A DNA stretch of 64,000 nucleotides from Archangium lipolyticum (GTDB lineage: Bacteria; Myxococcota; Myxococcia; Myxococcales; Myxococcaceae). Numbering within the stretch: position 1 is the stretch's first letter; the number at the start of each line of letters is the position of its first letter. Below the pieces are notes generated by a model. The model was not told the DNA's origin, ran no database searches, and worked only from the letters and a program-made list of their open reading frames with translations. Positions 1 to 64,000 of this stretch are shown in pieces. Where the stretch lies: NCBI RefSeq assembly GCF_024623785.1, contig NZ_JANKBZ010000018.1, forward strand, positions 1 to 64,000. Direction: 5' to 3'. Position numbers and translations under genes: made by a program.

Positions 1-64
1 TCCTCCCCGAGTCGTGGGCCCAGCAGCAGGCTCAGCAGCGATAGGCTTGTCGGTGTGCCGTCCA

Positions 65-361
65 TCACGCGGCCACCGTGCCATGCTCCTCGGTGGCCGA
101 CACCCTGGGCTGGACCGGATGCTTACCCTGCGCCAGCCGCTTCACACTTCCCGCCCCGTATTTGCCGGGAGCATCCTGCACGTCGCGCACCACACAGCCG
201 ATGCGGTACTGCGCGTCCGCATCCTGGGTATCGCTCTGGGTCACCAGCTCGCGCAGCTGCTCGTACACCTCGCGCAGCTCCGGGCTCATCTCGCCCACGG
301 ACTTCGCCTTCTTGCTTACCTTGGAGTTCTCCTGGGGGGAGTTCTTCCTCGATTCGGACAT
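65..361 (-). CDS. DUF1016-N-like small protein, probably a truncated remnant
   Basis: A 98-residue protein. After a Lys/Ser-rich start, residues 27-75 (from LREVYEQLRELV through SVKRLAQ) resemble the beginning of DUF1016 N-terminal (YhcG-type) domains, where a helix is followed by an IG-x-x-V/I segment and a Y-G-x-x-x-x-K-R-L motif; here IGCVVRDV, KYGAGSVKRLAQ. Full YhcG proteins are about 350 residues and carry a nuclease-like C-terminal domain, which is absent, and the tail after residue 78 looks like unrelated or frameshifted sequence. I chose the ATG at 361 over an upstream frame-open start because the extra N-terminus is not domain-like. The Shine-Dalgarno (SD) signal is weak. It lies in the integrated element. 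The family match is by eye; it could equally be a stand-alone small protein. Confidence 0.4.
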   Translation of the reverse strand: MSESRKNSPQENSKVSKKAKSVGEMSPELREVYEQLRELVTQSDTQDADAQYRIGCVVRDVQDAPGKYGAGSVKRLAQGKHPVQPRVSATEEHGTVAA

Positions 362-986
362 GACTGACCGTCCCCGCCCCACCTTGAGGTAGGGCGACGC
401 AATGCGACGCAGGAGCGCCACTACGGGCGCCACGCGTCGAGTTCACGCCGCCGCAGGCACGAAGCGCTCGCGGACGGCTACATGCGCTCAGGCTATGAGC
501 GCGGTCATTGGCATTGGCGTGTGCGGCCAGTTCGCACGGACGGCTCGCCGAACTTCTGGCGAACAAGAGGTTGCAGTCACCGCGTCACTCTCAGCAAAGT
601 GGACGGTGGCTGCGCTGGCAACGGCATTTGCGTACTGCACGTACTACGACGGCTGTACTTCTCGGCGCCCTGCACGTGTCCAGGGCGAGGATGAGGTAAC
701 GCAGCTCCCCCCCGGGTGCAAGTGCGGCGGGCGTGTGGGGCTGGATGAGCGCCCTGACGACTTCCGCCTCGATACGTCCACGCCCGAAGAGGCGAGAGCA
801 GCATGGGTATAAGAGCGAACGGGCTGGCGTCGGCGCTCTACCGAGGTGCTCTGACGCATTCAGGGCTCAACGGTCTGGCGACTGTGCCGCTGCGGCAACG
901 TGAGCACCTAGCCCATCGACCAACCCTCAGGCAACGGCACCTCCGGCTCGCCCTTCGCTCTTCCATCCTCACCAAAGGAGGTTTCT
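362..986. other. Gene-free stretch upstream of the MoxR gene
   Basis: About 625 bases with only overlapping open frames of random composition and no frame with both an SD and a recognisable protein. Only the last 15 bases carry a signal, the strong SD AAAGGAGG at 974-981 of the next gene. The stretch may hold the promoters of the divergent genes on either side, but I could not identify a convincing one. Confidence 0.4.
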
Positions 987-2114
987 ATGCAAGCCCAGTT
1001 CCAGCAGCTGCGCGACGAGCTGCGCGCACGTTTCCCCGAGCGCCAGGAAGTCATCGACGGAACCCTCGCTGCCCTCCTCATCCGAGAACACGTCCTCATT
1101 CTCGGCCCACCAGGCACCGCGAAGTCCGCCCTCGTCCGGGCCATGGCACATGCCTTCGGTGGCAACTACTTTGAGCGGGTCCTCACGCGGCACACCGTGG
1201 CGGAGGAGTTGCTTGGCCCGCTGTGTCCCCAGGCTCTTGAAGAAGGGCGCTACGCCCATGTCCCCGTGGGGATGCTGCCCGAGGCTCACTTCGTCCTCGT
1301 CGGCAACGTCTTCGCGGCCAACGGCCCCGTGATCAACCTGCTCCTCCGACTCCTCGATGAGCGTGTCGTCCTCGCCGACGCGCCCGTCCCCCTAATCAGC
1401 CTCTTCGGCACCACGACCGAGCTGCCCGAGGACAACGCGCAGGAGTCCCTCCTCGACCGATTCCTGCTGCGCTTCGAGGTGGACTACCTCCAGCGGCCCA
1501 GCAGCTTCCGGGACGTCCTCACCGCACCCGGGCCCGTCGACACCACCGTCCTGGGCATGGAGGCACTGCGTGCCATGCATGCGGACATCACCAACGTGAA
1601 GGTGACGGCGGACACCCTGGAGGCCATCGTCGCGCTACGAGATGCGTTGAAGTTCGAGGGCATGGTCGCCTCCGACCGGCGCTGGAAGAGGTCGCTGCGC
1701 CTGCTCCAAGCCGTCGCCTTCCTCGCGGGCGAGGTGCAGACGTCTCCCGAGGATCTCGCGGTTCTGGTGAACGTCGTCTGGCGCCATCCACGCGAGAGGC
1801 CCCGCCTGTCTCGCCTCGTGACCAAGCTGATCAACCCGGCGGTCTTCCAGGCCAACGAGGTACTGGAGGACGCACGCCAAGCGGCTGCCCAGGCGCAAGC
1901 CCTCAGGACTCAACACCGGCGGGCTTACGTCGCCCAGGCGGCGCGGGTGCTGCTGATGCTGCGAGCTCAGGTGGAGATGCTGGTGCAACTTTCCGAGTCC
2001 GCCAGCCGCCGCGCTCGACTCGTCATCGACGATGCCGTCACCGAGTTGAACGAGCTGCACGCGGAGCTGACCCGCGACGTTCACGCCAACCAGGGCCTCA
2101 AGCTGTTGAAGTGA
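987..2114 (+). CDS. MoxR/RavA-type AAA protein with degenerate Walker B
   Basis: A 375-residue AAA protein of the MoxR family (RavA-like branch). These proteins act as chaperone-like ATPases and usually pair with a VWA-domain partner. Walker A is GPPGTAKS at residues 40-47. The region that should be Walker B (hhhhDE followed by a phenylalanine or tryptophan) reads FVLVGNVFAANG, so the Asp-Glu pair is replaced by Gly-Asn; the following LLLRLLDER and the sensor-1/arginine-finger region (FGTTTELPED, LLDRFLLRF) are intact. The C-terminal 100 residues are helical. The start is fixed by a near-perfect SD (AAAGGAGG) 5 bases upstream. No VWA partner is visible; the next genes are two small unknowns. 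Nucleotide binding looks possible, hydrolysis doubtful. Confidence 0.85.
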   Translation: MQAQFQQLRDELRARFPERQEVIDGTLAALLIREHVLILGPPGTAKSALVRAMAHAFGGNYFERVLTRHTVAEELLGPLCPQALEEGRYAHVPVGMLPEAHFVLVGNVFAANGPVINLLLRLLDERVVLADAPVPLISLFGTTTELPEDNAQESLLDRFLLRFEVDYLQRPSSFRDVLTAPGPVDTTVLGMEALRAMHADITNVKVTADTLEAIVALRDALKFEGMVASDRRWKRSLRLLQAVAFLAGEVQTSPEDLAVLVNVVWRHPRERPRLSRLVTKLINPAVFQANEVLEDARQAAAQAQALRTQHRRAYVAQAARVLLMLRAQVEMLVQLSESASRRARLVIDDAVTELNELHAELTRDVHANQGLKLLK

Positions 2115-2288
2115 GCGTCCTTCACCTTCACGTCCGGCGCGCCCGTCTCCACGGGTATGCCGGGCTCATTCGCTCTCGTCCTCCATCCAGAGAGGGCGAG
2201 GGCCACGGCAATCCTCGGGCTGTCACGTCCTCCCGCCCGTAATCACACGTTGAAGCCTTGTCGGCCGACACGGCGGGAGGAGAACCCC

Positions 2289-2462
2289 ATGGTGTGGATA
2301 AGCCTGAAGCGGGCCCTGTCATCGCGAATGGTCCGCCGCCTCATCGCCGCAGTGCTGGTGGTTCTCGTCGAGGAGCTGACCAGCGGCGCTGACCGGTACG
2401 GGCGACGAAGCCCGTACAGCAGCGACTCCTACGGCGGTGGCACGGAAAATCCCGGGTGGTAG
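2289..2462 (+). CDS. Small putative membrane protein
   Basis: A 57-residue protein with a basic N-terminus (SLKRALSSRMVRR) and one hydrophobic stretch (LIAAVLVVLVEEL, residues 17-29), then a polar Tyr/Ser/Gly-rich tail ending GGTENPGW. The start is supported by GGGAGGAG a few bases upstream, which excludes the longer open frame beginning at 2157. It lies 174 bases after the MoxR gene and is followed by a clear intrinsic terminator, so it may be the last gene of that transcript. The hydrophobic stretch is short for a full transmembrane helix. I do not recognise a family. Confidence 0.5.
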   Translation: MVWISLKRALSSRMVRRLIAAVLVVLVEELTSGADRYGRRSPYSSDSYGGGTENPGW

Positions 2463-2476
2463 CCCAAGGAGAGGAA

Positions 2477-2510
2477 GGCGCCGGTCCTTCAGACGGCGCC
2501 CTCCGTTTTT
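2477..2510 (+). terminator. Rho-independent terminator
   Basis: A 7-bp perfect stem (GGCGCCG at 2477-2483 with CGGCGCC at 2494-2500), a 10-base loop, then CTCCG and a run of five T at 2506-2510. It ends the MoxR/small-protein transcript. Confidence 0.75.
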
Positions 2511-2552
2511 CTCACGCAGTCCCATTCCCCTTACATCGAAGGAGGTCCATGC

Positions 2553-2990
2553 ATGGCTGAGCCATCATTACCTGGAGCTACGTCCGCGGAGAGTCCTACC
2601 GACGAGGCCGAGCAGCTCGTCAGCTTGGCGGCAGAGCTGTGTCGTCTCGGCGACGCGGTGAACGCCGCTGTCCTTCTCATCGAGGCGCTCACGCAGAAGT
2701 CGCTCCCTGCCCCGAAGGCCGCCGAACAGGTCCACGCCGCGGTCGGCGCTGTACTCGAACTGGTCCAGGCCCGCTTGGACCAGGTACGCCGTGTGGTGTC
2801 CGGAGTGGAAGATCCGGCAACCATCCTCTCGCCAACCAACAAGACTGGCGAGCCACAACCAGGGGACGACCCCGACGTGCGGCTGCGGCCGTGGACCGCG
2901 GAGCGGCGCACCGCGTACCGCGCTCAGCAGAAGGTGGCGACCGATCGGAACGAGGAGCGCGAGAAGCCTACTCCCGCCCGAGGATCGTGA
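2553..2990 (+). CDS. Hypothetical helical protein
   Basis: A 145-residue soluble protein with no recognised family. Residues 15-90 are Ala/Leu-rich and predicted helical by eye, with heptad-like spacing (EQLVSLAAELCRLGDAV, VLELVQARLDQVRRVV). Residues 95-145 are Pro/Arg/Glu-rich and probably disordered. There is no signal peptide or membrane segment. The start is supported by AAGGAGG at 2539-2545, the same very strong SD type as the MoxR gene, which is unusual for the chromosomal genes in this window. It sits directly after the terminator, so it needs its own promoter. Confidence 0.55.
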   Translation: MAEPSLPGATSAESPTDEAEQLVSLAAELCRLGDAVNAAVLLIEALTQKSLPAPKAAEQVHAAVGAVLELVQARLDQVRRVVSGVEDPATILSPTNKTGEPQPGDDPDVRLRPWTAERRTAYRAQQKVATDRNEEREKPTPARGS

Positions 2991-3179
2991 TGCAATAGCG
3001 TGCCCCGACAGCAGACAGGCAGCTCGCCCGCCGTCCCCCAGGGGCCACTCACTCCAGCACCGAGCGCGAGCTGCTTTTTTGGATTCGAGGCGTTCTGGAT
3101 GCGGGTCGATGGTGAAGCGCCGCTGCGCATGACGACGTCGAAGCTGGCCCTCTTCCAGCCGGGCGCCATGCGTCGGCAC

Positions 3180-4205
3180 TTAGAATTCGCTGAAGTCAAG
3201 GTCAACGATCGGTCGGCGCCACGAAAGCCCACGCTTCTTCAGGAACTCATCCACCATGAAGTGAAAGTACTCCGAGGTTCCCGGGAAGAACAGCCGCCAG
3301 TGGCCGCTGTCTCCGTGTTGATCGGGCTCCCGGTAATCGACGAAGCGGTGCGCCTGAAGAATGCGAAGCTCTCCGTCCAAGTCCGGATAACGCAATATGC
3401 GCTTGAGCCGGTCTGTATTTACGCGGAAGCGGTCGTCTCCAAAGTGCCTCTGCTCGTCGTCGTCGCGCCTCTCAATGAGGACGGCGAAGAACTCCCGGGT
3501 TATGCGAGGCAGCTTGGCCAGTTCCGCAGCGAGCGCGCGGAAATCCTTCTCCACGGCCTCTCTCGTGAGGCCCGTTTGCACCACCTGCTCCGAAGCGGCG
3601 TAGCGCGCGAAGTCGGACAGCTTCGGTTGTGGGATCTTCTCGATATAGTCGTAGATTGTCGTCGGGTATTTGCCTTCCTCGTCGGGCACCTCGAGATCGA
3701 TCTTCACGCTCGCGGTCTCTTTGCGCACATGGTCGTAGAGCGACTGGAGCCGGTCGATCGGCAGGTCCATGGCGAGTTTGCAGAGATCGTCAACGTCTAG
3801 AACGTTACCCTCCGTGAAGCCGGTCCGCAGCTTCTGATCATCGTCCAGGGAATAGGTCGATTGCTTCTTGCCTACGACAAGCACCCTGATGCTCGTGTAG
3901 TCGCGCAACTGATCGTCGGTAATCTTGGTCAAGGTCTCGTTTACCTTCGCAGATGTCTTCTGCGAGGTGATCTGGAACGCCCAGCCCTTGACCACATCGG
4001 CGAGGTCGAGCCCGGGGAAGTTGCTCCGCTCTTGGTTCATGTTCTCGAGGTTGATGTCGAGAAGGAGGTTCAGTGCAGTCTTGAAAAAATTCTCGACGAA
4101 GAGGTTCAGGTCGGTCAGACCAAGCTTCGTCCGCGTGTCGACTTGGTGAGCGATGTCGCTGAGCCCATCGACGATCTCGCCTATGAAGTACCCTCGGGTG
4201 ATCAT
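3180..4205 (-). CDS. SMEK-domain protein, restriction-endonuclease-like
   Basis: A 341-residue protein. Its N-terminal ~100 residues match the SMEK domain pattern as I know it: VENFFKTALNLLLDINLEN, then ERSNFPGLDLADV, then AFQITSQKTSAK. The spaced E38, D67/D70 and Q78-x-T...K83/K87 fit a PD-(D/E)xK nuclease core of the QxK variety, which is an inference. The middle is helical and the C-terminus (DDDEQRHFGDDRF, HWRLFFPG) has no family I recognise. SMEK proteins occur in conflict and defence contexts. The gene's base composition is clearly poorer in GC and its third codon positions less biased than its neighbours, a sign of recent transfer. A TetR-type palindrome sits 21 bases upstream of the start. 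The cognate target is unknown. Confidence 0.7.
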   Translation of the reverse strand: MITRGYFIGEIVDGLSDIAHQVDTRTKLGLTDLNLFVENFFKTALNLLLDINLENMNQERSNFPGLDLADVVKGWAFQITSQKTSAKVNETLTKITDDQLRDYTSIRVLVVGKKQSTYSLDDDQKLRTGFTEGNVLDVDDLCKLAMDLPIDRLQSLYDHVRKETASVKIDLEVPDEEGKYPTTIYDYIEKIPQPKLSDFARYAASEQVVQTGLTREAVEKDFRALAAELAKLPRITREFFAVLIERRDDDEQRHFGDDRFRVNTDRLKRILRYPDLDGELRILQAHRFVDYREPDQHGDSGHWRLFFPGTSEYFHFMVDEFLKKRGLSWRRPIVDLDFSEF

Positions 4206-4225
4206 TTATTTCCTTTCGCGCGGTT

Positions 4226-4239
4226 TGACCGAACGGTCA
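4226..4239. promoter_or_regulatory. Palindromic operator candidate (TetR-type)
   Basis: TGACCGAACGGTCA: two 6-base arms (TGACCG/CGGTCA) around AA, 21 bases upstream of the SMEK gene start. The sequence resembles typical TetR-family operators. No TetR-family gene is present in the window, so the regulator would lie elsewhere. Confidence 0.4.
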
Positions 4240-4332
4240 GCTCTAAGCACCTGGACATAGGTACTGTCCACCCCCACCGGCGAAGCCGCTGAGGCACAAC
4301 GTGGACAGAAACCATGTCCGGGGGCTTAGAGC
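4240..4332. repeat. Nested inverted repeat, MITE-like or IS-end relic
   Basis: Two 32-base arms, 4240-4271 and 4301-4332, are inverted copies of each other with 27 of 32 positions matching, separated by 29 bases. Each begins GCTCTAAGC at its outer end, and each contains its own inverted repeat of GGACA-7 bases-TGTCC (4253-4269 and 4303-4319, starts exactly 50 bases apart). It abuts the operator-like palindrome on the left. The structure resembles paired insertion-sequence ends with the inside deleted, or a double binding site. No transposase is nearby and no target duplication is evident. Confidence 0.65.
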
Positions 4333-4398
4333 AGATCCGGCCCCGCGGCCCGGGCATCCCGAAGTACTGTGGGACGCCCGGAAGCGGGTCACTCTGGA

Positions 4399-5745
4399 CT
4401 AGCGCTCGACCTTCGGCGCCCGGGCGCGTAGCACCTCTGCCACATCGACGATGGGCACCCGAGGCCCAAGGACCTTGCGCAGGCGTTTGAGGACTGCACG
4501 CGTGTCCGTCCCCGCCTGATACGCAGCGTATATAGCGATGAGGCCCTCAGGCCACCGCACGGACGCCAAGTCCTCGACATGGGTGCCGCTGGTGAGCCCG
4601 ATGATACCCACGGACGGGGTGGAGCTGCCGGCGGGTGCGCCCCAGATCGCGCAGAAACCAAGGAAGTTGATCATGTGGCTTGCGATGACAATGGCCGTGA
4701 GCGTCTCGACCTTCCGGCCCTGAAGCACGGCCAACGCCGCCTCATCTGCCAGCAGGAGGCCGTCCGTCCGCCAGGGCCGCGGCCACTTCACCGTCGACCT
4801 GCTGATCGGCTTGCCCGTCTTCACGCCTACGGCCTCGGCACTGGCCATCGCGCACACCGCACCGAGCGTCCCGTCTGGCTCGTAGCCGCGCACGGCCAGC
4901 CGATAAATGTCGGCCAGCCGCGGGGAGCCCCACCAGGTGCAGGGCTTCTCCTCGTACGACGGCAGCCAGCGGGCCACCCCCGTTGCCGCGAGCCTGCCCA
5001 CGTCGAGCCGTGCTGCGGGGAAGACCGTCTTGAAGAGGTACTCGGTGGAGGGGTCGGTGGCCAACGAGGGCGCGTCGAGCGGCTTCGCCGCATCCCAAAG
5101 CGCCTGGACATCCGCGCGAGGCGGCCGCTGGTTGAAGTCCGTTCGGGAGAAGGTCATCTGCGTCAGACTTGAGGGGCGCGCCAGTTCGCGCTCCTGGTCT
5201 TCAGCCGTACGCCGCATCCGAGGCGGCCATTGGCCCGCGTCGAGCGCGGCTTCCTCGTCGGCCGTGAGCTCGCGCAGATCCTCGATTTTCACGACGCCGT
5301 GCGGGCCCTTGCCGTCGATGAACTTGAGTGTGGCCCGGTACGGCGAGCCCACGTAGTCGTGCCGCAGCTTGCGCACGATGCCCACGCGCCCACGGTGTTT
5401 GGTGCTCTGCGGGTTAAGGGGCTCCACCACGCACTTCATCCCGACGCGTACCGTCCGGGTGACGAGCACCCGGCCACGCCACATCTGGAGGGTGTAGCTC
5501 TGGGTGGGGTCACTGGTGAAGTAATCGGCCTTCTCGTCGAAGAACCTCAAGTCCCGCTTCGCGGGCTCAGACACCAAGGGCTGAACGTTTTCTGGTGCTT
5601 CGGGCGCCGGCAGCACGGCATGAGCGCCGTGCTCCTGGGCGCCCTCGGCGCTCGCTTCGAGCTGCCGCAAGGCTTCGCGATACGGCACACCGAGCTTCGC
5701 GGCACGCTCACGAACGATCTGCTTCCACTTCTTGTTCTGGGTCAC
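4399..5745 (-). CDS. Phage/plasmid-type protein with a degenerate Toprim-like region
   Basis: A 448-residue protein when started at the GTG at 5745, which has GAGG about 10 bases upstream; the frame is open to 5901. The N-terminus is a short basic helical segment (TQNKKWKQIVRERAAKLGV). Residues ~75-175 contain an SH3-like stretch (RGRVGIVRKLRHDYVGS) and the C-terminal ~170 residues, from GSPRLADIYRLAV through IYAAYQAGTDTRAVLKRL, follow the layout of Toprim domains of phage primase/helicase proteins: a strand of WPRPWRTDGLLLADE type, then a helix and an A-Y-x-A-G-T-D-T segment where active Toprims have D-x-D. The acidic pair is not conserved, so catalysis is doubtful. This family assignment is weak. 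It is convergent with nothing and lies between the inverted repeat and the integrase module. Confidence 0.6.
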   Translation of the reverse strand: MTQNKKWKQIVRERAAKLGVPYREALRQLEASAEGAQEHGAHAVLPAPEAPENVQPLVSEPAKRDLRFFDEKADYFTSDPTQSYTLQMWRGRVLVTRTVRVGMKCVVEPLNPQSTKHRGRVGIVRKLRHDYVGSPYRATLKFIDGKGPHGVVKIEDLRELTADEEAALDAGQWPPRMRRTAEDQERELARPSSLTQMTFSRTDFNQRPPRADVQALWDAAKPLDAPSLATDPSTEYLFKTVFPAARLDVGRLAATGVARWLPSYEEKPCTWWGSPRLADIYRLAVRGYEPDGTLGAVCAMASAEAVGVKTGKPISRSTVKWPRPWRTDGLLLADEAALAVLQGRKVETLTAIVIASHMINFLGFCAIWGAPAGSSTPSVGIIGLTSGTHVEDLASVRWPEGLIAIYAAYQAGTDTRAVLKRLRKVLGPRVPIVDVAEVLRARAPKVER

Positions 5746-6359
5746 GGATCCATCCTCGACGCGACAAGGCACGACGGACCCCTGCTCCCGTGCCTTGGCG
5801 AAGGACGGAGCTTCACAGCAAGCCCGAGGAATCGAATCCCCTTTGCCCTCCCAAATGGTGGCCAGGCAGGGGCTGACCAACGAGGGTTCCGCGGCAGGCA
5901 AACGCGGTATCGCGGAAGATGCCGCAGCAGCCGTGGCTCGTCAACAACAGGTCCGAAGGGAGGTTCGCGGCCTTCGCCTGCGTTCAAACGCCGTGGGCAC
6001 AGGCCCCCCTCGGCCTGGGTGGTGGGCCTGGGGTACATCGGGTCGAGGCGAGGTTCCCTTGACAGAATGTGAGTTCGGGATGAATTTCCAGGAGTTGGAG
6101 CGGGCTGAGCGAATCGCCTGTCCGCATCCATATCGAGGGCCCGCCAAGGCGGACTGCGGCGCTCCGGCGGCACGGCCGGGACCGCGAACTCACCAGCACG
6201 AGGAAGGCCACCGGGCCGACCTCGGCACATGGCAGCAGTGGACGAAACAAAGGGAGCCACGCTCCGGCAGTAAGGCCGGGCGGCACTTTGAACCGATAGC
6301 TGACCTCGCGGCGCAACGCCGCACCTGACAGGTCAGCGCTTCGCAGTGAAGGCGCCGGC
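5746..6359. other. Gene-free stretch upstream of the integrase module
   Basis: About 614 bases without a supported gene. It contains TTGACA at 6059-6064, a possible -35 without a convincing -10, and the short palindrome ACCTGACAGGT at 6322-6332, about 30 bases before the excisionase-like gene, where an autoregulatory site would be expected. Nothing else stands out. Confidence 0.35.
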
Positions 6360-6614
6360 GTGCCCCGGCGCATCGGTGAAGTTTTGTCTCAGCAGAACAA
6401 CGAAACGGGAACCCCTGCCCCCCTCCCGGAAGTGCTCACCGTAGAGGAGGCTGCGGCCTTCCTGCGGGTGAACCGGAAGACCTTCTACGAAGCCGTCCGC
6501 CTGGGCAGCGTCCCGGGTGTCATCCGCCTGGGTAGGGTCATCCGCATCAGCAAGGCTGCCCTGATAAGTTGGATCCAGGGTAACGGCGGTCCTGCGCTCG
6601 GAGAGAAGCGATGA
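6360..6614 (+). CDS. Excisionase-type HTH DNA-binding protein
   Basis: An 84-residue protein with the helix-turn-helix 17 / excisionase fold: LTVEEAAAFLRVNRKTFYEAV, VPGVIRLGRVIRISKAAL, and a final LISWIQGNGG helix. Such proteins bend DNA at attachment sites and set the direction of tyrosine-recombinase reactions. Start is GTG at 6360; an in-frame TTG 24 bases later is possible and neither has a strong SD. The gene overlaps the integrase start by four bases (ATGA), so the two are translationally coupled, which supports a recombination-directionality role. Confidence 0.8.
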   Translation: MPRRIGEVLSQQNNETGTPAPLPEVLTVEEAAAFLRVNRKTFYEAVRLGSVPGVIRLGRVIRISKAALISWIQGNGGPALGEKR

Positions 6615-7720
6615 GCGTCAGGCTGCGGAAGTGGAAGACGAAGGAGGGCAAGGTGCAGGCGGCGTGGTGGGTCGATGTGATGTTCCAGCACCCGGACGGG
6701 CGCGTGGATCGCGTGCGCAAGGCGTCCCCGGTGAATACCCGCCGGGGTGCCGAGCAATACGAGCGGGAGCTGCGTCAGGCCCTCCTGGGCGGCTCCTACA
6801 ACCAAAGGGAGGCCGAACCGGAGATGCCCACCGTGAGGAGCTTCACGGAGCGATTCCTCACGTACAGCTCCAACAACAACAAGGCCAGCACCCTGGCCGC
6901 CAAGAGGCAGTTGCTCGACAGCCACCTGCTGCCGACCTTCGGGCACCTGCGGCTCGACCGCGTCGGACCGGCGGACATCGAGACGTTCAAGTCCCAGAAG
7001 CGCAAGGAGGGACTCGCCTCCAAGACGATCAACAACGCGCTCACGGTGCTGCGCACCCTGTTCGCGGTCGCCGCCGAGCAGGAGGTGCTCCCCCACGTGC
7101 CGCGCGTGAAGCTGCTGAAGGTGGAGAGGCCGGAGTTCGACTTCCTCACCTTTGAGGAGGCGGAGCGCCTGGTGGCCGCCGCGCCCCCGGAATGGCGGAC
7201 GATGATTCAGGTGGCGCTCCACACGGGCCTGCGGCGCGGCGAGCTCATCGCCCTCCAGTGGGACGCGGTGGACCTCGTCGCCGGTCGCCTGCTGGTGAAG
7301 CGGAACGTCTGGCGCGGCCACTTCGGTACGCCCAAGGGAGGCCGCTCGCGCGAGGTGCCGCTCAACGCGGTGGCCCTCCAGGCCATCAAGGCGCACCGGC
7401 ACCTCCGCGGGGCCTTCGTCTTCTGCGATGCCACAGGCGCCTACCTCAAGAACGACACCTGCCGGAACGCCATCCTCCGGGCCAGCAAGCGGGCGGGCCT
7501 GCGTCCCATCGGCTGGCACACGCTACGGCACAGCTTCGCCAGCCATCTCGTGGCGCGCGGCGTGCCGCTCAAGGCCGTCCAGGAACTGCTCGGGCACGCC
7601 ACCATCGAGATGACGATGCGCTACGCCCACCTCAGTCCGGACGTGAAGAAGGACGCCGTGCGCGCGCTCGAGGGGCACACTGACGGCACATGGCGCGGGA
7701 CGGGAGAGAATCCTCAGTAA
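6611..7720 (+). CDS. Tyrosine recombinase (integrase)
   Basis: A 369-residue phage-type integrase that cuts and rejoins DNA at attachment sites through a covalent 3'-phosphotyrosine. An N-terminal AP2-like arm-binding part (residues 1-60) precedes the SAM-like core-binding domain (~75-165) and the catalytic domain (~175-355). The catalytic set is complete: R208 (GLRRGE), K242, H303 and R306 (HTLRHSF), H329 (LLGHA) and nucleophile Y338 (MRYAH). Its stop codon is only 17 bases from the 3' end of tRNA-Leu, the classic arrangement of an element inserted in a tRNA gene. It is coupled to the excisionase-type gene. Nothing suggests inactivation. Confidence 0.95.
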   Translation: MSVRLRKWKTKEGKVQAAWWVDVMFQHPDGRVDRVRKASPVNTRRGAEQYERELRQALLGGSYNQREAEPEMPTVRSFTERFLTYSSNNNKASTLAAKRQLLDSHLLPTFGHLRLDRVGPADIETFKSQKRKEGLASKTINNALTVLRTLFAVAAEQEVLPHVPRVKLLKVERPEFDFLTFEEAERLVAAAPPEWRTMIQVALHTGLRRGELIALQWDAVDLVAGRLLVKRNVWRGHFGTPKGGRSREVPLNAVALQAIKAHRHLRGAFVFCDATGAYLKNDTCRNAILRASKRAGLRPIGWHTLRHSFASHLVARGVPLKAVQELLGHATIEMTMRYAHLSPDVKKDAVRALEGHTDGTWRGTGENPQ

Positions 7721-7760
7721 ATTCAACCACTTAGGAATGCACGAGCCGGGGATCGAACCC
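7721..7760. other. Probable attachment-site junction at tRNA-Leu 3' end
   Basis: The bases between the integrase stop and the T-arm of tRNA-Leu are where the att core is expected, with the element on the left and the original chromosome on the right. The integrase lies directly against the tRNA 3' end, the gene is intact, and no second copy of the tRNA end (pattern CGAGCCGGGGATCGAAC) is present in 1-7720, so the other junction must be outside the window. The exact core cannot be set from one side. Confidence 0.45.
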
Positions 7761-7823
7761 GGACGGCCCCTTCGGGCCTGCGGATTTTAAGTCCGCTGCG
7801 TCTGCCAGTTTCGCCACTCGTGC
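7738..7823 (-). tRNA. tRNA-Leu (anticodon UAA)
   Basis: An 86-nucleotide class II tRNA read on the minus strand. Acceptor stem GCACGAG/CTCGTGC with discriminator A, D-arm with AACTGGCAGACGC, anticodon stem GCGGA/TCCGC with loop CTTAAAA giving anticodon UAA, a long variable arm (GGCCCGAAGGGGCC hairpin) and T-arm with GGGTTCGATCCCC. CCA is not encoded. It serves as the integration target of the element on its 3' side and is divergent from ffh. Confidence 0.95.
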
Positions 7824-7898
7824 AGGCGGCAGGGACACCATCTCTCAACGGCTGAACGACTGCAACGCACATGGGCATCCCGTCCACGCCACCGCTGT

Positions 7899-7904
7899 TA
7901 TATA
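7899..7904 (+). promoter_or_regulatory. Candidate -10 element of ffh
   Basis: TATATA lies ten bases upstream of the ffh start codon. If used, transcription would begin about 3-5 bases before the ATG, giving a nearly leaderless message; no SD precedes that ATG. On the other strand the same bases read TATAAC and could serve the divergent tRNA. No good -35 is visible. Confidence 0.25.
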
Positions 7905-7913
7905 GCGACCGCC

Positions 7914-9560
7914 ATGCTTGAAACCGTCGCCAAGGGCTTCCGCGCCGCCAAGAACCGCCTTGCGGGCAAGAGTGAAATCACCCCCGAGATGGTGGATGAG
8001 TCGCTCCGCGACATCCGCGTCTCCCTGTTGGAGGCCGACGTCGCCTTCGATGTGGTGAAGAAGTTCGTCGCGCGCGTGCGCGAGAAGGCCGTCGGAGAGG
8101 TCGTGCAGACGACCATCACGGACAAGGCCGGCCGCAAGCACCGCGTCAGCGCGGGCGACCACTTCGTCAAGATCTGCCACGACGAGCTCGAGGCCCTGAT
8201 GGGTCCGGTGGATACGAGCCTGCAGCTCAAGCCCAAGGACCAGGTCAGCGGCATCATGATGGTGGGTCTGCAGGGCTCGGGTAAGACGACGACCACGGGC
8301 AAGCTCGCCAGCAAGCTGCTCAAGGAGGGTCGCAAGCCTCTGCTGGTGGCTGCGGACATCTACCGGCCGGCGGCCGTGGACCAGCTCAAGGTGCTGGGCG
8401 AGCGGCTGAAGGTGCCTGTGTACTTCGAGCCCAACGTGCCGCCACCGGAGCTGGCGAAGCGCGGGTACGCCGCGGCGCGCGAGCAGAAGTGCGACGTGGT
8501 GCTCATCGACACCGCGGGCCGCCTGGCCATCGACGAAGCGTTGATGACCGAGCTGGAGGCCATCAAGGGCAACGTCCGGCCGGACAACATCCTGCTGGTG
8601 TGCGACGCGATGATTGGCCAGGACGCGGTGCGCACGGCGGCCGAGTTCGATCGGCGCCTGAGCCTGGATGGCTTCATCCTCACCAAGCTGGACGGTGACG
8701 CACGTGGTGGCGCGGCACTGTCGATCAAGGAGGTGACGGGCAAGCCCATCAAGTTCCTGGGCATGGGCGAGTCGATGGACAAGCTCGAGGAGTTCCGTCC
8801 GGACGGACTCGCGAGCCGGATCCTGGGCTTTGGCGACATCGTGGGCCTGATGAAGGACTTCGAGGGGGTCGTCGACGAGAAGAAGGCCGCGGAGGACGCG
8901 CAGAAGCTCCTGTCGGGCAACTTCACGATGAAGGACTTCGTCGAGCAGATCCGCATGGTGCGGCGGATGGGCCCGCTGAAGGATCTGCTGGAGAAGTTCC
9001 CGCTCTTCGGCGAGCTGACGGAGCAGCTGAACCCGGACGAGAAGGAGCTGACGAAGATCGAGGCGATGTACGACTCGATGACGGAGCAGGAGCGCCTGCG
9101 TCCGAACCTCATCACCGACAGCCGGGTGAAGCGCATCTCGAAGGGCAGCGGCCGCAAGCCCGAGGAGGTGCGCGAGCTGCTGCAGAAGTTCGGGATGATG
9201 CAGCAGGTGATGGGGACGATCGGCCAGAACCCGGGCCTGCTGGGACGAATCCCCGGCTTCCGGCAGATGGGTCAGCTGGCGCAGATGAAGAACATGGACA
9301 TGTCGAGCATCTTCGGAAAGGACCCGAAGATGATGGAGAAGGCGATGGCCGGCATGGGCATGGGCGGAATGCCGATGCAGCTGCCGCAGATCGCCCCCGG
9401 CTACACGCCGCCGATGGGCCAGGCGGCCATGGCGAAGGCGCGCATGATGGGCTACGCCCCGCCCTCGGCTGCGGGCGCCAAGTCCGAGAACAAGGACGCC
9501 ATCAAGGAGCGCCGCAAGCGCGAGAAGGAAAACAAGAAGAAGAACCGGAAGAAGAAGTAG
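7914..9560 (+). CDS. ffh: Signal recognition particle protein Ffh
   Basis: A 548-residue SRP54-type GTPase that binds signal sequences of nascent membrane proteins and, with 4.5S RNA and FtsY, delivers ribosomes to the Sec translocon. N domain helices (residues 1-~95) precede the G domain with P-loop GLQGSGKTTTT (~117-127), DTAGR, and TKLDGDARGG. The M domain follows from about residue 300 and is Met-rich (MMQQVMGTIGQNPG, GRIPGFRQMGQ, and MEKAMAGMGMGGMPMQL). At 548 residues it is about 100 longer than E. coli Ffh; the excess is a Met/Gly/Pro-rich stretch and a strongly basic tail ending in KENKKKNRKKK. It is monocistronic by spacing, followed by a hairpin. Confidence 0.97.
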   Translation: MLETVAKGFRAAKNRLAGKSEITPEMVDESLRDIRVSLLEADVAFDVVKKFVARVREKAVGEVVQTTITDKAGRKHRVSAGDHFVKICHDELEALMGPVDTSLQLKPKDQVSGIMMVGLQGSGKTTTTGKLASKLLKEGRKPLLVAADIYRPAAVDQLKVLGERLKVPVYFEPNVPPPELAKRGYAAAREQKCDVVLIDTAGRLAIDEALMTELEAIKGNVRPDNILLVCDAMIGQDAVRTAAEFDRRLSLDGFILTKLDGDARGGAALSIKEVTGKPIKFLGMGESMDKLEEFRPDGLASRILGFGDIVGLMKDFEGVVDEKKAAEDAQKLLSGNFTMKDFVEQIRMVRRMGPLKDLLEKFPLFGELTEQLNPDEKELTKIEAMYDSMTEQERLRPNLITDSRVKRISKGSGRKPEEVRELLQKFGMMQQVMGTIGQNPGLLGRIPGFRQMGQLAQMKNMDMSSIFGKDPKMMEKAMAGMGMGGMPMQLPQIAPGYTPPMGQAAMAKARMMGYAPPSAAGAKSENKDAIKERRKREKENKKKNRKKK

Positions 9561-9590
9561 CCGCCGCTCCTAAAGAGGAGCGCAGGGTAC

Positions 9591-9640
9591 GCGCCGCTCG
9601 GGAAGCCCACGGAGGGCCTCCTGGAGCGGCGCTGCTGTTT
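9591..9640 (+). terminator. Hairpin downstream of ffh
   Basis: A 9-bp perfect inverted repeat, GCGCCGCTC (9591-9599) with GAGCGGCGC (9624-9632), follows the ffh stop by about 30 bases, then TGCTGTTT. The T-tract is short, so it is only a probable terminator. Confidence 0.45.
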
Positions 9641-9796
9641 CCGGAGCCTATCCAGGGCCGTGGACGGTGCGTCTCGGGTTCTGGACGAGGCTCTGGGGCC
9701 CGATTCCCGCTGCGGACCCGATTGAGGCATTCTCCGCGAGTTGTTTCGAGGACTTACGTGAGTAAGCCCTCCGGAACTCAGCCGCAGGAGCCTGGA

Positions 9797-11797
9797 ATGA
9801 GCCCTGCACAGCGGAGCAGCATGCAAACCCTCAAACGATTCATCCCCCTGGTCTTCATCGGACTGGTTTCCGCATGCATCAACGTGCCGGAGATCGAGCC
9901 CACTCCTGATTCGGGAACGTCGACAACGCAACCGGACGCGGGAGACGCGGGTTCAGTGGACACACCCGACTCAGGTACACAACCGAGCGGGCTCACCGTC
10001 AAGCTCACCGCCCCTACTGGGACCATCTACACCAGCGGTTCCGTGTTCATCTCCGTGGATGTAGGAGGAGGAACGCCTGAGAGCGTGCAGATCTTCAAAG
10101 ATGAGGTGGAGATCGCAACGCTTTCCCCTCCCTATACGTACACCTGGAACACCGCAACCGAAAGCGAAGGCAGTTACAAAATCACGGCTCGCGCAACCAG
10201 ATCGGGCCGCACGTTCTCAAGTGAGTCCGTGACCGTTATCGTCGACCGAGCCAATCTGCGTGTCTCCACACGCTCACCAGTACCCGGCTCGACCAATGTG
10301 GACTACAGCACGCCCATTCAAGTGGTCTTCACCAAGGCCGTGAAAGCGACAACCGTCAATGATGCCACCGTGGGACTCGCCACCTCTGGAGTGCTGACTG
10401 AAAAGACGCTCTCGCTCTCGAGCGACGGCAAGACGCTGACCATTACACCCAAGGAAAAGCCATCTCTACCCGCGACTTTCTCAGTCAGCCTGAGTAGCGG
10501 CATTACCGACTTGGCCGGAAATACGCTCATAGTGCCTAGCACACCATGGAGCTTCGAACTTCCCAATTGGTACGCATTTGGCGGACCGTTGAATGCGGTA
10601 GGAGGGAGCACCCTCCTGAAGGACACTGCCATGGTCCTCGACAGTCAGAACAATCCAGTGGTCGCCTGGAGTGAGGAACTCTCGGCTGGCGGCAGGACAT
10701 CCATCTTCGTCTACCGTTGGGACGGCAAAGCCTTTACGCCGCTGGGCTCCCCTCTCAATGGCACGCCGTCTGGGTCCGCATACAAACCCGCCTTGGCGCT
10801 CGATGGTAGCGGAAACCCTGTCGTTGCATGGCAGGAGTCGGACAGCTTTAACGAGAACATCTATATCAAACACTGGACGGGGACTACTTGGCAATCCGTG
10901 GGCACAGGAGGGCTATCTGCCGTGAATGACACTCGCCCCACCCCCACTCCGACACCTGCGCGGAACCCTTCGATCGCAGTACGCGGCAATGAAATCTACG
11001 TCGCCTGGGATGAACTAAATATCGATGAGTACTCCGTCATCTATGTCAAGAAGTCAGTCGATGGAGGCCCATTCACTGGCGTAGGCAACAGCGAAGGCTC
11101 GATCAGCGCCGTACACAGGTTCACCAGCGGTTCCAAGCCCTCTCTTGTATTGGATGATAGCGGGCAACCCATCGTGGCCTTCCAAGAGGAGTCCTTGGAA
11201 CAGTATTCTCCCACCAACATCTACGTCATGCGCCTTCCCAAAGGTGGCTCTTGGGTCTACGCCGTACCTCCTTTCCACGGTGACGACACAACTGGCTACG
11301 TATCTGGCGGACTCAGCGCATCCACTGGAGCAACCTTTGCCAAGGATTGCTCATTGAGCATTGACGCTCAGAATAATTTGTATCTGGCTTGGTCGGAAGA
11401 GAGCAATACCGGCTCACCGGACGTTCACGTCTATCGTTCCAGTGGTCCGCAGACCTGGGAGCGAGTTGGAAGTGCTTTAAGTTCATTCGGAGGCATCACC
11501 TATGCCGGACAACCGCGAATTCAATCAACTTCCGCTGGCAAGCTTTTCCTCACTTGGCATGAGTTCGACGGGACGGCCGAAACAGGGTATACACACCTGT
11601 TCGCCAGTTACTGGGACAATCAGTCTTGGAAGACATTGACCACCAGGAACGGCATCAATGAGGGGCAAAAGAGTAGCGTAAGACCCATGCTTGCAATCGA
11701 CTCATCCGGAAGGCCTGTGGTCGCCTGGTATGAGAGTCGTAACATCGGCGATGACTTCGCTGGAGACTACGTCTACGTACGCCGGTACAACAATTAG
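9797..11797 (+). CDS. Lipoprotein with Ig-like domains and beta-propeller-like repeats
   Basis: A 666-residue exported lipoprotein. The signal peptide ends in a lipobox with C27 (GLVSAC); the next 40 residues are Pro/Asp/Thr-rich linker. An Ig-like domain (~65-145, VFISVDVGGGTPESVQIF) and a SbsA/Big_5-type Ig-like domain (~150-245, SPVPGSTNVDYSTPIQVVF) precede ~400 residues of spaced strands with a recurring motif of S/A-L-x-L/I-D-x-x-G/N-N-P-x-V-A-W-x-E (ALDGSGNPVVAWQES, AIDSSGRPVVAWYES), typical of a WD/Kelch-like propeller. I preferred ATG 9797 because AGGAG sits 6 bases upstream; ATG 9821 is an alternative. GC is visibly lower than in ffh. Probably a cell-surface binding protein; ligand unknown. 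Confidence 0.85.
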   Translation: MSPAQRSSMQTLKRFIPLVFIGLVSACINVPEIEPTPDSGTSTTQPDAGDAGSVDTPDSGTQPSGLTVKLTAPTGTIYTSGSVFISVDVGGGTPESVQIFKDEVEIATLSPPYTYTWNTATESEGSYKITARATRSGRTFSSESVTVIVDRANLRVSTRSPVPGSTNVDYSTPIQVVFTKAVKATTVNDATVGLATSGVLTEKTLSLSSDGKTLTITPKEKPSLPATFSVSLSSGITDLAGNTLIVPSTPWSFELPNWYAFGGPLNAVGGSTLLKDTAMVLDSQNNPVVAWSEELSAGGRTSIFVYRWDGKAFTPLGSPLNGTPSGSAYKPALALDGSGNPVVAWQESDSFNENIYIKHWTGTTWQSVGTGGLSAVNDTRPTPTPTPARNPSIAVRGNEIYVAWDELNIDEYSVIYVKKSVDGGPFTGVGNSEGSISAVHRFTSGSKPSLVLDDSGQPIVAFQEESLEQYSPTNIYVMRLPKGGSWVYAVPPFHGDDTTGYVSGGLSASTGATFAKDCSLSIDAQNNLYLAWSEESNTGSPDVHVYRSSGPQTWERVGSALSSFGGITYAGQPRIQSTSAGKLFLTWHEFDGTAETGYTHLFASYWDNQSWKTLTTRNGINEGQKSSVRPMLAIDSSGRPVVAWYESRNIGDDFAGDYVYVRRYNN

Positions 11798-11829
11798 AGT
11801 AGCCTCACCCAAAGCAGCGCAATAACACT

Positions 11830-12930
11830 TCAGCCTTGCCGCTTTGGAACTACAAGCCCTCGAGAGAGGCGGCGCAGCACGCGCCGCTTCTGCCGACGCT
11901 TATAGAGCTTGTGAGCGTTCTCCCCTTCCTCATTTTGGCGAGCAATCTCCTCGTCCATGATCTGGAACTCCACGAGCGTGAAGACCGTCCGGTTCTTACG
12001 CTCGCGTGTGTCCTGCTCCGGTGGCGGCAGATACGCATCCATCCGCAGGGGAACATCCACGACAAAGTTCAGTGCCCGGTAGGAACTCCCGGAGAAGAGG
12101 TTTCGAGACTGTTCTTCTCGTGACTCGTAATCAAGGTCCAGATGAAGTTGCTGCGCGTACTGCTGCAGGTGCGGATTCTCCTCGAGCACAGACTTGAACG
12201 AGATGAGGGTGTTCTCCGTCTGCCCAGGGACAACGAAATTGAAAGGGAACAGGTGCTGGGTCAGGAAATACACGACTGGAAGGATGTCAGCACGCGTCTT
12301 CGTAATGATGCGGAAGCGGGTCCGATCGTAGATCTGCGCGGCCACGGTCTCCTTCTTGGCCATCAGCTTGGTGATGAGTGACTCACGCGTCTTGATGGAG
12401 TGAGCGAACTCGATGACAGGAAGTCCTTTGTCGCGGAGTAATTGCGCCACCCGCAGCACATTGGCGGTCACCAGTTCAGACAAGTCCGCCTCGGAGACGG
12501 CCAACCTGTGAAGCAGATCTCGCCCCTCGATGTGCTGGATGACGTGCATCACCTTGAGCACAATGCAGGCAATGCGCCGATGCCTGGGCTGCCCCTTTGC
12601 ACCCGATGCATAGAGGAACAGGTCGTGGATCTCTTCCGGGTTCGCCACGGCATCCGCGACGCGATAATCGAAGGTGCGCCGAAGGTACTCGACCGCATCG
12701 GCGAGCACCGTACGCGCCCACGCCTCATCGTGAGGCTGACTGGTGTCGACCTGGCAGAGCCTGAGGAAACGGTCGACCTCATCCCTGGCCTGGAAATGCA
12801 TCCGCCGCCAGTCGATGACCGAGCTACCCCGGAGGATGAGCCGGATACGTTCTAATTCGCGGAGGCCCATGTCCGCCACGGTGCAAACGGGGATGTCGGG
12901 CAACTGTGGGATAGTGGGCTCGGCCTTCAC
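11830..12930 (-). CDS. TIGR04552-type protein with a RelA/SpoT-like segment
   Basis: A cytoplasmic protein of about 366 residues that I recognise as the myxobacterial TIGR04552-type family, whose members start their conserved part with LRELERIRLILRGSSVIDWRR. An all-helical first half is followed by YDRTRFRIITKTRADILPVV, a segment like the core strands of RelA/SpoT nucleotidyltransferase domains, and by SYRALNFVVDVPL and TLVEFQIMDE, which keep the order of that fold. The acidic and basic residues needed for (p)ppGpp synthesis are not clear, so I do not claim an alarmone synthetase. The start is uncertain: GTG 12930 or ATG 12870; the frame is open to 12999 but would run into the terminator of the gene upstream. 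Confidence 0.75.
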   Translation of the reverse strand: MKAEPTIPQLPDIPVCTVADMGLRELERIRLILRGSSVIDWRRMHFQARDEVDRFLRLCQVDTSQPHDEAWARTVLADAVEYLRRTFDYRVADAVANPEEIHDLFLYASGAKGQPRHRRIACIVLKVMHVIQHIEGRDLLHRLAVSEADLSELVTANVLRVAQLLRDKGLPVIEFAHSIKTRESLITKLMAKKETVAAQIYDRTRFRIITKTRADILPVVYFLTQHLFPFNFVVPGQTENTLISFKSVLEENPHLQQYAQQLHLDLDYESREEQSRNLFSGSSYRALNFVVDVPLRMDAYLPPPEQDTRERKNRTVFTLVEFQIMDEEIARQNEEGENAHKLYKRRQKRRVLRRLSRGLVVPKRQG

Positions 12931-12975
12931 GTCTGGGCTTCTAACCGAGCCTGTACACGGAGGGAAGAGGCTCTG

Positions 12976-13014
12976 CGAAAACAGAGGGCCCTCGCCCACT
13001 TGGCGAGGGCCCTC
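12976..13014 (-). terminator. Rho-independent terminator of the MORN-type gene
   Basis: A 13-bp perfect stem (12984-12996 with 13002-13014, arms GAGGGCCCTCGCC and its complement) with a 5-base loop, followed on the minus strand by TGTTTTCG. It lies 25 bases past the stop of the gene ending at 13039. Confidence 0.9.
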
Positions 13015-13038
13015 TTATGAGATCGCTACGCAATCAAG

Positions 13039-13539
13039 TTACTTAGCGACAACCTGATGGCCGTCGTTGTACTGGGTCTGGCTACGGAGCTTACCGTCCT
13101 CGGAGAACTCCTGGACGAGGCCGTTACGCTTGCCCTTCACGTACTGCTCCACCACGCGCGGCTTGCCGTTGGAGAAGTACTGCACGCGCTTGCCGTGATA
13201 GTTGGCGCCCGAGAACTCGATCTCCTCCGTCTTCACACCGTTCTCATCATAAAACGTCCACATTCCGGACTGAGCGCCATCGACGTGCTGTCCCACGGCC
13301 TTCTTCTGCCCGTTGGCATGGAAGCTCATGTACGGCCCATGAGCAATAGGCATCCCGGTGTCGGTAACGTTCTTGACGCAGAAGACACCTCGATCCGTCA
13401 TCGTGCTCCGACCACCAAACTGCTTGGTGCCTGCCGGGCAGGACAGTTTGACCTCGCCGCTCACGTCAGCAGCCCATGTCAGAGACGCGCAAAGCGAGAG
13501 AGAAAGGACCAGCACGCGGGACGAAGCCTTCTTGAACAT
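13039..13539 (-). CDS. Secreted MORN-repeat / YwqK-type protein
   Basis: A 166-residue protein with a cleavable signal peptide (MFKKASSRVLVLSLSLCASLTWA, cleavage near residue 23). The mature part has repeated short motifs of G-x-x-x-x-x-Y/F-x-N/E-G-K type (GPYMSFHANGQKKAV, GMWTFYDENGVKTEE, GKRVQYFSNGKPRVV, and GLVQEFSEDGKLRSQ), the pattern of MORN or YwqK-type repeats, which form a beta-hairpin sheet. Annotation pipelines call such proteins 'toxin-antitoxin YwqK antitoxin', but nothing here supports a toxin pair. AAGGA is well placed before the ATG, and a strong terminator follows. The protein is probably periplasmic or secreted; role unknown. Confidence 0.85.
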   Translation of the reverse strand: MFKKASSRVLVLSLSLCASLTWAADVSGEVKLSCPAGTKQFGGRSTMTDRGVFCVKNVTDTGMPIAHGPYMSFHANGQKKAVGQHVDGAQSGMWTFYDENGVKTEEIEFSGANYHGKRVQYFSNGKPRVVEQYVKGKRNGLVQEFSEDGKLRSQTQYNDGHQVVAK

Positions 13540-13655
13540 GGATCTTCCTTTCGAAGCCGAGCGGCATTTCCTTGTGCCGCACTCAATATGACGAGCAAAA
13601 GGCTCTAAAATTCACGGCCCCAAACGCACACACAAAGCACTTTTGCTCATTCTTA

Positions 13656-13695
13656 CAATAAACAAAGGCCCTGCCCCACAACGAGGGCAGGGCCT
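13656..13695 (-). terminator. Rho-independent terminator of the Cys-rich lipoprotein gene
   Basis: An 11-bp perfect stem (13666-13676 with 13685-13695, arms AGGCCCTGCCC and complement), 8-base loop, followed on the minus strand by TTGTTTATTG. It lies 30 bases past the stop at 13726. Confidence 0.85.
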
Positions 13696-13725
13696 ACCGG
13701 AGGTCACACACCTCCAATCATGGTG

Positions 13726-14619
13726 CTACTTCGTAAAGGTGGCGCAATAGCCGTTGCCACCCGTGAAGTAGAAGCCAAGAACGATTTGATCGAAGTTCTT
13801 ATCAGTGCAGAGATTGACAGAAAGGGAAGCACTCTTGCCATCCGCAGACCGCTGGTACTCATTGCTGAGGGGAACTCCGGGCAACTCCCCGCCATCCGTC
13901 TTCACGTAGAAGAAGCCATTGAGCCCTTCCTTGCTCGTCGGCAGCGTGCCGGTCTTCGTATAGAAGGAGACCCGAGCCTTGACGATCTGAGCAGTCGTGT
14001 CAGAGCCACATTGCGTTCCGAAAATCAGCTTCTGTACGTTGTAGATGATGTTGCCCGTGCCAGTCGCGGGGGAGAAGTTTTTGACCGCAGTGTTGTTTGC
14101 GAAGTTCGGGCAGGTCGGAGCAGGAACCGCAGTACACGTGCTGGAGGCGCAGTACTGGCCGTAAGTGCAGGAGCTCTGGGCTTCGCCCTGGCAGGAAGAA
14201 CCCGTGGTCGGCGTCTTGCACACACCCGACTCGCAGACCTGGCCCGAGGAGCAGTCCGCGTTCGTGGTGCAACCGGACGCGGTCCCAGTGGGCACGCAAA
14301 CCTTGTAGGCGTCAGAGCACTCAAGGTCCGCCGTCTCGCGGCCGGTGTTGCACAGCGCATCCGTGCTGCACTTGCAGATCTTCGGGGAGCTCGCGCTCGA
14401 GGTGTCCAGCGCCTCGCAGGTCTTGGCCGTGTCGGGGCAGTCGGCGCCAGCCGTACACGTCTGAACGCAGACCCTCGCGTTCGGGTGACAGATCTCGGAC
14501 TCCAAGCAGTCCGTGTCCGCAGTGCACGTCAGGGTCTCCTCGCCCCCGCCGCAACCCGTCAGCATCATGCCCACCGCGCCCAGCACCGTGAGCATCAACG
14601 ACATCTTACGAAGCTGCAT
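13726..14619 (-). CDS. Cysteine-rich lipoprotein
   Basis: A 297-residue lipoprotein. Signal peptide with lipobox C23 (MMLTGCGGG); AGGAGGAAG before the ATG at 14619 fixes the start. Residues 30-165 contain about 20 cysteines in repeated C-x(5)-C-x(5-6)-C units (CTADTDCLESEIC, CTTNADCSSGQVCESGVC), the pattern of myxobacterial 'Dickkopf-like' Cys-rich surface proteins, likely all disulfide bonded. The C-terminal 130 residues (NFANNTAVKNFSPATG to ATFTK) look like a beta-rich domain with three more Cys. It is probably on the cell surface. I do not recognise the C-terminal family. Confidence 0.85.
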   Translation of the reverse strand: MQLRKMSLMLTVLGAVGMMLTGCGGGEETLTCTADTDCLESEICHPNARVCVQTCTAGADCPDTAKTCEALDTSSASSPKICKCSTDALCNTGRETADLECSDAYKVCVPTGTASGCTTNADCSSGQVCESGVCKTPTTGSSCQGEAQSSCTYGQYCASSTCTAVPAPTCPNFANNTAVKNFSPATGTGNIIYNVQKLIFGTQCGSDTTAQIVKARVSFYTKTGTLPTSKEGLNGFFYVKTDGGELPGVPLSNEYQRSADGKSASLSVNLCTDKNFDQIVLGFYFTGGNGYCATFTK

Positions 14620-14702
14620 TCTCGACTTCCTCCTGAATGGATACGTCGCTCGGACGAGGGCCTCCGGCCTCACTCCAGCCCCCCTCCGTCCCGCAGCGCG
14701 CG

Positions 14703-14732
14703 GCTTTAGTCCCGGCGCTCAAGACGTGTCAA
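14703..14732 (-). promoter_or_regulatory. Candidate promoter of the Cys-rich lipoprotein gene
   Basis: On the minus strand a perfect TTGACA (14732-14727) is followed after 18 bases by TAAAGC (14708-14703), 84 bases upstream of the start codon. The -35 also forms part of a CGTGTC/GACACG inverted repeat (14725-14746). The -10 match is poor. Confidence 0.3.
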
Positions 14733-14792
14733 CCAATGTCGACACGCGCTAACGACGCATCCTCCTTCAGGGAAATTCTGCCGCCTCGGGCC

Positions 14793-14832
14793 GGACAGTC
14801 ACGCGATAGGATTGTGACCTGCGTGACTGTCC
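14793..14832 (-). terminator. Perfect 12-bp inverted repeat just after gltJ
   Basis: GGACAGTCACGC (14793-14804) and its exact complement (14821-14832) flank 16 bases, 13 bases past the gltJ stop. There is no T-tract in the minus direction, so it may be a transcript-stabilising hairpin or an operator for the next gene instead of a terminator. Confidence 0.4.
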
Positions 14833-14845
14833 TTCCCCTTGACTA

Positions 14846-16918
14846 TTAGAAGGTGAACGGGAAGTCGATCGAGTCGCCCTGCACCTTGTGCTTCGGGAAG
14901 GTCCAACCCTTGATCAACCCGGAAATGCAGGTGGCCATGTAGGTCGAGCGGAACTCAGACGTCTGGCAAGACACGTTCTTCGTCTTCCCGTTCGTCTGGA
15001 TGGTCCAGCGCATCACCAGCTTGCCACTCAGGCCCGGATCCTTCTTCTTCTGCTCGTTCACGCACTTCACGATGGCCGGCTTGTTGGCCAATACCACCTG
15101 CATGATGTCCGACTGACCGAGCTTCTCGAGCGTCGCACCCCCGCCAGGCTCCGGCGGGATGTAGGCCGTGGGCGCGTTGCGGCCAGACGCACTCTCCGTC
15201 TTGCCGGGCTTCTTCGTCCCAAAGAGCTCGTCGAACTCGTCGTCCGCATCACCCGATGAGCGCGCCGCCGGCTTGCTAGCGGTACTGCCACGCGAAGCCG
15301 TGATCGTCTCCCCATCATCATCCTCATTCGACGAGGGACGGCTCGCCGTGGGACGCGAGGTGCCACGTTTGGAGCCACCACGATCCGGCACCTCCGCACG
15401 GGCCACCTGCTGAGGCTCGGAGGGCTTCGTCGGCTCGGTCTGCGCGGGCGGCGGTGGGTTCGCGGCCGGTGCCGTCCCAGGGTTCGCTGCCGCAACCGCT
15501 GGCGCGGGGGGCGTGGTCGTCGGGCTCGTAGCGGCCTGGCCCGCCGCCGGCTGCGCCGTGGCCCCCGCAGGCGTACCCGCAGTGTTCTGCGCCACCGCCG
15601 CCGGAGGAGGCGGCATGGGCGGCAGCTCCGCCGGCTTCGGCTGGGCCGTCGTCGGAGCCTGCGCCACCGCCTGCTGCGTCGTCGCGGGCGTCTCCGTCTG
15701 CGACGAGGACTTCGTCGCGAAGTAGAACCCCGCGCCTCCGCCAACCAGCAGCACGCCCACGGCCACGCCGATGATCAGCCCCATCTTGCCGCCCTGCTTC
15801 GGCGCCTGGGCGGCCGAAGGCGGATAGCCAGGGTACCCCGCTGGCGGCGCATACTGCTGCACCGGGGGAGCAGCGTACGGCTGCGCGTATGCCTGCGGGG
15901 GCGGCTGTGCATAGGCCGGTGCCGCCGGAGCAGGCAGGTACGGCGATGCCTGAGCGGGAGGCTCGGCCATCATGGATCTCGGCGCCGCCACGGGCGCGGG
16001 CTCCGGCGGAGGCACATCGAGCAGCCCCGAGACCACGGGCTTTGCCTTCTCCTCCACGACCGCGGCCTTGGCCGCCGGCTTCGTCAGCGCCTCGTTCTCC
16101 TCCTTCACCAGCGAGGCGAGCACGCTCGCGGCCGACGGCTTCCAGCCCGACTCCTGCGCGGACGGACCCACCGGTGCCGGCGTGTTGGCCTTCTTCGAGA
16201 GAGCACCCGCGCTGAAGGCGGACTCCACCGGTCCGGATGCCACCGGCGAGGAAGACGCCACCGGCGCCGGCTCCACGATGACCGCCTTGGTCGGACGCGG
16301 CGCCAGCACCGACGCCAGCTCCGTGGCATCAGAGAGCGGAATCCAGTCGCTGAAGCCCGCGCGCCAGCACAGGCTGTCCGGACCGACCTCGCCCTTCTCC
16401 CAGTGGTCCTTCACCTTCTCGAGAGACAGCGGACCCACCTGCTTCTCTTCGATGGCGACGAACCACTCGTGCGCGGCCGCGGGCTTCACGCTCCCCGTCT
16501 CGGCCTCCGCCAGCTTGCGCACCGTCTCACCCGCGTCGGAGAGCGCCGACGCGTCAAGCTGGGCAGGGCCGTCTCCGACCGCCTCGCCCGCCGGAATCCG
16601 GTGAGATCCGGAGTTGAGCACCTGATCGAACACGGCACCCAGCTCGTCATCCTCGACACCGCTGAAGATGCCGCCCTCGGGAGGCGTGCCCAGCGACGCG
16701 GGCAGCCCGAAGCCGTCGCTGTTCGATTGACCCTGTGACGTGGCCGAACCGTTGCCGCTGTCGGCCTCGGTCCCCTCGTCCTTCGCCGGCGCCGAGCCGG
16801 CTGGACGAACCACGATGTTATAGCCGCACTTCTTGCAACGAACCTTGACGCCCTTCGCGCCAACCTTGTCGTCGCTGATCATGTACTGCGCGCGGCAGCT
16901 ATCGCAGACGAAACGCAT
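14846..16918 (-). CDS. gltJ: Gliding motility protein GltJ (AgmX)
   Basis: A 690-residue inner-membrane protein of the Glt machine. An N-terminal zinc ribbon (C5, C8, C28, C31) leads to a GYF-2 domain (~151-205, WFVAIEEKQVGPLSLEKV), a long Pro/Ala-rich linker, one transmembrane helix (~379-401), a periplasmic Pro/Ala/Gln-rich stretch and the AgmX/PglI C-terminal TonB-like domain (~595-690, with VVLANKPAIVKCVNEQ and paired Cys). In Myxococcus the cytoplasmic part contacts the MglA polarity switch and the periplasmic part reaches the outer membrane. The start at 16918 has GGGGAA at good spacing; the frame is open to 16930. It is the last gene of the cluster, 156 bases after gltI. Identity rests on domain order plus cluster context. 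Confidence 0.93.
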   Translation of the reverse strand: MRFVCDSCRAQYMISDDKVGAKGVKVRCKKCGYNIVVRPAGSAPAKDEGTEADSGNGSATSQGQSNSDGFGLPASLGTPPEGGIFSGVEDDELGAVFDQVLNSGSHRIPAGEAVGDGPAQLDASALSDAGETVRKLAEAETGSVKPAAAHEWFVAIEEKQVGPLSLEKVKDHWEKGEVGPDSLCWRAGFSDWIPLSDATELASVLAPRPTKAVIVEPAPVASSSPVASGPVESAFSAGALSKKANTPAPVGPSAQESGWKPSAASVLASLVKEENEALTKPAAKAAVVEEKAKPVVSGLLDVPPPEPAPVAAPRSMMAEPPAQASPYLPAPAAPAYAQPPPQAYAQPYAAPPVQQYAPPAGYPGYPPSAAQAPKQGGKMGLIIGVAVGVLLVGGGAGFYFATKSSSQTETPATTQQAVAQAPTTAQPKPAELPPMPPPPAAVAQNTAGTPAGATAQPAAGQAATSPTTTPPAPAVAAANPGTAPAANPPPPAQTEPTKPSEPQQVARAEVPDRGGSKRGTSRPTASRPSSNEDDDGETITASRGSTASKPAARSSGDADDEFDELFGTKKPGKTESASGRNAPTAYIPPEPGGGATLEKLGQSDIMQVVLANKPAIVKCVNEQKKKDPGLSGKLVMRWTIQTNGKTKNVSCQTSEFRSTYMATCISGLIKGWTFPKHKVQGDSIDFPFTF

Positions 16919-17074
16919 CGTTCCCCGCAACCCTCAGAAATGACGGGAGAAAACCCGCCGGAATCGTAGAGGTGGCATCCGGGGGGGTCAAGGACGCGAA
17001 CCTCGCCCGCCCGGCTGCCTCTTTCAACGTGTGAATCCCCGTTTCGGGTCTCCACTTGCCCTCGAGCCGCACAT

Positions 17075-20000
17075 CTACTTCCTTACCTGCACCTCCACAT
17101 CCGTACCCACCGCGACACGCAGCTCGCGGAGCTCGTCGGACGTGGCGAACAGCAGCAGCTCCTTCAACTTCGCCTTCGGCGCCACCCGGAAGGCCGAGCC
17201 CGTCTCCCCCATCACCATCCGCTTGACGGGTTCGCACTCGCTCGCGGCGAAGAGGCCGGCACGCGCCGCCGTCAGCTCCGCCCCCTCCAGGTACTGGCGC
17301 ACATCCGCGGGTGTGGCCGTGGGCAGATAGACCCGCGCCACCTTGGCCAGGGCCGCACGGCCCGGCTCGCCGATGCTCTTCTCCAACACCCGGCGCTCGG
17401 CGTCCACCATGCGCGGATCCACCGTGAAGCGCAGGTTGGGCACCACCAGGCTGAGCGCGGCCTGAACCACGGCCTCGAGCCGCTCCGGGGCCAGCCGCTG
17501 GCTGAAGGCCAGCTCCGGGCGCACCAGCGCGAGCGTCCGCCCGAGCAGGTAGTACGCCTCCTTCTGGCCCTGCTCCGCGAAGAAGCGTCCACCCGCGCGC
17601 ACGCAGGCCGGGTGCGTCTGCAGCACCTCCACGTTCACGAGCGGATCCGGCGCCGGATCATTGGAGCGCTTCGCCATGTTCTCGCGGCGGCTCACCAGGT
17701 GCGGCGAGTACAGCTCCACCGCGTCCAGCCCGAAGAGGCGCGCCACGTACCGGTAGTGCTGCACGTGGTACTCCTGCGCACTCGCCAGGTCGATGCGGTG
17801 CTTCTTCGGGACGATCTGGTAGTTCTGGTGAGGCACCGCGTACAGGTGACCCACCTGCTCGAAGAGCAGCCCCATCAGCTCGGTGAACGGCCCGCGCAGC
17901 TTCGGGTGCAGCAGGTGCGTCTGCCACATCCGGTCCGGTAGCGGCCGCTGGGCCACCTCCTTGCGCTTCGCGTAGGGCCCCAGCTTGGTGAGGATCTCCT
18001 TCTCGTCATCCCCCGCCTCGCCGAGCAGGCCCGACACCGCCTGCGCGGCCATCCACGCGCTGTCGTAGTCCTTGCGCAGCGCGGACAGACGCACCAGCTG
18101 CGAGACGACCTTGCGAGCCTCGTTCGTGTTCGGCAGGGCGCGGCGGAGCGCGGCGATGGCCTCGTCCTCCTTGCCCGGAGAGGCCGCCGCCAGCTCGGCG
18201 TAGATCTCCTGCACCTGCGCGTCGTCCGGGAGGCCCTTGGCGACGACACCGTAGGCCGCCACCGCGCCCTCCTGGTTCTTCAGCACCTGGCGGTACAGGT
18301 CACCCAGCGCCCGCCACAGCGCCATGCGCGCCACGTGCGTGTCGGGCGTCTTCGGCATGCGCCCGAGCATCTTCGCGTAGTTCTCCTCCAGCGCCTTCCA
18401 CTGGCCCGCGCCACCCAGCATCGCCTCGAGGGAACTGAAGGCCTCGACGAAGCGGTGATCCAGATCCAGCGCGGTGTTGAAGGCCACGGCCGCGCCATCC
18501 ACGTCGCGCAGCTCGTCCCGGCGCAGCTCGCCGAGCGCGAACCACACCCGCTTCGCCTTGTTCGGCTCGGCGGTGATCGCCGGCAGCCTCAGCATCCGCT
18601 CCAGCATGTCCGCGGCCTTCTGGCCCTGGCGCGTCTCACGCAACAGCACGTAGAGCGCGTCCAGCACCTCGGGCGACTCCGGTTGGATCTTGAGCGCCCC
18701 GGTGTACGCGTCGATGGCCTGATACGGATCCTTCAGCTTCTCGCGCGCCAGCTGGCCCAGCTCCAGGAAGACGCCCACCTTCGCCTCGCCCTCCAGCACG
18801 TTGGCCAGCTGCAGGCGGAGGTCGGCGGCCCGCTCCCACTTGCCGGCCTTGTCCATCAGCGCCACCAACGCACGCAGGGACGCCTCGTGGTTGGAGTCGA
18901 TGGCCAACGCCTTCTCGAAGTGATTCTGCGCGCGGTCCGCCTGGTTCAGCTTCGCGTAGATGTCACCCTGCTGCCAGTAGACCTCCACCACCTCCATGTC
19001 GGTGAGCTCTTCGCGGTGGTGGATGAGGATCGTCTGGAAGATGCGCAGCGCGTCCTCGTACCGCTTCGCGTGCACCAGCAGGTGGCCGTAGCCCTCGAGC
19101 GCCGGCAGGTAGGTGGCGTCGAGACCGTACGCCTTCTCGTAGGCATCGAGCGCCTTGTCGCGCTTGCCCAGCTTGTCCGCCACGTAGCCCTGCCGGTACA
19201 GCTGCCGGCAGAGATCCGCGGTGAGCGCGGCGTCCTTCTCCGCGATGGCCTTCTCCGCCATCTTGCGCACGACGATGTCGAGCATCCGCTCGGCCGTCAC
19301 CCAGTCCTCACGAGCGCTGTAGACGTCCGCGAGCGGACGCGCCGCCTCCAGGCTCTCCGGCGAGTACTTCAAGGCTTCCTCGAAGTAGGCCGTGGCCGTG
19401 TCCGGATCGCCCTTCGTCTCCGCGTTGTAGCGCGCCACCTCGAGCAGCGCGCGCGTCTTGGCCTCGCTGTCCTCGGTCTGCTGCGCTTCCTGGAGGAGCG
19501 TCTGCTCGTAGCCGGTCCAGTCCTTCTCCTGCTCCTGGATGCCCTTGAGGGCGCGGATGCTGGGCAGGTGGCCCGGGTCGATCGCGAGGGCCTGCTGGTA
19601 GCACGACCGGGCACTGCCCGTGTCCATCAGCATGTCCTCGTTCATCTTGCCCATGCGGAAGTGCAGCTCCACCGCGTCGGGCGCGTAGCCGGCGATCTGC
19701 GCCTCGCGCGCCAGCATCTCCAGCGCGAAGGGCCAGTTGCCGCTGCGCTCGTACAGTTTGCCGAGCGCGTGCAGCGCGGGCCGGCTCCCCGGATCCACCT
19801 CCAGCGCGTAGCTGTAGGTGTTCACCGCCCGGTCCACCTGCTTGAGCTGCTGGTGGTAGACGTTGCCGATCTCCACGTACAGCTCGGCCTGCTCCTGCGG
19901 AGACGTGGCCAGTTGCAGCTGCCGCTCGTAGGCCTGGACCAGATCCTCCCACCGCCCCTGCATGCGCCGCAGGCGGATCAGCGCCTTGATGGCCTGCAGG

Positions 20001-23000
20001 TTCTGCGGATCGATGGCCAGCACACCCTCGATGAAGGCGTCCGCGTTGGCCGGGTTCTGGTACTTGTCCTCCCAGATGCTCGCGCAGCGGAACAGCACGC
20101 GCACCCGCTCGCGGTAGTCGGTGATGACCTCGAGCATGCGCTCGTAGGTGGCGAGCAGCTCCGCCGGTTGATCCAGCCGCGTGTGCAACCGCTCCAGCGC
20201 ATCCAGCGCCTCACGGTTGTACGGCTCGAACTCCAGCGCCTGCCGGTACGCGACCACCGCGGCCTCGTCATCGCCGATGTCGCGCTCGTAGACGCCCGCG
20301 ATCTCCACCTGGATGCGCGCCCGCTCCTCCACCGTGGCCGCCAGGTCTCGCGCCCGGAGCAGCGTGGACGCCACGTCCGGCCACGACTTCTGGCGGCGGT
20401 AGAGGTCGGTGAGGACGCCCAGCGTCTCCGCGTCCGGCTCCAGGTCCAACGCACGCAACAGCGCGCCCGCGGCCTCCACCGGATCATCGTGGCGCTCGTC
20501 CCACACGCGGGCGATCTCCCGCAGGATGGCCTTGCGCGCCTCGATGGAACCGGCGGCCTCGATCTTTTGCTCCAGCGCCACCACGTACTCGCGGTCGCGG
20601 CCACGTCGCTGGAACATCCCCGCCAGCCCGTCGAGAGCCGTGACGTTCGTCGGATCGAACTCGAGGATCTTCCGCAGCGCGCCCTCGGCCGCCGTCGCGT
20701 CGTCCAGCTTCAGGTCGTGGACGCGTGCCAGCGTGGCGTACATCCGCTCGGCCAGCGGACCCCGGGGCAGGTTGTCCGCCACCTCCTCGTAGACGGCGGC
20801 GAGCTCCTCGTGCGAGCCCGTCTCGTCGGCGAGCCGCTCCACCTCCTCGCGCAGCGTGTCGTCCGCCGCGTCGATCTGCAGCGCGCGGCAGAGCGCCAGG
20901 AAGGCCACGTCCTTCTGGCCGAGCCGCTGCTCCTGAACCCTCGCCAGCTCCTTGAGGGTCGCCAGCTTCTCCTCTTCGGTGACGAGGTGCGGCAGGTAGC
21001 GGTCCACCACCTGCGCGTAGGCCCGCCAGTCGTTGTTCCCACGGTACAGCTCGCAGACGCGCTCGTAGGCCGTACGGTTGGCGGGGTCGATCTCCAGCAC
21101 CTTCTCCAACGCGCCGGCGGCCAGCTCGGGCTTGTTGCCCGCGCCGGACCACAGGTCCGCCACCGCGAACCACGTGGCCACCGCCTGGTCACGCTCCTCG
21201 GCCTGCTGGTGCACCTGCACCTTCAGCTCGAGCGCGCGCACCGCGTCGTTGTAGGCCCGCAGCGAGAGGAAGAGCGCGTGCACGCGCTCCAGGTCCGCCA
21301 CCGCGTGCGGCTCCACCTCCAGCGCGCGGCGAGCCGCGTCCAGGGCCTCCTCGCGACGGCTCACGCCCGCGAGCACCTCGGCCAGCCGCAGGCGCAGCGC
21401 CTTCACGCCCTCGGCCGAGTCCTGCAGCGGGATGAGCCGCCGCAAGACGCCCACCAGCTCCTCCGCCTGCCCCGTCTCCTCGTAGAGCTCGCGCAGGGTG
21501 TCCAGCACGCCCCGGTGCCGTGCGTCCCGCTCCAGCGCGGCCTTGAGGTAGGACACCGCCGCCTCGGGCTGCTTCAACAGCCGGTACAGCACCCGGCCCA
21601 GCCGCTCGTTGAGCCGCACCACCTCGCGCGGATCCAACGTCTGCGCCAGCCGATCGGCCAGCAGCTTGCGCAGCTCCTCGTGGCGGCCCGACTTCTCGTA
21701 GAGGGCCTCCAACGCGGTGAAGGCCTGCTCGTTGCGCGCGTTCTTCGCCAGCAGCTCGCGGTACAGCTCGATGGAGCGATCGATGTCCTCCAGCCCCTCG
21801 GCGGACACCTGCGCCATGCGCGTGAGCACGCGCTCGCGCTCCGGACCGGTGACGCGCTCGGCCTGCAGCTTGAGGATGTTGTACAGCTTGTCGTACGCAC
21901 CAGCCGAGTCGTAGATGGTCTCCAGCAACCGCGCCGAGGCCAGGTGCCCAGGCTCCAGCTCCAGCACCTGCTCGAACGCGGAGGCCGCGCGGTCCATGCT
22001 GTCCAGCTTCTCCTGGACGAGCTGGCCCAGGCGGAACAGGAAGCCCACCTTGTCCGCCTTCTCCTCCGCCGTGGAGGCCAGCGCCTCCAGCACGTTGGCC
22101 AGCTCCGGCCAGGCCTCCAGCGCGACGTACAGCCGATCCAGCGCGACCAGCGACTTCTGCTGCGACGTCGGATCCAGCGTGCGCGCACGCTCGTAGTAGA
22201 TGACGGCGCGCTCGGGCTCCTGCAGCCGCGACTCGAAGAGCTGGCCCAGCTTCAGGCACATCTCCGCCGCCTCGGAAGCCTCGGCCACGCGCGGCAGGGA
22301 CTCCTCGTAGACCACCACCAGCTCGTCGTACGAGCCAGCCGCGTCCGTGGCGTTCTCCAGCCGATGGCGCAGCTCGCCGTCGTTCGGGTCCTCCTTGAAG
22401 GCCCGGAAGAGCGCCAGGAAGGTGAGCTCCGGCTCCCCCTGGCTCTCGCGCAGCGTGGCCAGCTCGCTCAGCAGCGTCTTGCGCTCGTGCGCGTCCGGCG
22501 ACACACCCACCCGCGTCTCGATGAGCGACGCGAGCCGCCCGGCGTCACCGCTCGCCCGGAAGGCGCGCAGCAGCGTCTCCACCGCGAGCAGGTTCTGCGG
22601 CTCGCGGGCCACCAGCGCCTCCAGGCGGCCCACCGCGCCCGCGTGGTTGGGCTGCAGCGAGAGCACCTCGCCGTAGAGCGCCAGCGCGCCCGCCTTGTCC
22701 AGCAGCTTCGTCTCGCGCACCACCGCGAGGCGGAACTTCGGCTCCAGCCCCTCCTCGGGCGACACGAGCGCGATGCGGCGCGACAGTACGTCCGCCAGCT
22801 CCGGCCAGCGCTCCAGCTTCTGGCACAGGCCGTCCATCCGCGTCAGCGCGGCGGTGTCGTCCGGCTTCACGTCCAGCAGGCGACGCAGGGTGGCCAGTGC
22901 GCCCAGCCCGTCCTGCAGCTTCTCCTCCTGCAGCACGGCGATCTGCAACAGCACGGAGGCACGGCGGGCCGGCTCCTCGGCGCTCGCGAGCTGGCGGCGC

Positions 23001-26000
23001 AGCACCTCCAGCAGCTCCTGCGGCGTGCCCGAGTCGGCCACCAGCCGCGCCACGCTGTCGAGCGCGTCCGTGTCCGTGGGCCGCAGCGTCAGCACCTTGC
23101 GCCACGAGGCCAGCGCCTCGTCGTCCTCGCCCAGGCGCGCCTGAAGCTTCGCCAACGCCCGGTACAGCTCGGCGCGGGCGTTGTCCGACGCCCGGGGAGC
23201 GATCTCGGAGAGGACGGCCGCGAACTCCTCGGCGGCCCCCGCCTTGTCCACCAACGAGAGGCACAGCTCGAGCGTGCGCGCGTCATCCGGCTGCTCGCGC
23301 AGCGCGCGCGTGGCCGAGAGGAACGCCATCTCCGCGTTCTCCAGCGGGCCCGCGTACGTCTCCGCGATGCGGCGCAGCAGCGCCGCGCGCTCCTGCGGCA
23401 CCGGCTCGGCGGAGATGCGCGACTCCAGCATCTGCACCTGCTTGAGGTGGTCTCCCACCGCCGCGAACACCGGCTCGAGCGCCAGGGCGGCCTGGCCGCG
23501 CAGCGGGCTGTCCGAGCGTGCCATCTCCTCCAGCGCGCCCACGGCACCGGCGTGACCGGCCCGGCGGCGGAGCACCTCCTGGAACAGCGCGAGCGCTCCG
23601 CGCGGATCGTCCAGGCGGCTGAACTTCAAGCGGCCCAGGCGCACGCGCAGATCACTCCCCTCCTCCTGGGCGTTGCGCGCGTCGGTGAGCTGGATCTCCC
23701 GCTCGATGTGCTGCGCCAGCTCCGGCCAGCGCTCCATCTGCGTCAGCACGCGACCGAGCAGCTTGAGCGCGTTGGCGTCCTCGGGCCGGCGCTCGAGGAT
23801 ATCTCGGTACGTCTGTGCCGCGAGCGCCTTGTCGGAGAGCGTCTCCTCGGCGAGGTGCGCCAGCTCGAAGAGCACGTTCACCTGGGTGCTGACGGACGAC
23901 TCGGCCGCCACCTGCCGGCGCATCACCAGCGCCAGCTCGCGGGTCGCACCGGTGCGCCGGTGCACGCGGGCGATGGACTCCAGCACCTGCTTGTTCTGCG
24001 GATCGCGCCGGCTGACCTCCTCCAGCGCGCGCACCGCCAGGTCGTAGCGCTTGAGGCGCCCGTCGTAGATGCCCGCGAGCCGCCGCCACAGGTCGCCCGC
24101 CAGGGGCTCCGTGGCACCCCGGTCGAGCTGATCCTCGTACGCCGCCGCGACCTCCTCGAAGGAGCCGGAGTCGGCCGCGAGCCGCTCCAGGTCATCGCGT
24201 ACGCCGTCATCCTGCGGGGACTCGTTGAAGGCACGCAGGCGCGCGGCGAAGGCGAGCGACGTCTGCCCGAGCGCCTCGCGCAGGGTGGCGATCTCCTGGA
24301 TGCGCTCCAGCTTCTGCGCGGGCACCGTCCCCGGCAGCAGCACCTCCAGCACCTCCACCAGCTTCCGGGTGTCGTTGAGGCCGCGGTAGACCGGCTCCAG
24401 CAGCCGCGCCGCCTCCACGCGCTGCGCGTCGACCTGGAGCATGCGCTCCAGACCGGCGACGGCCTGCGGATCTCCCGGGGCCAGCCCCATCAGCGCGCGG
24501 TACGCGCTCAGCGCCTCGGCGTGGCTGCCCTCCTTCTCCAGCAGCTGCGCCCGGCGCAGGATGAAGCCGCGGCGGGACTCGACGTCCGTGGCCAGCTCGG
24601 AGAGCTGGTGCAGCACGTCCGCCTGCTCCACGAAGCGCCGCGTCTTGGCGAACAGCTTGTCCAGCGCGAGCAGGCCGTCGGCCGCCTTGCGGATGGCCAG
24701 CGCCGAGCGCCACGTCTCGATGGCCTTCGCGTCATCGCCCGCGGCGGCGAAGGACTCGCCCGCCTTCACCAGCAGGGCGCGCCGCTCCTCGGGATCCTTG
24801 GCCAGCGTCGACTGGGTGGCGTAGACCTCGGAGAGGTTCTTCGCGTTCTGCCCCCGCTCGTACAGGCGCGACAGGGCCTCGAGCGCCTGCCGATCCTGCG
24901 GCGCGTCCTCGAGGATCTTCTTCCAGACGCTGGTGGCCTCCTCCGTCTGGCCGAGCTGCTCGCGCAGCTCCGCGGACCGCCGCAGCAGCCCGACCGCCGA
25001 CGCGTCACCCTCGGGCAGATCCGAGGCGGCCTCCTCGTACAGCTCGGCCAGCATCTCGTGCGAGCCCGTCTCGCGCGCGAGCCGCTCCAGCTCCGACTGC
25101 AGGCCCTCGCGATCCAACCCGAGCGAGAAGGACTTCACCGCCGCCATGAAGGCGAGCGACGGCTGCTGCATGTCCTGCTCGTAGATGCGGCGGATGTCCG
25201 CGGCGAGCTGCGCCTTCTCCGTGCTGAGCGCGGAGTCCATGCGCGCCTCGCGCAGCGCCACGCGGCGCTGGTGGTCGCCCAGCCGGGCCAGCACCGGATC
25301 CAACACATCCAGCGCTCCCGCGCTCATCGGCACCGCGGCCTTCACCCACTCCTCGAGCGCCGAGCGCGAGCCGGGGTGACCGGGGTCCTCGGAGAGGATG
25401 CCCTGGTAGAGCTGCAATGCCGCGTTGGGGTCATCCAGGCGGGTGCGCAGCAGCTCGGCGAGGCGGAAGGAGACCTCGCGGCCCTGCGGGCTCTGTCCCT
25501 CCTGCGTCCGGCGCAGACCGAGCGCCCACGCCAGGTCCTTCGGGCGGTTGAGCTCGTTGTAGAGGCGATCCAGGGAGGTGGCGGCCTCGCGCTGCAGCGG
25601 ATCCCGCTCGGCGATGGCACGCCACGCGGCGGCGGCGCTCTCCTTGTCGGACAGCTTCGACTCGTGCAGCAGGGCGGCCTCGCGCAGGTGCGCGAGCTGC
25701 TCGGCCGGCTCGGCCGCGGCGGCGGCGAGCTTCTCCAGCACCTCGGCGAGCGCGGCCCACTCCTCGCCCGCGCGGTGCAGGCGCTGCAGTGCGCGCAGGC
25801 AGTCGAGGTTGCCCGGCTCCAGCTGCAACAGGGCGCGCAGCGACTTCACCGCGGCGTCGCGATCGTCGAGCTTCTTCTCCTGGACCTCGGCCAGCTCGCG
25901 CAGGAGTCCGGCCCGGGCGGCACCCGTGCTCCCCTCCTCCGTCAGCTCGATGAGGATCTCCGCGAAGGCGTCCAGCGAGTCCGCGTCCTCGGCGGCCTGG

Positions 26001-29000
26001 CGCGCGGCGGCGCGCAGGGGCAGATCCCCCGGCGCCAGGCGCAGGGCCCGGGCGAGCGAGGCGAAGGCCAGCTCGGGCTGGCGCAGCTGCGTCAGGTGCA
26101 CCTGGGCGGCCTGGCGGAGCGCCAGCACCCGGGCCGCGTCGTCGCGCGCCACCTCGGCGAGCACGTCCAGCGCGGCCACCAGCTTGCGGTGGTCCTTGGT
26201 GGCCTCGTAGGCGGGAATGAGGGCCCTCGCGGCCTCCTCGCGCGCGTTGCCATCGGCGAGCATTCCCTCGAGCGCGGCACGGGCATCCGTGTCGGAGGGG
26301 CGCTGGCGGAGGATGTCCGCGAAGCTGCGCACCACGTCCGTGCGGTCACCCGACGAGTCCTGCAACACCTGCGAGCGCTTGAGCGTCAGCCGCGCCACGC
26401 GATCCAGGTCGCCCGCGTCCTCCGCGAGCGCGATCTGCCGTGCCAGCACCTCGCCCAGCTCGCGCTTGCGGCCGGCCTTCTCGTACAGATCGGCCAGACG
26501 CGGCAGGTGACGCACCTCGTCCGCGCCCGAGTGGATGGCGGCCTGGAGCGCCTCGGCGGCCTGCAACGGACGGCCCAGCTCGGCGTTGAGCTCCACGAGC
26601 TGCATCTGCAGCTCCACCTTCTCCGCCTTGGTGGCCGTCAGGATGAGCTTGCGCAGCAGCGCGTCCGCGTCCGCCGCGCGCCCCGCCTTGCCGTACAGCT
26701 TGATGAGCCGGCTGAGGACCTCGGGCGACTCGGGCACCCGCTGCAGCGCGACCTCCAGCGAGCTGATGGCCTCCGGGAGCGCCCCGGACTCGTCGGCCAG
26801 CTTCGAGGCCTCGGAGAGCAGCTGCACCGCGAGCGCGGGCGCCTCCGCCTCCGTGGCCAGCGCCTTCAGCACGCGCACCAGCTCGGCGTGGGCCGACAGG
26901 TCGTGCGCCAGACGCGCCGCCTCGGCGCGGTTCACCTCGTCCGCGGGGGCCTCGCGAATGGCCTTCATGCGCAGATCGAAGGCGGCCCGGCCGTCGGCGA
27001 GCTGCTTCTCGTGGATGCCGGCGATCTGACCGTACAGCCGCTGGCGCACCGCCGCGTCCTGGGTAGCCTCGAGCTGCTGCAGCATCGCGGTCACCTGGCG
27101 CTGGTGGTCACCGTTGCGGCCGTAGTGGCCCGCGAGCGCCTCGGCGATCTCCGCCGTGCGCACGCCCGCCGCCGCGAGCCGCTCGAGCCCGCCCAGCACC
27201 ACCCCCGTGGAGACGTTCTCCGCGAGCAGCTGCAGGAAGAGGCCCGCCGCCTCCTGCGGACGGTTCAGGCGCTCGGCGTACAGGCGGGCCTGACGTCCCG
27301 CCCAATCGGTGCGCTCCACCTGCGTCTCGGCCAGCTTCGCCAGCTTGCCGGCCAGCGCCGCGGCCTCCTCGAACTTCGACAGCGCCACACACACCGCCTG
27401 CAGGCGCCGCACGGGACCCGGGTCCTCCGGGGAGAGCTTCACCAGCTCGCGCACCATCGGCTCCAGCTCCGCCGGAGACGCACCGGTGGCCTCGCGCCGG
27501 GCGATCTCCCCTTCCAGACGCACCTTCGGGTCATCCGCGAGCGCGGCGGCGCCCCGGAGCGACTTCACCGCCTCCTGCGCGGCGCTGTCACCCGGAGCGC
27601 GCGCGAGCACCTCCCGCCAGGCCGCCTCGGCGCCCGCGGGATCCGCCAGCGAGCCCTGCAGCAGCTGCGCGAGGTGCCGCCAGAGCGGGAGGGAGGCCTC
27701 GGGAGGCGCGACCTGGGCCGCACGCCGAATCGCCGCCGCGAGCGCGGGCTCCGCGTGGGCCTTGCTCGCGTGCTCCAGCACGGAGTCCAGCAGCAGGGGC
27801 CGGGTCGGATCCAACGCCAGGGCGCGGGCCAGCACCTCGAAGGCACCCCGCGCGTTGTCCGCCTCCTCGTAGAGGAGAGCGAGTCCCTCGCAGAAGGCCA
27901 CGCGCTCGGCGCGCGGACGCGGGGCGAGCATCGCCAGGTCCAGCAGTGGCTCCAGCCCCTCGAAGTTCTCCTCCTCCGCCAGCAGGCGGACGAGCTGGAA
28001 GGCCGCGAGCGCGTTGGCCGGATCCACCTTGAGGGCGGCCTCGAGGTGCACCTTCGCCGCGTCACCGTCCTTCTGATGCAGGCAGAGGTCCGCCAGGCGC
28101 AGCCGCAGGGCCACCTGCGTCACGCGGTCCTTCACCGTGCCGAGGTAGCGCTCCAGCATGGCGAGCGCCTCCGCCCCACGGCCCTGCTCCAGCAGCAGCT
28201 CCGCGCCCAGGCTCGCCACGTCCGCGCGAGCCGGATCCACCGATACGGCCTTCTCGAAGGCGGCGAGCGCCCCGGCCGCGTCATTCAGCCGCGTGAGCCG
28301 CAGCGTGCCCAGCCGCAGCCAGAGGTCCACCTGCGCGTTGCGCTCGCGGGCCTCGTTCGCCAGCGTCTCGATCCACGCCTGCGCCGGAGTGAAGTCCCCA
28401 TTGCGCTCGGCCACGCGCTCGATGAGGTTGAGGGCCTCGGGCATACCGGGCCACAGCAGGAAGCAGCGGTCCAGCGCCTCCTTCACCTTGTCCACCGCGG
28501 CCGGCTCGTACCAGGCGTGCAGCTTGGCCACCAGGAGGGACAGCCGCGCCGCGCTCTTGCGATCGCGCTCCTCCAGCGACATGCCGCGCAGCATGCGGGC
28601 ACGCTCGCGCCACGTCTGCTCGAAGCGCTGCAGCGTCTGCGTGGCCTTCTCCGCCCGCGCGTTCTGCGGATCCAGCTCCCGCACCACGGCCAGCGCCTGC
28701 TGGGCGAGCACGTGCTCGGTGGGGTCCTCCACCAACCGCTCGGCGAAGGCCACGTACTCCTCCACCATGCCCTCGCCACCGAGCGTGGCGCGCTCGCGCT
28801 CCAGCGATTCGAAGACGGGCTGGAAGCGCTCCTCGGACAGGAGCAGCTGGCGCGCGCGCTTGAAGGTGGCGCGCTCCGGCTTCGCGCGAGCGGCGCGCTG
28901 CAGGCACAGCACCGCGCGGTCGCGCCGGAACAGCTTCTGCTCGTGGAGGTTGGCCGCCTTCATGAAGGACGCCGCGGCCTCCTCACCCTGGCTCAGGGCG

Positions 29001-29341
29001 CCCAGGCGCTCCAGCACGTCGACGAGCCCGGCCATGTCCTGGCGCGCCTCGTAGACGGTCCTCAACCCGCGCAGCACGGGGCGAACGTCCTCGGCGATCA
29101 GCAGCGCGCGCCGCAGCAGCTCTTCCGAGCGGGCCGGGTTGCGCAACCGCTCGTAGGAGAGCTGAGCCGCGCGAACCAGCACCCGCGTTGCCTCGGCGGC
29201 GGGAGTCTCCCGCGCACGTCCCTCGTAAAGACGGATGAGGTCCTCAACTCGGCCTGCCTTCTCGAGTGCGGCTTCCGCTTCGGCGAAAGGCCGGTCGGAA
29301 ACGACACGCTCGGCGGGTCGACGGAGGTTCGGCTGGTCCAT
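17075..29341 (-). CDS. gltI: Giant cytoplasmic TPR protein GltI (AgmK)
   Basis: A 4088-residue protein made almost wholly of TPR and related helical hairpins, by eye more than a hundred 34-residue units (for example [39 protein letters not shown]). The order of repeats has a longer super-period: segments with 'LYEEAAS' or 'VYEEVAD' and 'DETGSHEEL' recur every few hundred residues. The last ~330 residues (from [20 protein letters not shown]) are a distinct conserved non-TPR domain. No signal peptide, so it is cytoplasmic, as AgmK/GltI is in Myxococcus, where it scaffolds focal-adhesion assembly. The start MDQPNLRRP has no strong SD. It lies 99 bases after the preceding gene in the cluster. The uninterrupted 12.3-kb frame argues for strong selection. 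Confidence 0.95.
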
Positions 29342-29440
29342 GTAAGGCGGGCCTCGCGAAAAGAAAGGGGGCGGAGAGCGGGACTCTACAGCCCGCTCAC
29401 CACCCCCCGCAATCGCGCAAATCCCGCCAACTGTCGAGAT

Positions 29441-31405
29441 TTATTGGCTTTCTCGCTCGTTTGCAGCAGGAGCGGACGAGCTGCCCTCGGCCCCCTGCGT
29501 GCCCTCGGCGCCCGTCTCGGCGGCCTCCTCGGCGGCCGCGGCGGCATCAGCGGGCCGCTTGGGGGGCGGCGTGGCCGGCAGGGCCTGGGCGCGCTGCACG
29601 CCCGCCTCATCGCCGAGCTTCTTGTACAGCTCGGTCGCCTTGTCCCTCAGCTGGAGCTCCTCCGCCAGGGAGGCGGCCTTCGGCAGGTGGCCGATCTGCT
29701 CGTACAGCCCCATGGCCTTCTCCTTGCGGCCGATCTCCTCGTAGAGCGTCGCCGCGGTGGCGGACTCTCCGAGCAGCTCCAGCCACCGGGCGCGGCCAGC
29801 GGGCTTGTTCTCCGCCTCGGCGCGGGCCAGCTCCTTCTGGGCGAGCGCCTTGGCCTCCTCCTCCAGCTTCAGCCGCTGGAGGAAGTGGAAGGCCTTGGGC
29901 GGCGGCAGGGTGCCGAGCACGTCCACGGCCTCCTTGCCGCGGCCGGCGTTCACCAGCAGGGTGGCGGCGCCGAGCCGGTCGCCCCGCTCCACCAGGGCCT
30001 TCACCTCGAGGTCGCGGATGCGGTTGGCCGCCGCGAAGTCACGGGTGCGCTCATACGCCTTGCGCGCCAGGGACAGCTTGCCCGCGCGCTCATAGGCGAG
30101 CGCCGCCTGGTCGAACTGACGGGCACGCTCGTACAGCCGGGCGACGTTCTCGAAGTCACCCTTGCCGATGTAGACCTCCATCAGCAGCTCGTAGGCGCCC
30201 GCCTTCTCGAGCGTCTGGGCGAGCTGCTCCGGCGGCACCGTCGCCATGAGGCGGCGCGCGGTGTCGTTGTCCTTGCCCGCCAGCGCGTTGCGCAGCGCGC
30301 TCTTCACGTCCCCGCCGGCCTCGAAGAGCCGGGCGGCCTCGGCGAAGGAGTTGTTGCGCTCGTGCATGCGCGCCGCGTCGCGGGTGCGGCCCATGGTCTC
30401 GAGCTGCTTCGACTGCTCCTGCCAGTCGCCCGTCAGCTCGGGCAGCGGCTGACGGCGCTCGCCCTCACGGCCACCCTCACGCCGCTCGCCGCGCTCACCC
30501 CGCTCGCGACGCTCCCGGCGCTCACCCTCGCGGCCACCCTCACGAGCCTCACGGCCACCCTCACGCCGCTCGCCGCGCTCACGACGATCGCGGCCCTCGC
30601 GGCCACCCTCACGAGCCTCACGGCCACCCTCACGCCGCTCGCCGCGCTCAGCCGCCGGCCTGGCGGCGGGTTCCTCGCGCTCGGGCTGCGGCTCGCGGCC
30701 GCTCAGCGCGAAGGCCGCCGAAGCACGCTCCTGATCCCCGGCGGCGCGCCAGGCGCGACCCACCAGGTACATGACGTCCACGTAGGCGAGGTACTTCTCC
30801 TTCACCGGGTCCGCCGCCGGAGCCGCCGGAGCAGCGCCTTCCGCGGGCGCACCCGCCGGGGCCTGCTCCTGCGTGGCCGCGCCTTCGCTTCCCGCCGCGT
30901 CCGCCTGCACGGGCTCGCTGCCCGCGGGCGCCTGCGTGGACTCGGCCACGGCGCCGGTGTCGCCCGCGGCGGAGCCGGCCTCACCCGCGGGGGTGGCCGA
31001 TGCCTCGGGCATGGGCGGCTTGACCTGGCGCTGCACGCGCAGCAGCGTGGTGATGAGCCGGCCCTTGACGTTGAGCTCCAGCTCGTCGATCGACTTCACC
31101 CGCATGGACCGCAGCGAGCGGACGATCGTCTCGAGCGGCGCCTTCTGGGCCGCGAAGTCCGACTTGCCCAGCGCCTTCTCGAGGGTGCTCAGCTCGGCGA
31201 TGACACGCTGACCGGGGCCGACGGGCCCCTCGGCGCGATCCCGACCCCGGCCACGGGGGCCATCACCCCGGCCCCGGCCCCGGCCCCCTCCATCGCGACC
31301 GCCAAAACCACCACCCGGACCCTCCCGACGAGGACCCTGACCGGGGGCACCACCCTCCCGACCCCTCCCACCACGAGGCCCACCGCTTCCATTCTCCTGA
31401 GGCAC
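29441..31405 (-). CDS. RGG-box and TPR protein within the glt cluster
   Basis: A 654-residue soluble protein in three parts. Residues 1-65 are an RGG/GRG-rich basic tail like eukaryotic RNA-binding RGG boxes. Residues 65-130 are a helical domain (VIAELSTLEKALGKSDF), then an Ala/Pro linker and a residue ~260-325 low-complexity block of Arg, Glu and Gly (units like GERREGGREAREGGREG). Residues 330-610 are degenerate TPR-like helical hairpins (ARLFEAGGDVKSALRNAL, ALAYERAGKLSLARKAYE). The final 45 residues are Ala/Glu-rich. No signal peptide. It sits between gltH and gltI in the same direction with 12- and 99-base gaps, so it belongs to the operon. M. xanthus clusters also have an extra gene here; I cannot give a symbol with confidence. 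Confidence 0.85.
   Translation of the reverse strand: MPQENGSGGPRGGRGREGGAPGQGPRREGPGGGFGGRDGGGRGRGRGDGPRGRGRDRAEGPVGPGQRVIAELSTLEKALGKSDFAAQKAPLETIVRSLRSMRVKSIDELELNVKGRLITTLLRVQRQVKPPMPEASATPAGEAGSAAGDTGAVAESTQAPAGSEPVQADAAGSEGAATQEQAPAGAPAEGAAPAAPAADPVKEKYLAYVDVMYLVGRAWRAAGDQERASAAFALSGREPQPEREEPAARPAAERGERREGGREAREGGREGRDRRERGERREGGREAREGGREGERRERRERGERGERREGGREGERRQPLPELTGDWQEQSKQLETMGRTRDAARMHERNNSFAEAARLFEAGGDVKSALRNALAGKDNDTARRLMATVPPEQLAQTLEKAGAYELLMEVYIGKGDFENVARLYERARQFDQAALAYERAGKLSLARKAYERTRDFAAANRIRDLEVKALVERGDRLGAATLLVNAGRGKEAVDVLGTLPPPKAFHFLQRLKLEEEAKALAQKELARAEAENKPAGRARWLELLGESATAATLYEEIGRKEKAMGLYEQIGHLPKAASLAEELQLRDKATELYKKLGDEAGVQRAQALPATPPPKRPADAAAAAEEAAETGAEGTQGAEGSSSAPAANERESQ
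30463..30650. repeat. Tandem repeats inside the RGG/TPR gene
   Basis: Two perfect 55-base direct copies at 30527-30581 and 30596-30650 (period 69) plus a partial third copy at 30463-30497. They encode the Arg/Glu/Gly block and are prone to copy-number change without breaking the frame, since 69 is a multiple of 3. Confidence 0.85.
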
Positions 31406-31417
31406 GTGACTCTCCCG

Positions 31418-32032
31418 CTAGAACGCGTAGCGAAGGTTCGGCGTCACCGCGAACCCGAATGACTGAGACTTGACGAGGAACGACCCCGTCACCTCGATAC
31501 CCACCGAGAAGTGACGAAGGCGTGTGTAGTACTCCAGACCCGGTCCCGCGAAAACCAGAATGTCGGGATCCGGCAGGAGCTGCTTGGGCCTGAACAAGGC
31601 ATAACCGGCGCCGCCGCGGACGTAGATCCACGTGCGCTTGACCTCCTGGGCGTCGGCGAAGCTCACCAGGTGCGCGCGCACCACGGCGCCGGGCACCAGC
31701 ATGGAGAAGTCTCCGGAGGCCGCGCCGCCCGAGTAGCCCACATAGTCCGAGCCGGCTCGGTTGGAGGCACCCATCACGAAGAGGCCGAGCGACAGGCGCT
31801 CGCCGATGTCCACGCCCACCTCCACCTGGGCCATCTGCCCGGGCGAGAAGGGACGAGGACCCGCGGAGGCGGGAGGGTTGACGATGAACGAGGGGCCACC
31901 AAAGACCGAGAAGTAGAGACCACGCTCGATCTCATTGAAGGTCTCGGCTGGCCTGTCACCGGCGGCCTGCGCATTCGCAAGAGCGGGGATCGCCAGAGCA
32001 GCGCAAACGACGAAGGGGCGGAAGGCTTTCAT
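31418..32032 (-). CDS. gltH: Outer-membrane beta-barrel gliding protein GltH (CglE)
   Basis: A 204-residue protein with signal peptide (MKAFRPFVVCAALAIPALANA) and a mature part of alternating amphipathic strands (YFSVFGGPSFIV, LSLGLFVMGAS, and TWIYVRGGAGYALF) ending in LRYAF; a C-terminal aromatic is typical of outer-membrane barrels. GltH/CglE in Myxococcus is one of the outer-membrane parts of the Glt complex and a contact-stimulable motility protein. The frame is open to 32077 but the ATG at 32032 begins the signal peptide. It lies 119 bases after gltG and 12 bases before the RGG/TPR gene. Assignment is from size, fold and position. Confidence 0.88.
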   Translation of the reverse strand: MKAFRPFVVCAALAIPALANAQAAGDRPAETFNEIERGLYFSVFGGPSFIVNPPASAGPRPFSPGQMAQVEVGVDIGERLSLGLFVMGASNRAGSDYVGYSGGAASGDFSMLVPGAVVRAHLVSFADAQEVKRTWIYVRGGAGYALFRPKQLLPDPDILVFAGPGLEYYTRLRHFSVGIEVTGSFLVKSQSFGFAVTPNLRYAF

Positions 32033-32151
32033 ACGGGGGCGGACGTTAGCCCAGGAGGGCGGAGACACCAGCGCCAAAAAGCAAGATGGGCGGCCCCGCC
32101 GGAACGGGAACCGCCCACCTGAACCTTTTCACTCAGCGGGAGGCTACCCGG

Positions 32152-34086
32152 CTACTCACCAGCCGCCTTGAAGAGGAACGGATAGGTGACGACCACCGAG
32201 CCACCGCCCTTGGGCTTGGGGAAGGCCCAGGTGCGCACGCGGCCGGCCACGCACTGCTCCAGCTCGGAGTTGCCCGCCGTGGACTGGGCCACCGACGAGG
32301 TCACCACGTTGCCCTCGGAGGCGATGGTGAAGCGGATGGACACCTTGCCGCCCAGCTTCGGGTAGCGGTTGAGGAGGCTCTCGTAGCAGAAGCGGATCTG
32401 CCCCTTGTTGCGCTGGATGACCTGGCGGATGAGCTCCTTGTCGAGCGAGCCCGACACCGTGGCGTCCTCGGCCGCGATGCCCACTTCCACGCTCTGCTTG
32501 CCACCCAGTCCGCCCACGCCGGAGCCGTAACCACCCATGCCACCGCCGCGACCCTTGGTGCCAACCGCGCCGATGCCGATGGTCTCACCACCACCCGCGC
32601 CACCGCCGCTGCCGCCACGCAGACCCAGGCCGCCGAAGCCGCCACCCGCGCCCACCTTGGCGCCGAACATGTTGCCCATGGCGCCCTTCAGGTCACCGCC
32701 CAGGCCGCCACCGCCGAAGAGGCTCGCGGCGCCGCCCTTCCCGCCGAAGATCTTCGCGGCCATGTTCTTGGCCACGGCCTTCTTGTCGGGCTTGGCCTGG
32801 TTGGAGCTCGGGGCGGTCTGCTTGACGACTTCCTTCTTCGTCTGCCCGTCGTCCTTCTTCTTGGCCTGCTTCTCGGCCTGCTTCTCGGCCTTCTGCTGGT
32901 TGAGCTTCTCGAGGAACTTGTTCTTCTGCGTCTCGGGCGGCTTGACGATGAGCTTGGCGATGCGCGCGTTGGTGCCCGCCAGCTCGTCCGCGTACTCCTC
33001 GCCCGCGGCGGCATGGTTGGCCGCGGCGATGACGAACATCGCGCCGAGGAAGAACGTCACCAGGAAGATGTTGAGGACGGTGAAGTCCAGCGACTCGCCC
33101 AGCGGCGCCCAGGCCTTCTTGGGCACCGACTCGAAGAGGGCCTCGAGCGTCACGCCGCCCAGGTCCACCGAGAGGAAGTCATCCTCCTTGAGGGTGAGCG
33201 CGTAGGACTCGCCCTCGTGGTTGGCCTTGCCGGACTCGATGACGGCCTTGAGGTCCATCGTCTCGCCCTTGCGGGTGAGCTCGCCCTTCATCTTGCCGGT
33301 GAAGAGCACGGTGAAGGACTGGCCATCCGTGCGCACCACCTCGAAGCGCTCGCCGCCCAGCTTGGCGTCGCCCATGATGAAGTTGACGCCCTTGGCGCTG
33401 CCCACCGTGAAGGACTGCTTCTTGCCCGGCGCGAGGAAGTACTCGCCCACGCGCTGGTCGCCCCACATGAAGTGCAGGCCCAGACCGAGCGGACCGCTGC
33501 CCTTGCGAGCCACCCGGCGCACGCGCGGAACGGGCTCGGCGGCCGGAGCCTCGGCATGCGCCACGGGAGCGGCCACCGGCTGCGGCGCCGGAGCGGCCTT
33601 CTGCACGGGAGCGGGGGCGGCCACCGGCTGCGGCGCCACCGCCACGGGAGCGGGAGTCACCGTCGGCGCCGGAGTGGCGGCCTGGGCGAGGCCCGCGGCC
33701 AGCGGGCGCTCGGGCGCCGGAGCCACCGCGGCCGCGGCGGGAGCCACGGTGGCGGCGGCGGTCGCCAGGTTCACCGCGGCCACGGCGGCCGGGTTCTCCA
33801 GGCGGATGGTGGTGCCACCCACCTTGATCTCGTCTCCGAAGACCAGCTGGCCCTTGTTGACCCGCTTGCCGTTGACGTAGGTGCCCTCGACGCTGCCCAT
33901 GTCGATGATGGACAGGCTGCCGTCGGCGGCGACCTCGATGACGGAGTGGATGCGGCTGACCTTCTCGTCCTCCAGGCACAGGTGCGCCGAGGCGAGACGG
34001 CCAATCTTGATGATGTCGCGCTCGAAGTCCTTCGCGGTGACGAGGGTGTCACCCTTGAAGACCTTGAGTGTCAGAGGCACGGGCAT
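32152..34086 (-). CDS. gltG: Gliding motility protein GltG (PglI), FHA and TonB-like domains
   Basis: A 644-residue inner-membrane protein. An FHA phosphothreonine-recognition domain occupies residues 1-100 (IGRLASAHLCLED, KVSRIHSVIEV, EGTYVNGKRV with the conserved GR, S-x-x-H and N-G). An Ala/Pro linker (100-190), a cytoplasmic beta-rich domain (195-330), one transmembrane helix (334-356), a Lys/Gln-rich coiled stretch (~375-430), a glycine-rich flexible stretch (~440-535), and an AgmX/PglI C-terminal domain (~545-640, IRQVIQRNKGQIRFCYES) follow. It shares the C-terminal domain with GltJ, giving the cluster two envelope-spanning proteins. GGGGAA lies before the ATG. The FHA core residues look intact, so phosphorylation-dependent binding is plausible; its partner is not known. 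Confidence 0.93.
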   Translation of the reverse strand: MPVPLTLKVFKGDTLVTAKDFERDIIKIGRLASAHLCLEDEKVSRIHSVIEVAADGSLSIIDMGSVEGTYVNGKRVNKGQLVFGDEIKVGGTTIRLENPAAVAAVNLATAAATVAPAAAAVAPAPERPLAAGLAQAATPAPTVTPAPVAVAPQPVAAPAPVQKAAPAPQPVAAPVAHAEAPAAEPVPRVRRVARKGSGPLGLGLHFMWGDQRVGEYFLAPGKKQSFTVGSAKGVNFIMGDAKLGGERFEVVRTDGQSFTVLFTGKMKGELTRKGETMDLKAVIESGKANHEGESYALTLKEDDFLSVDLGGVTLEALFESVPKKAWAPLGESLDFTVLNIFLVTFFLGAMFVIAAANHAAAGEEYADELAGTNARIAKLIVKPPETQKNKFLEKLNQQKAEKQAEKQAKKKDDGQTKKEVVKQTAPSSNQAKPDKKAVAKNMAAKIFGGKGGAASLFGGGGLGGDLKGAMGNMFGAKVGAGGGFGGLGLRGGSGGGAGGGETIGIGAVGTKGRGGGMGGYGSGVGGLGGKQSVEVGIAAEDATVSGSLDKELIRQVIQRNKGQIRFCYESLLNRYPKLGGKVSIRFTIASEGNVVTSSVAQSTAGNSELEQCVAGRVRTWAFPKPKGGGSVVVTYPFLFKAAGE

Positions 34087-34154
34087 TGAAATTCCCCAGT
34101 TGGCTTTCGGCGATCTCTAGGACAACGCGTTCGTCGGTGGGTTCCCAACGATTT

Positions 34155-34433
34155 TCACAGCTCGCCCACCGACTGCATCACCTTGTCCTCGAAGTCCTCG
34201 CGGATACGGATGAGGTTGGAGTGCTTGACCGTCTTGCGCGCCTCGACGTACTCGCCGTCCGGCTTGGTGAGATCGCCCTCGATGGTGTCGTCCTCGAAGT
34301 CGATGGTCTGCGGACCACCCTTCTGGGCCTTGCCACCACCAGCCGCCTTGCCACCCTCGCCCGACCCACCCTCGTCCTGGGCGTAGGCCGGAGCCACCGC
34401 CAGTACCGCACACAGCATCAGGAGCTTCCGCAT
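34155..34433 (-). CDS. gltF: Small gliding motility protein GltF (CglF)
   Basis: A 92-residue exported protein: signal peptide MRKLLMLCAVLAVAPAYA, a Gly/Lys-rich linker, then a compact acidic domain (TIDFEDDTIEGDLTKPDGEY, RIREDFEDKVMQSVGEL). The length, position between gltE and gltG and the C-terminal motif agree with CglF/GltF, a contact-stimulable periplasmic component of the Myxococcus gliding complex. The SD GGAGG is well placed. The 68-base gap to gltG and 120-base gap from gltE place it in the operon. Molecular role is not established. Confidence 0.85.
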   Translation of the reverse strand: MRKLLMLCAVLAVAPAYAQDEGGSGEGGKAAGGGKAQKGGPQTIDFEDDTIEGDLTKPDGEYVEARKTVKHSNLIRIREDFEDKVMQSVGEL

Positions 34434-34553
34434 GACTGCCTCCGAGCGGTTCCCCTCTCCGGGGTCCCCGCGTCACGTCCACTGGCGCCGGAATCCGGCA
34501 CCAGCGGACGAAGATTCTCATTTATCCCCCCACCCTGACCACTACCACCGCGA

Positions 34554-36017
34554 TCAGAAGAGATCGTCGGTGGGCTCATTCGAATCCGGCTTGGCTGGAT
34601 TCTTCTGCTGCGGCGCGTTAGCCGGCTGGGAAGCGGCGGGCGGCGGGTTGGCGGCGGGCTGGGTGTCGCCGGCGGGACTGGCTTCCCCGGCGGGCTGGGT
34701 GGCGCCAGCGGGCTGGGTGGGAGCCGGGGCGTTGGTGCCCGCGGCGTTGACGGTGCCCTGCTTGGCCTCCTCGGCCTTCATCAGCTCCTGCTGCTGCTTC
34801 TGGAGCTCCTCGAGCTTCTTGGCCTGCTCCTCGGCGGCGACGGCCTCGCGCTGGGCCTGGACGATGGACTCCGCCTCGCGCAGCAGGTTGAAGATGGGGT
34901 GCTCGGCGTTGAGGGCGACCTCACCCCCCGAGAGGCTGATGTACTTGCGGTACAGCTCGATGGCCCGGTCCGGCGCGCCCTTGTTTCGGTGCAGGATGAC
35001 GGCGCGGTTGAAGTAGATGGCGGCCAGCTTCGGGTCGAGCTTCTCCGCCTCGTCATACTCCTGCATGGCCTTGTCGAACTGACCCTGGCCCTTGTAGGCG
35101 ATGCCGAGGTTGAGGTGCGCGGGGGCGTTCTTGCTGTCGGCCTGGAGGATGCGGCGCAGGTGCTCCTCGGCGCCGGGGTAGTCCTCCACGTCGAGGGCCA
35201 GCTGGGCCAGCTGCACGTGAGCGGGCACGTAGTCGGCGCGGACCTCGATGGCGCGCTTGAACTCCATGCGCGCCTCGTCCTTCTTCTCCTCCTGCAGGAG
35301 GATGAGGCCGATGGTGTGGTGCAGCTCGGGATCGTTCTGGTCGATCTTCAGCGCGCGCAGGGCCACCAGCTTGGCCATGGCCAGCTGCTTGCGCTCCAGG
35401 TAGCTGCGCATCATCACCTTGTAGGCGGTGACGGACTGGGGCTCGCGCATGAGGGCGGCGCGCGAGAACTCCATCGCCTTGTCGTGGTCACCCGTCTGCC
35501 GGTAGATCTCCGCCAGGCGGGCGCGGCTGCTGGCGTCGTCCGGGTAGGTCTTCAGGACGCCCTGGTAGATGGCCACGGCGCCGGCGATGTCACCATTGTT
35601 CTGGGCGATGACCGCCAGGTTCTCCGAGGCCTGACGCAGCGAGGGCTTCTTCTGGAGGGCCGACTGGTAGCGGGCGATGGCATCCTTCTGGTTGCCCTGA
35701 CGCTCGGCGATGACGCCGAGGTTGTACTCGGCCTCGGCGAGGTTCTGATCCGCGTCCAGCGCGGCCTTGAACTTGCGCTCGAGCGATGGGTAGTCGAAGG
35801 CGTTGGCCTTCTTCTGGGCCTCGAAGGCACCCAGCGCATCGTCGAAGAGGAGCTTGGCGCGGTTGGAGATGGAAACGGGCTCGTTGGACTTGGCCACGTT
35901 CGCCTTGCCCGTGGTGCCAGTGCCAGGACCAGCGGCCTTGGAACCCGCGCAGCCGGTGGCGAGGAGTGCCGCGAGCGCGGCCAGGAGGAGTGAGCGCATC
36001 ATGGGGGTGCGATTCAT
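34554..36017 (-). CDS. gltE: TPR lipoprotein GltE (AglT)
   Basis: A 487-residue lipoprotein: lipobox C23 (LLATGCAG), then about eight to ten TPR units from residue ~40 to ~375 (AEYNLGVIAERQGNQKDAIA, AIAVIAQNNGDIAGAVAI-like hairpins, AHLNLGIAYKGQGQFDKAMQ), a Glu/Gln-rich helix (~375-415) and a Pro/Ala/Gln-rich tail. AglT/GltE is needed for adventurous gliding and works with GltD in the periplasm/outer membrane. The ATG overlaps the gltD stop (ATGA), so the two are coupled, matching their pairing in Myxococcus. The tail ends DSNEPTDDLF. Confidence 0.93.
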   Translation of the reverse strand: MNRTPMMRSLLLAALAALLATGCAGSKAAGPGTGTTGKANVAKSNEPVSISNRAKLLFDDALGAFEAQKKANAFDYPSLERKFKAALDADQNLAEAEYNLGVIAERQGNQKDAIARYQSALQKKPSLRQASENLAVIAQNNGDIAGAVAIYQGVLKTYPDDASSRARLAEIYRQTGDHDKAMEFSRAALMREPQSVTAYKVMMRSYLERKQLAMAKLVALRALKIDQNDPELHHTIGLILLQEEKKDEARMEFKRAIEVRADYVPAHVQLAQLALDVEDYPGAEEHLRRILQADSKNAPAHLNLGIAYKGQGQFDKAMQEYDEAEKLDPKLAAIYFNRAVILHRNKGAPDRAIELYRKYISLSGGEVALNAEHPIFNLLREAESIVQAQREAVAAEEQAKKLEELQKQQQELMKAEEAKQGTVNAAGTNAPAPTQPAGATQPAGEASPAGDTQPAANPPPAASQPANAPQQKNPAKPDSNEPTDDLF

Positions 36018-39000
36018 TTGAGGAAGTCCTCCGGTTCCTGATCATCCACCGCGGACTTGCGAGGAGTGCCTTCCTTGGTGGGGGCGGCCGGGCCGTCGAC
36101 CTGGGTGGCGGTCTGCTGCTGCAGCCGCTTGGCCAGATCCGACACGTCCTCGACCACCTCCTCGGTCTTGCTCTTGTCGTCCTGGGCCGCCTCGACGACG
36201 GGCGGAGGAACGTCCTGGATGGCGGCGAGCAGATCGCCCCCGATGGCCAGGTCGCGGCCCTTGGAGAGGGCCACCTTCTCCTCGACCATCGTCGGGAACT
36301 GCTCCGGACGGTAGGTGTCGCGCAGCATCTTGAGGCTCTCGGCCGCGCAGGAGTTGAAGACGCTCAGCTCGCGGCTCTTGGCCACGGCGGTGGAGAACGC
36401 CTCGGCGGCCTTCTCCTTGAGCGGCAGGGACTGGTTGCCGAACTCCTCGCGCAGGGCGCCCTCGGTCTCCTCGTCGATGCCAGGAGGCATGGGGGCGTTG
36501 CTGATCTTGTCGGCGAAGTTGTCGTAGATGAGGCCGATGCGGTGCAGGGCGCAGATGGCGGGCTCGGCCGCGCCGAGCGACACCGTCTGCACGTACTTCT
36601 TCTCCACCACCTCGCGCGAGTTGTTCTTCTCCGCGATGGAGCCCTTGAGCTTGTCCGGGCTGGGCGGACGGCCCCAGGAGAGCTTGAGGCGCGAGTAGAA
36701 CTGGAAGTCCGGCTCCACGCTGCGGTACTGGGCGCGGGCCACGGCCTCCAGGGCCGGCTTCTCCAGGGACTGCTGCATGCGGCGCGGCAGCTTCTCGTAG
36801 TAGTCGAGGATGCGGCCGTAGAGGCGAGCGGTGTCGCGCTCCTTGCGCATCTTGTTCTCGAAGATGTCGGCGATGCGGCCCTCGGCCATCAGCACCTTGC
36901 TGGGGCTGCGGATGTACTGGCGCTCGTACTCCTCGAGCTGACCCATGGCCTTGTTGTAGTTGCCCGTCTTCACGTGCAGGTCGACGATGGACAGGTAGAT
37001 GTCCTCGGCGTCCTTGGCCTTGGGCCACACGGTCAGGTAGCGCTCGCGCAGGGCCAGCGCCGCCTTGAACTGGCCGAGACCCTCGCGGTAGGTGGCCGCG
37101 TTGAAGAGCGCCACCTGGGCCTTGGACTCCTCCCACTTCTGGGGCTGGCCGGGCTTGTCGGACACCACGGTGCTCGCGGCCGCCTTGCCCTTGCCCTTGC
37201 CCTTCTTGCCGCGGGCGGGTGCCGCCTTCTTGGCCACGACCACCTTGCCACCACCGGACAGGCTGGCCTCGTAGCCGTTGACGTACTGCTCGTACACGTC
37301 CGCGGCCTCGCTGAAGTCACCGATGGCCTCGAGCGCCTCCGCGTTGTTGTAGATGCACTCCGGCACGAAGCGCGACGCGGGGTACTGCTCGATGATGCGC
37401 TGGCGCACCTGGATGGCCTTATCCAGCATCTTCGCCTTGTAGTAGTCGACCGAGGCGTTGAAGAGCGCCACGTCGGCGATCTCCGTCTGCGGGAAGTCGG
37501 CCACGAAGGACAGGTAGGCCTCGGCCGCCTTGGCGAACTGGTTCTTCGCCTCCAGCTGGCTCACGAGCTTGAACGCGGACTGCTCGATGACCTTGGACAG
37601 GTCCTCGCGGAACTTGCCCACCGCGAGCTTGTCGTTGTTGTAGAAGCGGCGCGCCCACTCGTTCACCTTCGCCCAGTCCTCGAGCAGGTTGTACGAGTCG
37701 AGCACCAGGTTGGCGGCGATCTCCGCGGCGCGCTCGCCGGACTCGAACTTGTACTCGGGCGAGCCCAGGGCGATCTCGCTGAAGCGCAGCACCGCCTCGT
37801 CGAAGTGGTTGTGGCGGTAGTAGATGTTGGCCGCCTTGAAGGCGATCTCCACCCGCTTGTCGCCCTTGGTCACGTACTTGAGGTAGCGCTCGCAGGCCTC
37901 CAGCAGATCCTTCTTGCCCTGCGGGATGGCGGCCTTCTTGCGGATGTCCTTGGTGTCGACGTCCTTGAAGGCGCCCTTGGACTCGGCGTCCTTCACCATC
38001 TCGTCATAGGCGAGCACGGCGTTGTAGGCGGCGTTGTTCAGCCACTTGCCCGGCTTGCCCGGCTTGGGGTTGCCCTGCTCGTCCTTGGCCTCCAGCAGCT
38101 TCACGTCCTGGAGGACGACGAGCGTGTAGTTGGCCGCGGCCTTGTCGAACTTCTGGAGGTTGTCGTTGAGCAACTCCGCCCAGAAGAAGCGCAGGTCGTA
38201 CGCCTTGGGGCTCTCCGGGAAGAGCGTCAGGTAGTCCGAGTAGATCATGTCGGCGTACCCGAACGTGGCCTCCTCGCGCGTCTTCTTGGCCTCGTTGTGC
38301 CAGGTGACGGCCAGGTTGGACAGGGTGCGCTCGGACAGATCCTTCGCCTCGGCCAGGGCCTTCTTGTCCTTGTCGTCCTTGATGACGCCGGAGCCCTCGA
38401 CCTCCTTCATGATCTTCACGAGCCGGCGCACCTGCGTGACGGTGCGCTCCTTGTTGCCCATGCGAAGGACGATGTCGACGATGCGGCCCTGGAAGCCCGG
38501 GGCCTCGGGCGACAGCGGCTTCTCCTTGATGAGGGAGTTGTAGGTGATGGCCGCCTCGCGGTCCTTGCCATCGCCGTAGTACATGTTGGCCAGGGTCCGC
38601 ATCATCGCGAAGCGGTCCTCGGGGTTGCTGGCCACCTTGGAGAAGTCCTCGCGGGCGAGCATCACGTCACCCTCGCGCGCATAGGCACGGACGTAGTCGG
38701 TGCGCGCCTCGCGGGCCAGCGAGTTGGTCTTCTTCGCGTTGCCGTCCTTCTCGATGTTCTGCGCGCCCGCCAGCTCGCCGTAGAGGACGACCGCCTTCCA
38801 CTTGTCCTTGGCGTTCGTGTAGTCCGCCAGGTTGAAGTAGCACCAGCCCTGCTTGTAGAGGGCGAAGGCGTACACTTGGCTCTCGGGGTACTCGGCGGCC
38901 TTCTTGTAGGCGGCCAGCGCCTTCTCCAGGTCCGCGCGCTTACCCTTGGAGTTGTTGAAGTAGTACTCGCCGAAGGCCAGGTAGGCGTCGGGGATGTACT

Positions 39001-39628
39001 TGGACTTGGGGAACTTCTCCACCAGGCGCTTGAAGGCCACCAGCGCCTTGCGGTCCTGGCCGTCCTCCATCAGGTACGTGCCGAGGAAGAAGAGCACCTC
39101 GTCCGAGCGCTCGAAGTCCGGGTAGTCCTGGACGATCTTCGTGTACTGCTCGAGCGCGAGCTTGCCGTACTGCTTCTGCCGGGTGAGCAGCTCGGCCTTG
39201 CCCGCCTTGGCGCGGCTCTGGGCGGCCGAGTCACCCCGGTTCATCGCCTCGATGAGCTCGTCGTCCTTACGGTTGGCCTCGAAGAAGTAGTACTTGGATT
39301 CTTCCCAGTACAACTCGCCCAGACGGAAGAGGAGCGCCGGCTGCTCCTTGGCGTCCGCCGACAGCGAGATGATCTTCTTGAGCGACTCGATCTGCTCGCG
39401 GCGCTTGGAGGCGACCTGGCCTTCAACGCCGAGACGGAACTGGTCGTATTGGAGCGCGGGCGCGTTGTCCTGCTTCTCCTTCTTACGACTGATGTCGCCA
39501 GCGAGCGACTTGTCCACCACGGCAGTGGAGCTCTTCTTGCCGAGGTTGGCGTCGCGCGGCGCTTTCTTTTCCTGCGCGTGGGCCATCGAGGCCATGAGCA
39601 GGAGGCTGAGGAGGAGCGTGCGGCGCAT
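36014..39628 (-). CDS. gltD: Periplasmic TPR protein GltD (AgmU)
   Basis: A 1204-residue exported TPR protein, first gene of the glt operon. Signal peptide MRRTLLLSLLLMASMAHA, then TPR/SEL1-like helical hairpins over nearly the entire mature length (ALVAFKRLVEKFPKSKYIPD, AYLAFGEYYFNNSKGKRADL, and KAKDAEDIYLSIVDLHVKTG), a Lys-rich insert near residue 800 (ARGKKGKGKGKAA) and an acidic tail DQEPEDFLK. AgmU/GltD in Myxococcus is a periplasmic scaffold that moves with focal adhesions along a helical track. The frame is open to 39706; the ATG at 39628 is chosen because it starts the signal peptide and has AGAGGAAA upstream. Stop overlaps gltE. Confidence 0.95.
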   Translation of the reverse strand: MRRTLLLSLLLMASMAHAQEKKAPRDANLGKKSSTAVVDKSLAGDISRKKEKQDNAPALQYDQFRLGVEGQVASKRREQIESLKKIISLSADAKEQPALLFRLGELYWEESKYYFFEANRKDDELIEAMNRGDSAAQSRAKAGKAELLTRQKQYGKLALEQYTKIVQDYPDFERSDEVLFFLGTYLMEDGQDRKALVAFKRLVEKFPKSKYIPDAYLAFGEYYFNNSKGKRADLEKALAAYKKAAEYPESQVYAFALYKQGWCYFNLADYTNAKDKWKAVVLYGELAGAQNIEKDGNAKKTNSLAREARTDYVRAYAREGDVMLAREDFSKVASNPEDRFAMMRTLANMYYGDGKDREAAITYNSLIKEKPLSPEAPGFQGRIVDIVLRMGNKERTVTQVRRLVKIMKEVEGSGVIKDDKDKKALAEAKDLSERTLSNLAVTWHNEAKKTREEATFGYADMIYSDYLTLFPESPKAYDLRFFWAELLNDNLQKFDKAAANYTLVVLQDVKLLEAKDEQGNPKPGKPGKWLNNAAYNAVLAYDEMVKDAESKGAFKDVDTKDIRKKAAIPQGKKDLLEACERYLKYVTKGDKRVEIAFKAANIYYRHNHFDEAVLRFSEIALGSPEYKFESGERAAEIAANLVLDSYNLLEDWAKVNEWARRFYNNDKLAVGKFREDLSKVIEQSAFKLVSQLEAKNQFAKAAEAYLSFVADFPQTEIADVALFNASVDYYKAKMLDKAIQVRQRIIEQYPASRFVPECIYNNAEALEAIGDFSEAADVYEQYVNGYEASLSGGGKVVVAKKAAPARGKKGKGKGKAAASTVVSDKPGQPQKWEESKAQVALFNAATYREGLGQFKAALALRERYLTVWPKAKDAEDIYLSIVDLHVKTGNYNKAMGQLEEYERQYIRSPSKVLMAEGRIADIFENKMRKERDTARLYGRILDYYEKLPRRMQQSLEKPALEAVARAQYRSVEPDFQFYSRLKLSWGRPPSPDKLKGSIAEKNNSREVVEKKYVQTVSLGAAEPAICALHRIGLIYDNFADKISNAPMPPGIDEETEGALREEFGNQSLPLKEKAAEAFSTAVAKSRELSVFNSCAAESLKMLRDTYRPEQFPTMVEEKVALSKGRDLAIGGDLLAAIQDVPPPVVEAAQDDKSKTEEVVEDVSDLAKRLQQQTATQVDGPAAPTKEGTPRKSAVDDQEPEDFLK

Positions 39629-39908
39629 GTGTTTCCTCTGCTGGGTTCTACCGGCCCGGTCTCTTGCCTGCTCGGCAAGTGTCCGGGACTCTTCGGGAAT
39701 TTCCATCTGGAAGGTTGCGCACTATGCGCGGAGCGTCGGGGCGGGTCAACAGGCCCTTCGAGGCATGCTGGCTCGGTGCAATGCGGCCGGAAAGATTCCA
39801 GGAAGGCTGTGCTGGGAGCGTTTCGTGAGTTGCGATGTCAGTCCCGGCTGGTAAGGGGGAGCCTTGCCCCTGTCCGTCCGGCTACACACCTGGGAGACGT
39901 AGCGACTC

Positions 39909-40559
39909 ATGAGCCTCCTGCCCGAGAGCGCCAGCTTCGAAGAGCTGGTGCAGGATTACTTCCTTGCAATCCGAGGCAGCGGACTGATGCTGTCCGCCCT
40001 GGATGTGGAGCTTTTGACGTCCTGGGCCGCGCAAGGAGTTCCCTTCGAGGTGGTGGCGCGGGGGATCGCCCGATCAGCGGAGAAGGCCCTGTGGGATGCG
40101 CGCCCCGGGGAGCCGGTGCTGCGCAGCCTGCGCGCCTGCCGCAAGCAGGTGGAGGCGGAGATCAAGAAGCACCGGGAGCGCGCGGCGGGCGCGGGCAGTG
40201 AGAACAGCCGGCGCTCCGCGAAGGCGCGAACGTGGGAGGAACTGCGACACGCGCAGCTTCGGGCCTCGCTGGAGCGGCTGGCGGAGAGGGAGCCGGTGCT
40301 GGCGCCGCGGATCGGCCTGCTGATGGAGACGGTCCTGCGGGAGATCCCCAGCGAGTTCGCGCGGATGGAGGCACAGGAGACGCTGATGGGGATGCTGCTG
40401 CTGCGCGCCCTGCCCTTCTCCGAGCGGCTGACGCTGTGGCGCACGGCGCACGGGGAGGACGCGGATCAGCAGTACATGTCCTTCCGCGCACGGCGGCTGG
40501 CCCGGCGCTTCCGGCTGCTGACGGTGGTGCGCCGGCGGCTCGGGCTGATGGATGCCTAG
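39909..40559 (+). CDS. Conserved hypothetical protein paired with a DnaC-like ATPase
   Basis: A 216-residue soluble, helical, very basic protein. It begins with SFEELVQDYFLAIRGSGLMLSALDVELLTSWAAQGVPFEVVARGI, a helix-loop-helix arrangement with an aromatic/GxxG turn that reminds me of helicase-loader partner or DnaT/DnaD-like modules, but I cannot assign a family. The C-terminal end is Arg-rich (RARRLARRFRLLTVVRRRLG). GGGAG precedes the ATG. It lies 69 bases upstream of the DnaC-like gene in the same direction and divergent from gltD. Start context and high codon bias show it is expressed; function is inferred only from the neighbour. Confidence 0.75.
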   Translation: MSLLPESASFEELVQDYFLAIRGSGLMLSALDVELLTSWAAQGVPFEVVARGIARSAEKALWDARPGEPVLRSLRACRKQVEAEIKKHRERAAGAGSENSRRSAKARTWEELRHAQLRASLERLAEREPVLAPRIGLLMETVLREIPSEFARMEAQETLMGMLLLRALPFSERLTLWRTAHGEDADQQYMSFRARRLARRFRLLTVVRRRLGLMDA

Positions 40560-40628
40560 AGGGTAGCCGACTGAACGTGCGTGTAGCGGGCTGACGCGCG
40601 TCAGGGCGCTCTGCTATGGCCTGCGGCC

Positions 40629-41576
40629 ATGGTCACGAAGGCGATCGGCGAGGTGTGTGGCGAGTGTGGGGGACGGACGTACGTCATCGAACGGCGTGGG
40701 GACAGGGCGCACGCGCGGGTGTGCACGTGCTCGGCCCGGTGCGAGTTGTGTGAGGGGCGCGGGTACGCGTACGAGGTGCGCGAGGAGACGTTCAGCGCGA
40801 AGGTGGGCCCCAAGCGCTACGAGGTGCTGGTGCCGTGCGTGTGCCAGCGGCGGGCGAAGCGGCTCGAGCACTTCAACGAGGTGGGGTTGCCCGGAGTGGT
40901 GGCGCACGCGGGCTTCGAGGGCTACCGCGCCTTCAACGAGGCGCAGGATCGGGCGCGCAACCTGGCGATGCACTTCGCCCACCACTACGACAAAGCGGGA
41001 GTGAACAAGGGCTTCATCCTGAGCGGTCCGGTGGGCACGGGGAAGACGCACCTGCTGGCGGCCACGCTCAAACACCTGGTGCTCGAGGTGGGGCTGGAGG
41101 CCCGGTACGTGGAGATCTCCCTGCTCTACGCCACCATCCGGCGAGGCTTCCAGGAGGGCAAGAGCGGCGGGGAGATCATCGGTCCGCTGTCGGAGGTCGA
41201 GGTGCTGGCCATCGACGAGATGGGCAAGGGGCGCGGCAGCCAATTCGAGATGGAGACGCTCGATGAGCTGATCGCCCGGCGCTACAACGCGGCGCGCACG
41301 ACCCTCTTCGCGACGAACTACTCGCTGGATCCGGAGCGCCGGAGCTCGCGCACCGCTGCTCCGAGCGGCTACCGCGCCACGGAGGACGCGAAGAGCGCGG
41401 TGCGCGAGATGGAGCTGCTGCGCGAACGCGTGGGCGAGCGCATCTACAGCCGGCTGTGCGAGATGTGCAACTTCGTGGAGTTTCCGAAGGAGACGACGCC
41501 GGATCAGCGGCGCATGCGGCAGGAACTGGAGCCCAGGCCGGGCCCGCCTCCGGGCGGAATGCGCTCGGGACGCTGA
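40629..41576 (+). CDS. DnaC/DnaI-like AAA ATPase with N-terminal zinc cluster
   Basis: A 315-residue IstB/DnaC-family ATPase, the kind that loads replicative helicase onto single-stranded DNA or serves in transposition. N-terminal Cys pairs C10/C13, C32/C34, C38/C41 and C70/C72 form two or more zinc sites (CGECGG, CELCEGRG), as in zinc-binding helicase loaders. Walker A is SGPVGTGKTHLL and Walker B VLAIDEMGKG; a sensor region TLFATNYS and the final arginine-rich part (ERVGERIYSRLCEMC) are present. No transposase is nearby, so a chromosomal helicase-loader role is more likely than IstB. Myxobacterial loaders are not well characterised; this is an inference. Convergent with the gene at 41589. 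Confidence 0.85.
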   Translation: MVTKAIGEVCGECGGRTYVIERRGDRAHARVCTCSARCELCEGRGYAYEVREETFSAKVGPKRYEVLVPCVCQRRAKRLEHFNEVGLPGVVAHAGFEGYRAFNEAQDRARNLAMHFAHHYDKAGVNKGFILSGPVGTGKTHLLAATLKHLVLEVGLEARYVEISLLYATIRRGFQEGKSGGEIIGPLSEVEVLAIDEMGKGRGSQFEMETLDELIARRYNAARTTLFATNYSLDPERRSSRTAAPSGYRATEDAKSAVREMELLRERVGERIYSRLCEMCNFVEFPKETTPDQRRMRQELEPRPGPPPGGMRSGR

Positions 41577-41588
41577 GCCCACCCCAGC

Positions 41589-42152
41589 TCAGCCCCGCGT
41601 GGGCTCGATCAGGCCTGCCTCGACAGCGTACCGCCGTGTCGTCGTCATCTCCTCGATGATCTCCTGGGAGTCTGGGAAGAGATTCTCGGCCAGTTCCCCC
41701 AACTGGAGCGCCTTCGTCAGGGTCTCCCGCGTCCGCTCGGCGTTCCAATAGCGGATCAATCCCCACCACGCATCCTTGAGCGTCTCCGACGCCTTGGCGG
41801 CAGATTCCTCGTAGAGCTTCGCGGCCTCGTGAGGGGAATTGCGGTAGGTGTCCAGGAAGAAGCCGAGTTCGACCAACGCGGGCGCGCTCCGGTACGAGCC
41901 CAGGACAGCCTGCTCCAACAGTCGCTGGATTTCCGCGAAGGCCTCTTCAGGTCCTTTACCATCATCTTCCGCGGTCCAGAGCCGCCGCTGCAGCAACCAC
42001 GCGAGGAACAGCGTGTTCTGTGTAAACGCCGGGCACGCCTCGGCCAGCTCACGGTGCAAGCGGATCTGCGCCTCACTCGGCCTGGCGATGTCACCCGACT
42101 GCCGGGCGATCTGAAACTTCAGGACCAACTCCTCGAGCCCGAGATGAGCCAT
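41589..42152 (-). CDS. Hypothetical TPR-like protein
   Basis: A 187-residue soluble protein of helical hairpins (EAQIRLHRELAEACPAF, EAFAEIQRLLEQAVLGSYRS, EAAKLYEESAAKASETLKDAW), probably degenerate TPR. No signal peptide. It lies three bases from the lipoprotein gene upstream (42156), so the two are cotranscribed and may work together at the membrane. No enzymatic motif is present. The ATG at 42152 has a weak SD-like sequence. Confidence 0.7.
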   Translation of the reverse strand: MAHLGLEELVLKFQIARQSGDIARPSEAQIRLHRELAEACPAFTQNTLFLAWLLQRRLWTAEDDGKGPEEAFAEIQRLLEQAVLGSYRSAPALVELGFFLDTYRNSPHEAAKLYEESAAKASETLKDAWWGLIRYWNAERTRETLTKALQLGELAENLFPDSQEIIEEMTTTRRYAVEAGLIEPTRG

Positions 42153-42155
42153 GGT

Positions 42156-42659
42156 TCACCTCACCGTCCCCATCTTCTGCATCAAACGCTCCGGGTCTTG
42201 AAGCAGCTTCTTGACCATGTCGAGCTGAGCCCGCGTCGCCAGGCTGAAATCCCGCCGCTCCAGCATCTGCTTGATCTCGAACAGGGAGTAGTCCTTGAGC
42301 TGGGAGGGGAAATTGGGCGCACGCTGAAGCGAAGCGGGAATCTGACCCAACTTCGTATTCAGCAGCGCGATCCTATCCAGCATCTGGGTTGCCACTGACT
42401 TCGACAACAAGCCCGCTGCCGTTCCCTCCGCGATGAGCGCCTCGGCCTGGGCGAACTCCCCCTGACCGATCAGCGCCCAGATGCGTGCGGAGAGCGTGCC
42501 TCCTTTGATTCGGACGCCCTCTTCCGGCACGTCATCGAACGCACGGGATGTCGCGCTCCGCGAGCCGGGCGCCTCGTCGATGGTGGCCGCACCGACATGG
42601 CCGCATCCCATGGCGGCGAGCAGCACGAGCGCACCAAGAAGCCACTTCCAGTCACGCAT
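42156..42659 (-). CDS. Small lipoprotein of unknown function
   Basis: A 167-residue lipoprotein: signal peptide MRDWKWLLGALVLLAAMGC with lipobox C19, then a Ser/Arg linker and a helical domain (ARIWALIGQGEFAQAEALIAE, LLSKSVATQMLDRIALLN, and LFEIKQMLERRDFSL). GGAGGAA before the ATG at 42659 fixes the start and excludes the longer frame to 42737. Directly upstream of, and nearly touching, the TPR-like gene. I recognise no family. Confidence 0.75.
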   Translation of the reverse strand: MRDWKWLLGALVLLAAMGCGHVGAATIDEAPGSRSATSRAFDDVPEEGVRIKGGTLSARIWALIGQGEFAQAEALIAEGTAAGLLSKSVATQMLDRIALLNTKLGQIPASLQRAPNFPSQLKDYSLFEIKQMLERRDFSLATRAQLDMVKKLLQDPERLMQKMGTVR

Positions 42660-42764
42660 GCGTTCCTCCGAGCAGCACCACCGGAAGCAACGCTCGTGAT
42701 TGTACCCCAGGCAGGGAGACCCGCGTCGACGACCCACGGGTCTCCGCCAGTGACCAGGTACTCG

Positions 42765-45311
42765 CTACGGAGTGATGGCGCGCAGCAACGCGTTGCCCGA
42801 GTCCGCCACGTACAGCGTTCCGTCCGGGCCCACCGCGAGACCCGCCGGCAGAACGAGGTCCGCGTCATCCCCCGTCCCATCACGCGCCCCGAAACGGCCC
42901 GAGCCCGCCAATGTGGTCACCATCCCGTTCGGAGAGATGCGCCGCACCCGGTAGTTGCCCGGATCCGACACCGCAACGCTCCCGTCCGGCAGCACCGCGA
43001 TGCCCAGGTACGGCAGCATCCGCGCGTCCTCGCCCTGCCCTTCCGCGAAGCCTCCCGGCGGAGTTCCCGCCAGCACGCTCACCGTGCCGTTGCGCAACGC
43101 CACCACGCGCGACATCCCCGTCTCCACCACGTACACCGTCCCGTCCGGCGCCGCCGCCACCGCCGACGGCCGGTACAGCCACAGGTTCGCCGGCAGCGTC
43201 GTCACCGGATTGCCCGGCGTCAGCAGATCAATCCGCCGGATGACGCCGTTGCCCAGATCCGCCACCAGCAACTCCCCCTGCGGCGTGACGAACAGCCCCG
43301 CCGGCTGGTTGAAGCGCGCCTGCGCGGCGGGTCCATCCATCAGCCCCGGCTCCATCACCGCCCCGGCGAACACCGTCGTCGTCCCGTCCGGCGTGATGCG
43401 GCGGATGCAGTAGTTGTCCGAGTCCGCCACGTAGACGTTCCCCTGCGCGTCCGCGGCGATCCCCATCGGGCCGTTGAGCTTCACCGAGGAGAGCGTCGAG
43501 ATGCTCCCGTCCGACCCCACCCGCTTCACCTCGTTCGCCAGCGCGTCCGCCACCGCCCAGCCACCTCCGGGCAGCACCGCCACCGCCACCGGCGCGGCCA
43601 GCAGTCCACGGCCCTGCTCACCATCCTGATCACCCCGCCGCCCCGGCTGCCCGGCCACCGTCCTCACGTCGGTCGCGAAGGGACCTCGCGCTCGCGGCAA
43701 CTGCGTCGCCGGCAGCACCACCAGATCCCGCGGCACCTGCCTCCCCAACGCCCGGTAGAGGACGTTGGCCACGATGCGCGCAGCGCGCGGATCCGCCGCC
43801 TCCGTCGTCCCCAGCGTGTGCACGAAGTCGATGCCACCCGCCGAGAACACCCACGCGTTCCCCTTGCGGAACACCACCATCTGTCCGAAGCCGAACGCCC
43901 CCTGCAGCGACAACGCGGGAGACTCGGCCAGCACCTCCAGCCCCGCGGGCGAACGGCCGTTGTCCACCACCTGGTCCTGCTCGTAGCCGTTGGCACGCCA
44001 CAGCGTGTCCCCGTTCCTCAGCCCCGTCCCCTCCAGCGCCCAGTGCCCCTCGTTCGTGATGACCGTCGGGAAGGCGAACTGGTGCCAGCGGCTGGAGAAC
44101 ATCACCCCCAGCAACGAGTTCTCCGGGCGCGGCGTGGCCAGATCCCTGAACTTCGTCGAACGATCCAGGCTCCTCACCCCCACCGGATCCCTCGCGTCGC
44201 CCTTGTAGCAGGTGATGATGCGCCGCGGCCGGCCGTCCGCCGCCGGCTCGAGCCGCACCTGCCAGTAGGCCTGGTTCGCGCCGAGGTTGATGATCGACCG
44301 CCCCTCGGCCTGCGCCTTCTCGGCACGGTCACGCAGCGTGCGCGTCCAGTACTCGTCGTGCCCGGACATGATCAGGACCTTCGCCTCGCGCAGCGCGTCC
44401 CCACTGCGGTCCAGCTCCTCGTTCGTCACGTAGGTGACGTCCAGCCCCTGCGCCTCCAGCCACATGATGAGGCCCTGGTCGTCATCCAGCAGGTGGCCCG
44501 AGCCGTAGCCACGGTAGTAGGGCCGATCGTACGAGGCCTGGAAGCCGCGCCCCACCCCGGTGATGCGGAACTTGTCGTCGTAGAGGCTCGTGCCGCCCCA
44601 CGTGTTGTAGGCCTGCCAGGTCGCGGTCGGGATGATCACCGTCACCTCCGAGCGCGGATTCGGATCCCTCACGAAGAACGGCACGTAGCGCTGGAAGCCG
44701 TCCTCACGCACCAGCTTCACCACGTACACCCCGCGCATCCACCCGTTCGTCGGCAGCTCCAGGGTCGGCGTCCAGTTGCAGGCGACGATGCCCGTGGGCT
44801 GCTGCGCGGGACACGGCGCCTGCGGCACCGCCTGCAGCGGACCACCCCGCGCCACCTCGCGTGCCCCCGCTCCCCCGTAGTACCCCAGCCGGTACACCTC
44901 CCAGCTGAACTTGCGGGGCGAGCCCGTCACCGACACCGCGATGGGCACCCGCTCGCCCGGCGACACCGTGGAGACGAGCGCGTAACCTTCGATCTCGTTG
45001 TTGTTGGCCGCCTTCTTGACGATGCGCCACGCCGTCGTCCCCGGGCGCGCGTTCTCCTTGCGGATGGCCTGCGTGTCATGCGGAGGAATCGACCCCCCAT
45101 CCGGCACGCCTCCATCCGGGTCCGGTGGCGGCGGCACACTTCCATCCCCGATGTCTGGCTGCCCGCCGTCCGAGCGTTGAAGCGGTGGGGTGTCCCGTGA
45201 GCCGCCATCCCGTCCACCCATGCCGGAGGAGGAATCCTCACACCCTCCGACCAGGCCCAGGAGGCACAGTACGGAAACCAACACCCCGATGACCCGACCA
45301 CCCTTTCCCAT
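42765..45311 (-). CDS. Lipoprotein: DMFase-beta-like domain fused to NHL repeats
   Basis: An 848-residue lipoprotein with lipobox C24 (LGLVGGCED) and a Gly/Pro/Asp-rich linker. Residues ~85-520 follow the pattern of the N,N-dimethylformamidase beta-subunit-like domain (SWEVYRLGYYGGAGAREVA, TATWQAYNTWGGTSLYDD, MSGHDEYWTRTLRDRAEKA, INLGANQAYW). Residues ~570-848 are NHL-type beta-propeller repeats (GGWAVADALANEVKRV, GNVYVADSDNYCIRRI, GTLYVADSGNALLRAI). The DMFase relatives hydrolyse amides with a metal site, but conserved metal ligands cannot be verified here. A surface enzyme or binding protein is the safe conclusion. GGAGG precedes the ATG at 45311. Confidence 0.8.
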   Translation of the reverse strand: MGKGGRVIGVLVSVLCLLGLVGGCEDSSSGMGGRDGGSRDTPPLQRSDGGQPDIGDGSVPPPPDPDGGVPDGGSIPPHDTQAIRKENARPGTTAWRIVKKAANNNEIEGYALVSTVSPGERVPIAVSVTGSPRKFSWEVYRLGYYGGAGAREVARGGPLQAVPQAPCPAQQPTGIVACNWTPTLELPTNGWMRGVYVVKLVREDGFQRYVPFFVRDPNPRSEVTVIIPTATWQAYNTWGGTSLYDDKFRITGVGRGFQASYDRPYYRGYGSGHLLDDDQGLIMWLEAQGLDVTYVTNEELDRSGDALREAKVLIMSGHDEYWTRTLRDRAEKAQAEGRSIINLGANQAYWQVRLEPAADGRPRRIITCYKGDARDPVGVRSLDRSTKFRDLATPRPENSLLGVMFSSRWHQFAFPTVITNEGHWALEGTGLRNGDTLWRANGYEQDQVVDNGRSPAGLEVLAESPALSLQGAFGFGQMVVFRKGNAWVFSAGGIDFVHTLGTTEAADPRAARIVANVLYRALGRQVPRDLVVLPATQLPRARGPFATDVRTVAGQPGRRGDQDGEQGRGLLAAPVAVAVLPGGGWAVADALANEVKRVGSDGSISTLSSVKLNGPMGIAADAQGNVYVADSDNYCIRRITPDGTTTVFAGAVMEPGLMDGPAAQARFNQPAGLFVTPQGELLVADLGNGVIRRIDLLTPGNPVTTLPANLWLYRPSAVAAAPDGTVYVVETGMSRVVALRNGTVSVLAGTPPGGFAEGQGEDARMLPYLGIAVLPDGSVAVSDPGNYRVRRISPNGMVTTLAGSGRFGARDGTGDDADLVLPAGLAVGPDGTLYVADSGNALLRAITP

Positions 45312-45431
45312 GCCTGCCTCCACCCTCTCGGGCTGCGAGGGTAAGCATGAGGTCCGGTGTGGGAAGTCTTCCGCTCCTTCCAGGGCGTTTTCGTGGACAG
45401 TTCAACGCCTGCCCGTCCTCGCGGATTGCCC

Positions 45432-46628
45432 TCAGCTGCCCAGGAACTCGCGGTGCAGCCTCGCGGTGAGCGGCTTGAGGTGCTGCTTGTCCACCAGCAA
45501 CGTGAGCTGGAGTGGCGAGGTGTGGACGGCATGCACCCTCGCCCCCAGCTCCTCCGCCACGTCCAGGGCCCGGCGCAGGTAGCTCCAGTCCGCGTTCAGC
45601 CCCGCCCCCACCGCCGTCACCGTCCCCACCTCCTCCCTCAGCCTCACCGTCTCCCCGAAGCGCGCCACCACGTCCCGCTTCAGCGCCTCCAACCCGTGCA
45701 CGTCCTGCAACGGCACCGCGATGAACGCCCGCCCCTCGCGCCCCAGCAACCCGTCGAACGCCAGCGCCCTGCCGCGCACCCCTCGCGCGTCCAGGAACTC
45801 CAGCAGCTCCGGCAGCCGCACCTCCTCCACCGCCGCCGACAGCACCGCCATCTCCGCCTCCGCCGTCACCCCCTTCACCCGTGTGTCCGCCGGCGCCACC
45901 AGCTCCTGCACCGCCGTCCCACTCCCCTGCCCGTGCGCCGTCCTCGCCAGGATGACGATCCCCTTCGCCTTCGCGAACTCCACCGCCTGCGCGTTGAGCA
46001 CCTTCGCCCCCGCGCTCGCCAGCTCCTGCATCTCGTCGTACGAGAGCGTCTCCAGCTTGCGCGCGTCCGGCACCACCCGCGGATCCGCGCTGAACACCCC
46101 GTCCACGTCCGAGTAGATCTCACACGACTCCGCGCTCAACGCCGCCGCCAGCGCCACCGCCGTCGTGTCCGAGCCACCCCGCCCCAGCGTCGTCACCTCC
46201 TTCTTGTAGGAGACGCCCTGGTACCCCGCGACGATGACCACCTTGCCCTGCTCCAGCTCGTCCTGGATGCGGTAGGGCCGCACCTCCACGATGCGCGCCT
46301 GCGAGTGCGCGTCATTCGTGATGATGCCGCTCTGGCTCCCCGTGAAGCTGATGGCCGGCACCCCCATCTCCTGTAGCGCCATGGACAAGAGCGCCATGGA
46401 GATGCGCTCCCCGCACGTGAGCAGCATGTCCAGCTCGCGCCGCGCCGGGTCCGGCGACACCTGCTTGGCCAGCGCCAGCAGCTCGTCCGTCGTGTCCCCC
46501 ATGGCCGACACCACCACCACCACCCGGTAGCCCCGGTCCCGCGTCTCCTTCACTCTGCGTGCGACCTTGCGGATCTTCTCCACATCGGCGACTGACGAGC
46601 CGCCGTACTTCTGCACCACGATCGGCAT
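45432..46628 (-). CDS. lysC: Aspartokinase
   Basis: A 398-residue aspartate kinase, which phosphorylates aspartate at the first step to lysine, threonine, methionine and diaminopimelate. The amino-acid kinase domain carries KYGGSSV at 7-13, [25 protein letters not shown], and [11 protein letters not shown]. Two ACT domains follow, from about residue 265, the feedback-binding part. Length is typical of the Bacillus/Corynebacterium LysC alpha form; an internal start for a beta subunit is possible but not evident. No homoserine dehydrogenase is fused. The gene is flanked by unrelated genes, so it is monocistronic. Confidence 0.96.
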
Positions 46629-46835
46629 AAAGCACCCGCTGCGTTGTTCCTAGGGGCCGGTCAAGGTCACAGGTAACCTGCCGGGCGTGTCCGTCAGGAC
46701 ACACTGGAAGCACGTCATGCACAAGGCTCGCCAGCGCCGCCCCGACACTCCCCGACGCCTGCCTGCCCTCCTTGACAGGTCGGAAACGGCTTTTATATCG
46801 GCCGCCGGTCGAGTGCTTCTCCCTGGAGCCGTCCC

Positions 46836-47567
46836 ATGCCGATGATCGAGGTCCAGAACCTCACCAAGCGATACCGTGAGCGGATCGCCGTGGACCGCCT
46901 GAACTTCTCGGTCGCCGAGGGACAGATACTCGGCTTCCTCGGGCCCAATGGAGCGGGCAAGTCCACCACCATGAAGATCCTCACCGGGTTCCTGCCTCCC
47001 TCCGAGGGGACGGCCCGGGTGGCGGGGTTCGACGTCTTCGAGCAGCCCCTGGAGGTCAAACGGCGGATCGGCTACCTGCCGGAGACCCCGCCGCTGTACC
47101 CGGAGATGACGGTGGCCGGGTACCTGAAGTTCGTCGCCGAGCTCAAGCGGCTGCCCGGCCGCGGCCTTCGCGCCGAGGTGGACCGGGTGGGCGGGCTCGC
47201 CGGCGTGTCCGACGTGATGGGCCGGGTCATCCAGAACCTGTCCAAGGGCTACAAGCAGCGCGTGGGCATTGCCCAGGCCCTGCTCGGCTCCCCACCGGTG
47301 CTCATCCTCGACGAGCCCACCGAGGGGTTGGATCCCGCCCAGCGCGCCGAGGTGCGCGGCCTCATCAAGGGGCTGGCGGGCAAGCACACCGTCATCCTCT
47401 CCACCCACATCCTCCCCGAGGTGACGATGACCTGCGAGAAGGTCCTCATCATCAACCAGGGCCGGGTGGTGGCGTACGACGAGATCCGCAAGCTGACGCA
47501 CGTGCACGGCGGCAAGGCGGAGAACGTGTCGTTGGAGGAGATCTTCATCAAGCTGACCGCGGCCTAG
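46836..47567 (+). CDS. ABC transporter ATPase (GldA-like)
   Basis: A 243-residue ATPase of an ABC-2 exporter. Walker A GPNGAGKST (36-44), the variant signature LSKGYKQR, Walker B VLILDEPTEGLDP and H-loop STHILPE are intact. The LSKGYKQR signature and ~240-residue length match the GldA type of Bacteroidetes gliding and related ABC-2 sets. It starts a four-gene operon (gaps 39 and 19 bases, then overlap) with permease, GldG-type and DUF4340 proteins. Substrate is unknown. Start ATG 46836 has GGAG upstream; an ATG at 46842 is equally possible. Confidence 0.92.
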   Translation: MPMIEVQNLTKRYRERIAVDRLNFSVAEGQILGFLGPNGAGKSTTMKILTGFLPPSEGTARVAGFDVFEQPLEVKRRIGYLPETPPLYPEMTVAGYLKFVAELKRLPGRGLRAEVDRVGGLAGVSDVMGRVIQNLSKGYKQRVGIAQALLGSPPVLILDEPTEGLDPAQRAEVRGLIKGLAGKHTVILSTHILPEVTMTCEKVLIINQGRVVAYDEIRKLTHVHGGKAENVSLEEIFIKLTAA

Positions 47568-47606
47568 CGCCCGCGCGTTCCCCCATCCACGGTTCCGGAG
47601 GACTCC

Positions 47607-48401
47607 ATGCGCACCGCGCTGGCGATCGCTCGAAAAGAGCTGTCCATCTACTTCACCACGCCCTGGGCCTACGCGGTCTTCACCGCGATGCAGGCCCTCG
47701 CGTCGTTCTTCTTCATCAACAACCTCTACAAGTTCCAGCAGGCCCAGGAACTGGCCCGGGTGTACGGCTGGGAGAAGGTGCCGCAGCAGTTCCGCAACCT
47801 CACCGACGGCGTGGCGGTGCCCTTCTGGGGCACGGTGATGTTCATCACCCTGTTCGTGGCGCCCTTCCTCTCCATGCGGCTGTTCGCCGAGGAGAAGCGC
47901 AACAGGACGTTCGAGCTGTTGATGACGGCGCCGGTGCGGCCCCTGGAGATCGTCCTGGGCAAGTACCTGGGCGGCCTGGGCGTCATCACCGCCACCCTGG
48001 GGCTCACCATCGTCTTCCCCGTCATCCTCTCCGTGTTCGGCAAGGGCGAGTCCGGCAGCGCGCTCGAGTGGAGCACGGTGCTGCTGGGCTATGGCGGGCT
48101 GCTGCTGTGGGGCGCCACGTGCATGGCCATCGGCATGTTCATCTCCATGCTGACGGAGAGCCAGATGGTGGCCGCCCTGCTCAGCTTCGCGGTGCTGCTG
48201 CCGTGGATGTTCCTGAGCGGGCTCGCCGAGGGCACCGAGGAGCCGGTGCGCTCCCTCATCAACGCCGTGTCCTTCGACGTGCAGCTCGCCGGCCTGCTGC
48301 GCGGCGTGTTGGATCTCAAGGCGCTCGTCTTCTTCGTCTCCGTCATCTTCTTCTCGCTGCTGCTCAGCCACCGCACGGTGGAGGCGCAGCGCTGGACGTG
48401 A
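47607..48401 (+). CDS. ABC-2 permease (GldF-like)
   Basis: A 264-residue integral membrane protein with six or more hydrophobic helices (YAVFTAMQALASFFFI, VMFITLFVAPFLSMRLFAE, VLGKYLGGLGVITATLGLTI, and VAALLSFAVLLPWMFL). The AEEKRNRTFELLMTAPVRP segment, with the conserved E-x-x-x-T-x-E/xLL pattern, is diagnostic of ABC-2 type permeases. GGAG-type SD precedes the ATG (CCGGAGGACTCC). Works with the ATPase just upstream and the GldG-type protein downstream. Confidence 0.93.
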   Translation: MRTALAIARKELSIYFTTPWAYAVFTAMQALASFFFINNLYKFQQAQELARVYGWEKVPQQFRNLTDGVAVPFWGTVMFITLFVAPFLSMRLFAEEKRNRTFELLMTAPVRPLEIVLGKYLGGLGVITATLGLTIVFPVILSVFGKGESGSALEWSTVLLGYGGLLLWGATCMAIGMFISMLTESQMVAALLSFAVLLPWMFLSGLAEGTEEPVRSLINAVSFDVQLAGLLRGVLDLKALVFFVSVIFFSLLLSHRTVEAQRWT

Positions 48402-48420
48402 GCCCCTCTCGAGGATGCCC

Positions 48421-50004
48421 ATGAAAGCGGCCAACATCGGAAAGATCCTCGGCGTGTTCGGGCTGCTGCTGCTGCTCTCCAGCCCCTTCACCCTCTTCCT
48501 CACCTCGGGCTCCATCGCCATCGCCGCCACGAAGGCCGTGGCCGGCGCGATCATGGTGGGCCTGTACTTCGCCACGAACTTCAAGCAGTTCGGCCAGTTC
48601 GCCTCGCGCCGCTCCAGCTTCTTCTTCGGCACCACGGCGGTGATGGTGCTGATGACGCTGGGCGCGCTCGTGGCCATCAACTACATCGCCCACAAGAAGA
48701 ACCAGCGGTGGGATCTCACCGAGCGGAAGGTCTTCACGCTCTCGCCCCAGACGGTGAGCACGCTCAAGAGCCTGAAGGAGCCGGTGCGGGCCATCGGCTT
48801 CGTGCAGCCGGATCACCCCGCCTACGCGGGCCTCCAGGCCACCTTCGAGCGCTACCACACCGAGGCGCCGGACGTGTTCGACTACTCGTTCAAGGATCCG
48901 CGCCGGCACCCGGACCTGGCGCAGAAGTACCAGCTGCGCGACAGCCAGACGACGGTGGTGCTCACCCGCGGCGAGGGCGCCAACGAGTCGCACACCTCGC
49001 TCAACGTCATCAGCGAGCAGGAGCTCACCAACGCCCTCCTCAAGCTCACGAAGGTGAAGGACCAGATGGTCTACTTCGTGGTGGGCCATGGTGAGTGGCC
49101 CCTGGACCGGCAGGTGCCCATGCCCGGCCAGCGCGGGCGGACGACGAGCCTCTCGGAGCTGAAGCAGCAGCTCATCCAGGAGGGCTACACCCCCCGGGAG
49201 CTGAACCTCGCGGGCGGCACCACGGTGCCGAGGGACGCCTCCCTGGTGCTCATCGCTGGCGCCAAGGCCCCCTTCAGCGCTCCGGAGGTCGAGTCGCTGC
49301 GTCAGTACCTCGCCGCCGGTGGCCGGCTGCTCTACTTCGCCGAGGCCTATGGCGAGCCCGGCCCGGAGCTGGCGAAGCTGCTGGCCGAGTACGGCGTGGA
49401 GCTCGACAAGGGCGTGGTCGCCGATGGTCAGTTCAACGGTGGCAGCCCCTACGTCGTCCTCTCGCTCTTCTTCGGCCGGCATGAGATCTCCCTGCCGTTG
49501 AGCCAGCGGCAGCTCAACATCGAGTTCCCCACCGCGCGCAGCATCAGCGGGCTGAGCCAGGGCCTCGCCGAGGGCGTGAAGGTGACGCCGGTGATCCTCA
49601 CCTCGCCCTTCGGCTGGGTGGAGACGACGCCCGACGACAAGCCGGCCCCCACCGAGGGAGAGAAGAAGGGGCAGCTCAACCTGGTGATGGCAAGCACGCG
49701 CGATACCTCCAAGGCGCTGGTCAAGCGCTTCGACGAGGCGCGGCTCGTGGTGGTGGGTGACTCGGAGCTCCTCCTGGACTCCAACTGGGGCCACGAGGGC
49801 AACCGCAACCTGGTGATGAACGCGCTCGGGTGGGCCACCCAGCAGGTGGAGAAGATCACCATCCGCCCGCCCGACCGCGCGACGTCCACCCTGGAGCTGG
49901 ATGCGGAGATGCTCAACCGCATCCGGTTCGTATCCACCGACGTCCTGCCCCTGTCGTTGCTCGGCGTGGGGCTGGCCATCTGGCTCTCGAGGCGAAACAA
50001 GTGA
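48421..50004 (+). CDS. GldG-family ABC transporter auxiliary protein
   Basis: A 527-residue membrane protein of the GldG family (ABC-type uncharacterised transport). Two or three N-terminal helices (IGKILGVFGLLLLLSSPFTL, SIAIAATKAVAGAIMVGLYF, and TAVMVLMTLGALVAINYIA), a long periplasmic domain starting with RWDLTERKVFTLSPQTVSTL (typical of the family), and a C-terminal helix ending VLPLSLLGVGLAIWLSRRNK. The region between carries the GldG conserved segments (VVGHGEWPLDR, LREL-type pocket). ATG 48421 has GAGG six bases away; ATG 48415 is in frame but too close to it. It overlaps the next gene's GTG by four bases. Confidence 0.9.
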   Translation: MKAANIGKILGVFGLLLLLSSPFTLFLTSGSIAIAATKAVAGAIMVGLYFATNFKQFGQFASRRSSFFFGTTAVMVLMTLGALVAINYIAHKKNQRWDLTERKVFTLSPQTVSTLKSLKEPVRAIGFVQPDHPAYAGLQATFERYHTEAPDVFDYSFKDPRRHPDLAQKYQLRDSQTTVVLTRGEGANESHTSLNVISEQELTNALLKLTKVKDQMVYFVVGHGEWPLDRQVPMPGQRGRTTSLSELKQQLIQEGYTPRELNLAGGTTVPRDASLVLIAGAKAPFSAPEVESLRQYLAAGGRLLYFAEAYGEPGPELAKLLAEYGVELDKGVVADGQFNGGSPYVVLSLFFGRHEISLPLSQRQLNIEFPTARSISGLSQGLAEGVKVTPVILTSPFGWVETTPDDKPAPTEGEKKGQLNLVMASTRDTSKALVKRFDEARLVVVGDSELLLDSNWGHEGNRNLVMNALGWATQQVEKITIRPPDRATSTLELDAEMLNRIRFVSTDVLPLSLLGVGLAIWLSRRNK

Positions 50005-51497
50005 ACGCCAGACAGAAGAACCTCGTCAGTGTGCTGGCCGCCACCCTGGCGGCCTGTGGGCTCGGGCTCTACACGTACTTCGGCGTGATGAAGCCGGAGG
50101 AGCAGGAGGCCCAGCGCAAGGAAGTGGAAGACAAGCTCTTCGTCACCCACGATCCCGGCGAGCGCGGCCAGGACGGCGGTGCGCCCCCTGCGCCCGTCTT
50201 CACGCACCTCTCCGTGGAGATGACGGGGTCGAAGACGGAGATGCAGCTCGTGGAGGGCCAGTGGCGCGTCACCGCGCCGGTGTCCGCGCTGGCCAACAAG
50301 ACCGAGGTGGACGCCCTCACCCAGGAGCTCGCCTCCGCGAAGTTCCTGAGCGTGCTGGACAAGAACCCCACCGACGCGGACCTGGAGCGCTACGGGCTGA
50401 AGCCGCCCGTCGTCACCGTGACGGCCAGGGCGTATGTGCCGGACGCGAAGGGCGGCGGGGCGGAGGAGCCCTCCCGCCAGCGCACGCTGACGTTCCACAC
50501 CGGCGTCGAGAACCGCTTCGACGGCTCGGTGTACGTGCGCCGCGAGGGAGACCCGGCCGTGTACTCCTCCCAGGGCTCGCTCCGCTTCGCGGTGCAGAAG
50601 CGCACCCATGACTGGAGGGATCACGAGGCGTTCCCCGTGAACGAGCCCTCGCTGCTGCGCATCGAGGTGAAGACGCGCAAGAACGCCTTCACCCTGGAGC
50701 GCGCGAGCACCGACAAGCCCTGGCAGCTCACGAAGCCGGTGGCGTTGCGCGCGGATGGAGAGCGGGTGGCGAGCATGGTGTCCACGTTCAAGGGCTATCG
50801 GGCCCTCACCTTCCCCGAGCGGGACTGGGAGGCGAAGGCGCGGGCCGCCCTGGAGAAGCCCGTGGTGGAGGCACTCTTCGTCCCCCACCTGGGCGATCCG
50901 TTGCGCGTGCGCCTCGCCGAGGCGGACCTGAACGGGATGAAGCAGATCGTCTCGCTGAGCGAGTGGGGCCGGGACTCCGTGCTCGCCCTGGTGGACAGCA
51001 ACACCGTCAACGTCCTGGACCTGGCGGTGTCCGAATTCAAGGACAAGAAGGCGCTCGCGTTCACCGCCGACGACGTGCACCACATCGTCATCCACCCGGC
51101 CGCCGGCGGAGAGCTCGTCAAACTGGCCAAGACGCTCGACACCAAGACGTGGGAGGTGGTGGCGCCCATGCCCGGCAAGGCCCGCGAGTTCAAGGTCGCC
51201 TCGCTCCTGGGCTCGCTGGAGAAGCTCAAGGCCGCGGCGCTCGGCGAGGCCCGCCCGAAGAGCTGGAGCAGGTACGGCATCTCCGACTCCTCGCGCGGCG
51301 TGGCGCTGCTGGACGCCCAGGGCAAGGAGCTGGTCCGGCTGTCGGTCGGCAACGAGGTGAAGGGCAACCCCAAGCGCCTGTGGGCGCGCGGCTCGGGCGA
51401 GGAAGTGCTCGAGCTGGAGAAGTCCGTGCTCGACGCCCTGCCCCTGAAGCTCGAGGACCTCATGCAGGGCGTGCCGGCCGCGAACGGCTCGCCCTGA
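50001..51497 (+). CDS. DUF4340 domain protein
   Basis: A 498-residue protein with one N-terminal transmembrane helix (LVSVLAATLAACGLGLYTYFGV) and a large extracytoplasmic part that follows the DUF4340 pattern (LSVEMTGSKTEMQLVEGQWRVTAP, ADLERYGLKPPVVTVTA, VYVRREGDPAVYSS). The start is GTG 50001, overlapping the GldG-type stop (GTGA), so translation is coupled. DUF4340 proteins regularly accompany GldG-type ABC-2 sets, which fits a role as an accessory envelope component. No catalytic motif. Confidence 0.88.
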   Translation: MNARQKNLVSVLAATLAACGLGLYTYFGVMKPEEQEAQRKEVEDKLFVTHDPGERGQDGGAPPAPVFTHLSVEMTGSKTEMQLVEGQWRVTAPVSALANKTEVDALTQELASAKFLSVLDKNPTDADLERYGLKPPVVTVTARAYVPDAKGGGAEEPSRQRTLTFHTGVENRFDGSVYVRREGDPAVYSSQGSLRFAVQKRTHDWRDHEAFPVNEPSLLRIEVKTRKNAFTLERASTDKPWQLTKPVALRADGERVASMVSTFKGYRALTFPERDWEAKARAALEKPVVEALFVPHLGDPLRVRLAEADLNGMKQIVSLSEWGRDSVLALVDSNTVNVLDLAVSEFKDKKALAFTADDVHHIVIHPAAGGELVKLAKTLDTKTWEVVAPMPGKAREFKVASLLGSLEKLKAAALGEARPKSWSRYGISDSSRGVALLDAQGKELVRLSVGNEVKGNPKRLWARGSGEEVLELEKSVLDALPLKLEDLMQGVPAANGSP

Positions 51498-51506
51498 GTC
51501 CCCGCA

Positions 51507-52241
51507 TCACACCTCGAGCAGCAGGAAGCGCTGCTCGGGGTGCATCTTCGTCATGAGCGGCATCGCCACGTTGTAGACGGGGATGCCGCTCTTCGTCTTC
51601 CCCTGGGGCGCACCGTGGTGCGCGTGTCCGTGGAAGACGGCCTCCGCCCCATAGTGGTCCACAGGCATCGCCAGGCGGCTCGTCCCCAGGAAGGGACGTA
51701 TCTCGATGTTCTCGCCCTCCAGCGTCTCGGGAACGGGGGCGTAGTGCATGATGACCACCTTCTTCGGCGTATCCAGGTGGCTGAGCGCCGCTTCCAGCTT
51801 GAGCGACTCGGTCACCGCCTCCTGCACGAAGGACTTCGTCTGTCCCTCGCCGAAGGCCTGCAGCGTGGCGTTGCCGAAGCCGCCGCCGAAGCCCTTCACC
51901 CCGGCCACGCCCAGCATCTTCTCGAAGATGAAGTGGTCGCCATCGAGGATGTGCACCCCCGCCCGTGACAGCTCGCCGCAGATCTCCTTGGCCTGGTTGT
52001 GCTCGTAGTCGTGATTGCCGAGCACCGCCGCCACCGGCACCCGGAGGGCCGACAGCTCCTCGGCGAGCACCTTGCCCTCCTCCACCATCCCCCGGTCCGT
52101 CAGGTCCCCGCAGAGCAACAGCATGTCCGCTTCCGCGTTGATCTGCTTGACGAGCTGGCGGAAGCGGCCGTGCTGGTCCTCGCGGCAGTGCAGGTCACCG
52201 ACCGCCGCCAACCGTATTTTCGAGCTCGCATCCCGCGCCAC
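51507..52241 (-). CDS. Metallophosphoesterase
   Basis: A 244-residue calcineurin-like phosphoesterase. The five motifs are present: VGDLHC, CGDLTDRG, LGNHDYEH, VIMHYAP and FHGHAHHG, which bind two metal ions. The GTG at 52241 is chosen because a strong SD (GGGGGAGG) sits two bases before it; the upstream frame to 52289 overlaps the nucleotidyltransferase even more. It still overlaps that gene by 47 bases. Substrate unknown; similar proteins act on nucleotides, cyclic nucleotides or phosphoproteins. Confidence 0.9.
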   Translation of the reverse strand: MARDASSKIRLAAVGDLHCREDQHGRFRQLVKQINAEADMLLLCGDLTDRGMVEEGKVLAEELSALRVPVAAVLGNHDYEHNQAKEICGELSRAGVHILDGDHFIFEKMLGVAGVKGFGGGFGNATLQAFGEGQTKSFVQEAVTESLKLEAALSHLDTPKKVVIMHYAPVPETLEGENIEIRPFLGTSRLAMPVDHYGAEAVFHGHAHHGAPQGKTKSGIPVYNVAMPLMTKMHPEQRFLLLEV

Positions 52242-53052
52242 GTGCCTCCCCCTTCTGTCGATCTCGCTCGTCCCAGGACCGTCCATCACCGTAGCCCCAG
52301 TGATGGATGTCCACCGCGTAGTTCACCCGCGAGATGAGATTCCCGCGGCACAGCCGTTCGTCCCAGTTGCCTTCCTTGAGCGTGTCCAGCGTGCGCGACA
52401 TCAGCTCCGTCATCAGCCACGTGGGGATGAGGTCGCGCTCACACGGGTAGGCGAAGCGGAACATCATCAGGTGGCTGAGCAGCACTTCCCAGTACCGGTC
52501 GAAGCGCCGCAGCAGCCGCTCCCAGTCCATCCCCGTCCCCATCTTGAGGATGAGGTGGTTGATGTCCGCTCCGTCATACCGCTCCCGCTCGTTCACGAAG
52601 GCCTTGGACCAGATCATCTCCTCGGCCGGTGCGATGAGGCAGTGGTGGCCGAAGACGGTGGCGGACCTCGCGTGGACGAACCACTCGTCGTCCACGGTGG
52701 CCACGCCATTGCCGGAAGAGAAGATGAAGTCGACGAAGTACTCGCCCCGGTAGGCCTTGTAGATCCACACCTCGTCGGCCCGCTCGGTGCGCCAGCCGTC
52801 CTTCTCCAGCACCACGAGCGCCCGCTCCGCGTCGCACTTGCGAGGGAACAGGTCCAGGTCCTTGGTGTCCCGGTAGATGCCCGTATAGGTGGCGTAGGCG
52901 TAGGCCCCGCCCACCAGGAACGGGACACCGGCGTCCAGCAACACCTCGATGGCCCGGCCCCGGGCGTTGATTTCCTCTGGTGTACGAGCCCGCTCCGCGA
53001 GCGAGGCGTCGGTTCCCATGTCCCCGGGATGGTTGGGGTGTCGCGTTTCCAT
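52195..53052 (-). CDS. Nucleotidyltransferase-fold protein
   Basis: A 285-residue protein with VGGAYAYATYTGIYRDTKDLDLF near residues 48-70: the V-G-G-x-A-x-x-x-y-x-g-x-R-x-T-x-D-x-D-l motif of nucleotidyltransferase-fold (AbiEii-like/MNT-like) enzymes. The DxD (D65, D67) binds metal; the third acidic residue is probably in VDFIFSSG. The C-terminal half is helical (WERLLRRFDRYWEVLLSHLMMF). It is followed by a metallophosphoesterase on overlapping DNA, which suggests a nucleotide-addition/removal pair, but no substrate is known. No toxin-antitoxin partner of the usual AbiEi type is present. Start is ATG 53052 with weak SD; ATG 53019 possible. Confidence 0.8.
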   Translation of the reverse strand: METRHPNHPGDMGTDASLAERARTPEEINARGRAIEVLLDAGVPFLVGGAYAYATYTGIYRDTKDLDLFPRKCDAERALVVLEKDGWRTERADEVWIYKAYRGEYFVDFIFSSGNGVATVDDEWFVHARSATVFGHHCLIAPAEEMIWSKAFVNERERYDGADINHLILKMGTGMDWERLLRRFDRYWEVLLSHLMMFRFAYPCERDLIPTWLMTELMSRTLDTLKEGNWDERLCRGNLISRVNYAVDIHHWGYGDGRSWDERDRQKGEARGAGCELENTVGGGR

Positions 53053-53138
53053 GCGGCAAACCTAGGAACGGGTCCTTTTCCCCGTCGGAGCCCCCGTCCG
53101 GTATGCCTGGTGGGCAGCCAGGGGACCTCCAAGGGCCT

Positions 53139-53165
53139 GGAATCCCTGGGTTTTTCGTCTTCTGA
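53139..53165 (+). promoter_or_regulatory. Candidate ECF sigma promoter of the caspase operon
   Basis: GGAATCC (53139-53145) and TCTGAA (53160-53165) separated by 14 bases resemble the E. coli sigma-E type promoter (GGAACTT, 15-16 bases, TCTGA). It lies 99 bases upstream of the first lipoprotein start, in a 211-base intergenic region, where an autoregulated ECF operon would be expected to have one. Confidence 0.3.
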
Positions 53166-53263
53166 AAATCGACTTTCTGTTTTTGGACCCCTGCCGTGTC
53201 CCTACGGACGAATGACCCGCACCGGCCATGGAGGCCGGGCGGAAACCCGAGGGGGACCTACCC

Positions 53264-54256
53264 ATGACGCTGCGCAAGAACCTGCTGTTCGCCGCCCTGA
53301 TGCTCGTTGGCTGTGGCCGTATGGACCGCGAGGAGGAGTTCCGTTCCGTGCTCCCCACCCAGGAGCTGGTGGAGGTGAAGACGCCACAGGAGAGCGGCCA
53401 GGCGCTGGTGGTGGATGACGTGAGCGCGCAGGCCGGGGAGGGACGGACGAGCGACCTCTACCAGCTGACCCGCCGCACCACCGCGGTGGTCAACGGCGGC
53501 ACGCTGGCGGTACTGCGTCTGGTGGACGCGGTGACGAAGCACAAGCCCACCACCGTCACCGAGGACACCGCGGTGTGGGGCCCGCACACGGAGGCGCTGG
53601 CCCGCAACACCTGGAAGCTCACCGTGAAGAAGACGGGCGACAACACTTATAGCTACACCGTCTCGGCCAAGGCGAAGACTGCGGACGACTCGGCTTTCGT
53701 GGACGTCATCACCGGCACGCATACCGCCGCGCTGAACGAGGCCGGCGAGCCGATGAGGGGCTTCGGCCAGGGCGAGCTCACCCTCGACTGGGACCGGCAG
53801 CGGACGCTGCCCGAGAACGACGACAACGTCGGCCGCATGACGGTCAAGTACTCGCGCCTGGACGACAAGAGCGCCGCCACCGTGGACGCGGCGTTCCGCC
53901 AGGTGCGTGACGACCAGGACGCCACCCGGCGCGCGGACGCGGACTACCGCTACGCCGCCACCCCGGGCCAGGGCGGTGAGTTCAACTTCAAGCTGACCCA
54001 GGACTGGTACAAGCCGGACAACACCACCAGCCAGCTCGAGGTCCTCACCATCAAGAGCCGTTGGCAGCAGGGGGGCGCTGGCCGCTCGGATGTCCGGCTG
54101 TCGGGCGGGGACCTCGTCGGCGAGGCCACCGTCAACGAGTGCTGGGACACGAACTTCATCAGCCGCTTCATGCGCGCCAGCTATGACCCTCGGGTGGGCT
54201 ATGGCACCGAGGCCACCGGCTGCGTCTTCACCCCGGCGGCCTACTCCACGTTGTAA
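53264..54256 (+). CDS. Lipoprotein A of the caspase/ECF operon
   Basis: A 330-residue lipoprotein: signal peptide MTLRKNLLFAALMLVG with lipobox C17. The mature part is beta-rich with no known domain (VWGPHTEALARNTWKLTVKK, GQGELTLDWDRQRTLPEN, EFNFKLTQDWYKPDNT). Four blocks are shared with the lipoprotein at 57199: LPT(Q/R)E near the N-terminus, K-(R/K)-PTT..VWGP, GTH/GTF with GqGeLTL/GEGTVQL, and SRW..GG.G....GGDL..A...ECWD..F at the C-terminus. GGGGGAC is placed before the ATG at 53264. It leads the operon with a 27-base gap to the sigma factor gene. Confidence 0.8.
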   Translation: MTLRKNLLFAALMLVGCGRMDREEEFRSVLPTQELVEVKTPQESGQALVVDDVSAQAGEGRTSDLYQLTRRTTAVVNGGTLAVLRLVDAVTKHKPTTVTEDTAVWGPHTEALARNTWKLTVKKTGDNTYSYTVSAKAKTADDSAFVDVITGTHTAALNEAGEPMRGFGQGELTLDWDRQRTLPENDDNVGRMTVKYSRLDDKSAATVDAAFRQVRDDQDATRRADADYRYAATPGQGGEFNFKLTQDWYKPDNTTSQLEVLTIKSRWQQGGAGRSDVRLSGGDLVGEATVNECWDTNFISRFMRASYDPRVGYGTEATGCVFTPAAYSTL

Positions 54257-54283
54257 GCTCGGGGGAGCCCACTCCGTAACCCC

Positions 54284-54835
54284 ATGAGGCAGCTCTTGTC
54301 GGGAACGCCCCAACCGGCCCTGAAGGTCATCGACGGTGGTCAGAAGGATCGGCGCGCGTTCCTGCGCGAGCTGTACTCGGCATATGGCGGCAGCGTGTAT
54401 GGACGTTGCCGCTACCTGTTGAAGGACGCCACCAAGGCGGAGGACGCGATGCAGGAGGTGTTCGCCCGCGCCCTCACCCACTCGAATGAGTTCCGCGCCG
54501 AGTCCTCGCCGCTGGCGTGGTTGATGAAGATCGCCACCCACCACTGCCTCAACCAGCTGCGCTCGGAGCGGGCGCCCTGGCGGCGCTGGTTCGAGCGGGA
54601 CGAGCTGGCCCGCCCCGAGGGAGACCGGGGGGCGCAGGTGATGGAGACGCGGGAGCTGGTGCGCGCGCTCCTGTCCCGGGTGGACCTGGAGACACAGACG
54701 GCGGTGGTGCACTACTGGGTGGATGGAATGACGATGGAAGAGGTGGCCGCGGTGCTGGGGCGCTCGGTGCCCACGGTGCGCAAGCGGCTGGAGCAGTTCG
54801 CCACCCTGACGAACGAGGAGCTGAAGGTCCCATGA
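54284..54835 (+). CDS. ECF RNA polymerase sigma factor
   Basis: A 183-residue extracytoplasmic-function sigma factor. Region 2 spans residues ~25-95 (ELYSAYGGSVYGRCRYLL, KAEDAMQEVFARAL, SPLAWLMKIATHHCLNQL), and region 4 spans ~130-180 with the helix-turn-helix GMTMEEVAAVLGRSVPTVRKRL. The linker is Arg/Glu-rich. It overlaps the anti-sigma gene start by four bases (ATGA), so the two are made in step. No known group number can be given; it belongs to the class with a zinc anti-sigma partner. Probably autoregulates this operon. Confidence 0.93.
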   Translation: MRQLLSGTPQPALKVIDGGQKDRRAFLRELYSAYGGSVYGRCRYLLKDATKAEDAMQEVFARALTHSNEFRAESSPLAWLMKIATHHCLNQLRSERAPWRRWFERDELARPEGDRGAQVMETRELVRALLSRVDLETQTAVVHYWVDGMTMEEVAAVLGRSVPTVRKRLEQFATLTNEELKVP

Positions 54836-55584
54836 GCGCGCACCTGTCGGAGTGGACGCTGCGGCGGCTGCACGTTGGAGAGCTCCCCGAAGCGGAGTCC
54901 CAACGCGCCCGGGAGCACGTGGCCGCCTGCGCGGAGTGTCACGCGGTGCTCGCGGGCCTCGAGGCGAACCAGGCCCGGTTCGAGGCGGAAGTGCCCTTCG
55001 AGCGCTTCGCGGCCGGGGTGGAGCGCATCGTGAAGGAGGGGCCGGCGGAGAAGACAAGGCCCCGGCTCAATGGATTGCTGGTGGCGGTGGCGGCCACGGT
55101 GCTGCTGGCCGTGGCGGTGCGTCCGCTGCTGTCCGAGCCCCCCGCGGGCAACCGGCTCAAGGGAGGCGCGTCGGCGGAGCTGCGCATCGGAGGCAACGGG
55201 CCCCAGCGCGCCGTCCTGCCGGGCGACACCGAGGAGTTGCTGCCGGACGAGCAGGTCCGGCTGGGGTACGTGGCGGGGACGTACCGGTACGTGCTGGCGG
55301 TGTCGGTGGACGAGGCCGGCGTGGTGTCGTCGCTCTACCCCGAGTCGGGGCCGAGCCTTCCCGTGGAGGCGGGCGCCGGGAGGCACTGGCTGCCCGACAG
55401 CGTGGCGTTCACCCCCGGGGGTTACGAGCGCGTGGTGATGGTGCTCTCCGAGAAGCCGCTGGAGGCGGAGGCGGTGGCCGCCGAGGCGCGGCGGGCCTGG
55501 GAGGCCGCCGGGAGGAAGGTGGAGGCCATGACCTCGCTGGGCGTGGACGGCGAGGAGACGCACTGGCTGCTGCGCAAGCCATGA
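54832..55584 (+). CDS. ZAS-type anti-sigma factor with DUF4384-like domain
   Basis: A 250-residue membrane protein. The N-terminal anti-sigma zinc motif is H-V-A-A-C-A-E-C (H-x3-C-x2-C), residues ~30-37. One transmembrane helix (LLVAVAATVLLAVAVRPLL, ~80-98) separates it from a periplasmic beta-rich domain (RAVLPGDTEELLPDEQVRLG, YVLAVSVDEAGVVSSLYPE) like DUF4384. The motif and membrane topology fit a sensor that binds the neighbouring sigma factor until a signal arrives. It overlaps the genes on both sides by ATGA. A site-1-type cleavage motif cannot be recognised. The frame is open further upstream, but only the ATG at 54832 gives the ZAS motif at the correct distance. Confidence 0.88.
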   Translation: MSAHLSEWTLRRLHVGELPEAESQRAREHVAACAECHAVLAGLEANQARFEAEVPFERFAAGVERIVKEGPAEKTRPRLNGLLVAVAATVLLAVAVRPLLSEPPAGNRLKGGASAELRIGGNGPQRAVLPGDTEELLPDEQVRLGYVAGTYRYVLAVSVDEAGVVSSLYPESGPSLPVEAGAGRHWLPDSVAFTPGGYERVVMVLSEKPLEAEAVAAEARRAWEAAGRKVEAMTSLGVDGEETHWLLRKP

Positions 55585-57185
55585 GACGCCTCGTGGGCTA
55601 CGGCCAGGCGCTTGCCCTGGTGGTGCTGCTGCTGGCCGCGGCCGTCCGGGCGGAGACGCCGCACCGCTTCGCGCTGGTGGTGGGCAACGACGAGGGCGGC
55701 GCGGACACCCGGCCGCTGCGCTTCGCCCGGGACGACGCGCGCAAGATGCACGACCTGCTGCTGCGGCTCGGCGGCGTGGCGCGCGGCGACGCGCGGCTGC
55801 TGTTGGACCAGGACGCGGAGGACTTCCACCAGGCGCTGGCCGAGCTGGAGACGGGCGTCCGGGCGGCGCGGGCCCGGGGCGAGCGCACCGCGCTCATCGT
55901 CTACTACTCGGGCCATGCGAAGGACGGCTCGCTGCGGCTGGGGGACAGCGCGGTGGAGCTCGAGGCGCTCAAGCGCCGGCTGTCGGCGGCACCCGCGGAC
56001 ATCCGCATCGCCATCCTGGACTCGTGCCGCTCGGGGGCGCTCACGCGGACGAAGGGGGCCCGGCGCGCGCCGGCCTTCGCCATCGACGCGGGGGCGCCAC
56101 GGGAGGCGCGGGGGCTCGTCATCCTCACCTCCAGTGCGTCGGACGAGGACTCGCAGGAGTCGGACCTGCTGCGAGCCAGCTACTTCTCCCACCACCTGGT
56201 CAGCGGGCTGATGGGAGACGCGGACCGCTCGGGCGACGGGCAGGTGACGCTCTTCGAGGCCTACTCCCATGCCTACGCCCGCACCGTGGCGGACACCGCG
56301 GACAGCAGCGCCGGGCCCCAACACCCCACCTTCAGCTACGACCTGGCCGGCAACGGCGACCTGGTGCTGACGGACCTGCGGGTACACGACGAGGGACTGC
56401 TGGTGCCCGCCACCGCGCCCGCCGGGGCCTACTACTTCGTGGATCCGCGAGGCGCCGTGGTGGCCGAGCTGGACAAGGCCGCGGACTCGGAGCGGCGCGT
56501 GGCGCTCGCCCCGGGCACGTACACGGTGAAGCGCCGGCTGCCGGACCGGCTGCGCATCGGCCTGGCGGAGGTCCGGCGCGGGCGCACCTCGGTGCTCGAC
56601 GAGTCGCTGCTGCGCGACGCGCCCTTCTCGGATGACCCGGTGAAGGGCGCACCGCCTCGGGAGCGCGCGCTCCGCACGGCCTGGACGCTGGGGCTCACCG
56701 GCGGCTACCACTCCTTCTTCGATGCGCCCACGCGCGAGAACCTCTTCCTCTCCACCCCGCTGCTGGGCCTGGAGGTGGGCCTGCACCACTACTTCCGCGA
56801 GAACTGGCGCTGGGACTTCGATGTCTCGCTGGGAAGCCAGCGGGCCACCCTGGAGCTGCCCACCCTCTCGGGCCTGGACTACCGCTACTCGCTGCTGACG
56901 GTGGGCACCTCGCTGGTGGCCGAGTGGCCCCTGGGCAGGGTGTCGCCCTTCGTCGGGGCGCGGCTGTCCTATCTGGTCATGGTCCGAGACTTCGAGGACG
57001 CGAGTCTCCCGGACCAGTTCTACGCGGTGCTCACCCCGGGCCTCGTGACGGGCGTGCACTGGCGGCTCCTGGAGCGCTTCGAGCTCACCGGACGCGCCCG
57101 CGTCCATTACCTCCTCTACAACGTCGATGCGAAGCGCTCCCTGGGCTATTGGGAGCTCGGGGCGCTCCTGACGTACCGCCTCTGA
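55581..57185 (+). CDS. Exported caspase-fold protease fused to a C-terminal beta-barrel
   Basis: A 534-residue protein. Signal peptide MRRLVGYGQALALVVLLLAAAVRA, then a caspase/peptidase C14-fold domain (~28-270) with HRFALVVGNDEGG, the catalytic His in VYYSGHAKDG (H112) and catalytic Cys in LDSCRSG (C149), so the dyad is intact. A beta-rich linker (~280-365, AGAYYFVDPRGAVVAEL) leads to a C-terminal ~170 residues of alternating amphipathic strands (AWTLGLTGGYHSF, WRWDFDVSLGSQ, RYSLLTVGTSLV) ending in LLTYRL, typical of an outer-membrane barrel. Caspase domains fused to a barrel are unusual. The ATG is within the anti-sigma stop (ATGA) and the gene is part of the sigma operon. The protease would face the periplasm; its target is unknown. 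Confidence 0.88.
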   Translation: MRRLVGYGQALALVVLLLAAAVRAETPHRFALVVGNDEGGADTRPLRFARDDARKMHDLLLRLGGVARGDARLLLDQDAEDFHQALAELETGVRAARARGERTALIVYYSGHAKDGSLRLGDSAVELEALKRRLSAAPADIRIAILDSCRSGALTRTKGARRAPAFAIDAGAPREARGLVILTSSASDEDSQESDLLRASYFSHHLVSGLMGDADRSGDGQVTLFEAYSHAYARTVADTADSSAGPQHPTFSYDLAGNGDLVLTDLRVHDEGLLVPATAPAGAYYFVDPRGAVVAELDKAADSERRVALAPGTYTVKRRLPDRLRIGLAEVRRGRTSVLDESLLRDAPFSDDPVKGAPPRERALRTAWTLGLTGGYHSFFDAPTRENLFLSTPLLGLEVGLHHYFRENWRWDFDVSLGSQRATLELPTLSGLDYRYSLLTVGTSLVAEWPLGRVSPFVGARLSYLVMVRDFEDASLPDQFYAVLTPGLVTGVHWRLLERFELTGRARVHYLLYNVDAKRSLGYWELGALLTYRL

Positions 57186-57198
57186 CAAGGAGCGCGTG

Positions 57199-58158
57199 AT
57201 GCGGACCTGCTGGCTCCTCCTCCTGGGCTGCTTCACCGCCTCGTGTGGTGGGAACTTCTCCAACGACGACCTCGAGTTCCTCAACGCCCTGCCCACGCGC
57301 GAGGACCTGACCGCCAAGCTTCCCGGGACCGGGGAGTCCGTGAGCGAGCAAGGCCTCGGCCAGCGCACGGAGCTTCAGGCCCTGGGGAACATCTCCCAGC
57401 GCTACGTGGAAACGCGCAGGGTCTCGGACGAGTTCAACACCGGGCTGGACGGACTGCTCACCGTCCTGGAGCGCATCCGGAAGCTGCGGCCGACGACGCG
57501 CGCATCGGAGCTGCGCGTCTGGGGACCCTGGGACGACGCGGAAATCTCCGGCCACGAGCTGCGCTTCGTGATGAACCGCGAGCCCGAGCAGTTCAGGTAC
57601 CTGCTCCAGCTCCGCCGCAAGGGTTCAGGCGAGGAGGGCTGGTGGAGCGCCGTGATGGGGACCTTCAAGCCGGAGGGCGGGCTGCGCAAGGGCGAGGGCA
57701 CCGTGCAGCTGCTCCTCGCGGAAGCGAGGGACCACGGTTACGAAACGAAAGGGCACAGGGACCTGGATCAGCTGAACATCCTCTACCAGACGCGCGCGCT
57801 GCCCATCCGCGTGCAGATGCACTTCGTACCCTCCGAGCGCTCGCTGAAGCCCGAGTTCATCTACACATACCGTGAGATTCCCGGGGGACTGGCGGAGATG
57901 GCGTTCCTGATCCGCGACGTCGACATGATCCTCGGAGGACGGAGGGAGGACGTGGCCATCGTCAGCCGATGGACTCGCGACCAGGGGGGCGTGGGGTTCG
58001 CGTCGGTGACGGGCGGAGACCTGCCCGCGGGACGCACCGCCAACCAGGTGGAGTGCTGGGATGCCAGCTTCCGCCTCACCTACTCGAAGCGGAGCTGGGA
58101 TGACTCCGAGGAGGGCAGTGCCTCGACCTGCCCGGACGTGTCCGCGCTGGAGGACTGA
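57199..58158 (+). CDS. Lipoprotein B, paralogue of the operon's first lipoprotein
   Basis: A 319-residue lipoprotein; the lipobox is either C11 (LLLLGC) or C16 (FTASC). It shares four blocks with the first lipoprotein, including LNALPTRED near the N-terminus, RPTTRASELRVWGPW, and SRWTRDQGGVGFASVTGGDL...ECWDASF, so the two descend from one gene. ATG 57199 is chosen over GTG 57196 because AAGGAG is 5 bases away. It follows the caspase-barrel gene by 13 bases and is probably the last gene of the operon. No catalytic motif. It may be a sensor ligand or a substrate of the caspase domain, which is an inference. Confidence 0.8.
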   Translation: MRTCWLLLLGCFTASCGGNFSNDDLEFLNALPTREDLTAKLPGTGESVSEQGLGQRTELQALGNISQRYVETRRVSDEFNTGLDGLLTVLERIRKLRPTTRASELRVWGPWDDAEISGHELRFVMNREPEQFRYLLQLRRKGSGEEGWWSAVMGTFKPEGGLRKGEGTVQLLLAEARDHGYETKGHRDLDQLNILYQTRALPIRVQMHFVPSERSLKPEFIYTYREIPGGLAEMAFLIRDVDMILGGRREDVAIVSRWTRDQGGVGFASVTGGDLPAGRTANQVECWDASFRLTYSKRSWDDSEEGSASTCPDVSALED

Positions 58159-58179
58159 GGGCGCGGACGAGCCGCGCCG

Positions 58180-59607
58180 CTACATCTCCTCCAGTTCCTT
58201 GCCCTTCGTCTCGCGGATGAACATGAGCACGAAGATGAACGAGGCCACCGCGGCGGCGGTGTAGAGGCCGTAGGCCAGTCCCAGGCCCGCGGTCCGCAGC
58301 GCGGGGAACGTGGCGGACACGACGAAGTTGGCGATCCACTGCATGGAGCCAGCGATCGCCAGCGCATGGCCTCGGATGCGGTTGTTGAACATCTCTCCGA
58401 GCAGCACCCACACCACCGGGCCCCAGGACAGTCCGAAGCAGAAGACGTAGAGGTTGGCGGCCACCAGCGCGATGGGCCCCGCCGCCCCGTGCAGCACGGG
58501 ATTGCCCGAGGGGTCCACGCCGGCCGTACCGAACACGTACGCCATCGTCCCGAGTGTCAGCGCCATGCCCACCGAGCCGATGATGAGCAGCGGCTTGCGC
58601 CCGAAGCGGTCCACCGTGGCGATGGCGATGAACGTGGTGACGATGTTGGTCACGCTGGTGATGACGGTGATGATCAGCGAGTTCCTCTCCGAGAACCCGA
58701 CCGCCTGCCAGAGGACGCTCGAGTAGTAGAAGATGACGTTGATCCCCACGAACTGCTGGAACGCCGACAGGCCGATGCCAATCCAGACGATGGGGAGGAA
58801 CCCGAACCGGCCCCGGAGGCTCACGGCCTTGGTGGATTGCTCGGAGGAGAGGCTCTGGCGGATCTCGATCACCTTCGCGGCCGCGGCACGCCCGATGATG
58901 GAGCGAAGCACCTCCCGCGCCTTGTCATCACGTTGCTTCGCGACCAGGTAGCGGGGGGACTCGGGAATCATGAGCGCGCCCACGCCATAGAGGATGGCGA
59001 CGGGCAGCTCGGACAGGAACATCCACCGCCACGCCCCGAGCCCCAGCCAGAAGGGATTCTCGGCGGAGCCGGCCCCGGCGGCGATGCCGTAATCCACGAG
59101 CAGCGCCGAGAAGATGCCGACGACGATGGCCAGTTGTTGAAGCGAACCGAGCCGTCCCCGCAGGTGGGCCGGGGCGATCTCCGCGATGTAGGCGGGGGCG
59201 ATGACGCTGGCCATGCCCACCGCGATGCCGCCCATCAGGCGCCACACGCTGAAGTCCCAGAGACTGAAGGCCAAGCCGGAGCCCAGCGCGCTCACGGTGA
59301 AGAGCACCGAGGCCACCACCATCGTCCGGATCCGTCCAAGACGATCCGCCAGGCGTCCGCCCATGAACGCCCCGAGGGCCGAGCCGAGGAGCGCCGATGA
59401 CACCGAGAGGCCGATGGCAGCGTCTCCAGCCTGGAAGGTCGACGCCAGGGCGCCGACGGCACCGTTGATGACCGCCGTGTCGAAACCGAACAAGAAGCCG
59501 CCCACGGCGGCCACCGAGGCGATCAGCACGACCTTGCTCACCGAACCTTCAGCGGCTGTCTCGTGTGCCACCCCTCGAGCGGCTCTCATGTCGCGCACAT
59601 CCTGCAT
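58180..59607 (-). CDS. Sugar-porter family MFS transporter
   Basis: A 475-residue, 12-helix major facilitator of the sugar-porter group (XylE/GalP/glucose-like). Family motifs: FDTAVINGAVG in helix 1, GGRLADRLGRIRTM between helices 2 and 3, IPESPRYLVAK after helix 6, VGINVIFYYS in helix 7, VDRFGRKPLLIIG and the GPVVWVLLGEMFNNRIRG helix 10. These are the sugar-recognition and gating motifs. A proton-coupled sugar importer is likely; specificity is unknown. The start is uncertain: ATG 59607, ATG 59589 or the open frame to 59673. It is convergent with the lipoprotein at 58158. Confidence 0.9.
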   Translation of the reverse strand: MQDVRDMRAARGVAHETAAEGSVSKVVLIASVAAVGGFLFGFDTAVINGAVGALASTFQAGDAAIGLSVSSALLGSALGAFMGGRLADRLGRIRTMVVASVLFTVSALGSGLAFSLWDFSVWRLMGGIAVGMASVIAPAYIAEIAPAHLRGRLGSLQQLAIVVGIFSALLVDYGIAAGAGSAENPFWLGLGAWRWMFLSELPVAILYGVGALMIPESPRYLVAKQRDDKAREVLRSIIGRAAAAKVIEIRQSLSSEQSTKAVSLRGRFGFLPIVWIGIGLSAFQQFVGINVIFYYSSVLWQAVGFSERNSLIITVITSVTNIVTTFIAIATVDRFGRKPLLIIGSVGMALTLGTMAYVFGTAGVDPSGNPVLHGAAGPIALVAANLYVFCFGLSWGPVVWVLLGEMFNNRIRGHALAIAGSMQWIANFVVSATFPALRTAGLGLAYGLYTAAAVASFIFVLMFIRETKGKELEEM

Positions 59608-59921
59608 TTCGGACGCCCCCGCAGCGTGTCCTCCTCCAACATCGGCACTCCGGGGCACCCGGGCAGCGGGCATCCGCCGCTAGAAAAGGAAGCCTGCCAG
59701 CCCCTCGCCGCGACGCGGCCACCACGGCCGGCTTCACGGGGTTGCGGTGGGCATCCTGCGTGAGGGTTCCGGAGGCCCCCGGGAAGTCCTTCGTCCGGGC
59801 GAGCGCCTCCCTGATCGCCGGGCCGGTGAGCGACTCAGCGCTCGATGGCCGCGAGCGACACCCGCCTTCTTCACCGCCACCCGGTCGAGCGGTCCTCCGT
59901 GACGTGCGATACGGATGGGCC

Positions 59922-60911
59922 ATGACCAAGACCCATCCCCGATTCAAGGCCGCGGCCGTGCAGGCCGCTCCCGCGTTCCTGGACCTCGACGCCGGTGTGG
60001 ACAAGGCGGTGCGCCTCATCGCCGAGGCCGCCGACAAGGGTGCCTCGCTCATCGCCTTTCCGGAGACGTGGCTGCCCGGCTATCCGTTCTGGATCTGGCT
60101 CGGCGCGCCCGGCTGGGGCATGCAGTTCGTGCAGCGCTATTTCGACCAATCGCTCGAGGTGGATGGTCCCCAGATGGGGCGGCTGCGCGAGGCGGCCCGG
60201 CGGCACGGCATCCACGTGGTGATGGGCTACAGCGAGCGCTCCGGGGCCAGTCTCTACATGGGCCAGGCCCTCATCGGCCCCGAGGGGCAGCTCATCGCCG
60301 CGCGGCGCAAGCTCAAGCCCACGCACGCCGAGCGCACGGTGTTCGGCGAGGGCGACGGTGGGGACCTGAAGGTGCACGCCACGGCGCTCGGGAAGCTGGG
60401 GGCGCTCAACTGCTGGGAGCACATCCAACCGCTGGTGAAGCAGGCGATGTTCAGCCAGGGCGAGCAGGTGCACGTGGCCTCCTGGCCCAGCTTCTCGCTC
60501 TACCGGGGCATGGCGTACGCGCTGGGGCCCGAGGTGAACCTCGCCGCCAGCCAGATGTACGCGGTGGAGGGGCAGTGCTTCGTCATCGGCTCGTGCGCCA
60601 CGGTCTCCGAGGAGATGACGGCCCTGCTGTGCGACGCGCCGGACCGCGCGCAGATGCTGCTGGCCGGAGGCGGCTTCGCGATGATCTACGGCCCGGATGG
60701 CCGGCCGCTGTCACAGCCTCTCGATGAGCGCACCGAGGGCCTCGTGTACGCGGAGCTCGACCTGGGGCTCATCCCGCTCGCCAAGGCGGTGGCGGATCCG
60801 GCGGGGCACTACTCGCGCCCGGACGTGCTCCGGCTGATGTTCAACGACACGCCCCAGCGGCTCGTGGAGCGCTTCGACGAGGAGTCGAAAGAGGTGGAAC
60901 GGGTAGCGTAG
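59922..60911 (+). CDS. Nitrilase
   Basis: A 329-residue carbon-nitrogen hydrolase of the true nitrilase branch, converting nitriles (R-CN) to acid plus ammonia. The catalytic triad is complete: E48 (IAFPETW), K130 (RRKLKPTHAERTVFGEGDG) and C164 (ALNCWEHIQP). The combination LNCWEH and the RRKLKPTHxER motif separates nitrilases from amidases. The ATG at 59922 starts the conserved part; the frame is open to 59565 upstream but lacks any family match. It is transcribed away from the MFS gene. Substrate range (aliphatic or aromatic) cannot be told. Confidence 0.93.
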   Translation: MTKTHPRFKAAAVQAAPAFLDLDAGVDKAVRLIAEAADKGASLIAFPETWLPGYPFWIWLGAPGWGMQFVQRYFDQSLEVDGPQMGRLREAARRHGIHVVMGYSERSGASLYMGQALIGPEGQLIAARRKLKPTHAERTVFGEGDGGDLKVHATALGKLGALNCWEHIQPLVKQAMFSQGEQVHVASWPSFSLYRGMAYALGPEVNLAASQMYAVEGQCFVIGSCATVSEEMTALLCDAPDRAQMLLAGGGFAMIYGPDGRPLSQPLDERTEGLVYAELDLGLIPLAKAVADPAGHYSRPDVLRLMFNDTPQRLVERFDEESKEVERVA

Positions 60912-60965
60912 TCCCTTGGGCCCACGCCCCTTCCGCTCTAGGTTCGGGCCCAGGGAGGGGTGTGC

Positions 60966-61763
60966 GTGTTCTCTGGACTCGACGTACGGCTGATCGCCAG
61001 CTTCGTGGCGGCGATCACCTTCGACATCTTGATGCCGGTGGTGGTGGTGCTGTGGGTGCGGCGGAGGTTCGGCGTGGCCTGGCGGGTCATCGGCATCGGC
61101 GCGCTGGCCTTTGCCCTCTCGCAGCTCTTCACCCGGGTGCCGGCGATCCAGGTCATCCAGTACCTGTTGATGGACGAGCTGAAGGCCTCGGCCGTCCTGA
61201 TGAACGTCTGGATCGCCGTGCTGAGCCTCACCGCCGGGCTCTTCGAGGAGACGGCGCGGCTCATCGCGTTCAAGTACCCGTTGAAGGACCAGCGGACGTG
61301 GAGGAACGCCATCGGCTTCGGGGCCGGGCACGGAGGGCTCGAGTCGGCGGTGCTCATCGGCGGGCTCGCCATCATCGGCCTCATCAACGTGGTGGTCCTC
61401 TCGCGGATGGACGTCTCGACGCTGCCGCTCGCGCCCGAGCAGCTCGAGCAGGTGCGTGCGGCGAAGGCGCAGATCTCCGCGATCCGATGGTGGGAGCCGC
61501 TGCTGGGTGCCTACGAGCGCGTGGGCGCGATGCTCCTCCACATCGCCATGACGGTGCTGGTGCTCCAGCGGTTCCTGCGAAACCAACGGCGCTGGTACTG
61601 GCTCGCCGTTGGAACCCACGCGCTCATGAACGGAGCGGCCGTGGTGGCGATGAAAGCGGGGGGCCCCTTCGCCGCGGAGGGCGTAGTGACCCTGTTCGCC
61701 CTCTTCAGCCTGTGGCTCATCCTGCGCTTGCGGCCGGCTCACGCGCAGCCCGTGACGCCCTGA
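60966..61763 (+). CDS. YhfC-family intramembrane peptidase
   Basis: A 265-residue membrane protein with seven or eight helices (ASFVAAITFDILMPVVVVLWV, FALSQLFTRVPAIQVI, and ALMNGAAVVAMKAG). Motifs EETAR (in LFEETARLIAF) and GFGAGHGGLES match the YhfC family, related to CPBP-type glutamic intramembrane proteases. The GTG at 60966 is chosen because AGGGAGGGG ends five bases earlier; the frame is open from 60960. Its end overlaps the histidine kinase gene on the other strand by 25 bases. Confidence 0.85.
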   Translation: MFSGLDVRLIASFVAAITFDILMPVVVVLWVRRRFGVAWRVIGIGALAFALSQLFTRVPAIQVIQYLLMDELKASAVLMNVWIAVLSLTAGLFEETARLIAFKYPLKDQRTWRNAIGFGAGHGGLESAVLIGGLAIIGLINVVVLSRMDVSTLPLAPEQLEQVRAAKAQISAIRWWEPLLGAYERVGAMLLHIAMTVLVLQRFLRNQRRWYWLAVGTHALMNGAAVVAMKAGGPFAAEGVVTLFALFSLWLILRLRPAHAQPVTP

Positions 61764-63133
61764 CCCTTCCCCTTGGGCTCCGGCTCCTCCTCATCGGAGG
61801 AGTCGGACTGATGGGCGGGCAGCTCGATGCGCAGGCACGCCCCGCCCTGGGGACGGTTGTAGGCGGTGAGCGTGCCGCCGAACTGCTCCACCAGCTCGCG
61901 CGAGAGGTTGAGCCCCAGGCCGGTGCCCTTGTCGGGACTCTTGGTGGTGAAGAAGGCCTCGAAGAGCCGGGACAGCACGTGCGAGGGGAAGCCGGGCCCG
62001 TTGTCCTCGACGAGCAGCACCACCCGCCCCTGCTCGCAGCGCCCCACCACCCCCACCTCGCCACGCTCCACCTTGTGCGACTCCAGCGCGTCCCCGGCGT
62101 TGACCAGCAGGTTGAGCACCACCTGCACCAGCCGCTGCCGCACGACGAAGATCTCCGGCAGATCCAGGGGCACGTCCACCCGCCGCAACGGCACGTGCTT
62201 GAGCCGCAGCGAGGCCAGCTTCATGGCATCGGCCACCACATCCGCCAGGCGGCACTCGGTCGGCTCGTTGGCGTCCATGCGCGCGAAGCCCCTCAGGTCC
62301 GCGACGACCTGGCGGATGTGCTGGATGCCCACGCGTGTCTCCGCGAGCACCTCGGCCAGCTCCTCGCGGGAGGACTCCCCCTGGTTGGCCAGCAGCTCCT
62401 TGCGCACGAAGTCGACGTTGGAGCCCACGTAGGCCAGGGGGTTGTTGATCTCATGCGCCACGCCCGACGCCAGCCGGCCCACGATGGCCAGCTTCTCCGA
62501 CTGGGCCCGGCGGTGCTCGCTGAGGGCCAGCGCCTCCAGTGACTCGCGGCGCGCGCGCTCGAGCCGGGCCTGATGCTCCGCCTGCTGGACCTTGAGCGTC
62601 TGCTGGGAGAAGTACACCGCGAGCAGGGTCATCCCCAGCATCATGAACATCCACGTCAGCGCCTCGATGGTGGACGGCTCCCCCCAGCTCCGCAGGAGCA
62701 TCAGGGTTCCCACGCAGCACACCGTGCCGCTCACGAGCGTCGCCCGCCTGCGCCGGTGGTGCACCAGGGCGGTGGCCAGCGGCTGGGTGGACACCATGAC
62801 GAAGTAGGGGCTCCCCACGCCTCCCATCGCCTGGCAGATCCCCAGGACACACACGCTGGAGATCAGCGCGTTCAGATCCGTGAGCGGGCCCAGCCAGGAG
62901 TCGGAGCCCCTCCGGATGAGGATCGGGTAGGCCATGATGTTCAGGGCCCACACCGCGCGCAGTCCCAGGACCCAGGCGCTGAAGCGGTCCAGGAAGAGCG
63001 TATCCACCGCGAAGAAGCCGAGGATGATCCCGCAGAGCAGCCCGACCGTCCGGGAGCTCCACACACCCTGCCGCCAATTCACCTCGGACGAGGCTGGCTC
63101 GAGTTCAGGGACGGCACGCATCGAAGAAGTCAC
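61739..63133 (-). CDS. Sensor histidine kinase
   Basis: A 464-residue membrane histidine kinase. Five or six N-terminal helices (~30-175, TVGLLCGIILGFFAVDTLF, LMLLRSWG) form the sensor; a coiled-coil linker (~178-210) leads to the HisKA domain with H227 in ASGVAHEINNPLAYVGSNVDF and a HATPase domain with N box VLNLLVNAGDAL, G1 VEDNGPGF, F box and G2 GTGLGLNLSRELV. The C-terminal ~20 residues are acidic. No response regulator is adjacent, so it is an orphan by position. Start is GTG 63133 or ATG 63121, neither with an SD. Signal unknown. Confidence 0.92.
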   Translation of the reverse strand: MTSSMRAVPELEPASSEVNWRQGVWSSRTVGLLCGIILGFFAVDTLFLDRFSAWVLGLRAVWALNIMAYPILIRRGSDSWLGPLTDLNALISSVCVLGICQAMGGVGSPYFVMVSTQPLATALVHHRRRRATLVSGTVCCVGTLMLLRSWGEPSTIEALTWMFMMLGMTLLAVYFSQQTLKVQQAEHQARLERARRESLEALALSEHRRAQSEKLAIVGRLASGVAHEINNPLAYVGSNVDFVRKELLANQGESSREELAEVLAETRVGIQHIRQVVADLRGFARMDANEPTECRLADVVADAMKLASLRLKHVPLRRVDVPLDLPEIFVVRQRLVQVVLNLLVNAGDALESHKVERGEVGVVGRCEQGRVVLLVEDNGPGFPSHVLSRLFEAFFTTKSPDKGTGLGLNLSRELVEQFGGTLTAYNRPQGGACLRIELPAHQSDSSDEEEPEPKGKGQGVTGCA

Positions 63134-63323
63134 ACGAGAAGAAGGAGCGGAGCATCATCCACTGGAAAGCCATTGAACTCCGGAAAAGTTAGCACACGGG
63201 CGTCCTTCCTCCGGTCCCACTTCCCCCGCTCGGCTGGCGGCTCCATCCTTCCTTGACTCGGTGGGGGTCACTCTTTAGGTTGACTCCCTTCTCCATCCGT
63301 ACCCAGCGAAGGACTTCCGCACC

Positions 63324-63578
63324 ATGGCTCGCGTTACAGTCGAAGACTGCCTCCCCCTGGTCGACAACCGCTTCGCGCTCGTGCTGCTGGCGGCCAAGCG
63401 TGCCCGCCAGCTCATGGCCGGTGCCCGCCCCATCATCGACACCTCCAAGAACAAGCCGCCCGTGCTCTCCCTGCGCGAGGTGGCCACCGGCCGGGTGAAG
63501 TTCGACCGCGACGTGCGCGAGGCCCTCACCGGCAAGTACACCCAGGGCGAGAAGCCCCAGCAGGACGGCAGCATCTAG
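63324..63578 (+). CDS. rpoZ: RNA polymerase omega subunit
   Basis: An 84-residue omega subunit, which helps assemble and stabilise RNA polymerase by binding the beta-prime subunit. [30 protein letters not shown] is the diagnostic N-terminal segment (conserved VEDCL, NRFxLV, AxxRAxxL). The rest is typical: [15 protein letters not shown]. Length is in the family range. It is convergent with the NUDIX gene; the two stop codons share a few bases. Confidence 0.97.
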
Positions 63579-64000
63579 TCCCCGGTGCCCTCCGGGCGCA
63601 CCCCGGAGAGGACGAGACTGGCCCCCGCGCGCAGCAGCATCCTCGCCGCGCGCGCGGCGATGGCCTTCTCGCCCTTGTAGCCCAGCAGGGCCGCCACCCG
63701 CGCCAGTGGCACCCAGCGCGTCTCATCCACCTCCACCCGGTGTCCCGCGTGCTGGATGTCTCCCAGGACGCCCGACTGGTAGCGGAACAGGTAGAAGTGG
63801 ACGCGCTTGAAGATGCGCTGGCCGCGGAACTGGTAGACGTAGCGGATCTCCCCCAACGGCGCGACGAGCGAGGCCCTCAGGCCCGTCTCCTCCCACACCT
63901 CGCGGGCCGCCGTCTGCTCGGGCGTCTCCCCTGGGTCCACATGACCCTTGGGAAGCGCCCAGAGGGAGCGGCCGTGGGGCCGGATGACGGCCACCTCCAG
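63575..64000 (-). CDS. NUDIX hydrolase, partial at the window end
   Basis: At least 139 residues; the frame stays open to the window edge, so the N-terminus is missing. The Nudix box G-x5-E-x7-R-E-x-x-E-E-x-G is complete ([20 protein letters not shown] followed by TGL), preceded by WALPKG. It hydrolyses nucleoside-diphosphate-linked compounds; [13 protein letters not shown] is typical of the MutT/ADP-ribose/diadenosine polyphosphate group. A substrate cannot be given. The C-terminus overlaps the rpoZ end. Confidence 0.93.

Follow-up and report, generated by a model that had tools for sequence, protein, structure and literature searches.

A five-gene unit of Archangium lipolyticum with an exported caspase and an anti-sigma factor that share a covarying Arg-x-Lys-Gly site

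The window analyzed here is a stretch of 64,000 nucleotides of Archangium lipolyticum DNA, and the unit under study occupies positions 53264-58158 of it on the plus strand, on which all features given below also lie. It consists of five genes: lipA (53264..54256), encoding a lipoprotein; an ECF sigma factor gene (54284..54835); a gene for a zinc-type anti-sigma factor (54832..55584); a gene for an exported caspase-fold protease (55581..57185); and lipB (57199..58158), encoding a paralogue of the first lipoprotein. The gaps between the genes are, in order, 27, -4, -4 and 13 bases. The arrangement described in the first-pass annotation was thus confirmed in its coordinates, gaps and overlaps, and the view that it forms one transcription unit is supported. 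A promoter-like motif of the -35/-10 type, TTTCTGTTT-N13-GTGTCC, is located at 53174..53201, 62 bases 5' of lipA.

The sigma factor contains regions 2 and 4 and passes the cut-offs of both Pfam (Sigma70_r2, 5e-15; r4_2, 4e-7) and NCBIfam (TIGR02937, 5e-20). The zinc finger of the anti-sigma factor scores under the Pfam cut-off (zf-HC2, 18.4 versus 22.2 bits); the profile of its family matches the solved anti-sigma factors ChrR (E = 6e-6) and RsiW (2e-3), as well as chain 3hug_B, a conserved membrane protein (4e-5). The N-terminal domain, the adjoining ECF sigma gene, which the anti-sigma gene overlaps by 4 bases, and the single transmembrane helix place the protein among the zinc-type (class I) anti-sigma factors. 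The helix corresponds to a hydropathy peak at residues 82-100 (about 55075-55131), and a DUF4384-like periplasmic domain lies at about 55246-55458; the Pfam match is weak in this protein (E=0.099) and over the cut-off in a sister anti-sigma factor (L125, 2.9e-9). The proposal that the anti-sigma factor is able to carry a signal inward is supported.

The protease combines a signal-peptide-like start, a C14 domain (55665-56336; PF00656, 2e-11, 44.4 bits against a cut-off of 21.4) and a beta-rich C-terminal region, and the domain match together with the His/Cys dyad identifies it as a C14 caspase/metacaspase. The catalytic residues, His112 (55914..55916) and Cys149 (56025..56027), are invariant in the 12-row alignment A3. 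Among the triad caspases, i.e., those found with a sigma and an anti-sigma gene, a text pattern located both residues in 84 of 87, and the three misses also show His and Cys in the stretch. Asp147 (56019-56021) is present in 11 of the 12 rows of the caspase alignment and Glu189 in all 12; by analogy, they may be equivalent to Asp137 and Asp352 of the acidic S1 pocket of the plant metacaspase AtMC4. The best PDB relative of the caspase family profile is metacaspase-4 (6w8s, 1e-12). The structure model, based on 4 sequences, is of low quality (mean pLDDT 45) and gives no support to a C-terminal barrel, so that the barrel stays only a candidate; Pfam detected no outer-membrane barrel family in six caspases. 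The last residue is F, W or Y in 22 of 54 non-focal caspases, as against 10.5% of 478 genes, and in 1 of 31 focal-type caspases.

The two lipoproteins (lipobox Cys17 in lipA and Cys16 in lipB) are homologous, with 27% identity (E = 8e-16). The lipA product is predicted to form a long helix followed by 13 beta strands and carries ECWD...C close to its C-terminus. It has no family match over the cut-off in Pfam or NCBIfam and no sequence relative in the PDB at E <= 1. Its structure model (mean pLDDT 67.6) has no structural match in the PDB at E <= 0.001; the top rows, porins with a TM of about 0.2, were not counted. The lipB product of the window is one of four lipB-type homologues that contain an R-x-K-G sequence.

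Relatives of the unit were collected by iterative profile search, in which open reading frames were kept by greedy non-overlap. For the lipoprotein loci, some matches on short or split contigs were left out (e.g., G007, G030, G016, G031, G008 and G057), and for the caspase loci, 40 regions were taken from about 140 matches and picked for long contigs. All five genes occur in the same order in 27 of the 61 loci read and in one further locus in another class of the phylum, and because of this recurrence the order is not due to chance. A lone lipoprotein was found in 26 of the 61 loci, and at least one caspase-linked copy is present in 34 of the 43 genomes read, so the refuting condition set in the first-pass annotation, lipoproteins without the sigma and caspase genes in most relatives, has a mixed outcome. 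This genome encodes nine PF00656 caspases, each of which lies next to genes for an ECF sigma factor and an anti-sigma factor, one of these being a stub. The five-gene unit is one member of a sigma/anti-sigma/caspase family.

The five-gene operon and the promoter-like motif are conserved together. The motif fits 25 of the 27 operon upstream regions (0.01 expected in shuffles), where the pattern was derived from the same upstream regions in which it was then counted and L068 has no upstream sequence. In the whole genome, the pattern has 4 sites and the reversed pattern 0. Four loci contain the sigma, anti-sigma and caspase genes without an upstream lipA, and two of these have the motif. Control of the unit from this one promoter-like motif is probable. 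The possibility that the motif also controls the lone lipoproteins was rejected, since only 2 of 29 upstream regions in the lone or partial group (26 lone lipoprotein loci and three partial operons) fit the pattern.

The anti-sigma factor and the caspase of the family have a short site in common. In the window, it reads R108-L-K110-G111 in the anti-sigma factor (55153..55164), directly outside the membrane, and R156-T-K158-G159 in the caspase (56046..56057), in the linker following the catalytic Cys. Of 86 triad anti-sigma factors, 84 have Lys-Gly, usually as Arg-x-Lys-Gly, shortly beyond the membrane-spanning helix. The two exceptions have K-S (L059) and R-G (L309), and in L309 the caspase loop is also R-G, i.e., Arg replaces Lys on both partners. 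In two control sets of caspase-free anti-sigma factors, Lys-Gly occupies this position in only 1 of 23 and 0 of 21. For the triad count, two truncated triads lacking a membrane helix in the gene model (L092 and L196) were dropped from 88, and L077 was included in the 84 despite a doubtful gene model. The controls were the 23 of 53 loci and 21 of 30 that passed filters on length, helix, sigma neighbour and absence of a caspase. The search covered 63 residues beyond the helix in the triads and 50 and 53 in the two control sets. The helix was placed manually in L077, L199 and L302, and L164 was searched from its first residue; where two K-G pairs were present (L163 and L284), the pair with which the periplasmic domain begins was taken.

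Among focal-type proteins, R-x-K-G is found in 32 of 34 anti-sigma factors and 32 of 35 caspases, and in 1 of 32 sigma factors. Only six columns of alignment A4 are conserved at >= 90%, and K110 and G111 are two of these, the exception being L319, which has no adjoining caspase. Lys is lost in two full-length anti-sigma factors of the same type that have a sigma gene and no adjoining caspase (L319/L358 and L328/L364). An orphan anti-sigma factor (L359, genome G035) retains L-G-V-K-G with no caspase within 11 kb; since the same genome holds an orphan caspase with L-G-E-K-G (L187), it may be half of a split pair. Same-type caspases lacking adjoining sigma and anti-sigma genes do exist (L187, L190 and one in L193). 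In most members of a long-loop caspase subgroup, K is followed by S or A; in these eight caspases, the site and its P3 letter were set by pattern or by eye, and only the distinction between Arg and not-Arg matters.

The P3 residue (-3; Arg or not) covaries between the anti-sigma factor and the caspase: among 54 non-focal triads it is Arg in both partners in 28, in neither in 19 and discordant in 7 (Fisher 5e-8). The P3 table comprises 84 triads, with L077 and L081 (contig end) left out. The covariation is retained without the eight long-loop members (1.5e-5, 46 triads) and when clusters are counted (8e-6 for 35 clusters at 60% identity, 3.5e-4 for 22 clusters at 50%); P is 0.015 at 45%, and the signal is lost at 40% (0.37, 7 clusters). 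On the tree, there are 4 co-changes (P = 6e-4). Of the 8 complete pairs in the window's own genome, 7 agree at P3, 5 having Arg in both partners and 2 in neither. Because 7 of the 54 pairs disagree and because of the P of 0.37 at 40% clustering, shared ancestry may still be part of the cause. The shared and covarying site supports a functional tie between caspase and anti-sigma factor.

That the same short sequence appears in the anti-sigma factor and in the putative self-cutting loop of the caspase suggests that the protease opens the lock. We consider it probable that the unit is an autoregulated envelope signalling switch, in which the caspase cuts its own anti-sigma factor at R-x-K-G and thereby frees the sigma factor. 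The zinc-type anti-sigma factor would tether its ECF sigma factor to the inner membrane, and the exported caspase would stay a zymogen, perhaps tied to the outer membrane through its C-terminal beta region. Upon an envelope signal, the caspase would process itself after Lys158 (R-T-K|G) and, as site-1 protease, cut the anti-sigma factor after Lys110 (R-L-K|G). Additional cleavage, for which a housekeeping site-2 protease is presumed, would free the sigma factor, and this would start transcription of lipA-sigma-anti-caspase-lipB at the conserved promoter. The most likely role of the two lipoproteins is that of sensors or modulators of the caspase at the outer membrane, or else of the main output. 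The original idea that they are caspase substrates was rejected, since the conserved site is absent from most of their homologues (present in 4 of 52 of the lipA type and 4 of 34 of the lipB type).

The nearest solved relative by profile, the plant type II metacaspase AtMC4, has a Lys in the linker after its Cys as self-processing site: Lys225 sits in the active site and is cut there (PMC7206013). The linker motif may be comparable to this residue, although AtMC4 is a calcium-gated plant enzyme and is not linked to a sigma factor in the part of that account available. The same enzyme provides an argument for a different mechanism, in which R-x-K-G of the anti-sigma factor sits in the active site and keeps the caspase inactive, and another protease releases the sigma factor; the anti-sigma factor would then govern the protease instead of being its victim. 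Conservation and covariation also fit such docking without cutting, and uncut Lys225 blocks the active site of AtMC4; however, Lys225 is also cut (PMC7206013), and a membrane-adjacent segment would be the simplest place to release a sigma factor, so we regard this mechanism as unlikely. We judge it improbable that the caspase and lipoproteins are effectors of developmental lysis, predation or envelope remodelling, with the sigma/anti-sigma pair merely controlling transcription and the site incidental: a role in Myxococcus developmental lysis was proposed in a 2012 survey (PMC3501461) and 26 of 61 loci have a lipoprotein on its own, but the covarying site and its rarity in caspase-free anti-sigma factors would be left unexplained. 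A third, housekeeping Lys-specific protease that cuts both proteins would account for their common motif, but it is very improbable, because P3 covaries pairwise, in 7 of 8 pairs within one genome, though all would meet the same protease, and because Lys is lost in the two anti-sigma factors without a caspase neighbour.

Cleavage by the caspase would have well-known parallels in RseA/DegS and RsiW, where membrane-spanning ECF anti-sigma factors undergo regulated proteolysis with a site-1 cut on the outer side; the difference is that here the site-1 protease would be a caspase encoded in the operon. Such proteolysis is also mentioned in PMC10028731, which describes the CRISPR system Csx29-Csx30-CASP-sigma, in which a CHAT protease, a member of the caspase family, cleaves an inhibitor of an ECF-like sigma factor. 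As far as that description is available, this system is RNA-triggered, with an unrelated inhibitor and a CHAT protease instead of an exported C14 (PF00656) caspase. The neighbouring genes as read did not suggest CRISPR CASP (Cas7-11/Csx29/Csx30). ECF54 genes likewise have a caspase-family (CHAT) gene nearby, or a subtilase or carboxypeptidase gene, and proteolytic control has been proposed; in the excerpt available, ECF54 is described without an anti-sigma factor and with CHAT instead of an exported C14 caspase (PMC8999054). Some EACC1/EACC2-associated systems, which contain caspase domains, have an ECF sigma gene nearby according to the available part of PMC8195603, but the window's caspase scores under the NCBIfam caspase_w_EACC1 cut-off (66 versus 140 bits). 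A defence-system reading was rejected, the PADLOC matches being weak (caspase 3e-4, mad1 7e-3).

The first-pass annotation knew of no described system with this composition, which is correct only in part. Like the unit here, operons combining sigma-70 and metacaspase genes were noted in 2012 in Myxococcus, Anaeromyxobacter, Haliangium, Sorangium, Ralstonia and Fibrobacter, and in M. xanthus four of five metacaspases are in an operon with a sigma factor (Asplund-Samuelsson, PMC3501461). The available portion of that account mentions neither an anti-sigma factor nor a pair of lipoproteins for these operons, and it gives no promoter, cleavage site or mechanism. What appears to be new here, from sequence comparison, is the covarying Lys-Gly site of triad anti-sigma factors and caspases; an ECF group that has a caspase gene next to it may already have been described elsewhere.

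Bacterial caspases are often discussed as death enzymes, and to our knowledge few of their natural substrates are known. A reported one is an antitoxin cut by MaOC1, according to the available part of PMC7935541. For the present family, the sequences predict a substrate, a cut site and a readout in many enzyme-substrate pairs from across Myxococcota, and the question can therefore be tested with few constructs. If the prediction is true, these caspases are site-1 proteases of envelope signalling, and the paralogous pairs form a natural set for studies of protease specificity. More tentatively, the family as a whole might consist of parallel, insulated gates, in which each caspase cuts its own anti-sigma factor at a coevolving mimic of its activation loop, outer-membrane lipoproteins act as sensors, and the caspases are signalling proteases rather than killers; if so, gene-expression signalling would be a possible ancestral role of the caspase fold.

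The focal operon lies on the forward strand of a 12.6-Mb genome and consists of a lipoprotein gene, lipA (53264-54256), genes for an ECF sigma factor (54284-54835), an anti-sigma factor (54832-55584) and a caspase (55581-57185), and a second lipoprotein gene, lipB (57199-58158). The successive gaps are 27, -4, -4 and 13 bases, so that the five co-directional genes reported by the first-pass annotation are as it described them. Regions 2 and 4 of the sigma factor and PF00656 in the caspase exceed the cut-off. The anti-sigma factor had been called zinc-type; its zinc-finger match is under the cut-off, yet a profile of the family recovers two anti-sigmas of known structure, ChrR and RsiW, together with chain 3hug_B, which upholds the assignment. 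Its C-terminal periplasmic part shows a weak likeness to DUF4384 (E = 0.099), which is matched in two sister anti-sigmas at 5e-5 (under the cut-off) and 3e-9 (over it); this domain is reported in some cyanobacterial orthocaspases (PMC7475262) and alphaproteobacterial pseudo-orthocaspases (PMC6426788). Comparison of the two lipoproteins confirmed their proposed homology; both have a lipobox, a Cys within ECWD and a second Cys close to the end. Family and PDB sequence searches gave no family above the cut-off and no solved-structure relative for either.

Matches to lipA were found in 46 of 59 genomes, the host included. We read 61 loci from 43 genomes (60 fetched, plus the window): 27 loci, spread over 27 genomes, have the complete order, another 5 combine the three central genes with a single lipoprotein gene, 3 are partial or truncated loci with the caspase and lipB, and 26 have a lone lipoprotein. 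The expectation that the lipoproteins would seldom occur without the caspase thus holds by genome, with a caspase-linked copy in 34 of the 43 and only lone copies in 9, but not for those 26 loci. The 4-base overlaps recur in 22 (sigma/anti-sigma) and 19 (anti-sigma/caspase) of the 27 five-gene operons. A genome from a different class of the phylum (G189, locus L362) has the whole operon with the promoter-like motif described below ahead of lipA, and G192 (L363) has anti-sigma, caspase and lipB at a contig end. Three lone lipA homologues (L042, L047 and L082) resemble one another by eye in their upstream regions and have neither caspase nor motif. Two operons have apparently decayed: L064 (G036, 6363-8046) retains lipA with the motif, followed by a lipB fragment, and L046 (G004) lacks lipA and keeps the motif upstream of the sigma gene.

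The motif, TTTC(T/C)NTT...GTGTC, occurs in 25 of the 27 regions upstream of lipA (expectation from shuffled sequences, 0.01), a descriptive count, since the pattern was derived from these same regions; the other two (L066 and L063) match a looser pattern. It is found in 2 of 29 lone or partial loci (L064 and L080) and in 2 of 4 operons without lipA. A strict fixed-spacing form, which overlooks some operons with a spacing one base shorter (e.g., in G002), matched in 6 of 12 genomes, giving 14 matches where the reversed pattern gave 2. In the host genome it has four matches (none for the reversed pattern): one at the focal operon, two in back-to-back arrangement beside a paralogous caspase gene on contig C5, and one on contig C27. 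The motif is presumably read by the sigma factor that the operon encodes. The C27 match (L120, 5405-5432) lies near another sigma gene, and a match resembling it occurs in G003 (L121).

The anti-sigma factor and the caspase share a short site, R-L-K-G (K110-G111) in the former and R-T-K-G (K158-G159) in the linker of the latter. Among triads of adjoining sigma, anti-sigma and caspase genes, K-G, usually as R-x-K-G, lies shortly after the transmembrane helix of the anti-sigma in 84 of 86 (53 of 54 once triads of the focal operon type are set aside). Only six columns of a 12-row anti-sigma alignment reach 90% conservation, K and G among them; the sole row lacking these two residues (L319) has no adjoining caspase. 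Of the caspases, 77 of 86 have K-G, again mostly R-x-K-G, at most 34 residues from their catalytic Cys; the nine exceptions are one contig end, seven caspases with a longer loop, and L309. This stretch is comparable to the AtMC4 linker that holds the self-processing residue Lys225 (PMC7206013); among solved structures, AtMC4 also gives the caspase profile its best match. MaOC1 is reported to process itself at Arg219 (PMC7475262). By eye, eight long-loop caspases (L124, L163, L170, L178, L180, L182, L188 and L189) have another residue in the position of the Asp at -2 from the catalytic Cys and an extended linker containing K-S, K-A or K-G; the gene that follows each encodes a lipoprotein with a similar start.

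Among zinc-finger anti-sigmas with a sigma neighbour and no caspase, K-G occurs in the comparable post-helix window in 1 of 23 (host and seven further genomes; 53 loci before filtering), and in a second caspase-free control in 0 of 21 (from twelve genomes, several incomplete, that have no match to the triad-caspase profile; 30 loci before filtering). The Lys is lost in two full-length anti-sigmas of the same type with a sigma gene but no caspase nearby. One, in G044, reads R-L-R-P, and the two other caspases of that genome are paired with partners of their own; the second, in G080 (79% complete), reads G-A-T-G. As a counter-case, G035 retains G-V-K-G in an orphan anti-sigma (L359, sigma/anti-sigma, 4897-5628); it also has an orphan caspase with G-E-K-G (L187, 3859-5424), and the two are possibly a split pair.

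The residue two before the Lys (P3) covaries between the partners. In 54 non-focal triads it is Arg in both in 28, in neither in 19, and discordant in 7 (Fisher 5e-8). With one triad per cluster, P is 8e-6 at 60% identity (35 clusters), 3.5e-4 at 50% (22), 0.015 at 45% (14) and 0.37 at 40% (7); without the long-loop subgroup, whose site was placed partly by eye, it is 1.5e-5 (46 triads) and 8.5e-4 (21 clusters at 50%). On a caspase tree of 59 tips, P3 changes 7 times in the anti-sigma and 9 times in the caspase, with four branches in common, all changing in the same direction (P = 6e-4, giving every branch the same weight); among these four is a branch near the midpoint root that subtends 45 of the tips. 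These cluster and tree tests only partly remove shared ancestry as a source of the covariation. In G148 (L309), both partners have Arg instead of the Lys itself (P1).

The simplest account is that the caspase is the enzyme and the anti-sigma its substrate, the caspase cutting itself and the anti-sigma at like sites. In the main rival, the anti-sigma segment docks in the caspase as a pseudo-substrate lock, which would explain most of the same data. The first-pass annotation's proposal that the lipoproteins are caspase substrates is rejected, as the site is not conserved in them. Outer-membrane anchoring of the caspase is plausible. Opening of membrane anti-sigmas by site-1 proteases is already on record (PMC10028731), as are a CRISPR system in which a CHAT protease frees an ECF-like sigma factor (PMC10028731) and CHAT genes near ECF54 factors (PMC8999054), whereas a system gated by an exported caspase from the same operon, together with a lipoprotein pair and a coevolving site, was not found in the open-access literature searched.

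In the phylum, 166 of 195 genomes contain a match to a caspase profile. Each of the nine PF00656 matches in the host genome has genes for an ECF sigma factor and an anti-sigma factor next to it, the anti-sigma of the C5 copy being shortened to about 63 residues. Among other caspases of relatives (41 genes in 40 regions, tallied by eye), 27 have both neighbours, 2 (L166 and L171) only the anti-sigma, and 12 neither; the last include at least three exported caspases of the same type (L187, L190 and one in L193), the remainder being, by eye, mostly different proteins. In 43 of 55 triads examined, a co-directional gene follows within 150 bases, and 25 of these 43 have a lipobox, compared with 66 of 599 genes across regions of this kind. 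A 2012 survey reports sigma factors in 4 of 5 M. xanthus metacaspase operons (PMC3501461).

At the C5 locus (L116, 5987-8586) and at L117 (G003), the paralogous sigma/caspase pair has an anti-sigma match over only about the first 63-66 residues, without membrane helix or K-G site; both loci lack lipB and have the promoter motif. A divergent three-gene operon faces the caspase operon at L116 (8559-12272) and L119 (G004, 4129-7711), with weak PSCyt2/PSCyt3 and DUF1501 matches, all under the cut-off. Because a back-to-back motif copy lies between the two operons in the host genome and G003, the paralogous sigma factor may control the divergent operon. On C27 of the host genome, a weakly matched sigma/anti-sigma pair (L215, 2-655 and 965-2244) adjoins a divergent, weakly caspase-like gene outside the nine PF00656 matches; in the anti-sigma of the pair, T-K-A comes shortly past the helix and K-G further along.
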